The notes beneath the pieces are model-generated. The model was not told the origin of the DNA. It ran no database searches and was given only the letters and a program-made list of their open reading frames with translations. A stretch of 32,961 nt of DNA from Paracoccaceae bacterium (GTDB taxonomy: Bacteria; Pseudomonadota; Alphaproteobacteria; Rhodobacterales; Rhodobacteraceae), in NCBI GenBank assembly GCA_024763335.1, contig JANTFS010000007.1, positions 1 through 32,961 on the forward strand. The letters run 5' to 3'. A program made the position numbers and the translations under genes. Shown in pieces: positions 1 to 32,961 of this stretch (position 1 is its first letter; each line of letters opens with the position of its first letter).

Positions 1-454
1 GGTGGTCGGGGCGGAAGGCGAGGCAGCCGGCGGTGGGTTTGCGCGGCCCGCGCCAGTTGTGCACGAAGATCGCCGAGCCTTTCCCGGGCACGGCGTTCGG
101 CCAGTTCCAGTCGGTCAGGATGAAGCGGTCATAGAGGCGGTCGGCGCGAAACAGCCGCTCGTGCGAGGCGGCGAAGGGCGCGCAGACGTCGTGGTTGTAG
201 TCGGGATGGGTAGGGTCGTCACACCACAGCTCCCGCGGGCCGACGGCGCGGACATGGAATGGCGCCTTGTGGGGCAGACCCCTGTCGGCCCGGTAGCCCG
301 ATCCCATCAACCGCCAGATGCCCACCGGTGTGGCCCCGTCGCCCTCGCGCTTGCCCGCCGTCATGCCGCTGCGACCGATCGAAACCGGAAAGCGGCGGCC
401 CATGAACCGTGCGCCCCAGCGGGTGACCACCATGTCGATGCGGCGCGGGATCAC
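1..454 (-). CDS. L,D-transpeptidase family protein (3' end cut by window edge)
   Basis: I read 151 codons on the minus strand before the window ends. The protein has the YkuD-type catalytic region: His132 in a VHNWRG stretch and the putative nucleophile Cys144 in PTAGCLAF, together with a conserved GDGATPVG segment near residues 38-45. Such enzymes make or exchange 3-3 peptidoglycan crosslinks or attach proteins to peptidoglycan, normally in the periplasm; no signal peptide is visible, as in the short single-domain members. The start is a GTG whose first bases overlap the ribA stop codon (GTGA), so translation is probably coupled to ribA. An ATG seven codons later is the alternative start. 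Perhaps 15-20 C-terminal residues are missing. The family is clear; the physiological substrate is not. Confidence 0.82.
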   Translation of the reverse strand, partial: MIPRRIDMVVTRWGARFMGRRFPVSIGRSGMTAGKREGDGATPVGIWRLMGSGYRADRGLPHKAPFHVRAVGPRELWCDDPTHPDYNHDVCAPFAASHERLFRADRLYDRFILTDWNWPNAVPGKGSAIFVHNWRGPRKPTAGCLAFRPDH

Positions 455-1536
455 AGGAGGTGCCCGGACTTGGCCGCCTTGGTGGCGAGATAGGCGCGGT
501 TGTGATCGCTTTCGCCGACCTTCAGCGGCACCCGTTCGGCCACGTGGATGCCCGCCGCCTCCATCATCGCCACCTTTCTTGGGTTGTTCGTCATCAACCG
601 CACCGCCTTGAACCCGAGCGCTTGCAGGATCTCGGAGCCGATCCGAAAATCGCGCTCATCGTCCTCGAAGCCGAGCCGGTGATTGGCCTCGACGGTGTCA
701 AACCCCTGATCCTGCAAAGAATAGGCGCGCATCTTGTTGGCCAGACCGATGCCGCGCCCTTCCTGGTTCAGATAGAGCAGGACGCCAGCGCCCTCTTGGC
801 CCATCGCTTCGAGCGCGGCGTGCAACTGCGGGCCGCAGTCGCATTTGAGGCTGCCCAGCACGTCGCCGGTGAAACAGGCGGAGTGAAGCCGCGCGAGCAC
901 CGGCTTTGACCGGTCGGGCCGGCCAATCTCGACGGCATAATGCTCTTCGCCGCCATCGCCCGGCCGGAACACGTGCAGCCGGCCGGCCTTGCTGACCTCC
1001 ATCGGCACCCGCGCGGCGGCGACCTCGGTCAGCGTGCCGCCCTCCCATGGGAGCGTGATCCCGGTGAGATCGAGCCAGGTCAGCCCATGCGCGGCGGCGG
1101 TCGCTGGCCCGTCCGCAACCGGCACCAGGATCGCCGCTGGCAGCAGATGGGCGCCTTTCGTCAAGGTGAGGGCGGCGCGGGCAATGTCCTCGTCGCCCCC
1201 GCGCTCGGTTTGCAGTGGCCCTTTCAACGGCATCATCAGATCGTCGGCGGGATCGGCCACATTTTGGATCCAGGCCACATCGGCCTCTTCGGGAACCACG
1301 ACGCGCGCAACGTGATCGGAATAGGCGCGGGCTTTCAAGGTTTCGGCCCGGCGCGGGGTGATGGCCAGAACCGGGGCACCGAAGCTTCGCAGAATCGCAA
1401 GCCGGTCTGCCAGGAGTGTTTCGGCTGCGGCGACGAGCGCGGCGTTGCCACCGATGCCCACGACAACCGGCACACCCATGCGCAGATCGGCGCGGGCGCG
1501 GGCGGCAAGCTCTCTTGTATCTGGGCCGAGGGTCAT
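451..1536 (-). CDS. ribA: GTP cyclohydrolase II
   Basis: RibA opens the imidazole ring of GTP to give 2,5-diamino-6-ribosylamino-4-pyrimidinone 5'-phosphate, the first step of riboflavin synthesis. The protein has 361 residues. The C-terminal half carries the zinc site (Cys221, Cys232, Cys234 in the CX10CXC pattern) and the NQEGRGIGL and NNPRK signatures of the GTP-binding and catalytic region. The first ~170 residues are an extension without an obvious active site; longer RibA proteins of this sort are common in alphaproteobacteria. I chose the ATG at 1536 because GGAAAG lies just upstream and similarity begins there, although the frame stays open much further. The transpeptidase gene follows with a GTGA overlap. 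Confidence 0.95.
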   Translation of the reverse strand: MTLGPDTRELAARARADLRMGVPVVVGIGGNAALVAAAETLLADRLAILRSFGAPVLAITPRRAETLKARAYSDHVARVVVPEEADVAWIQNVADPADDLMMPLKGPLQTERGGDEDIARAALTLTKGAHLLPAAILVPVADGPATAAAHGLTWLDLTGITLPWEGGTLTEVAAARVPMEVSKAGRLHVFRPGDGGEEHYAVEIGRPDRSKPVLARLHSACFTGDVLGSLKCDCGPQLHAALEAMGQEGAGVLLYLNQEGRGIGLANKMRAYSLQDQGFDTVEANHRLGFEDDERDFRIGSEILQALGFKAVRLMTNNPRKVAMMEAAGIHVAERVPLKVGESDHNRAYLATKAAKSGHLL

Positions 1537-1559
1537 ATCACTTTCCGAAGTCACGCCTC

Positions 1560-1588
1560 TAGATAGGGCGTTGCGAAAAAATGTGAAA
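1560..1588 (-). promoter_or_regulatory. Possible ribA promoter
   Basis: On the minus strand TTTCAC is followed after 17 nt by TATCTA, a plausible sigma-70-type pair. Transcription would begin about 17-20 nt before the ribA ATG, leaving no room for an FMN riboswitch. The call rests on motif and spacing only. Confidence 0.35.
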
Positions 1589-1690
1589 CAAATACCCGCT
1601 TGCCGACACGTCCGCGTGAGCGGATTGCAGCAATTGTTGCCGGGGCCGTGACGCGCACTCAGATGGAAAGGAGCAACCCGGAGGACCGTG

Positions 1691-2377
1691 ATGGCGACGC
1701 ACAAGAACATTCTGCTTGTCGACGATGACGAGGATCTGCGCGAGGCTTTGGCCGAGCAATTGGTGATGACCGAGGATTTCGATGTTTTCGAGGCCGGAAA
1801 TGGCGCCGAGGCGATGCAGAAAACGAAAGAGGGGCTGTTTGATCTCGTGATCCTTGATGTCGGCCTGCCCGACACCGATGGCCGCGAATTGTGCAAACTC
1901 ATGCGCAAGCAGGGGGTGAAGTGCCCCGTCCTGATGCTCACCGGACATGACAGCGATGCCGATACGATCCTCGGCCTCGACGCGGGCGCGAACGACTACG
2001 TGACCAAGCCCTTCAAGTTCCCGGTGCTTCTGGCCCGCATCCGCGCCCAGTTGCGCCAGCATGAGCAGAGCGAGGATGCTGTCTTCCAGCTTGGCCCATA
2101 CACGTTCAAGCCGGCGATGAAGATGTTGATCTCGGAAGATGAACGCAAGATCCGCCTCACGGAGAAGGAAACCAACATCCTGAAGTTCCTCTACCGTGCG
2201 CAGGATGGGGTGGTGGCGCGTGACGTGCTGCTGCACGAGGTCTGGGGTTACAACGCGGGCGTCACCACGCACACGCTGGAGACGCATATCTATCGCCTGC
2301 GCCAGAAGATCGAACCCGATCCGGCGAATGTCCGACTTCTGATCACCGAAAGCGGGGGCTATCGTCTCGTTGCATAA
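1691..2377 (+). CDS. OmpR/PhoB-family response regulator
   Basis: This is a 228-residue DNA-binding response regulator. The receiver domain (about residues 5-118) has the acidic cluster Asp11-Asp13, the phosphoacceptor Asp56 in ILDVGLPD, Thr84 and Lys106 (the KPF motif). A winged-helix domain fills residues ~130-226 with the usual C-terminal EPDPAN...TESGGYRLV hairpin. A GGAGG six bases before the ATG fixes the start; a GTG directly before it is a less likely alternative. No histidine kinase gene lies nearby, so it is an orphan regulator and its target cannot be inferred here. It is divergent from ribA, with a 14-bp near-palindrome at 1627-1640 (GCAGCAATTGTTGC) between them that could serve for autoregulation. 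Confidence 0.93.
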   Translation: MATHKNILLVDDDEDLREALAEQLVMTEDFDVFEAGNGAEAMQKTKEGLFDLVILDVGLPDTDGRELCKLMRKQGVKCPVLMLTGHDSDADTILGLDAGANDYVTKPFKFPVLLARIRAQLRQHEQSEDAVFQLGPYTFKPAMKMLISEDERKIRLTEKETNILKFLYRAQDGVVARDVLLHEVWGYNAGVTTHTLETHIYRLRQKIEPDPANVRLLITESGGYRLVA

Positions 2378-2470
2378 TGGCCACAGCCCGTGACGGCGGC
2401 CTTAATGTTGCCCATTTTGGCGACTATCAGTGAGTCTGACGGCGATTGTCTCGCTGGCTATTTCAATCTC

Positions 2471-2546
2471 ATCCCCTGTCCGCGTCGGGGTAATGGCGCG
2501 GGATCCTCCCTGTTGGACTGACCCGGGCACTGCCCGGGTCTTTTTT
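2471..2546 (+). ncRNA. Candidate small RNA ending at a strong terminator
   Basis: A possible promoter (CTGACG at 2436, 17 nt, TATTTC at 2459) lies about 76 nt upstream of a textbook terminator, in a gap with no good ORF. The predicted transcript would hold a small CCCC/GGGG hairpin, an exposed CCTCCC stretch and the terminator stem. C-rich anti-Shine-Dalgarno stretches occur in alphaproteobacterial small RNAs such as the CcsR family, but I cannot assign this to a family. It may simply be the 3' UTR of the response regulator gene. Confidence 0.3.
2520..2546 (+). terminator. Rho-independent terminator
   Basis: GACCCGGG and CCCGGGTC pair perfectly around a short loop (the stem can extend to GACCCGGGCA/TGCCCGGGTC) and are followed directly by six T. 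It lies 143 nt after the response regulator stop, so it ends either that mRNA or a separate small RNA. On the opposite strand no T tract follows the stem. Confidence 0.85.
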
Positions 2547-2565
2547 GGGCTGGGGTTTTGGCGCC

Positions 2566-3495
2566 TTACGCCGGGCCCGCCGGGCCGCCCGTGGAGATCT
2601 TCTCTTTCGAGATCGAGGCAAGGCGACCGAGGAACGAGGCGCGCGACAGGCCCACCAGCATCCCCATGACAAATGCGATCATCCAGTCGCTGGTGATCTG
2701 GAGCGTGCTGATTGCGCTGGACCCGGCGCCGTCGGCCCCCTCGGGGCCAATGGCGATGACCAGCAATCCCGTCTTGAACACTGCAAAGGCGGCGACCCCG
2801 ACGATAACGTCAAACAACGCCGACATCGGCGCGGCCTCGCCGATCATGCTCTCATACTTGTAGAATTCCGCCATCGACGTGATCCGGCCGGTGAACGAGA
2901 TGGCAAAGAACAAAATTCGGCCCATGACGGTGCCGGCGACAACAAAGCTCATCGCCCTCAACCCGGCATCAAACCCTTCGGCCGGGGCGGATTCGCCCAG
3001 ATCCCAGAAAAACCCGATGACCAGCGCAACCGCGAGAGTGAGAAGCGCCCAGGCGATTGGCGCCGAAAGGTTGCGCCGGTGCTGTGGCGACACGACGCGG
3101 CGCAGGAAATCGGCTTCGTATTTGTCCACCAATTGGCCGGCGCGATCGAGTCCGATTTCACTTTTCTCCGCGAGCACTGCGCAAAACAATTCAACCAGCT
3201 GGTACATGATGGAAATTGCGGCGGTTCGCTCCTTGGCTCTTGTCTTGTCAGGCAGTCCGAAGGCGCGCATCGCATCGGCAAGGTTCGAGATTCGGATCGC
3301 GAGATCGAAGTGGGCACGATCCGGCTTGGCTTTGACGTAGAAATCCCAATCCCAGACGCCTCTGCGTGCGGTTCCGTTATCCGGCCACGGATTCCCCTCA
3401 GCATCCGTTTTCGGCGTCAGACCGAACGCGCCGGTTTGCGGCTCATCATTGGGCTTGGGTCCCAGCGCCTTCACAGCGCGTCCCGATTCAGTCAT
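2566..3495 (-). CDS. Unrecognised four-helix membrane protein
   Basis: I do not recognise this 309-residue protein. Residues 1-145 are hydrophilic, Trp- and charge-rich and probably cytoplasmic, with a helical part around 85-135. Four hydrophobic segments follow at about 146-166, 180-202, 225-250 and 262-285, and the tail has a basic RLASISKEK stretch. No enzyme motif, Walker box or signal peptide is visible. Its ATG overlaps the stop of the upstream small CPCC gene (ATGA), so the two are translationally coupled and probably act together. The pair sits between the response regulator and xth, both transcribed in the opposite direction, which fits a self-contained accessory insertion, though base composition does not stand out. 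Confidence 0.75.
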   Translation of the reverse strand: MTESGRAVKALGPKPNDEPQTGAFGLTPKTDAEGNPWPDNGTARRGVWDWDFYVKAKPDRAHFDLAIRISNLADAMRAFGLPDKTRAKERTAAISIMYQLVELFCAVLAEKSEIGLDRAGQLVDKYEADFLRRVVSPQHRRNLSAPIAWALLTLAVALVIGFFWDLGESAPAEGFDAGLRAMSFVVAGTVMGRILFFAISFTGRITSMAEFYKYESMIGEAAPMSALFDVIVGVAAFAVFKTGLLVIAIGPEGADGAGSSAISTLQITSDWMIAFVMGMLVGLSRASFLGRLASISKEKISTGGPAGPA

Positions 3496-3743
3496 TTGAC
3501 CGCCTCCTTGAACGGGCGTCCGCAGCAAGGGCACACGTCCGGCGGCCCAGACACGAGCGCCTTCGGCAGAGCGATGATGTCAATGCCGGCGGCCTCCGGC
3601 AGCGCGCGCGCCTTTGCGAGCACCTCGGCGACGCGGTCAATCTCCTCGCCAAGTTCGGCCACTTCCGGGCTTTCGCTTCCGGCATCCTGAACCGCCTGAA
3701 GCGTGGCGCGAAGGTTGGCGAGGTTCGGTGGAAGTTTTTTCAT
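3492..3743 (-). CDS. Small CPCC (zinc-knuckle-like) protein of unknown function
   Basis: This is an 83-residue soluble protein. Residues ~8-48 are predicted helical and coiled-coil-like, and the C-terminal end carries VCPCCGRPF (Cys71, Cys73, Cys74). This resembles one half of a zinc ribbon; the second pair of ligands is absent, so metal binding would need dimerisation or a partner. I chose the ATG at 3743 because GGAG lies eight bases upstream; a GTG eight codons earlier keeps the frame open but has a poorer context. The stop overlaps the ATG of the membrane protein gene, so this is the first gene of a two-gene operon. No function can be given. Confidence 0.65.
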   Translation of the reverse strand: MKKLPPNLANLRATLQAVQDAGSESPEVAELGEEIDRVAEVLAKARALPEAAGIDIIALPKALVSGPPDVCPCCGRPFKEAVK

Positions 3744-3847
3744 CCAAACAACTCCAGCAACTTTCACATGTACAGTTTACAACAAATCCGCGAGTGCCGA
3801 TTTGAGCGGGATCAGTTTTGGCAATACCGGCGCGGCCGGACATTGGT

Positions 3848-3875
3848 TTGCGCCCAGTGGCAAAACCGCTAGGGT
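3848..3875 (+). promoter_or_regulatory. Possible xth promoter
   Basis: TTGCGC is followed after 16 nt by TAGGGT, a pattern often seen at vegetative promoters of GC-rich alphaproteobacteria. It would start transcription about 20 nt before the xth ATG. The call is by motif only. Confidence 0.3.
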
Positions 3876-3902
3876 CGCGCCCAACCCGATCTGGAGGATC
3901 CG

Positions 3903-4691
3903 ATGAGCTTCACCCTCGCGACCTGGAACATCAACTCCGTGCGCCTGCGCGAAGGGCTGGTGATGCGTCTTCTCGAGGAAGATGCGCCCGACATCCTGTG
4001 CCTTCAGGAGTGCAAGAGCCCGGTCGAAAAGATCCCCACCGAGGGCTTCGCGGCGCTGGGCTACCCACACATGGTGGCGCGTGGGCAGAAGGGCTACAAC
4101 GGTGTGGCGATCCTGTCGAAGCTGCCGCTCGAAGATATGGGCGACATGGATTTCGCCGGCCTCGGCCACGCCCGCCACGTGGCGGCGCGGTTGGAGACCG
4201 GCGTGGTGATCCACAATTTTTATGTGCCTGCCGGCGGTGACAAGCCCGACCGCGAGGTGAACGAGAAGTTCGGCCAGAAGCTCGACTATCTCACCGGGAT
4301 GCGCGACTGGTTCCGCGACGAGCAATTCGACAAATCCATCCTGGTGGGTGATCTGAACATCGCGCCGCGCGAAGATGACGTCTGGAACCACAAACAGCTT
4401 CTCAGGGTGGTGAGCCACACGCCAACCGAGGTCGCGCATCTGGCGCAGACTCAGGAGGCAGGGCGCTGGGTGGACATCACCCGCAAGGACATTCCCGAGG
4501 GCAACCTCTTTTCGTGGTGGTCCTATCGGTCGCCCGACTGGGACAATGCCGATAAGGGCCGCCGGCTCGATCACATCTGGGCCACGCCCGATATTGCCAA
4601 TGCCGCGCATTCGAGCCGCATTCGCCGCGAGGTGCGCGGCTGGGTGCAGCCCTCGGACCACGCCCCGGTGTTTGCCACTTTCGACCTTTGA
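3903..4691 (+). CDS. xth: Exodeoxyribonuclease III
   Basis: This is a 262-residue AP endonuclease/3'-5' exonuclease of base excision repair. The endonuclease/exonuclease/phosphatase fold is complete: TWNINS (Asn9, Asn11) at the N-terminus, the metal-binding Glu36 in CLQECKSP, GDLNIAP (Asp150, Asn152) in the middle, and RRLDHIW plus the catalytic SDHAP (Asp252, His253) near the end. The length matches the family. A GGAGG precedes the ATG. The gene is divergent from the two-gene unknown operon and lies 117 nt before the thioredoxin gene, which has its own promoter-like sequence. Confidence 0.95.
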   Translation: MSFTLATWNINSVRLREGLVMRLLEEDAPDILCLQECKSPVEKIPTEGFAALGYPHMVARGQKGYNGVAILSKLPLEDMGDMDFAGLGHARHVAARLETGVVIHNFYVPAGGDKPDREVNEKFGQKLDYLTGMRDWFRDEQFDKSILVGDLNIAPREDDVWNHKQLLRVVSHTPTEVAHLAQTQEAGRWVDITRKDIPEGNLFSWWSYRSPDWDNADKGRRLDHIWATPDIANAAHSSRIRREVRGWVQPSDHAPVFATFDL

Positions 4692-4749
4692 GAACGGGTG
4701 CTAGGAAGCGGGCAAACCCGGGGCAAAGCGCCGCGCCCTTCCCGCGGGG

Positions 4750-4778
4750 TTGGAGAGCGCCGCCACTGCGCCCATATT
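4750..4778 (+). promoter_or_regulatory. Probable promoter of the thioredoxin gene cluster
   Basis: TTGGAG and CATATT are separated by 17 nt and lie about 30 nt before the start codon. The downstream genes run together with gaps or overlaps of 1-4 nt, so one promoter here could drive all three. Confidence 0.45.
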
Positions 4779-4808
4779 GGGGCCAACACGTGAAAACAGG
4801 AGCATCCG

Positions 4809-5720
4809 ATGCTTGAAATGGGACAATCCGCCACCACCCCCGGCAATGACGGTGCGCTGGTCAAGGAAATCACCGAAGCCACATTCATGGAAGACGTTAT
4901 CGAGGCCTCGAAAGAGGTGCCGATCATCGTCGATTTCTGGGCGCCGTGGTGCGGGCCATGCCGCACGTTGGGCCCGGCGCTCGAATCCGCCGTGAGCGCG
5001 GCGGGCGGCAAGGTGAAGATGGTCAAGATCAACGTCGACGAAAACCAGCAGGTTGCCGCCCAGTTGCGCATCCAGTCGATCCCGACGGTCTATGCGTTCC
5101 ACGATGGTCAGCCGGTCGATGGGTTTCAGGGCGCGCTGCCGCAAAGCCAGGTGAACCAGTTCGTCGACAAGATGGCGGCTCTGGCCACCGAAGGGCCACT
5201 CGCAGCGGCCATTTCTGCCGCCGAGGAAATGCTCGAAGCCGGCGCACTGGACGATGCGGCCCAGACGTTCGCGGCGATCCTCGAGGAAGACCCGCAGGCG
5301 GCCGTCGCCTATGCCGGGCTTGCGCGGGTCAAGATCGCGCAGGGGGACCTTGACGATGCCGAGGCGATCCTCAATGGCGCGCCGGCTGAAATCAGCCATT
5401 CTGCCGAGATCGAGGGGGCGCATGCGAAAATCGCACTGGCCCGACAGGCGGCCGAGGCGGGCCCGGTCGAGGAGCTGCGCCGCAAGGTTTCCGCCAACCC
5501 CGACGACCACCAGGCGCGCCTCGATCTGGCCATGGCGTTGCACGCCAGCGGCGATGTGCAAGGTGCGGTCGATGAACTGCTGGAGATTTTCCGGCGTGAT
5601 CGTGAGTGGAACGACGGTGCCGCGAAAACGCAGCTCTTCACTATCTTCGACGCGCTGCCGGCAAACGATCCGGTGGTGCTCGCGGGCCGGCGCAAGCTCT
5701 CGTCGCTCATGTTCGCCTGA
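4809..5720 (+). CDS. Thioredoxin/TPR co-chaperone, CnoX (YbbN) family
   Basis: The 303-residue protein has an N-terminal thioredoxin fold (about residues 15-125) with the redox motif WCGPC (Cys48, Cys51) and the cis-proline segment SIPTV, then a helical TPR-like region (~130-300). This layout is that of CnoX/YbbN, a chaperone that protects clients from over-oxidation and passes them to GroEL/DnaK. Unlike E. coli CnoX, which has SXXC, this protein keeps a full CXXC and may be an active thioredoxin. AGGAG lies before the ATG. The Lon-domain gene starts one base after its stop, so the two share a message and possibly a role in protein quality control. Confidence 0.88.
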   Translation: MLEMGQSATTPGNDGALVKEITEATFMEDVIEASKEVPIIVDFWAPWCGPCRTLGPALESAVSAAGGKVKMVKINVDENQQVAAQLRIQSIPTVYAFHDGQPVDGFQGALPQSQVNQFVDKMAALATEGPLAAAISAAEEMLEAGALDDAAQTFAAILEEDPQAAVAYAGLARVKIAQGDLDDAEAILNGAPAEISHSAEIEGAHAKIALARQAAEAGPVEELRRKVSANPDDHQARLDLAMALHASGDVQGAVDELLEIFRRDREWNDGAAKTQLFTIFDALPANDPVVLAGRRKLSSLMFA

Positions 5721-5721
5721 C

Positions 5722-6354
5722 ATGTTTTCGCGCGCCGATCTGCCGGACAACATCCCGCTGTTTCCCTTGCCGGGGGCGCTGCTTCTGCCGCGCGCCCGGC
5801 TGCCGCTGCACATCTTCGAGCCGCGCTACCTCGCGATGCTTGAAGACGTGCTGAAAACGCCCGAACGCCTGATCGGGATGATTCAGCCGGCCGACGACGC
5901 CGGAGAGCGGCTGCACACGATCGGGTGCGCCGGCCGCGTGACCCAATTCAACGAAACCGACGATCACCGCTACATGATCACCCTGACAGGTGTGAGCCGG
6001 TTCCGGCTCGAAAACGTGGAAGACGGGTTTCGGCCCTATGCGATCGCGCGGGTCAATTGGGACGGGTTCGAGCGCGATCTGGGCGCGCCGGAGAAGGATC
6101 CGGGGTTTGACCGCCAGCCGTTTCTCGACCTTCTCGCGCGCTATTTCGACGTTTCCGATCTGAGGACCGATTGGGAAAGCCTCGAAGAAGCCGACGACGA
6201 GCTGCTCATCAACTCGCTGGCCACGCTCCTGCCCTTTGCGCCGGAAGACAAGCAGGCGCTGCTCGAAGCACCATCGCTCACAACCCGGCGAGAAACGCTT
6301 GCCGCCTTGATGGAATTCTCCCTGGCCGGCGGCACCGAGGACAATCTGCAATGA
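5722..6354 (+). CDS. Lon substrate-binding (LON N-terminal) domain protein
   Basis: This 210-residue protein begins with [26 protein letters not shown], the signature (in part) of the Lon N-terminal substrate-recognition domain, and has GCAGRVTQF and TGVSRFRL blocks further in. It has no ATPase or protease domain, so it is a free-standing LON-domain protein of a kind widespread in alphaproteobacteria; its role is not known and may be substrate binding. It starts one base after the thioredoxin stop and its own stop overlaps the next ATG (ATGA), so it relies on translational coupling. The start was chosen by coupling and domain start, since the frame is open much further upstream inside the thioredoxin gene. 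Confidence 0.87.
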
Positions 6355-6536
6355 CCGATCGCCCCCCCTATGACCGCCGCATGCTCGAGGCACTGGTTTG
6401 CCCGCTCACCCAAACGCGCCTGCGTTTCGATGCCGAGGCTCAGGAGTTGATCTCGGACGCGGCCAAGCTCGCATTCCCGATCCGCGATGGCATACCGATC
6501 ATGCTGGTCGACGAGGCGCGCCAGATCGACACCTAA
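6351..6536 (+). CDS. Trm112/YcaR-like small protein lacking zinc cysteines
   Basis: This 61-residue protein matches the Trm112/YcaR family: [10 protein letters not shown] near the start, [22 protein letters not shown] in the middle (given here only in part as [12 protein letters not shown]). In E. coli YcaR the knuckles read CPVC and LIC; here they read CPLT and LIS, leaving a single Cys, so zinc binding is probably lost. Family members act as small activators or partners of methyltransferases, but no partner is identified here. The ATG overlaps the stop of the Lon-domain gene. Its TAA overlaps the stop codon of the convergent lolA gene. Confidence 0.85.
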
Positions 6537-7135
6537 CGCGCGCGCTCCTCGATCTCGGCACTGATCGAGAACGTGGCCGTGTTGAAGCGCATGCCGGTGC
6601 TCAGCTCACCGAGGATCACCGTGGTCTGCGCTCCCGCGCTATCGGTAATCACCCATTGCCGAAGCTCCACCGGATCGGCGGTAAACATCAGTTTTATGTT
6701 GCCGTAGTCCGGGTGATCCGGGTCCTGCGCGGTGACGGTCGTCGCTGTGCCGTCATAGCTGTGCCCGACAACCATCCCCGAGCGGGCGAGGTTGACGTTG
6801 CGCTCAAGGATCAGGTTGAGCGGCGTTTCCCTCAGCGGATACTGCTCAGGCCCGGTGTTTGATTTCCCATCAAACACCGCCAGTTGCTGGCCGCCAGCGA
6901 TCACCAGGGTCTCGTCGGGCGGGGCATATTCGAACCGCGCCCGTCCGGGGCGCTGTATCATGATCTTGCCGGTCGAGATCGTCTGGTCGGCGTTGATCTG
7001 GGTGAACTCGGCCTCAAGCGTGGTGAGGCCGTTCAGATAGCTCGAAAGCTCGTCGAGAGAGAGCTTGTCGGCCAGCGTTGGCAGGGCGGACAGCACCAGT
7101 AGAAACGGCGCAAGCAGGAGGCGGTAGATCTTCAT
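6533..7135 (-). CDS. lolA: LolA-like outer-membrane lipoprotein carrier
   Basis: LolA ferries lipoproteins across the periplasm from LolCDE to the outer membrane. This 200-residue protein has a cleavable signal peptide ([19 protein letters not shown], cleavage near ALPTLA), followed by the LolA core: [29 protein letters not shown] and an LNLIL helix segment. The length fits the family. Sequence similarity within the LolA/LolB fold is loose, so a related lipid-binding role is possible. It is the last gene of a minus-strand group after ftsK (88 nt gap) and converges with the Trm112-like gene with a 4-nt overlap of the two stop codons. Confidence 0.85.
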
Positions 7136-7223
7136 GGGCGATACCTAGTCAATGGAGCGGGCGTTTGCATCCCGCCCGTGCCGCAATCTGCCTCAACTCC
7201 GGGTGATAGGCGATAACACGCCG

Positions 7224-10200
7224 CTACTGGCTTTCCGGCACGAGGATCTCACGCTTGCCCACATGGTTCGAAGCGCTCACCAACCCTTCATCTTCCATCT
7301 GTTCCACCAACCGGGCGGCCTTGTTGTAGCCAATACCCAGTTTGCGCTGGATGTAGGACGTCGAGCACTTGCGATCCTTCAGAACGATCGCCACGGCCTG
7401 ATCATAAAGCGCATCCTGGCCGTTCGTGTTGCCGCCGGTCGACAGGCCGAGAACCGCGTCGATATCAGCGGCTTTGTCCTCATCCGGCCCCTCGACGACT
7501 CCGCTCACGTAGTCGGGTGCCCCGAAGGACTTGAGGTGATTGACGATCTCCTCCACCTCTTCATCCGACACGAAGGGTCCGTGCACGCGGGTGATCCGGG
7601 CGCCACCGGCCATGTAAAGCATGTCGCCCATGCCAAGGAGCTGTTCGGCGCCCTGTTCGCCGAGAATCGTCCGACTGTCGACCTTCGAGGTCACCTGGAA
7701 GCTGATCCGGGTGGGGAAGTTGGCCTTGATCGTGCCGGTGATGACGTCCACCGAGGGGCGCTGCGTGGCCATGATGATGTGAATTCCGGAGGCCCGCGCC
7801 ATCTGCGCGAGGCGCTGGATCGCGGCCTCGATTTCCTTTCCTGCCACGATCATCAAATCGGCCATTTCATCGACCACCACCACGATGTAGGGCAGTTTGA
7901 CCGGCTGGAACTCTTCCGTCTCGAAGATTGGCTCGCCGGTCTCCTCATCAAAGCCCGTCTGCACCGTGCGCGAGAACATCTCGCCCTTGTCGAGCGCGTC
8001 CTTCACCCGGCCGTTGTAGCCTTCGATGTTGCGCACCCCCATCTTCGACATCTTGCGGTAACGCTCTTCCATCTCGCCGACGACCCATTTGAGCGCCACG
8101 ACCGCCTTTTTCGGGTCGGTCACGACCGGGCTGAGGAGATGCGGAATGCCATCATAGACGGAAAGCTCGAGCATCTTTGGATCGATCATGATCAGCCGGC
8201 AATCTTCCGGGGTGAGTCGGTAGAGGAGCGACAGGATCATGGTGTTGATCGCCACCGATTTGCCCGAGCCGGTGGTGCCGGCGATGAGAAGATGCGGCAT
8301 CTTCGCGAGGTTGGCCACAACCGGATCGCCGCCGATGTCTTTGCCCAGCGCCAGCGGCAGGCGCATGTTGGTGTCGCCGAAATCGCGGCCCGAAAGGATC
8401 TCGCGCAGCACCACCTTTTCTCGGTGGGCGTTGGGCAATTCGATGCCGATCACCGAACGGCCCGGCACCGTCGATACCCGCGCCGACAGCGCCGACATCG
8501 AGCGCGCGATATCGTCGGCGAGCCCGATCACGCGGCTGGCCTTGAGGCCGGGGGCAGGCTCGAGTTCATACATCGTGACCACGGGCCCGGGCCGCACGCT
8601 GACGATCTCGCCCTTCACGCCGTAGTCGTCGAGCACCGTTTCCAGCATGCGGGCGTTTTCTTCCAAGGCCTCGTCGGAAAGATGATGGCGTTCGATCGAA
8701 ACCGGGTCGGTCAGCAGGTTGAGGGGAGGGAGTTCGAAGGCCTCCGGCCGCTCGTCGAAATTCAGCGACGGCTGCGCCTCGGCGCGGGCCCGGCTCGACG
8801 GTGCCGTCTTGCGCGTGTTGTGCTGGACGACCTTTTTCGGCGCAGGCATCGGGGGTGAAACCGGCTGTGCCCGCTCGGTGTCGGCGGGTTCGGGGAGGAT
8901 GTCGGCGGCGTCGCGGTTGAAGTCGGCCTCGAGATCGGGTTCCCATTCCGGGCCGACCTCGGCCCGCATGTCGGCATCGAGCGCATAGGCCGGCGCGGCC
9001 GCAAGGGCCTCGTCGCCGGAAAAGATATTGCGCGTCTCGAGGTCTGGCTCGGGTGTCGGAACCGCGTGCGCCCCGGATCGGCGCATCACCGGCGGTTCGG
9101 CCCGCAACGCGGCAACCGCCTCGCGCCGGGCCTTCACCCGGGCCGCTGCCGACGCAATCGCGGCTGACATCGGCGACAGGGGTTCTCCGTCCGGGGTCCG
9201 GGGCGGGGTGGGGTCATCCATCGCCTCCGTCCGCCGGGCGTTGAGCGCGCGCGCGATCTTTGCGCTGATCCGGTCGGAGGCGCCGGCGTTGTCCGGCACC
9301 GCGCCGAGATAGGGCTCGGGTTCAACGAGTTCGGGCTCAACCTGCACATCGGGTGCGCGTTTCGCAAAACCGTGGACCCGCGCCAGCAGGCCCTGGCGCG
9401 GCGACGGGTCAGGCTCGGCAGGCAGGGGGGCGGTGTCGTCGTGACGAGCGCGCCCATTTTGCTGCATCTTGCGCGTCTCGATCGGCGGCTCGGTTCGGGC
9501 GACGACGCGCCCGGCGGCAAGCGGCGGCGGCGCAGAGAACTGCCCGGCATCAACAACCGAGGCATCCGCTGCCGGTGAGCCGACATGGTCCGCGCGGCGC
9601 TGCGATCGTTGCGCCTTCAGCGCCACCGCACCGCGCAGCGCGCCGGAAGCGCCCGCTGCGGCGCCCACGGCCGCACCGCGCATGCCAACCCGCATCAGTT
9701 TCAAAAGCCCCGCGTAGCTCATCACCACGCCAGCAAAGAGGAACACGCCGAACCGGCGCAACTCGCTGTGGGAAAAGCCCATGGCAAAGGCGCCGACCGC
9801 AAGCGTGGCGAGTCCGATGATCAGGGAGAGCGCCTTGAGGCCCGCCACCGGGTCGACCGGCAGAACGCCGAGAATGGCGCCGAGGATGGTATCGCCGAAC
9901 AGACCGCCGAGGCCAAAGGTGTGGCTCCAGGCCGGCCCCGGCACGAGGGTCGAGGCATAGATCGCAGCGAGCGCCACGGCGATGGGAACAAAAACGACCC
10001 GCGCCAAGACTTTTTCCTCGCCACGGTGACTGAGAAACCGAAGCCCCCACACCGCGAGAGCAACGACGATCGCCCAGGCCCCCAGCCCGATGATCACGGC
10101 AAAGGGTGATGCGATGTTCGCGCCGATGCGGCCCAGCAGGTTTTTGGTCGGGCCTTCCGTTGCCGCGAGCCATCCCGGATCGTCCGGGGAATAGGATCCG

Positions 10201-10328
10201 AGGATGAGGCCCAGCGCAATCGCCAGCACCAGCAATCCGAGGCCCAGAAGCTCCTTCCCCCGTTGCTCGATCAACGCCTGCGTGGCGCTGTCGAAGATCG
10301 GGTCACGCCCTTTCGCCTGATATGCCAT
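7224..10328 (-). CDS. ftsK: DNA translocase FtsK
   Basis: FtsK pumps DNA at the division septum and activates XerCD recombination at dif for chromosome dimer resolution. The protein has 1034 residues. The N-terminal ~215 residues contain about four to five membrane segments. Residues ~220-530 are a Pro-, Ala- and acid-rich linker of low complexity. The motor follows (~540-960) with Walker A GTTGSGKS (Lys690) and Walker [10 protein letters not shown] (~816-823). The C-terminal gamma winged helix (~970-1034), containing [20 protein letters not shown] in part, reads KOPS sequences. GAGGT lies five bases before the ATG. It follows the aminotransferase gene by 14 nt and is probably cotranscribed with it. 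Confidence 0.97.
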
Positions 10329-10342
10329 TCCTCACCTCGTTC

Positions 10343-11524
10343 TTATGCGTAGATGCAGCTCTTGAGCCGTTCCAGGCCCCGCTGCATCTCGTCTTTTGGG
10401 GCCACCATCGCGACCCTGATGTAAGCCTTGCCGGGGTTCAGCCCATCCACCTCACGTGCGAGATAGGCGCCGGGGAGAACCCGAATTCCCGTTTCCGTCC
10501 AGAGCCTCAGGGCCGCGTTCTCGCCGTCATCGACGGGGAGCCACAGGAAGAAACCGGCCTGCGGCGGATGATACCCGGGCACGTCTGAGAAGATTTCGTC
10601 GGCAATGCGGTATTTTTCCTGGTAGAGCGCCCGTGACGTCTTCACATGCGCCTCGTCGGCCCAGGCTCGCTCCGCCACACGCTGAAGGGGGAGCGGCAAC
10701 GGCGCCCCGGCATAGGCGCGCAGCTGCTTGATGCGGGCGATGCTTTCCGGGCCGCCGGCGACAAATCCGGAGCGGAGGCCGGGCAGATTCGAACGCTTCG
10801 AGAGCGAATGAAAGATCACCACGCGTTCGGGATCGGCCCCACCCTCGGCGGCAACCTCGAGGGCTCCGCTGGGCGGCCTGTCGCGGTAGATCTCCGAATA
10901 GCATTCGTCCGCGAAAATCTGGAAATCGTGTTTCTCGGCCAAGGCGATCAGCGTGGCCCAATCCTCTCGGCTGGCGACGGCACCCTGTGGGTTCGAGGGC
11001 GAGCAAAGATAGGCGATGGCGGTTCGGTTCAGGATATCCTTGGGCAGAGCCGTGTAGTCGGGCAGAAAGCCCGTCTCGGCCGTCGCCGGCACATAGACCG
11101 GCTCGGCGCCCACAGCGAGCGCGGCCATGGCATAGACCTGGTAGAACGGGTTCGGGATCAGGATCACCGGGCGTCGCCCGCGGACGACTTCGGGGCAGAG
11201 CGCAATGGCTGAATTGAACAGGCCCTCGCGCGTGCCATTGAGCGCCATGATCTGGGTATCGGCCTCGATGCGAACGCCATAGCGCCGATCAATCCAGCCG
11301 GCGATTTCCGACAGCAGCTCCGGGGTTCCATCGTTGGGGGGGTAGACCCCGAAGCCCGCGAGATTTTCGGAGATCGTTTCGCCGACGAACCCGGGCATCG
11401 CGTGTTTCGGCTCGCCGATCGTCATATGAATGACCTCGCCGCCCGGCGCATGGGCGTCGAGCAGCGCCCGCAGCCGCGGGAACGCGTATTCGGGCAAGCC
11501 GGAAAACCGCTCGGGAAACGTCAT
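10343..11524 (-). CDS. Class I/II PLP-dependent aminotransferase, possibly DapC-like
   Basis: This is a 393-residue fold-type I aminotransferase. It has the Asn178 (SPSNPQG), Asp206 (FADECYS) and PLP-binding Lys243 (SLSKRSNLPGLRSGF) motifs and a C-terminal YIRVAM arginine that binds the substrate carboxylate. The SLSKRSN motif is shared with succinyldiaminopimelate aminotransferases (DapC) of the lysine/peptidoglycan pathway, so that role is a reasonable guess, but other amino-acid substrates cannot be excluded. The gene sits 14 nt before ftsK, an arrangement common in this order. A weak terminator-like hairpin for the amidase gene and a possible -10 (CTATTC) lie in the 124-nt gap upstream. 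Confidence 0.88.
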   Translation of the reverse strand: MTFPERFSGLPEYAFPRLRALLDAHAPGGEVIHMTIGEPKHAMPGFVGETISENLAGFGVYPPNDGTPELLSEIAGWIDRRYGVRIEADTQIMALNGTREGLFNSAIALCPEVVRGRRPVILIPNPFYQVYAMAALAVGAEPVYVPATAETGFLPDYTALPKDILNRTAIAYLCSPSNPQGAVASREDWATLIALAEKHDFQIFADECYSEIYRDRPPSGALEVAAEGGADPERVVIFHSLSKRSNLPGLRSGFVAGGPESIARIKQLRAYAGAPLPLPLQRVAERAWADEAHVKTSRALYQEKYRIADEIFSDVPGYHPPQAGFFLWLPVDDGENAALRLWTETGIRVLPGAYLAREVDGLNPGKAYIRVAMVAPKDEMQRGLERLKSCIYA

Positions 11525-11648
11525 GCCTGTGTCTGCCTCTATCCTCGGGATCGTTTTCGCCCCGATTTCGCCCAGAATAGCCGGTCAGGGCGGCGCGGTC
11601 CAGAAAAAGGCTGAGAAACCCGCTGCTTGCGGTTTGGATATGTGTCTT

Positions 11649-12980
11649 TTAGGCCAAGGCCGCTTCGGCAGCCGCGCCGATCCTCAACAGCCGCTCCTCC
11701 CCCATCGGTGCGCCGAGAAACATGATGCCAGCCGACGGAACCCCCGTGGGAAGGGTGAGCCCGGCCCCGCACATCAGGTTTCCGATCCGCGTGTTGACGA
11801 GCGAAAGCAGGTTTTCCGTCACGTAGTATTCGTGCTCGGAGAGCAGCCGGTCGATCTTCGGGGGCAGGATCGGCGATGTCGGCAGGATCACCGCATCGAA
11901 GCCAGCGGTGCGGCGGCGGAACTCGGCGCGCAAGGCATCGAGCTTGTGCCAGGCCGCCACATAGTCAGACCCGCCGAACTTGCCGCCGGCGCGGAAGCGG
12001 TGGAGGATCTGCTCGAACATCAGCTCGGGTTGAGCCTCGATCACGTCACGCCAGGTCGCGTAGGCCTCCGTGGTGTACAGGATGGCTGACATGGCGAGGG
12101 CTTCATCAACGAGATCGAAGTTGGCACTTTCGATCTCGGCGCCAGCCTCCCGCAGACGGGAAACCGCGTGTTCGAACCCCGCGCGGGGTTCGTCGCGCAG
12201 ATCGCGCAGGCCATTCTCCAGCACGAGGAGCCGGACGCCTTTCAGCGATGCTCCCTGCAAGTCCGCAGCCCGCGCTTGGCCTTCAAGGGCGGCAAGAAAG
12301 AGGGCACAATCCTCGACGGTGCGGCACAGCGGGCCGACGGTATCGAACTTTGCACACAGCGGCACGACGCCCTTGAGAGACAGCCGTCCCGAGGTGGTCT
12401 TGAGACCGACAAGATCGTTCCACGCCGCGGGAATGCGCACCGACCCGCCCGTATCAGAGCCGATGCCCGCCGGGGCGAGGCCAAAGGCCACCGAGGTGGC
12501 GGCCCCGGAAGACGAGCCGCCGGCAACGGCCTCGGCGTCGTTGACGCTGGGTGGGGTTTGCGTCACCGGGTTCAGCCCCAGACCGGAAAACGCCAGTTCC
12601 GACATGTGCGTCTTGCCGAGGCCGACGAGGCCCATGGCCGTCGCGTTCTGCACAACTTCGGCATCGGCATCGGGCAGGCGGCCTTTCAGAAGGGCCGAGC
12701 CGGCCTCGGTGACCACGCCGGCTGTGTCGAACAGGTCTTTCCAGCTCACCGGCACCCCGTCGAGTGGCCCACGACGGGTGCCCGTCTTCGCGCGCTTTGC
12801 CGCTGCCGCGGCTTCGGCCATCGCCCGGTCTTCCGTCAGGCGCGCATAGATGCGGTCTTTCAACGGATGCGCCTTGATCGCATCGAAATAGGCGCCCGCG
12901 AGGTCGACCGGATCGACCCGCCCCGCGCCGATTTCGCGCCCGAGATCGCCTGCACTCATCCAAAGCCAGTTGTCCGCCAT
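11649..12980 (-). CDS. Amidase signature family protein
   Basis: This 443-residue hydrolase has the full Ser-cisSer-Lys triad of the amidase signature family: Lys81 (SWKDLFDTAG), Ser156 (AGGSSSGAA) and Ser180 (SDTGGSVRIPAAW). The spacing of 75 and 99 residues from the lysine equals that of GatA (Lys79, Ser154, Ser178). GatB and GatC are not adjacent and the C-terminal part is unlike GatA, so this is more likely a stand-alone amidase than the tRNA amidotransferase subunit. The substrate is unknown. AAAGGGGA precedes the ATG. It is divergent from the UbiH-type gene and upstream of the aminotransferase gene on the same strand. Confidence 0.88.
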   Translation of the reverse strand: MADNWLWMSAGDLGREIGAGRVDPVDLAGAYFDAIKAHPLKDRIYARLTEDRAMAEAAAAAKRAKTGTRRGPLDGVPVSWKDLFDTAGVVTEAGSALLKGRLPDADAEVVQNATAMGLVGLGKTHMSELAFSGLGLNPVTQTPPSVNDAEAVAGGSSSGAATSVAFGLAPAGIGSDTGGSVRIPAAWNDLVGLKTTSGRLSLKGVVPLCAKFDTVGPLCRTVEDCALFLAALEGQARAADLQGASLKGVRLLVLENGLRDLRDEPRAGFEHAVSRLREAGAEIESANFDLVDEALAMSAILYTTEAYATWRDVIEAQPELMFEQILHRFRAGGKFGGSDYVAAWHKLDALRAEFRRRTAGFDAVILPTSPILPPKIDRLLSEHEYYVTENLLSLVNTRIGNLMCGAGLTLPTGVPSAGIMFLGAPMGEERLLRIGAAAEAALA

Positions 12981-13060
12981 GGGTCCCCTTTCCGTTTGCC
13001 GAGACGGTAGCGGCGCGACAGCGCATGGACAATCCCGATTTGCCGCGCCAAAGATGCGCT

Positions 13061-14287
13061 ATGCAACTCGATACCGATATTCTGATCGTGGGCGGCGGGC
13101 TGAATGGTCCGGCCCTTGCTCTGGCGCTGGGCGACGTTGGGTTCAACGTCACGGTGGTTGACGCGTTGAAGGCGGGCACGCGCGGCGAGGAGGCGTTCGA
13201 CGGACGCGGATATGCACTCGCGCTCGCCTCGCAGCGGCTGCTCAAGGCGATCGGTGTCTGGGACCGGGTCGGCGACAATGCCACGCCCTTGCTCGAGATC
13301 CGCATTTCCGACGGCAAGCCGGGCACCGGCCCGGGCCCGTTCGTTCTGGAGTTCGACAACGGCGAGCTCGATGAGGGCCCGATGGGCTACATGGTCGAAG
13401 ACCGTTTCCTCTCCCGTGCCCTGCTTGACGCGGTGCAGGCCCATCCGAAGGTTGCGCTCGTCGATGGGGCGATGGTCACGGCGCAGGAGATCGGGCCAGC
13501 CAGCGTGACGCTGACACTCGATAGCGGCAAGACGCTGTCGGGCCGAATGGTGGTGGGGTGCGACGGGCGGCGGTCGGGCGTGGCCGAAAGGGCCGGGATC
13601 GGGCGGCATGGGCATGACTACGGGCAGACCGCACTGGTGTGCGCCATCAACCACGAAAAGCCACACCACGGGATCGCGCATCAATTCTTCATGCCGTCTG
13701 GTCCGCTGGCAATCCTGCCGTTGCCGGGCAATCAATGCTCGATTGTCTGGACCGAAAGCCATGCCGAGGCGGCGCGCATCCACGCGCTTGATGACGCCGG
13801 CTACCTTGAAGAGCTGCGGCCGCGGTTTGGCGATTTTCTCGGTGAGATCAGTCTTGCGGGCAAACGCTTCACCTATCCGCTCAACCTGACGGTCGCCAAC
13901 TCTTACGTGGCCGATCGGGTGGCGCTGGTGGGCGATGCCGCCCACGGCATGCACCCGATCGCGGGGCAGGGCCTTAACGCCGGGCTCAAGGACGTCGGCG
14001 CGCTTGCCGAGGTGCTTGCGCTGGCCAAGCGCCGAGGTGAAGATTATGGCCGGATCGATGTGCTGGAGCGCTATCAGCAATGGCGCCGTTTCGATGTGAC
14101 GAGCATGGTAACGGCCACCGAGACGGTGAACCGGCTGTTCTCGAACGATAACCCGGTCTTGCGCACCCTGCGCGACATTGGCCTCGGCGCGGTTAACGCC
14201 ATGCCGAAACTGCGCCGGGGGTTCATCCGGGAGGCGGCCGGGCTTACCGGCGACTTGCCGAGGCTCCTTCAAGGCCGACAAATCTGA
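13061..14287 (+). CDS. UbiH/UbiF-type FAD-dependent monooxygenase
   Basis: This 408-residue flavoprotein belongs to the ubiquinone-ring hydroxylase family. The dinucleotide-binding GGGLNGPALALAL motif is at residues 11-23, the conserved DG region (GCDGRRSGV) lies near residue 165, and the FAD-ribose motif GDAAHGMHPIAGQGLN lies near residue 290. UbiH-family proteins hydroxylate the aromatic ring during ubiquinone synthesis; which carbon this one acts on cannot be told from sequence. I prefer the ATG at 13061, just before the fold begins, to an in-frame ATG twelve codons upstream; neither has a strong Shine-Dalgarno. It converges with the transglycosylase gene with only three bases between the stops. 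Confidence 0.88.
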   Translation: MQLDTDILIVGGGLNGPALALALGDVGFNVTVVDALKAGTRGEEAFDGRGYALALASQRLLKAIGVWDRVGDNATPLLEIRISDGKPGTGPGPFVLEFDNGELDEGPMGYMVEDRFLSRALLDAVQAHPKVALVDGAMVTAQEIGPASVTLTLDSGKTLSGRMVVGCDGRRSGVAERAGIGRHGHDYGQTALVCAINHEKPHHGIAHQFFMPSGPLAILPLPGNQCSIVWTESHAEAARIHALDDAGYLEELRPRFGDFLGEISLAGKRFTYPLNLTVANSYVADRVALVGDAAHGMHPIAGQGLNAGLKDVGALAEVLALAKRRGEDYGRIDVLERYQQWRRFDVTSMVTATETVNRLFSNDNPVLRTLRDIGLGAVNAMPKLRRGFIREAAGLTGDLPRLLQGRQI

Positions 14288-14290
14288 GGC

Positions 14291-14875
14291 TCAACGCTTG
14301 CCGCAGAGCCTCAGCTGCTGGTCATACATCACGGCCCGCTCAGCCACCTCGTCGGCGATCCGCACCAGCCACGTCTTGGTTTTGTAGGTTCCGCGCAGAA
14401 AGCCGGTCCGGCCATCATGGTAGGCGAGATACTGGTTGCGCGCGTCATGCAGTGCCACACCGGTTTCTTCCCGTGTCAGGGTCATGTACCACCCCATGAA
14501 ATCGGTGGCGTCCCGGATATCATCGCGCGCGGCACGGCGCCCGCCTTCGGCACGCTGGTATTCTCCCCATGTGCCGTCCAGTGCCTGTGCGTAGCCATAG
14601 GCGGAACTCTGGCGGCCCAAAGGGATCACCCCGAGGGCGTATTTCATTGGCGTGCGGTTATCTCCGATGAATTTCGATTCCTGGTAGATCATCGCCATCA
14701 GGACAGGGACGGGAACGTCCCATTTGCGCTCGGCCTGTTTCATCGCGCGCAGGTAGTGGGGCCGTTGATCCACGATCGAACAGGCGTCGTCGAGATTTCG
14801 CGGCGCCCGAAAATCGCTGCCGCCGCACGAGGCGACGAGCACGAGAAAAATAATCGTGCGAAGGGGTCTGCTCAT
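14291..14875 (-). CDS. Lytic transglycosylase (SLT domain) lipoprotein
   Basis: This 194-residue protein has a lipoprotein signal (hydrophobic residues 7-15, lipobox VASC, Cys17). An SLT fold follows, with the putative catalytic Glu66 in MIYQESKF, then SSAYGYAQALDGTW and a C-terminal YLAYHDGRTGF segment, all typical of transglycosylases that cleave the MurNAc-GlcNAc bond with anhydro product. It would be anchored to a membrane on the periplasmic side. I chose the ATG at 14875 because the signal peptide starts there; an earlier ATG 14 codons upstream would give an implausible leader. No partner gene is apparent. Confidence 0.87.
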   Translation of the reverse strand: MSRPLRTIIFLVLVASCGGSDFRAPRNLDDACSIVDQRPHYLRAMKQAERKWDVPVPVLMAMIYQESKFIGDNRTPMKYALGVIPLGRQSSAYGYAQALDGTWGEYQRAEGGRRAARDDIRDATDFMGWYMTLTREETGVALHDARNQYLAYHDGRTGFLRGTYKTKTWLVRIADEVAERAVMYDQQLRLCGKR

Positions 14876-14945
14876 CTGCCTCTCGCAACTATGTCGCTTA
14901 TCGTTTTGGCCCACCATAGCCTAAACCGGCACGCTAGGAAATGGC

Positions 14946-15827
14946 CTAGACGAGAAAGGCGAGCGTGAGGGGAATCGTTGCAACAGCCGCGAGCGTGGAG
15001 GCAACAACGAGCCCGGCGACGGCGTCTGCATCGGCGCCATATTTTTCCGCCAGCATGTAGGATGTCACCGCAACCGGCGTCGAAACCTGAAGCACCAGGA
15101 TCGCGAAGGGAATGCCGGTCAGCCCGAAAGCCAGGCCGATTGTCCAGCCGATCGCAACGGTGACGCCAACCTTTGTGAGCGAAAGCAGGAAGGCCCGGCC
15201 GAGACCGGCCGGATGCAGCCGCGCCACAGCGACCCCGAGGGTTATTAACATGAGCGGGATGGCGAGTTGACCGATGAGATCAAGTGTGTTGGTCAAGAAA
15301 CGCGGTGTCTGCCAGCCCTGCCACAAGAACAGGGCACCCAGCAAGGTCGCCCATACCAGCGGCTCTTTCAGGGCCTTGATCGGCGAGCCTCCGCCAGCCA
15401 CAACCCAGACGCCGAACGTGAAGGACCAGATCGCCATGACGGCGAAGACCACAACCGCATAACTGAGCCCGGCCTCACCAAATGCGAACAGCGCAAGTGG
15501 CAGCCCGAGATTGCCGGTGTTGCCGAAGACCAGCGGTGCGAGATAGGTGCGCAGATCAAGCCCCGCGAGACGGGTTCCGATCAAGGCAGCGATGGTAATC
15601 GCGCCATAAGCCGCGATCGAGGCCAGCAGGAGCGTGGTGAGGGCCGCGGGTTCGATCTCGGTTTTCATCAGGGCCGTGAAGATCAGCGCAGGCACCGCGA
15701 GTGTCATCGCCAGCTTGGTCACAAACTCGATTCGGTACTCGAAGCCGAGACGCACCCAGAGAAATCCGATCAACGCCAGAATGAAGACGGGCGCGACGAT
15801 TTCGAGCACTGTCAGAATGAGGTTCAC
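14946..15827 (-). CDS. AEC (auxin efflux carrier) family transporter
   Basis: The 293-residue protein is almost entirely hydrophobic, with about ten membrane segments in two halves. It has the AEC features VPALIFTAL in the first half, FGNTGNLGLPLALF in the middle and an STPVAVTSYMLAEKYG stretch near the end. Family members export organic acids or other small anions; the substrate here is unknown. The best start is a GTG at 15827 preceded by AGGAAA seven bases upstream, because the first membrane segment begins right there; the longer open frame upstream encodes polar residues with no family similarity. It is divergent from hspQ. Confidence 0.85.
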   Translation of the reverse strand: MNLILTVLEIVAPVFILALIGFLWVRLGFEYRIEFVTKLAMTLAVPALIFTALMKTEIEPAALTTLLLASIAAYGAITIAALIGTRLAGLDLRTYLAPLVFGNTGNLGLPLALFAFGEAGLSYAVVVFAVMAIWSFTFGVWVVAGGGSPIKALKEPLVWATLLGALFLWQGWQTPRFLTNTLDLIGQLAIPLMLITLGVAVARLHPAGLGRAFLLSLTKVGVTVAIGWTIGLAFGLTGIPFAILVLQVSTPVAVTSYMLAEKYGADADAVAGLVVASTLAAVATIPLTLAFLV

Positions 15828-15852
15828 AGTCTGTTTCCTACAAAATCCGGCA

Positions 15853-15880
15853 CCTCGCATGGACAAGCCCCGGTGCGAGG
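15853..15880. repeat. Inverted repeat upstream of hspQ
   Basis: CCTCGCA and TGCGAGG form a perfect 7-bp inverted repeat with a 14-nt spacer, 31 nt before the hspQ ATG. It could be an operator or a hairpin in the 5' untranslated region. It does not match the CIRCE sequence. Confidence 0.35.
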
Positions 15881-15910
15881 CATTACTACTCGGACGGGAG
15901 CTGTTGGACC

Positions 15911-16237
15911 ATGCTGAAAACGCGGGCAAAATATCACCTTGGCCAGATCGTGCGCCATCGCAAGCACCCCTTCCGGGGGGTGGTCTTCGATGTCGACGCG
16001 GCGTTCAACAATACCGAGGAGTGGTATGAGGCCATCCCGGAAGACAGCCGCCCGTCAAAGGATCAGCCGTTTTACCACCTGCTCGCGGAAAACGATCAGA
16101 GCTACTACGTGGCCTATGTCTCGGAGCAGAACCTTGTGGCCGACTATTCCGGCGAGCCGGTGAGCCACCCCGATTTGCCCGATCTTTTCGGCGAATTCGA
16201 AGACGGGCACTACCCGCTCCATTTTCAACTGAACTGA
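15911..16237 (+). CDS. hspQ: Heat shock protein HspQ
   Basis: This 108-residue protein shows the YccV/HspQ hemimethylated-DNA-binding fold: KYHLGQIVRHRKHPFRGVVFDVD (seen in part as GQIVRHRKHPFRGV), the DPEF-like segment NNTEEWYEAIPE, QPFYHLLAEND, YYVAYVSEQNL and a HPDLPDLFG end. In enteric bacteria HspQ is heat-induced and acts as a specificity factor for Lon and a modulator of DnaA stability. The length fits. Its stop lies 22 nt from the convergent gamma-glutamyltransferase stop; AACTG is repeated three times across its stop codon, with no evident function. Confidence 0.93.
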   Translation: MLKTRAKYHLGQIVRHRKHPFRGVVFDVDAAFNNTEEWYEAIPEDSRPSKDQPFYHLLAENDQSYYVAYVSEQNLVADYSGEPVSHPDLPDLFGEFEDGHYPLHFQLN

Positions 16238-16259
16238 ACTGAAACGAGCCGGACGTGGG

Positions 16260-17846
16260 CTAGTAGCCGATGGCCGCTCCGTCCTTGCGCGGGTCGGAGG
16301 CGCCTTCCAGAACCCCGGTGTCGTGGTGAATCCGGATCGCCTGGGCACCGCCGATCGGTTCCTCGGGCACGCTCACCTGATGGCCCATCTCGGCAAGCTG
16401 CGCGCGCACGGCATCGGAATATCCCCGCTCCACCTTCATGTTGCCGGCGTCACTGAAACTGCGCGGCGCGTCGATGGCTGCCTGCGGGTCGAGCCCATAG
16501 TCGACGATGTTGGTCAGGAAACGCGCGTGGCCGTTGGGTTGGTAGGCCCCGCCCATCACGCCGAAGGGCATGGTGACACGGCCGTTCTCGCGCAACATGC
16601 CCGGAATGATCGTGTGCATCGGCCGTTTGCCGCCGCCGGCCTCATTCGGGTGGCCGGCCTCCAGCGTGAACCCCGCGCCGCGGTTCTGGAACAGGATGCC
16701 GAATTTGTCGGAGGCAAGGCCGGAGCCGAAGGAATGGAAGATCGAATAGATCAGCGAGACAGCCATGCCGTCGCGGTCAACCACGGTGAGATAGATCGTT
16801 TCCTTGTGCACGGCCTCGGTCAGCGGTTCGGCGGCCGGCATGGCGCGGGCCGGATCGATCAACGCGGCGAGCGCGTCGGCCGTTTCGGGCGCAAGCATGT
16901 GATCGAGGCGGGTTGTGTAATCGCCGTCGGCGATAAACCGGTTGCGGGCATCGTAGGCCAGTTTGGCGGCCTCGGCCTCGAGATGCGCCCGTTCCGCCCC
17001 GAAGGGATCAAGGCTCGCCAGATCGAACCGGGCCAGGATGTTGGCCATCAAGATCGCCGTCGCGCCCTGGCCGTTGGGCGGATGCTCAACAAGGTCAACA
17101 CCCTTGTAGGTGCCTGAAATCGGTGCAGTCCATGTGGCTTGCGTGGCGGCGAAATCATCGAGCGTGTGGCTGCCGCCCAGGGCCTGGAGCGCGGCCACCA
17201 TGTCTTCGGCGACCTCGCCTTCATAGAACCCTGCGCGCCCCTTGGCGGCGATCCGGCGCAGAACGTCGGCCTGCTCGGGCGCGCGAAAATTGGTGCCTGG
17301 CAGGGGCGATTGCCCGCCGGGCAGGTAGACCTCGCGCGCATGGCCCGAAAGAAGCGCATTGCGCGCGGCAATCTGCCAATCGAAGGAAACCCGAGGGGCC
17401 ACCGGCACGCCCTCTTCGGCATAGCGAATCGCCGGAGCGAGAACGCGGTCGAGCCCGAGTTGGCCATGGGCTTCGGACAGTCGGCAGAAGGCGTCGACGG
17501 CGCCCGGCACGGTCACCGCGGCGGCATCCCGGACCGGCATTGCAGTGTGCCCGGCCGCGCGCAATTGCCCGGCGTCGAGCCCCTGTGGCGCACGGCCGGA
17601 GCCGTTGAGCGCCAAGATCTCGTCATCGCCGGCCGTCTTGAGAAGAACGAAACAATCGCCTCCGAGACCGGTCATCTGCGGTTCGCAGATATTGAGAACC
17701 ATGGCGGCTCCGATCGCGGCATCGACGGCGTTGCCGCCCGCTTCCATCAACGTAACGGCAGTATGGGCCGCGAGCGGGTGCGAGGTGGCACACATTCCGT
17801 TGCTGGCAAACACGGGCGAGCGGCCCGGCAGGTGATAATCGCGCAT
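16260..17846 (-). CDS. Gamma-glutamyltransferase family protein (YwrD-like)
   Basis: The 528-residue protein is a gamma-glutamyltranspeptidase-fold Ntn hydrolase that would self-cleave before Thr350 (KETIYLTVVDRDG). Other signatures are GGNAVDAAIGAAMVLNICEP, GLGGDCF and PPNGQGATAI. In classical GGT the nucleophile motif is TTH; here it is TIY, as in the YwrD-like branch, whose members act on glutathione or other gamma-glutamyl compounds with uncertain physiology. No signal peptide is seen, so it may be cytoplasmic. I chose the ATG at 17846, preceded by GGGAGA; the frame is open for another 82 codons but that part looks non-coding. Upstream hairpins are noted separately. Confidence 0.88.
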   Translation of the reverse strand: MRDYHLPGRSPVFASNGMCATSHPLAAHTAVTLMEAGGNAVDAAIGAAMVLNICEPQMTGLGGDCFVLLKTAGDDEILALNGSGRAPQGLDAGQLRAAGHTAMPVRDAAAVTVPGAVDAFCRLSEAHGQLGLDRVLAPAIRYAEEGVPVAPRVSFDWQIAARNALLSGHAREVYLPGGQSPLPGTNFRAPEQADVLRRIAAKGRAGFYEGEVAEDMVAALQALGGSHTLDDFAATQATWTAPISGTYKGVDLVEHPPNGQGATAILMANILARFDLASLDPFGAERAHLEAEAAKLAYDARNRFIADGDYTTRLDHMLAPETADALAALIDPARAMPAAEPLTEAVHKETIYLTVVDRDGMAVSLIYSIFHSFGSGLASDKFGILFQNRGAGFTLEAGHPNEAGGGKRPMHTIIPGMLRENGRVTMPFGVMGGAYQPNGHARFLTNIVDYGLDPQAAIDAPRSFSDAGNMKVERGYSDAVRAQLAEMGHQVSVPEEPIGGAQAIRIHHDTGVLEGASDPRKDGAAIGY

Positions 17847-17911
17847 TTTGGTCTCCCTTGACCGGGGCAAGTTACGCCAAAGCGCGATGAATGCAATGCG
17901 AAGAAGCTGAA

Positions 17912-17981
17912 CCTCGGTGCCGCGCACTGGGTGGGGGCTGTTAGACACGGCACCGAGGGAAGCCTGTGCAGCTACCCCTCG
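17912..17981. repeat. Overlapping, mutually exclusive inverted repeats upstream of the GGT gene
   Basis: CCTCGGTGCCG (17912-17922) and CGGCACCGAGG (17948-17958) form a perfect 11-bp stem around a 25-nt loop that is C-rich on the minus strand. A second perfect 6-bp pairing (17954-17959 with 17976-17981) uses five of the same bases, so the two stems cannot form together. They lie 66-135 nt upstream of the GGT start in a 242-nt gap with no credible ORF. No T tract follows on either strand, so a simple terminator is unlikely. A structured leader or a small RNA is possible. Confidence 0.45.
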
Positions 17982-18088
17982 AATATCGCGACTCAATCCG
18001 CCAAGGGTTCGGTCGCAATCGGACATTTTCGGGGCAATTGTGCCGATCATGTCGGTCGCCACCTGAAATCGCAGGGTTTTGTCCGGCC

Positions 18089-18598
18089 TCACTGCACCTG
18101 AGGGAGGACGGCGAGCGGAATTTCGAAGCGCAGTTCGTTACGGTCACCGTCGCGGCGGTAGCGGAGGTCTTGCGTCAGCGCGCGGATCAGGAACCAGCCG
18201 AAGCCGCCCTCGGGCAGGTTGTCGACCGATACGTCAAGCGCTTGCGGCTGGCCGCCCGGCGCACCGCCACCCGGCATGGGGTGACCCTCGTCGCGAATCA
18301 TGAACGTGAGCTTTGACCGATGCCGGCGCATCGAGAGCTCGATCAGGCCGCTGGCATGCCCGGCATAGGAATGCTCGACGACATTGTTCAAAGCCTCCGC
18401 GAGGACAATTTCGACGGCGCCGGCGTGCTCTTGCGAAACGTCCATCTTTTGCAGCGCTTCATTCGCCTGGCTCAAAGCCTCGCGCACCGACACCGGATCG
18501 CCCGGGATCAGCAGGCGCAGCCCGTTGTCCCCATCCCACAGGGCCGCCAAGTGGTGATCGCCGTTTGGGCCCATGAGCTCGAAGCGCCTATCCAGCAT
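18089..18598 (-). CDS. rbaW: RsbW-like anti-sigma factor/serine kinase (RbaW-like)
   Basis: This 169-residue protein has a GHKL ATPase fold: the N box VLAEALNNVVEHS (Glu68, Asn71, Asn72), the G1 box RDEGHPMP (Asp103) and the G2 region EGGFGWFLI (~130-138). RsbW-type kinases phosphorylate an STAS antagonist and bind a sigma factor when the antagonist is phosphorylated. The adjacent STAS gene, overlapping by 11 nt, makes this a partner-switching pair. In Rhodobacter capsulatus RbaV/RbaW affect gene transfer agent production and stationary-phase survival, and this pair is likely orthologous; the symbol is by that inference. No PP2C phosphatase or sigma gene lies in the window. Confidence 0.8.
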   Translation of the reverse strand: MLDRRFELMGPNGDHHLAALWDGDNGLRLLIPGDPVSVREALSQANEALQKMDVSQEHAGAVEIVLAEALNNVVEHSYAGHASGLIELSMRRHRSKLTFMIRDEGHPMPGGGAPGGQPQALDVSVDNLPEGGFGWFLIRALTQDLRYRRDGDRNELRFEIPLAVLPQVQ

Positions 18599-18932
18599 TC
18601 CGCATTCCAAGGCCGAGATCGGCGACATCGGGATGAATCGTGAAGATCGTGTCCATTCGGGTGAGCTGGAAAACCTTCTCGACATTCATCGTCAAGCCCG
18701 CCAGCTCCAGTTTCCGCCCCTCGCCGATCTGTTTCATGGCCGCAACCACGGCGCCGAGGCCGGAACTGTCAAGAAAGGTGACACGAGAAAGATCGAGCAC
18801 CACCCGCATCGGGCCGCCTTCGGTGGCCTCGCGCATTTGATCCTTGAACTGGATCGCGACGACTGCGTCGATCCGCGGCTCCTCGACCGTGATCAGCCTT
18901 GTGTCGCCAAAATCCTGACAGTCGAACTCCAT
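18588..18932 (-). CDS. rbaV: STAS-domain anti-sigma factor antagonist (RbaV-like)
   Basis: The 114-residue protein is a single STAS domain with the phosphorylation motif VTFLDSSGLGAVV (likely phosphoserine 56). It corresponds to RsbV/SpoIIAA: unphosphorylated it would bind the RsbW-like kinase encoded immediately downstream and free that protein's target. GGAAA is seven bases before the ATG at 18932; the frame is open further but the domain starts here. The last 11 nt overlap the next gene, which begins inside this gene's final codons, so expression of the two is coupled and their ratio fixed. The divergent msrC group shares the 5' region. Confidence 0.85.
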   Translation of the reverse strand: MEFDCQDFGDTRLITVEEPRIDAVVAIQFKDQMREATEGGPMRVVLDLSRVTFLDSSGLGAVVAAMKQIGEGRKLELAGLTMNVEKVFQLTRMDTIFTIHPDVADLGLGMRNAG

Positions 18933-18981
18933 CGCTATTTTCCTTTGCCGCAATCTCGTTATGCGGGAAGCTAACCTCCGA

Positions 18982-19002
18982 GCGTTACCATTCGGTAAGC
19001 GC
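18982..19002. repeat. Palindrome in the rbaV/msrC intergenic region
   Basis: GCGTTACC-ATT-CGGTAAGCGC reads as TTACC/GGTAA perfectly paired around four bases, with GCG/CGC arms separated by one bulged base. It lies about 50 nt upstream of the rbaV start and 30 nt upstream of the msrC leader ORF, a fitting place for an operator serving either direction. The spacing (N6) does not fit a CtrA box. Confidence 0.35.
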
Positions 19003-19032
19003 CAACCGGGACTGGTGAGAGGAGAAGCGCGT

Positions 19033-19095
19033 ATGCGGCAAGTTCTTGGCTCCGAGCGCATTGCGGTGACGACATTGGCGGGTGCGCAGACATGA
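19033..19095 (+). CDS. Candidate 20-codon leader ORF upstream of msrC
   Basis: An ATG preceded by GGAG at eight bases opens a 20-codon frame (MRQVLGSERIAVTTLAGAQT). Its TGA overlaps the msrC ATG (ATGA). msrC itself lacks a good Shine-Dalgarno, so translation of this leader may deliver ribosomes to it. The peptide has no attenuation-like run of one amino acid. It may instead be a chance frame; translation has not been shown. Confidence 0.35.
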   Translation: MRQVLGSERIAVTTLAGAQT

Positions 19096-19544
19096 TCGAC
19101 TATCCTGCGCTCGCAGACCGGGTGGGCGCGCTCTGCGCCGGCGAAACCGACCCTGTCGCCCTGATGGCGACGGTGGTCTGCGAGGTGCACCATTCCGATG
19201 CGAGGTTCGATTGGACCGGGTTCTATCGGGTGGTTGCGCCGGGTCTTCTCAAGATCGGCCCCTACCAGGGCGGGCACGGCTGCCTGACGATCCCGTTCGA
19301 GCGGGGCGTTTGCGGTGCGGCGGCGCGCTCCGGGGAGGCCCAGATCGTCGATGATGTCGATGCCTTTCCCGGACATATTGCCTGCGCGACGTCCACGCGC
19401 TCAGAACTTGTGCTGCCGGTGTGGAACGGGGCGGGTGAACTGATCGCGGTCTTCGACCTGGACAGTGACCAGCCGGCGGCCTTTACCGAGGCGGATGCAC
19501 GGGCACTGGGGGATATTCTGCGCGAGGTGTTTTCCGGATGCTGA
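19092..19544 (+). CDS. msrC: Free methionine-(R)-sulfoxide reductase (GAF domain)
   Basis: The 150-residue GAF protein carries the diagnostic features of fRMsr: the GPYQG motif, then Cys64, Cys74 and Cys98 within CLTIPFERGVCG and FPGHIAC. The 10- and 24-residue spacings equal those of the E. coli enzyme (Cys84, Cys94, Cys118). It reduces free Met-R-sulfoxide with thioredoxin in the cytoplasm, protecting against oxidants. Its ATG overlaps the stop of a possible leader ORF and its 3' end overlaps the GFA gene by 7 nt, so it heads a plus-strand operon that runs into the LysE gene. Confidence 0.92.
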   Translation: MIDYPALADRVGALCAGETDPVALMATVVCEVHHSDARFDWTGFYRVVAPGLLKIGPYQGGHGCLTIPFERGVCGAAARSGEAQIVDDVDAFPGHIACATSTRSELVLPVWNGAGELIAVFDLDSDQPAAFTEADARALGDILREVFSGC

Positions 19545-19918
19545 AAGGATCCTGCCTGTGCGGAGACGTTCGGTTCACCGTCACCGGTGCGCCGTTCGAT
19601 CCGGCTGCGTGCCATTGCAACCAGTGCCGAAAGATGTCGGGACACGTCTGGGCGGCGGCAATCGTGCGCGAGGCCGACATCGAGATAGTCGGTGAGGTGC
19701 GCTGGTATGAGGCCACGCCCCGGGCGCGTCGCGGGTTCTGTCCACGCTGCGGTTCATCGCTGTTCTGGCAGGAACAAGGCTCGGGCAACATGGACTTCGC
19801 GCTGGGCGCGGTGGATGGACCGACGGGGTTGCATCTGGCCCGGCACATCTTCATCGAAAGCAAGGGCGACTATTACGACATTCCAGACAGCGAACCGGGA
19901 CAGGAGGGGGAAAGTTGA
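19538..19918 (+). CDS. GFA family protein
   Basis: This 126-residue protein has the zinc-binding pattern of the GFA (Gfa-like, formerly 'glutathione-dependent formaldehyde-activating') family: Cys6 and Cys8 (SCLCGDVRF), Cys25, Cys27 and Cys30 (CHCNQCRKMSG), and Cys68 and Cys71 (CPRCGSS). The reaction of most members is unknown; a role with glutathione adducts is only presumed from the founding member. The start lies inside msrC (7-nt overlap) and its TGA overlaps the TTG of the LysE gene, so all three are coupled. Confidence 0.9.
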   Translation: MLKGSCLCGDVRFTVTGAPFDPAACHCNQCRKMSGHVWAAAIVREADIEIVGEVRWYEATPRARRGFCPRCGSSLFWQEQGSGNMDFALGAVDGPTGLHLARHIFIESKGDYYDIPDSEPGQEGES

Positions 19919-20526
19919 TCGTTGGGCTTGAACTCTGGACCATCGCGAGCTTTCTGGGTGCCGGAATTTTGCTCAACTTCACACCGGGCGCAGACGTGAT
20001 GTTTGCCTCGGCAAGCGGGCTGTCAGGCGGCCCGCGAGCGGGTGTTGCCGCAGCCTTCGGGGTGGCGCTCGGCGGGGTGTTTCACACCCTTCTCGCAGCG
20101 GCCGGGCTCGCCACTCTGCTGGTCGCGTCCCCCGCGGCCTATGATGCTGTGCGCTGGCTCGGCGCCGGCTATCTGCTGGTTCTCGCGGTGAAAAGCTGGC
20201 GGGCGGGGCGGGCCGACCTCGTCGATGGTAGCCGGGCGCTGGGGCGCGCCGTGCGCCGTGGGTTCGTCACCAATGCGCTGAACCCGAAGGTGGCGCTTTT
20301 CGTGCTGGCCTTCCTGCCGCAATTCACCAATCCCGACACGGGCTTGGTATGGCAGCAGATTCTCGTGCTCGGGCTGATGTTCTCGGGCACCGGGTTTCTC
20401 GTCACCGCCGGTTATGGCGCCTTGGCGGGCGTGGCGGGTCAGGCGCTGGGGAGCGCTACGGGTTGGATGGGCAAGCTCGCCGCCATTGTTTTCGGGGCGC
20501 TGGCCGTGCGGCTGGTCATCGAGTGA
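19915..20526 (+). CDS. LysE/RhtB family exporter
   Basis: The 203-residue membrane protein has about six hydrophobic segments and the LysE-family signature LNFTPGADVMF near residues 20-30, with RRGFVTNALNPKVALF in the middle. Such proteins export amino acids or related metabolites; the substrate is unknown. The start is a TTG with a strong GGAGGGGG Shine-Dalgarno, overlapping the GFA stop (TTGA); no ATG fits the first helix. It is the last of three overlapping genes after msrC and GFA; the pseudouridine synthase gene follows 67 nt later. Confidence 0.88.
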   Translation: MIVGLELWTIASFLGAGILLNFTPGADVMFASASGLSGGPRAGVAAAFGVALGGVFHTLLAAAGLATLLVASPAAYDAVRWLGAGYLLVLAVKSWRAGRADLVDGSRALGRAVRRGFVTNALNPKVALFVLAFLPQFTNPDTGLVWQQILVLGLMFSGTGFLVTAGYGALAGVAGQALGSATGWMGKLAAIVFGALAVRLVIE

Positions 20527-20593
20527 GGCTTGGCGTGCGGTCCCGAGGTCGGCGGGGCTTGCAGGTGAGCGCGCGGTTTGCGACACGGGCGGC

Positions 20594-21241
20594 ATGAGTG
20601 ACGACTATGCCCCGCCAACTGACCCTCTGAAGATCATTCACCAGGATCACGAGCTTCTGGTGGTGGACAAGCCTGCCGGCCTGTTGAGCGTGCCGGGCAA
20701 GGGCGAGCACCTGTCGGATTGCCTGCTCGCGCGGGCACAGGCCGTCTTTCCCGACGCGTTGCTCGTGCACCGGCTGGACCGCGACACCTCGGGGGTGATG
20801 ATCTTCGCCATGTCGCGGCACGCCCAGCGCCACCTCGGGCTGCAATTCGAGCGCCGACAGGTCAAGAAAGCCTATGTCGCGCGGGTCTGGGAGCAGGTGG
20901 CGGAGAAAACCGGCACGGTGGATTTGCCGCTGATCGTCGATTGGCCCAACCGGCCATTGCAGCATGTGAATTTCGAGACTGGCAAACCGGCGCAGACCGA
21001 CTGGCGGGTGATGCGATATGAAGAGGGCACAACACGCGTGCGGCTCTTTCCACACACCGGCCGTTCACACCAGCTGCGCGTGCACATGAAGGAGATCGGC
21101 CACCCGATCCTGGGCGATCCCTTCTATGCCGAGGGTGCGGCGCGCGGGTTTCCCCGCATGATGCTGCACGCCGAGAGCCTGAGGTTGCGCCATCCCGATG
21201 GCGGCAAGGGGATGATCTTCAAGTCGAAAGTGCCGTTTTAA
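20594..21241 (+). CDS. RluA-family pseudouridine synthase
   Basis: The 215-residue enzyme has the catalytic HRLDRDTSG motif with Asp62, LFPHTGRSHQLRVHM and HPILGDPFYA, all diagnostic of the RluA family. It lacks an S4 domain, and its length is close to E. coli RluA (219 residues), which modifies 23S rRNA U746 and tRNA U32; that specificity is likely but unproven. I used the ATG at 20594, where similarity begins, although the frame continues upstream. Its last 23 nt overlap the 3' end of the convergent HAD gene. Confidence 0.9.
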   Translation: MSDDYAPPTDPLKIIHQDHELLVVDKPAGLLSVPGKGEHLSDCLLARAQAVFPDALLVHRLDRDTSGVMIFAMSRHAQRHLGLQFERRQVKKAYVARVWEQVAEKTGTVDLPLIVDWPNRPLQHVNFETGKPAQTDWRVMRYEEGTTRVRLFPHTGRSHQLRVHMKEIGHPILGDPFYAEGAARGFPRMMLHAESLRLRHPDGGKGMIFKSKVPF

Positions 21242-21851
21242 TCGCCCCGACCAGCTCACCGGGTTCGGTGACGACATTGGCCGGATGTGCCGCGACAAGA
21301 GCCGTGGTTGCGGCATAGCCCCATGTCACCGAGAGCGCGGGAATGCCCACCTTCTGAGCCGCATGGACGTCGCGCTCTTCATCGCCGATGGCGACAGCCC
21401 GGCACGCCTTGGTCCGGCTGATCGCACGGCGCAGGTGGCGGGCCTTGCCGAACACCGACGCGCCGGTATCGAAATGGTCGACATATCGCGTGAGCTCGGG
21501 CCCGAGGATGGCCCGGATGTTGGCCTCGCTGTTGGATGACACAACGGCGATCGAGATACCTTCCGAAGTCAGCGCCTTGAACAGCTCCGGGACGAAGGCA
21601 AAAGGCGAGATGCGGTCGATATCGCGCTCCATCGCCGCGCGCATCGTCCGCGCGATCGCCGGCAACCTCCAGCGCGAAACGCCGAGATAGCCCATGATCT
21701 CGCGAGAGGATCGGTGGCGCAGCATTTCTCGCTCTTGGCTGTCGACCTCGCGAAACCGATGCCGCCGCGCTGCTTCGTTCACGGTGTCGAAGAACCACGC
21801 GGCGCTGTCGGCGATGGTGCCGTCGAAATCGAAGATGGCGAGACGGGTCAT
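21219..21851 (-). CDS. HAD-superfamily phosphatase (phosphoglycolate phosphatase-like)
   Basis: This is a 210-residue HAD hydrolase with motif I FDFDGTIAD (Asp8, Asp10), motif II VVSSN near residue 105 and motif IV IGDEERDV near residue 176, plus a helical C1 cap inserted after motif I. Members dephosphorylate small phosphorylated metabolites such as 2-phosphoglycolate; this substrate is not identified. It begins six bases after the aldehyde dehydrogenase stop, so the two genes are probably cotranscribed. Its 3' end runs 23 nt into the convergent rluA-type gene, an unusually long tail overlap. Confidence 0.88.
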   Translation of the reverse strand: MTRLAIFDFDGTIADSAAWFFDTVNEAARRHRFREVDSQEREMLRHRSSREIMGYLGVSRWRLPAIARTMRAAMERDIDRISPFAFVPELFKALTSEGISIAVVSSNSEANIRAILGPELTRYVDHFDTGASVFGKARHLRRAISRTKACRAVAIGDEERDVHAAQKVGIPALSVTWGYAATTALVAAHPANVVTEPGELVGAIKTALST

Positions 21852-21857
21852 CTTGGA

Positions 21858-23297
21858 TCAGCCGTTCGACCAGCCGCCGATTGCTTTCACCTCGAGGAAA
21901 TCCTCGATGCCAAACTCGCCCCCCTCACGGCCATTGCCCGATTGTTTCATGCCGCCGAAAGGTGAGCCGAAGCTGCGCGACTGGCCGTTCATCTCGACCA
22001 TGCCGGAACGCACCTTGAGCGCCACGCGATTGGCGCGGGCACCATCCTGGGTCTGCACGTAATTGGTGAGGCCATAGACCGTGTCGTTGGTGATCGCGAT
22101 GGCCTCTTCCTCGGTATCGAACGGGATAATCGAGAGCACCGGCCCAAAGATCTCTTCGCGCGCGATGGTCATGTCGTTGGTCACGTCGGCAAAGACGGTG
22201 GGCTTGACGTAGTAGCCGCGGTTGAAGCCCTCTGGCAGGCCAGTGCCGCCGGCGACGAGGCGGGCGCCTTCGTCGATGCCCTTCTGGATCAGGCCCTGGA
22301 TCTTGTCCCACTGGGTCTTGTTCACGACAGGGCCGATGTGGCGGCCCTCCTCGTGCGGGTCGCCTATGGCGATCTTGCTGGCCATCGCGGCGGCTTCTTC
22401 CACCGCGGCGTCGTAGATCTCGCGCTGCACCAGCATCCGGCTCGGCGCGTTACAGCTCTGGCCGGTGTTCTGCATCATGTGGATCACGCCACGCTTCACA
22501 GCCTTCTCGTCGGCGTCGGCGAAGATGATGTTGGCGCCCTTGCCGCCAAGCTCAAGATGCACCCGCTTGAGCGTGTCGGCCGCGTTCTTCGAGATCGCGA
22601 TGCCGGCGCGGGTGGAGCCGGTGAAGCTCACCATGTCGACGTCCAGATGGCCCGTCAGCGCCGTTCCCGCGCCCATCCCATTACCGTTGACGAGGTTGAA
22701 CACACCGGGCGGGAAGCCGGCCTCATGCATCATCTCGGCAAAAAGCATGGCGTCGAGCGGGCTTTCTTCGGAGGGTTTGAGCACCATCGTGCAGCCCGCG
22801 ACAGCGGCGGCAACCACCTTCAACGTGATCTGGTTCATCGGCCAGTTCCATGGCGTGATGAGCCCCGCGACGCCCACCGGTTCGTAGACGATCCGGTCAT
22901 TCGGCGCGCGGTCGGAGAGGGGGCGGATGAACTCGAACTCCCTCGCCGCGGCGATGAATTCCTTGATGTGGAAGGTGCCGGCGCCGACCTGGTTGTTGCG
23001 GCTCATGTCGATCGGTGCGCCCATGGCGAGCGTCATCGCCTGAGCCATCTCCTCGGAGCGGGCGAGGTAGATGTCGAGGAGTTTTTCCACGAGGGCAAGC
23101 CGCTCGGCGGGGGGCGTTTCCATCCAGGCGGGGAAGGCAGCCTTGGCTGCGGCCACGGCCTTGTCGATGTCGGCGTTGCTGCCGAGAGAAATCACGGCGA
23201 CGGCTTCTTCGGTCGACGGATCAATGACCGGCAGATCATTGGGCGCCTCCGGCGCCACCCACGCACCGTCGATATAGAACTCACGCTTCTCGATCAT
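21858..23297 (-). CDS. NAD(P)+-dependent aldehyde dehydrogenase
   Basis: This is a complete 479-residue aldehyde dehydrogenase. Catalytic residues are Asn151 (TPWNWP), Glu249 (LELGGK) and Cys282 (NTGQSCNAPSR); Lys174 (LKPSE) and the FTGSTRAG segment bind the coenzyme. It oxidises an aldehyde to the acid; the substrate cannot be told from sequence. GGGAGA precedes the ATG. The HAD hydrolase gene follows after six bases. The 180-nt gap upstream is shared with the divergent peroxiredoxin gene. Confidence 0.93.
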   Translation of the reverse strand: MIEKREFYIDGAWVAPEAPNDLPVIDPSTEEAVAVISLGSNADIDKAVAAAKAAFPAWMETPPAERLALVEKLLDIYLARSEEMAQAMTLAMGAPIDMSRNNQVGAGTFHIKEFIAAAREFEFIRPLSDRAPNDRIVYEPVGVAGLITPWNWPMNQITLKVVAAAVAGCTMVLKPSEESPLDAMLFAEMMHEAGFPPGVFNLVNGNGMGAGTALTGHLDVDMVSFTGSTRAGIAISKNAADTLKRVHLELGGKGANIIFADADEKAVKRGVIHMMQNTGQSCNAPSRMLVQREIYDAAVEEAAAMASKIAIGDPHEEGRHIGPVVNKTQWDKIQGLIQKGIDEGARLVAGGTGLPEGFNRGYYVKPTVFADVTNDMTIAREEIFGPVLSIIPFDTEEEAIAITNDTVYGLTNYVQTQDGARANRVALKVRSGMVEMNGQSRSFGSPFGGMKQSGNGREGGEFGIEDFLEVKAIGGWSNG

Positions 23298-23414
23298 CTC
23301 TGTCTCCCATTCGGATTTGCCGCAACTGTGTCACCGCTCACAGGGAAGGACAAGCGGCGCTGCGACATGCAGTCGCGGTATGCGATACGGGGGGCGGTGC
23401 GGCAATTCAAGGGC

Positions 23415-23444
23415 TTCACAGGCGTGATTTAGAATTTATCTAAA
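23415..23444 (+). promoter_or_regulatory. Peroxiredoxin promoter with an Irr-box-like operator
   Basis: TTCACA (23415-23420) and TATCTA (23437-23442) are separated by 16 nt and look like -35 and -10 elements. Overlapping the -10 is the 17-bp palindrome TTTAGAATTTATCTAAA (23428-23444), with perfect TTTAGA/TCTAAA arms. It differs at one position from the iron-control element TTTAGAA-N3-TTCTAAA bound by the alphaproteobacterial heme/iron regulator Irr. A site on the -10 would suit repression. The Irr assignment is by motif only. Confidence 0.55.
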
Positions 23445-23477
23445 CCTCCGACAGATACCCGACCACAGGAGGCACCC

Positions 23478-24134
23478 ATGGGACTGCGAATCAACGAGAC
23501 CGTTCCGAATTTTCACGCGACGACAGATCAGGGTGAAATCGACTTCCACGATTTCATCGGTGACAGTTACACCATCCTGTTTTCGCACCCGGCCGACTTC
23601 ACCCCGATCTGCACCACCGAATTCGGTGCCGTGGCCCAGCTCGCCGACGAGTGGGAAAAGCGTGGCGTGAAGGTGATCGGCCTGTCCGTCGACAGCGTCG
23701 AAGATCACGTGAAGTGGAAGAACGACATTTCGACCTTCGCCAAGGCGCCGGCGAAGTTCCCGATCATCGCCGACACCGATCTGGCGGTTTCCAAGGCGCT
23801 CGACATGCTTCCGGCTGACGCCTACCTGCCCGAGGGCAAAACCGCGGCCGACAGTGAAACCGTGCGGTCCGTCTTCATTTTCGGCCCGGACAAGAAGCTG
23901 CGTCTGAGCATGACCTACCCGATGTCGGTTGGCCGCAACTTCGCGGAAGTCCTGCGCGCGCTTGACGCTGTGATGGCGACCGACGGCACGGTGGTGCGCA
24001 CCCCGGCCAACTGGCAGCCGGGCCAGGATGTGATCGTCGCGCCGACGATGCCGACCGAAGAGGCCAAGGAGAAGTTTGGCGAGGTGAAGGAAATCTTCCC
24101 CTACCTGCGCTTCATGCACGACCCCAACAAGTGA
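23478..24134 (+). CDS. 1-Cys peroxiredoxin (Prx6-type)
   Basis: The 218-residue peroxidase carries the peroxidatic Cys45 in HPADFTPICTTEFG, the VIGLSVDS and YPMSVGRNF segments and the long C-terminal domain of the Prx6 group (NWQPGQDVIVAP). The motif has no resolving cysteine, as in 1-Cys enzymes. It reduces hydrogen peroxide and organic hydroperoxides in the cytoplasm. AGGAGG-like sequence lies before the ATG. It is a single-gene unit with its own promoter, an Irr-box-like operator and a strong terminator, divergent from the aldehyde dehydrogenase. Confidence 0.95.
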   Translation: MGLRINETVPNFHATTDQGEIDFHDFIGDSYTILFSHPADFTPICTTEFGAVAQLADEWEKRGVKVIGLSVDSVEDHVKWKNDISTFAKAPAKFPIIADTDLAVSKALDMLPADAYLPEGKTAADSETVRSVFIFGPDKKLRLSMTYPMSVGRNFAEVLRALDAVMATDGTVVRTPANWQPGQDVIVAPTMPTEEAKEKFGEVKEIFPYLRFMHDPNK

Positions 24135-24153
24135 GGCCGTGCCAAGGCGATCG

Positions 24154-24185
24154 GAAACCCCGCCTTCTGGCGGGGTTTCTTTTTT
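24154..24185 (+). terminator. Rho-independent terminator of the peroxiredoxin gene
   Basis: GAAACCCCGCC and GGCGGGGTTTC pair perfectly over 11 bp around TTCT and are followed by six T, 19 nt after the stop codon. The 114 nt from here to the fahA stop hold nothing recognisable. Confidence 0.93.
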
Positions 24186-24299
24186 GGCCTGCTGCGACGG
24201 TTCGAGCCGGGCAAGCCGGAGCCCGGATCGTGACTCAGGAGTTGGTCATCGCAATGCAGGGCCCGTGAGGGTCTGAACTGCCGGCGAAATCAGCGATGG

Positions 24300-25565
24300 T
24301 CAGCGCGCATACGGGTCCTTGAGTGCGGGCAGGATGGTGCCAGTGCACTCGCCAAACCCGATTCGGTAGCCATCGCCTCGTGCGGCGCCCTGCAAAGCAA
24401 GCGTGTCGCCATCCTCCAGGAAGCTGCGGGTTTCGCCGCCGTCCAGCGTGATCGGTTCCTTGCCGCCCCAGCTCAGCTCCAGAAGCGAGCCGCGGCTTTC
24501 CTTCACCGGCCCCGAAATCGTGCCCGAGCCGAGCAGATCGCCCACCCGCATCGGGCAGCCGCTGGTGGTGTGATGCGCCAGCTGCTGGGCGGCGGAATAA
24601 TACATCTCGCGGTAGTTGGTGCGCGTGATCGTCGTGGGCGCCTTGCCTTTGGGGGCGAGGGTGACAGACAGGTCGATGTCATAAAGCATAGGGCCCGGCT
24701 CTTCGAGATAGGGCAGGAGCGGGCGCTCGCGCGGTGGCGTCGAGGTGCGGAACGGCTCCAGCGCGGCCTTGGTGACGATCCACGGGCTGATCGAGGTGGC
24801 CGTGGCCTTGGCCTGAAAGGGGCCGAGCGGCTGGTATTCCCATGCCTGAATGTCGCGCGCCGACCAGTCGTTGAGCAGCACGTAGCCGAAGATCATGTCG
24901 TCGGCCTCCTGCACCGTCACCGGCCCCTGCGACGGCTGGCCGACGATCGCGCCCATCTCCAGCTCCAGATCAAAGCGCTTGCAGGGGGCGAAGCTGGGCA
25001 GTTCGGCATCGGGCGCCTTGATCTGCCCCCACGGGCGGCGCACCGGCGTGCCTGAGACAACCACCGATGACGCCCGCGCATTGTAGCCGATCGGGATCGA
25101 CAGCCAGTTCGGCGGAAGCGCGTTTTCGGGGCCGCGAAACATTGTGCCGACGTTGAACGCATGATGCTTGCCGGCATAGAAATCGGTGTATTCCGAGACG
25201 CGGAAGGGCATGTGCAGCGTCGCTTCCGACATCTTCACCGAATAGGTCGTGAGCGCGTCGCGCGTCGCCTCGTCGGCGCTTTCCGAGAGCATTTCGGTAA
25301 GCCGGGCGCGGTAGGCCGCCCAGGCTTCGGGGCCGAGCTCCATGAAATCGTTCCAGAATGGGGCGTCGAGCACATCCGCGTCCGCGTCGGCCCGCAGGAT
25401 GCCCGCCTCCTCGAGGCCGGTGGCGTCGATGATCCGGTCGCCGATCGCCACGCCGCAGCGCATCTCGCCGTCACCTGCGGAAAACACCCCATAGGGAAGG
25501 TTGTTGAGCGGAAAATCGGTTTCGGCGCTGTTGGCGCTCTCGATCCAGGATTTCGCAAGCGGCAT
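24300..25565 (-). CDS. fahA: Fumarylacetoacetase
   Basis: This 421-residue enzyme cleaves fumarylacetoacetate to fumarate and acetoacetate, the last step of tyrosine/homogentisate degradation. The metal and catalytic residues match mammalian FAH closely: Asp128, His135, Glu201, Glu203 and Asp233, within TDFYAGKHHAFNVGTMFRG, DLELEMG and LNDWSARDIQ. The full FAH length including the N-terminal SH3-like domain supports a true FahA rather than a generic FAH-fold hydrolase. AGGA lies before the ATG at 25565. It follows the metallo-hydrolase gene by 11 nt in an operon with hmgA; no maleylacetoacetate isomerase gene is present nearby. Confidence 0.96.
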   Translation of the reverse strand: MPLAKSWIESANSAETDFPLNNLPYGVFSAGDGEMRCGVAIGDRIIDATGLEEAGILRADADADVLDAPFWNDFMELGPEAWAAYRARLTEMLSESADEATRDALTTYSVKMSEATLHMPFRVSEYTDFYAGKHHAFNVGTMFRGPENALPPNWLSIPIGYNARASSVVVSGTPVRRPWGQIKAPDAELPSFAPCKRFDLELEMGAIVGQPSQGPVTVQEADDMIFGYVLLNDWSARDIQAWEYQPLGPFQAKATATSISPWIVTKAALEPFRTSTPPRERPLLPYLEEPGPMLYDIDLSVTLAPKGKAPTTITRTNYREMYYSAAQQLAHHTTSGCPMRVGDLLGSGTISGPVKESRGSLLELSWGGKEPITLDGGETRSFLEDGDTLALQGAARGDGYRIGFGECTGTILPALKDPYAR

Positions 25566-25576
25566 CGGGCGTCCTT

Positions 25577-26431
25577 TCATCCAAGCGGCAGGGTCAGGCC
25601 ATCGTGGCCGATGTGCAGCGGGCCCTGCCAATATCGGCTGGCCTCTGCCCGCCAGTCGGCCTCGGTATAGTCGGGATCGTCAACAGGGACGAGGTGATTG
25701 AGCGCGAGCGCCTTCACGCCTGCCTGAGCGGCGATGCGGCCAGCCTCGGCGGCGGGTGTGTGCGAGCGGAGCAGGTGGCGTTTGAGCCGGTCGTCGCCAT
25801 TGCCCACCCGGGCGCAGAGCGCATCGACCCCGGCGGAGAGCATCGCTTCATGCACGAGCAGGTCTGCGCCACGCGCGAAGCGGGCCATCTCTTCCATCGC
25901 GGCGGTATCGCCCGAGAGCGCGACGGAAACGCCGGGGGCGTCAAAGCGCAGGGCGAAACTTTCCTTGATCGGAGGGTGCACGTTCTTCATGGCGCGAACG
26001 GCGACCGATCCGAGCGAGAGTCCGTCTTCGGTGAGCAGGTCCAGCTTCGCCAAGGTTGCAAGGTCGGGCCGGCCCTCGTCACGGATGCGCAGGGCGATGT
26101 CGAAATCCATCGAGGCGAGGAAGCCGCGCCAGTAGTCGGCAAGCCCGTCCGGCCCCCAGATGGGAATGGGGCGCTTGAGGCCAGCGGTCCAGGCCGTGTG
26201 CAGGAGCGGGCCGAGCTCGAGGTAATGGTCCGAGTGCAGGTGGGTGATGAGAATGGCGTCAATGCCCGTGAGCGGCACACCCGCATCGCACAGGCCCCGG
26301 GTGACACCGAGCCCGGCATCGACGACGATGTTGAGCCCGGCCATGCGCAGGAGGATCGAGGTGGGCATCGGAGTGCCGGGCCGGATCGCCGGGCCGCCCT
26401 TGGTTCCCAGAAGGGTGACGCTGTCAGTCAT
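25577..26431 (-). CDS. Metallo-beta-lactamase-fold hydrolase in the homogentisate operon
   Basis: The 284-residue protein is a metallo-beta-lactamase-fold hydrolase of the RNase Z/arylsulfatase-like branch. Zinc ligands are visible: HLHSDH (His64, His66, Asp68, His69), a further His in KNVHPP, Asp in ALSGDT and His in LNHLVP. The ATG overlaps the hmgA stop (ATGA) and fahA follows 11 nt later, so it is expressed with homogentisate catabolism. A role there, for example opening a lactone or thioester side product, is inference; the known pathway does not need it, and no isomerase is encoded in its place. The protein does not resemble maleylacetoacetate isomerase. Confidence 0.85.
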
Positions 26432-27774
26432 TTCACGCCCGGCGTGCCGTCGAACTTCTTCTCCAGCCCGTCCCAGCACTCGATGTAGTCGTCCTGCAAC
26501 GGCGCTTGCGTGGCGGCGAAGGCCGTCAGGTGCTGCGGGAAGCGGGTCTCGAACATGAAACTCATGGTATTGTCGAGCTTGTGCGGTGCAAGCTCGGCAT
26601 TCGACGCCTTTTCGAAGGCGGGCGCGTCGGGCCCGTGCGGCAGCATCATGTTGTGAAGCGACACGCCGCCGGGCACGAAGCCCTGCGGCTTGGCGTCATA
26701 TTGGCCATAAATATTGCCCATGAACTCCGACATGATGTTCTTGTGATACCACGGCGGGCGGAAGGTATGCTCAGCTACCATCCAGCGTTCGCGAAACAGC
26801 ACGAAGTCGATATTCGCGGTGCCCTCCTGCCCGGAAGGCGCGGTGAGCACGGTAAAGATCGAGGGGTCTGGGTGATCGAACAGGATCGCGCCGACCGGGG
26901 AGTAGGTTGTGAGATCGTATTTCACCGGCGCGTAATTGCCATGCCACGCCACCACGTCGAGCGGGCTGTGGCCGATCTCGGTGCGGTGGAACTGGCCGCA
27001 CCACTTCACCGTCACCGTCGAGGGCACTTCGCGGTCTTCGAAAGCGGCGACGGGCGCGAGGAAATCGCGCGGATTGGCAAGGCAGTTGGCGCCGACGGGG
27101 CCGCGGTTGGGCAGATCGAACTTCTGGCCGTAATTCTCGCAGACGAAGCCGCGGGCGGGGCCTTCGACGATCTCGACGCGGAACACCATGCCGCGCGGCA
27201 GGATGGCGATTTCCTTCGGCGCGAGGTCAATCGTGCCAAGCTCGGTATGAAAGCGCAAAAGCCCCTGCTGGGGCACCACGAGCAGTTCGCTGTCGGCGGA
27301 GTAGAAGTAGTCGTCTTCCATCGAGCTGTTGGCGAGGTAGATATGCGTGGCCAGCCCGACTTGGGTGTTGACGTCGCCAGCCGTGGTCATCGTGCGCATG
27401 CCGGTGATGAAGGTGAGCGGTTCGTCGGAATGCGGCACCGGATCCCAGCGGTATTGCCCCAGCGAGATCACGTCCAGGTCGATGTTCGGCGCCGATTTCC
27501 AATCGGGCATGTCGATCTTTTCGAACCGGCCGGTGTGTTTGACCGAGGGGCGGATGCGGTAGCACCATGTGCGCTCGTTCTGGCCGCGCGGGGCGGTGAA
27601 GGCGGTGCCGGAAAGCTGTTCGGCATAGAGCCCGTAGTTGCACTTCTGCGGCGAGTTCTGCCCTTGGGGCAAGGCGTCGGGCAGGGCCTCGGTCTCGAAG
27701 TCATTGCCGAAGCCGGGCATGTAGCCGGGCGTAATGCCCATCAGGCTTTGAGCGCGCGTCATCTCGCGGGTCAT
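26428..27774 (-). CDS. hmgA: Homogentisate 1,2-dioxygenase
   Basis: HmgA opens the ring of homogentisate to maleylacetoacetate with non-haem iron. The 448-residue protein has the iron ligands His344, Glu350 and His380 in [14 protein letters not shown] and NMMLPHGPD; the 6- and 30-residue spacings equal those of the human enzyme (335, 341, 371). The conserved [12 protein letters not shown] lies at the N-terminus. GGGGAGA precedes the ATG at 27774; the open frame upstream is non-coding. It is the first gene of hmgA-hydrolase-fahA, with a four-base overlap into the second gene. Confidence 0.97.
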
Positions 27775-27822
27775 GGCGTTTCTCCCCAATCTGGTCCAAC
27801 ATCCTGCCGCTGGCGCGAGTAT

Positions 27823-27838
27823 CGTTGCGGGTGCAACG
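27823..27838. promoter_or_regulatory. Palindromic operator candidate between hmgA and the DapB-like gene
   Basis: CGTTGC-GGGT-GCAACG is a perfect 6-bp inverted repeat in the 82-nt gap between the two divergent genes, about 50 nt before hmgA and 19 nt before the reductase. TTGC/GCAA half-sites are common for several repressor families. No regulator gene lies next to it, so the binding protein is unknown. Confidence 0.45.
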
Positions 27839-27856
27839 TAGTCAAGAAAAAGGGGC

Positions 27857-28633
27857 ATGACGATGTTGAGGATCTGCGTGGCAGGGGCGACGGGTTGGAC
27901 GGGAAGCGCGATTGCAGAGGCGGTGGCGACGGCAGAAGACATGGCGCTGGTGTCCTGCGTGGCGCGCCGCGCGGCGGGAAGCGAGATTCATGGCGCGCCC
28001 TGTTTTGCCACCGTCGAACAGGCGCTGGGCGGTCCTGAGTTCGATGTGTTGATCGACTACACGGCGCCCGGCGCGATCAGGGCCCACACCCAAGCTGCCG
28101 TCACCGCGGGGCGGGCGGTGGTCGTCGGCACGTCTGGGCTCACCGCGGCCGACTATGACGAGATCGACACTGCAGCGCGCGCGGCGGGCGTTGGTGTCGT
28201 GGCCTCGGGCAATTTCGCGCTGACGGCGGCCTTGATGACCCGCTTCTCGCTCATGGCGGCCGAGCATCTCGACTGGTTCGAGATCCTCGACTACGCCAAG
28301 CCCGGCAAGATCGACGCCCCCACGGGCACGGCGCGGGAACTGGCCGAGCGCATTGGCGAGGTGAAGCAGCCTGCGTTCGAGGTGGATCCTGCGAGCGTGA
28401 AGGGCGAGCCGGGTCTGCGGGGCGGTACTGTGAACGGTGTGCAGGTTCACAGCCTGCGCCTGCCCAGCTATTCCGCGACGGTCACCAGCACCTTTGCCCA
28501 CGGCAATTCGAGGCTCACGATCACCCATGACGCTGGCCAGGATGCGACGATCTATGCCGATGGAACGCTTCTCGCCGTGCGCAGGGTGATGGAGATCCAC
28601 GGACTGGTGCGGGGGCTCGACAACCTGCTGTGA
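27857..28633 (+). CDS. DapB-like (dihydrodipicolinate reductase family) oxidoreductase
   Basis: The 258-residue protein has a Rossmann GATGWTG motif (residues 10-16), GTSGLT and [10 protein letters not shown] blocks, and a C-terminal domain like DapB. At the active site DapB normally reads HHRHKxDAPSGTA; here the aligned stretch is [13 protein letters not shown] (147-159), so Lys151 and the DAPTGT loop remain but the catalytic His pair is replaced. It is therefore probably a paralogue with another substrate and not the lysine-pathway enzyme. GGGG precedes the ATG; a second ATG two codons on is possible. It is divergent from hmgA across a palindrome. Confidence 0.78.
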
Positions 28634-28681
28634 ACGGGGCACGCCGTCTGCCCGAACAGAAAACCCATACAATTGTTCCGG

Positions 28682-28710
28682 GTAAGTCCCTCTTAATCTC
28701 CACGCGCTAT
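28682..28710 (+). promoter_or_regulatory. CtrA-like box and -10 upstream of motB
   Basis: GTAA-N7-TTAA (28682-28696) matches the CtrA consensus TTAA-N7-TTAA at seven of eight fixed bases and occupies the -35 position. Nine bases later comes GCTAT (28706-28710) as the -10. Transcription would start about 25 nt before the motB ATG. The layout is the same as upstream of flgE. Confidence 0.6.
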
Positions 28711-28742
28711 CCCTGTTCGTGGGTGAAATGAGAGGTGGTGGG

Positions 28743-29576
28743 ATGAGCGCGCAGTCAAATGCGCCCATCATCATCAAGAGGGTGAAAAAGGGCGGTGGCG
28801 AGGGCCATCACGGCGGGGCCTGGAAAGTGGCCTATGCCGACTTCGTGACCGCCATGATGGCCTTCTTCATGTTGATGTGGCTTCTGAACGCAACAACGGA
28901 AAAGCAGCGCAAGGGGATAGCGGACTATTTCAGCCCGACCATTCCGGTCATGCGCGCGTCGGGCGGTGGTGATGGCGCCTTCGGCGGTGACAGTGTCTTC
29001 ACCGATGAAACCATGGCACATACCGGGCATGGCGGCGTGCCCAACCCGGCCGTCGACGAGGAAAATGACAGCGCTCAAGGCGGTCGAAATGTCGATGCGG
29101 CCACGGAGCAGCAGGTGCTCGAAGAGATCGAGGAGGTTCTCACCGGCAATTCCGGCGAGAGCATGGCCAGTGATCTGGCGCGTCGCCACGTGGTGACCGA
29201 ACTCACCGATGCCGGGCTGGTGATCGAGCTGTTTGACCTTGAAGGCGAGCCGCTGTTCGGGCCGGAAGATGCCGAGCCCACCCCGGTGATGCGGGATCTG
29301 GTGGAAATGCTCACCGCAGTGCTTGATCTTGTGCGCAACGGGATTGCTGTTGAGGGCTATGTTGCGGCACAGCCGGTTGTCATGGCCCACAACACTGCTT
29401 GGGAACTGTCGGGCGACAGGGCGAGCCGGGTTCGCAAGATGTTGGAAACGGCCGGTGTCGCGCCGGAGCGCCTGCAACGGGTGACCGGACATGCCGATCG
29501 CAACCCCGCGGCACGCAACCCGATGGCGGTGCGCAACAACCGGATCGAGTTGGTGCTGCTGAGATCGAAGCGCTGA
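28743..29576 (+). CDS. motB: Flagellar motor stator protein MotB
   Basis: MotB pairs with MotA to form the proton-driven stator and anchors it to peptidoglycan. The 277-residue protein has a cytoplasmic start, one membrane helix (~28-50) with the proton-binding Asp33 in YADFVTAMMAFF, a linker, and an OmpA-like domain (~150-277) with WELSGDRA (Arg226) and VTGHADRNP. The usual GHTD that binds diaminopimelate reads GYVA here, so the key Asp is missing at residue 208. I chose the ATG at 28743 downstream of GAGAGG. MotA is not in the window. flgE follows with its own promoter-like sequence. Confidence 0.93.
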   Translation: MSAQSNAPIIIKRVKKGGGEGHHGGAWKVAYADFVTAMMAFFMLMWLLNATTEKQRKGIADYFSPTIPVMRASGGGDGAFGGDSVFTDETMAHTGHGGVPNPAVDEENDSAQGGRNVDAATEQQVLEEIEEVLTGNSGESMASDLARRHVVTELTDAGLVIELFDLEGEPLFGPEDAEPTPVMRDLVEMLTAVLDLVRNGIAVEGYVAAQPVVMAHNTAWELSGDRASRVRKMLETAGVAPERLQRVTGHADRNPAARNPMAVRNNRIELVLLRSKR

Positions 29577-29598
29577 AACGAGCAAACAATTTTAGTCA

Positions 29599-29627
29599 TT
29601 AGTCTGGCGTTAAGCCGTGGGCGCTAT
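29599..29627 (+). promoter_or_regulatory. CtrA-like box and -10 upstream of flgE
   Basis: TTAG-N7-TTAA (29599-29613) matches the CtrA consensus at seven of eight fixed bases, followed after nine bases by GCTAT (29623-29627). Downstream it shares CTGTT with the motB promoter at the same offset. The start would lie about 30 nt before the flgE ATG. Confidence 0.6.
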
Positions 29628-29664
29628 GGCTGTTGCACAAAGGGTTGCAGCAGAAAGGCGCACC

Positions 29665-30981
29665 ATGACGATTTCCTCCTCACTCAGTGCCGGTGTGGCT
29701 GGCCTCAACGCCAATGCAACCCGGCTTGCAACAATTTCCGACAACATCTCGAACTCATCGACCTACGGGTACAAACGGTCGACGGCAGATTTCCAGGCGC
29801 TTGTCGTCGGCGGCATGAACGGTGCGGGAATACAGCCCGCTGGCGGCGTGCGGGCGACAACGCAAAGATTGATCGATGAGCACGGCCCGCTGATCTCCAC
29901 ATCCAACCCGACAGACATTTCGGTATCTGGCCGCGGCTTGCTGCCCGTGATCAATGAGGCCTATCTCGACCTTGAGGGTGAGGATCGGCCGATGCTGGTG
30001 ACCACAACGGGGTCTTTCCGCACCGACCAGGACGGAAATCTCAAGACGGAAACGGGGCTCGTCCTGTTGGGCTGGCCAGCCGATGCCGATGGAAATGTCA
30101 ACACCTACCCGCGCGATACGGTCACGGCATTGGAGCCGGTCCGAGTGCAGGTGAACCAGCAGTCCGGGGATCCGACGACCCGGATGAACTTTGGCGTCAA
30201 CCTGCCGGCAACCGATACAGAATTCGGAGCAACCGGCGATGAATTGCCGCTGTCAATCGAGTATTTCGGCAACCTCGGCACGTCCGAGACCCTCAACGTA
30301 GCTTTCACGCCTTCGGTGCCGGCCGCGGATGGTGATCCACCCACCAACACCTGGACGATGGCGATTCGCGATACGGCCTCAGCCGGGGCATTGGTCGGCG
30401 AATACACCCTTGTTTTCGATGACAGCCGGGCCAATGGCGGGACGCTTGCCTCGGTCACGGTGGTATCGGGTGGAGCCTACGATGCCAGCAACGGCACGCT
30501 CGACCTAGCGGTTGGGGGCGGGCCGATGGAAATGACCATCGGCAAGATCGGCGATCCGAACGGGCTCACACAATTGTCCGATAGTTTTGCACCGGTCTCG
30601 ATCAGCAAGGATGGCTCGCCGGTTGGCAATCTGACCTCGGTCGAGATCGATGTGAACGGCTACGTGACCGCGACCTATGACACCGGGTTCACCCGCACGA
30701 TCTATCAGGTGCCACTTGTCGACGTCCCGAACCCGAACGGCATGATCTCGCATTCGAACCAGACCTATCAGGTGTCGCCGCAATCGGGGTCGTTCTTCCT
30801 CTGGGATGCGGGCGACGGACCCACGGGTGAGGTGATCGGCTTCACGCGCGAAGGGTCAACCACCGACGTGGCCGGCGAACTCACCAACCTGATTCAGACC
30901 CAAAGAGCCTATTCTTCGAATGCAAAGGTCATCCAGACGGTCGATGAGATGTTGCAGGAGACGACCAACATCAAACGCTGA
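29665..30981 (+). CDS. flgE: Flagellar hook protein FlgE
   Basis: FlgE forms the curved hook of the flagellum and is exported by the flagellar type III system. The 438-residue protein has the rod/hook N-terminal motif (SAGVAGLNANATRLATISDN with ISNSSTYGYKRS) and the C-terminal GELTNLIQTQRAYSSNAKVIQTVDEMLQ segment, here given in part, that together form the D0 coiled coil. The middle (~150-370) is the variable hook domain, with several Asp/Gly-rich loops. No signal peptide is present, as expected. AAAGG lies seven bases before the ATG at 29665. flgK follows after 26 nt and is probably cotranscribed. Confidence 0.94.
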   Translation: MTISSSLSAGVAGLNANATRLATISDNISNSSTYGYKRSTADFQALVVGGMNGAGIQPAGGVRATTQRLIDEHGPLISTSNPTDISVSGRGLLPVINEAYLDLEGEDRPMLVTTTGSFRTDQDGNLKTETGLVLLGWPADADGNVNTYPRDTVTALEPVRVQVNQQSGDPTTRMNFGVNLPATDTEFGATGDELPLSIEYFGNLGTSETLNVAFTPSVPAADGDPPTNTWTMAIRDTASAGALVGEYTLVFDDSRANGGTLASVTVVSGGAYDASNGTLDLAVGGGPMEMTIGKIGDPNGLTQLSDSFAPVSISKDGSPVGNLTSVEIDVNGYVTATYDTGFTRTIYQVPLVDVPNPNGMISHSNQTYQVSPQSGSFFLWDAGDGPTGEVIGFTREGSTTDVAGELTNLIQTQRAYSSNAKVIQTVDEMLQETTNIKR

Positions 30982-31007
30982 TCCCGGGCCATGCCAGGAG
31001 GTAACAG

Positions 31008-32468
31008 ATGAGTGTCGCCAGTTCGCTTTCCAATGCTCTCTCGGGCCTGACTGCCTCGTCCCGCGCCGCCGAACTGGTGTCATCCAACGTCGCCAACGCG
31101 ATGACGCCGGGCTACGGGCGGCGCGAGATCGAGCTCCGGCCGCATCACCTCGGCGACGGAACGCCGGCGGGCGTCCGGGTGACGGGGGTTCGGCGCGAGG
31201 TCGATATGGTCATCGTGCAAGATCGGCGCCTCGCCGATGCGGCGCTCGGCCATGGGCAAACGCTTGCTGGCTTCCAATCCGAGATGGAAGCAATTCTCGG
31301 AACCCCGGACGAAGCCGGGTCATTGTCCGACCGGATCGCGCAGTTGGAAGCCTCCTTGATCGAGGCGGGATCGCGACCAGACAGCGCGGCGCGGCTGGAT
31401 ACCGCCGTGCGTGCGGCGCAGGCGCTCGCCGGCCACCTCAATACTGCGTCGAGCAAGGTGCAGGCCACGCGCATGAGCGCGGACGCGAAGATTGAAGTCC
31501 AGGTCCGCCAGCTGAACGATGGGCTTCTGCGGGTCCAGAACCTCAACTACCAGATCAAGGAATCCATCGCCCGCGGGCAGGATCCGTCGGCTTTGATGGA
31601 CCAGCGCCAACAGACGATCGATGCGCTCTCGCCAATTGTTCCGCTGCATCAGGTCGACCGCGACCATGGCATGGTCGCACTCTACACCACCGGCGGCGCC
31701 GTTGTCCTCGATGGCCGCGCCGCGGAAATCGGTTTCGCAAAGGTTGGTGTGATCGTGCCGGAGATGACGCAGGCCTCGGGCGCCCTTTCCGGTTTGTCCA
31801 TCAATGGCCACCCGATGCGCACCAACGGGAATCGCAGCCCTGTTCAGGGCGGGTCGCTCGCCGCGCTGTTCGAAATCCGCGACGAACTTGCAACCGGCGC
31901 GCAGGCCCGGCTCGATGCCGTGGCCCGCGATCTGGTTGAAAGGTTCCAGGATCCCAGCCTCGATTCCACGCGGGCAGCCACCGACGCCGGCCTGTTCACC
32001 GATGCCGGCCAGAGGTTCGAGACAATCAACGAGCTCGGGCTCTCGGAGCGGATCGTTGTCAACAGCCGCGTGGTGCCGGACGAAGGTGGCGCGCTCTGGC
32101 ATCTGCGTGACGGGCTTGGAGCCGCGAGCCCGGGCGATGTTGGCGACGGCGCGCTTCTGCACGATCTCGCCGAGGCGCTCGCAGCCCCGCGCGTGGCCGC
32201 GTCGGGCGATTTCCTTGGCGTCGCACGGTCCGCCAATGGACTTGCCGCGGATTTTTTGTCTCTCGTCAGCGCCGCGCGCACCGATGCGGAGGCCCGGCAA
32301 AGCCACGCCAGCGCACATCTCGACAGTCTCAAGTTCATGGAACTGGGCGCCGGGGTCGATACCGATCAGGAGATGCAGAAACTCCTGCTAATCGAACAGG
32401 CCTATGCAGCGAATGCAAAGGTCATCAGCACGGTTGATGCCATGCTCAATGCGTTGATGGAGATCTGA
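31008..32468 (+). CDS. flgK: Flagellar hook-associated protein FlgK
   Basis: FlgK is the first hook-filament junction protein, joining FlgE to FlgL. The 486-residue protein begins with LSNALSGLTASSRAAELVSS followed by NVANAMTPGYGRR, the conserved N-terminal D0 motif, and ends with LLIEQAYAANAKVISTVDAM, the matching C-terminal helix. The middle contains DQRQQTIDALSP. The length is a little shorter than E. coli FlgK (547). A perfect AGGAGG lies before the ATG. flgL starts three bases after its stop, so flgE-flgK-flgL form one operon. Confidence 0.95.
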   Translation: MSVASSLSNALSGLTASSRAAELVSSNVANAMTPGYGRREIELRPHHLGDGTPAGVRVTGVRREVDMVIVQDRRLADAALGHGQTLAGFQSEMEAILGTPDEAGSLSDRIAQLEASLIEAGSRPDSAARLDTAVRAAQALAGHLNTASSKVQATRMSADAKIEVQVRQLNDGLLRVQNLNYQIKESIARGQDPSALMDQRQQTIDALSPIVPLHQVDRDHGMVALYTTGGAVVLDGRAAEIGFAKVGVIVPEMTQASGALSGLSINGHPMRTNGNRSPVQGGSLAALFEIRDELATGAQARLDAVARDLVERFQDPSLDSTRAATDAGLFTDAGQRFETINELGLSERIVVNSRVVPDEGGALWHLRDGLGAASPGDVGDGALLHDLAEALAAPRVAASGDFLGVARSANGLAADFLSLVSAARTDAEARQSHASAHLDSLKFMELGAGVDTDQEMQKLLLIEQAYAANAKVISTVDAMLNALMEI

Positions 32469-32471
32469 ACC

Positions 32472-32961
32472 ATGTCAATCCTCTCGGTCGGCGACCGGGC
32501 TAGCGCCTTCCAGATCCGGCGGCTCTCGGCCGATCTCAAATCCGATCTGACGCGGCTCGGGCGTGAACTCGCGTCCGGGCAAAAATCCGATATCGGGGCC
32601 GCGGTTTCGGGCGATTTCGGGCCTGTTGCGGCGATCGAGCGTAACCTCACGGCCCTGCGCGCCTATCAGACCACTGCGGCCGAAACATCGCAATTGCTGG
32701 AAGCAGCGCAACTCGCCCTTGATGACGTTCAGCAAATGGGCCGTGCGCTCTCCCCGGGGCTTCTGAGCGCCGCAAATGCTCGCAACGCGGCCATGATCGA
32801 AGCCACGGGAGAAGATGCGCGCCAGAAATTCGCGGCGGTTGCGGCGCGGTTCAACACCCGCGCGGCAGACCGCTCGCTGTTCGCCGGAACCGCCACGGAT
32901 CGACCAGCACTGGCCGCCGGTGGTGACATGTTGGCTGAATTGAAAGCAGCAACCGCCGGGG
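32472..32961 (+). CDS. flgL: Flagellar hook-associated protein FlgL (5' part; cut by window edge)
   Basis: I read 163 codons from an ATG three bases after the flgK stop. The start MSILSVGDRASAFQIRRLSA and the RLGRELASGQKSDIG segment resemble the N-terminal helices of FlgL and flagellins, with a helical coiled-coil region to residue ~125 and FAGTATDRPAL after it, the usual entry to the central domain. FlgL forms the second junction ring below the filament. The C-terminal half lies beyond the window. The identity rests on the position after flgK and the N-terminal helix pattern. Confidence 0.85.
   Translation, partial: MSILSVGDRASAFQIRRLSADLKSDLTRLGRELASGQKSDIGAAVSGDFGPVAAIERNLTALRAYQTTAAETSQLLEAAQLALDDVQQMGRALSPGLLSAANARNAAMIEATGEDARQKFAAVAARFNTRAADRSLFAGTATDRPALAAGGDMLAELKAATAG

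Follow-up and report, generated by a model that had tools for sequence, protein, structure and literature searches.

The described system most readily compared with the locus analyzed here is fla2 of R. sphaeroides (Cereibacter), in which motB2, flgE2, and flgK2 lie in one cluster, as their counterparts do here (PMC6180460; this and the other papers cited are drawn on in part). Expression from its flgE promoter, flgE2p, falls from 148 to 1.4 reporter units when ctrA is absent, and 5'-RACE places the transcription start 23 or 24 nt past the CtrA box (PMC6180460). Five mapped R. sphaeroides promoters share an invariant A at −11; a G at −4 is also described, and both motB2 and flgE2 are among the best predicted CtrA sites of that organism (PMC6180460). 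A CtrA site has likewise been predicted at flgE of Dinoroseobacter shibae with the Caulobacter consensus (PMC4046655), and in Caulobacter promoters with full sites, TTAA-N7-TTAA is positioned with its 5' base near −35 (−39 at ctrA P2) (PMC4287350).

The two promoters described below resemble those of fla2 in their CtrA box, which, counted from a start predicted to lie 23–24 nt past it, would be near −35, with an A at about −11. They differ in that the available text of PMC6180460 reports a measured start and CtrA dependence for flgE2p (no such dependence being given there for motB2), whereas at the present locus both are predicted. That same text describes neither a fixed TTAG at flgE nor an A/T tract at motB and flgE. 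Relative to the full sites of Caulobacter, as presented in the available part of PMC4287350, the boxes here are mostly one base off, with the same deviation recurring per gene across genera.

The motB-flgE region and its predicted promoters

The window, by which we mean the whole stretch of 32,961 nucleotides that was analyzed, is the entire contig 7 of an incomplete assembly of a Paracoccaceae bacterium (GCA_024763335.1; 89.88% complete, 296 contigs, 3.0 Mb). On its plus strand, dapB is followed by motB (28743..29576), flgE (29665..30981), and flgK (31008..32468), the last two of which are probably co-transcribed. The product of motB matches the Pfam families MotB_plug and OmpA, and for both motB and flgE the Pfam matches exceed their gathering scores; the NCBIfam equivalog models for MotB and FlgE are the best matches, yet they score below their curated cut-offs. 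flgK scores above the cut-off of TIGR02492. Adjoining the flagellar genes on the minus strand (24300–27942) is a cluster encoding homogentisate 1,2-dioxygenase, a metallo-beta-lactamase-fold protein, and fumarylacetoacetase, which presumably serves tyrosine degradation. Elsewhere in the window, positions 2473–2545 of the plus strand match the Rfam family SorX (RF02784, singlet oxygen resistance RNA X) with 61.6 bits, exceeding the gathering score of 46.6.

Upstream of motB, the sequence GTAAGTCCCTCTTAA (28682–28696, plus strand) is followed after nine bases by GCTAT (28706–28710), then by CC and CTGTT; upstream of flgE, TTAGTCTGGCGTTAA (29599–29613, plus strand) is followed after nine bases by GCTAT (29623–29627), then by GG and CTGTT. 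Both predicted CtrA boxes agree with TTAA-N7-TTAA at seven of eight positions, reading GTAA-N7-TTAA at motB and TTAG-N7-TTAA at flgE. This arrangement of box, nine-base spacer, GCTAT, and equally offset CTGTT had been pointed out for both intergenic regions in the initial annotation, and it is exact at those positions. Transferring the start distance of R. sphaeroides (23–24 nt; PMC6180460) would place the motB transcription start at 28719–28721 and that of flgE at 29636–29638, with the A at 29637 preferred. The G that PMC6180460 gives at −4 has no counterpart at precisely that position here, the closest G being at about −5.

The predicted leaders contain further conserved stretches, for which we counted the 82 motB and 87 flgE regions of the filtered set of relatives described below. 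At the putative 5' end of the motB leader, GGGTGA (28721–28726) is exact in 45 of 82, and beyond it lies a second Shine-Dalgarno-like stretch, GAGGTGGTGGG. The Shine-Dalgarno region of the flgE leader carries CAGCAGAAAGG (29648–29658) in 47 of 87 and the shorter form CAGAAAGG in 62 of 87; CAGCAGAAAGG exceeds the length needed for a Shine-Dalgarno sequence. Folding of the leader RNAs gave z scores of −2.31 for motB and +1.14 for flgE.

Conservation of the boxes and of the −10 region

Relatives were drawn from two samples, the first comprising 30 loci from 60 related genomes searched, 49 of which had a match, and the second comprising 80 named GTDB loci (the 80 best out of 587 confirmed stretches) that belong for the most part to Rhodobacteraceae, among them Ruegeria, Sulfitobacter, Rhodovulum, and Paracoccus. 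Combined, these yielded 110 motB and 105 syntenic flgE upstream regions, with five of the 110 loci lacking flgE in the right place. In this unfiltered set, the best box within 250 bases reaches at least seven of eight matches in 72/110 motB and 101/105 flgE regions, and a box of that quality lies 38–66 nt before the start codon in 67/110 and 97/105, respectively; 20 dinucleotide shuffles of the same regions gave at most two such positioned boxes for motB and one for flgE. Distant families and several Paracoccus have a poor motB box or none. Within the genus (seven genomes), both boxes have at least seven of eight matches in all seven.

For a finer comparison, motB rows below 46% and flgE rows below 54% identity to the window protein were dropped, as were identical 79-base segments and regions whose best box had fewer than six of eight matches or lay outside 38–66 nt of the start, leaving 82 of 96 motB and 87 of 92 flgE regions. 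Because these filters favor good boxes, the unfiltered counts are given alongside, and because the sequences are related, none of the counts represent independent events. The best box was picked by its match to TTAATTAA, which biases the comparison against detecting fixed mismatches.

Downstream of the box, the feature kept at a fixed distance is a TA step (28708–28709 at motB and 29625–29626 at flgE). It starts 11 bases past the box (+12/+13) in 49/82 motB and 42/87 flgE regions and one base later in a further 23/82 and 8/87, while at the eight offsets closer to the box it occurs in 0/82 and 1/87. The surrounding letters are rarely kept: GCTAT at N9 is present in 9/82 motB and 4/87 flgE regions, CTGTT at the shared offset in 1/82 and 2/87, and of the genus's seven genomes that of the window is the sole one with GCTAT at N9 before both genes. 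We hence rejected GCTAT as a conserved unit, its constant part being TA alone, and rejected the shared CTGTT likewise. With TA kept and GCTAT and CTGTT rarely kept, the layout is that of a box plus a −10 region, and the letters that the two regions have in common are for the most part coincidental. The spacing common to both copies corresponds to how far the −10 region lies from the box. TTAA-N9-GCTAT (with CTGTT) is not supported as the sharper motif that had been proposed.

An upstream A/T element phased with the box

Directly upstream of each box lies an A/T element, AATTGTT at motB (28671–28677, plus strand; −11 to −5 from the box and about −49 to −43 from the putative start) and AATTTTA at flgE (29588–29594, plus strand). 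In both, AATT is matched exactly, and the register with the box is conserved among relatives, where the consensus reads AATTT.A at −11 to −5 before the motB box and ATTTTA at −10 to −5 before that of flgE. Over −11 to −5, the information content amounts to 2.76 bits for motB and 4.52 bits for flgE, about four times what the best among 1000 randomly chosen registers reached (0.62 bits for motB and 1.07 bits for flgE). A weaker A/T peak (−21 to −18) is found about 11 bases further upstream and is poor in the window's own flgE region. We rejected the idea that the tract is a by-product of the motB stop codon or of the start codon, because the distances to both vary while the register with the box holds: the distance between the motB stop and the flgE box ranges from −4 to 84 bases (with one outlier at 1262), and the start codon follows the box by 44–62 bases at flgE and 39–63 at motB, within the 38–66 allowed by the filter.

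Combining part of this element with the flgE box, the pattern TTKA-N4-TTAG-N7-TTAA matches 155/290 family genomes, a figure to be read with the backwards control, which also matches some (not summed). Of 30 such loci examined, 24 lie 50–60 nt upstream of flgE and 6 elsewhere. TTTA or TTGA at −8 to −5 is found in 31/82 motB and 53/87 flgE regions and in 0/23 at the divergent fliL/fliF site (described below) in either direction, while a TATAA −10 is present in 8/23 for fliL, 0/82 for motB, 0/87 for flgE, and 0/23 in the fliF direction. At fliL, the contrast would fit a gain in −10 strength at the expense of contact upstream, an idea that the fliF direction does not bear out.

UP elements of bacterial promoters are tracts of A/T located between −40 and −60, as a pair spaced by about 11 bp. 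The tracts at motB and flgE are alike in composition, in spacing, and in their fixed register within the −40 to −60 region, as counted from the putative start, and they differ in standing directly upstream of a presumed bound activator, with any contact to the alpha subunit putative. We consider that the tract probably aids the binding of polymerase, for instance by serving as a contact for the C-terminal domain of the alpha subunit. A change at −42/−43 of the R. sphaeroides promoter flgB2p was without severe effect (PMC6180460), which argues against a general upstream element.

The tract could alternatively serve a second regulator and not contact polymerase; candidates would be a repressor of the MucR type, or CtrA itself through another half-site. 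We regard this reading as somewhat doubtful but worth serious consideration. MucR prefers A/T-rich DNA. According to a published passage, it also represses CtrA-activated genes in Caulobacter. Located 8 bases ahead of the box, TTTA within the flgE tract resembles a CtrA half-site, and the small effect of the flgB2p change would suit a regulator site as well. On the other hand, the two halves of the CtrA box repeat at 11 bases and not at an offset of 8, and the spacing of about 11 bases between the tract and the weaker peak also speaks against this reading.

Counts in the window and genome

Counted within the window alone, TTAA-N7-TTAA with at most one mismatch occurs twice against 0.53 expected, and since 8 of 100 shuffles also reach two, the boxes alone are not significant there. 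Exact TTAA-N9-GCTAT occurs twice in the 3.0-Mb assembly, both times at motB and flgE, but the backwards control gives one, so that the raw count is not unusual. When loosened to the box, N9, and GCTA with at most two mismatches, the search of the window's own genome returned 19 sites forward versus 52 backwards; four of the 19 are at motB, flgE, fliL/fliF, and ctrA, and the other 15 are without assignment to a known CtrA gene. We rejected the literal composite as a search tool, in view of these backwards controls and of how rarely its letters are kept in relatives.

A pattern built from the conserved parts, with AATT upstream, the box, and TA downstream, has exact matches in the window's own genome solely at motB and flgE and one extra site at one mismatch; its backwards control gave 1 and 4 with at most two mismatches. 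Across the family, the composite with one mismatch matched 184/295 genomes, to be read alongside a backwards control that also matches many (totals not summed). A weight matrix made from the motB and flgE sequences ranks these two genes first in 7/7 flagellar regions, a partly circular result, and was rejected as a regulon-wide motif, giving weak hits at fliF (named by eye) in three of the seven regions.

The counts of boxes, of exact TTAA-N9-GCTAT, and of the loosened composite do not stand out; what does stand out is where the matches coincide. That the two regions resemble each other could in principle reflect chance, or an A/T richness shared by promoters, without any involvement of CtrA, and the counts of boxes and of TTAA-N9-GCTAT, along with the poor conservation of GCTAT and CTGTT, lend themselves to such an explanation. 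We nevertheless hold it to be very improbable, as the boxes recur at the same place before both genes far beyond what shuffled regions produce, with the flanking elements phased to them. Conservation in relatives excludes chance for the boxes; for the letters of GCTAT and CTGTT, chance stands as the explanation.

CtrA and other candidate regulators

The genome encodes a CtrA of its own (NF045991, 433.7 bits; cut-off 350) and, on the same contig and upstream of ctrA, SciP (NF051866, 128.8 bits; cut-off 100), as well as a ChpT-type HPTransfase domain. Together with the conserved boxes, the fixed distance to TA, and the published dependence of flgE2p, this machinery lends good support to the proposal of the initial annotation that CtrA activates motB and flgE. 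We conclude that both sites are very probably CtrA-activated promoters, a judgment that leaves aside the role of the A/T tract, and that they are a real but ordinary pair, representing a known class of flagellar promoter in a new genome.

By this mechanism, CtrA-P would occupy the 15 bp of the box, from about −38 to −24, in place of a −35 element, and would recruit RNA polymerase with the housekeeping sigma factor to a weak −10, the most constant part of which is the TA step, with its A at about −11. At motB and flgE, polymerase binding would probably be assisted by the tract directly upstream of CtrA (about −49 to −43).

The boxes might instead be used by another response regulator of the OmpR/PhoB type, and the genome does contain six Trans_reg_C matches that exceed the cut-off, including one within the window. 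This seems to us just as improbable as chance, given that the boxes fit the CtrA consensus, that similar boxes stand before ctrA and at fliL/fliF in the same genome, and that the R. sphaeroides orthologue of flgE depends on ctrA (PMC6180460). A sigma-54 promoter at flgE, by analogy with the later flagellar genes of Caulobacter, where according to the discussion in PMC6180460 most rod and ring genes need RpoN and FlbD, is disfavored and the least credible of these readings, since a GG/GC pair at −24/−12 is not evident by eye in the 87-sequence flgE profile, no RpoN serves fla2 (reported there as unpublished), and flbD is absent from the Rhodobacteraceae compared in that paper.

Gene-specific deviations from the perfect box

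The mismatches within the CtrA boxes are themselves conserved in a manner that depends on the gene. At flgE, position 4 of the left half is G in 82/87 regions, and the whole TTAG-N7-TTAA is present in 80/87. At motB, the left half is mostly TTAA (position 4 is A in 73/82) and the right half is variable, the commonest pairs among the 82 being TTAA with TTCA (15), TTAA with GTAA (15), and TTAA with TTAA (12); the left half GTAA of the window's own motB box is unlike that of its six congeners.

Two further sites were compared in samples of 23 loci each, these being the members of the window's family among the 30 loci returned per search. The divergent fliL/fliF site has TTAA-N7-TTAG in 21/23 relatives, and in the window's own genome, where both genes were named by eye from their translations, it reads CTAA-N7-TTAA towards fliF. 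The ctrA site has GTAA-N7-TTAA in 21/23, the same form that stands 55 bases before the start of ctrA in the window's own genome. A perfect box is present in 12/82 motB, 1/87 flgE, 0/23 fliL/fliF, and 0/23 ctrA regions. At one ctrA locus (L254), two CtrA-like boxes lie five bases apart, GTAA-N7-TTAA and then a gene-proximal TTTA-N7-TTAA. Overlapping the fliL/fliF box, an inverted repeat CCGATTG ... CAATCGG is exact in 5 of the 23 rows (L219, L220, L221, L222, and L228) and is possibly a second operator.

Discussion

Judged by their sequences, the two promoters do not form a matched pair, and each carries a conserved signature of its own. In place of the literal composite, the arrangement is better described by a predicted box with gene-specific deviations and a TA step 11–12 bases downstream, to which motB and flgE add an A/T element upstream that keeps register with the box.

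More tentatively, the CtrA promoters of Rhodobacteraceae may carry phylogenetically fixed, gene-specific box deviations of one base (at motB, a degenerate right half) that act as an affinity code, an idea suggested by the pattern of mismatches and one that we consider possible rather than probable. The sites would then be of less than full strength, each gene being turned on at a given level of CtrA-P, with an A/T boost at motB and flgE that is absent from the divergent fliL/fliF site. In the literature consulted, we found no mention of a conserved TTAG at flgE or of an upstream element at CtrA flagellar promoters, although the paper on the CtrA regulon of R. sphaeroides (PMC7167476), which lay outside the search, may describe them.

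The perfect CtrA box is the exception, and the deviation from it at flgE, ctrA, and fliL/fliF is itself conserved; target searches that demand a perfect TTAA-N7-TTAA would hence miss such sites or rank them down. If affinity is in fact set by the deviations, this could account for the ordering of flagellar assembly by a single regulator in a group where, according to the available text of PMC6180460, flbD is absent from the species compared and RpoN does not serve this flagellum.
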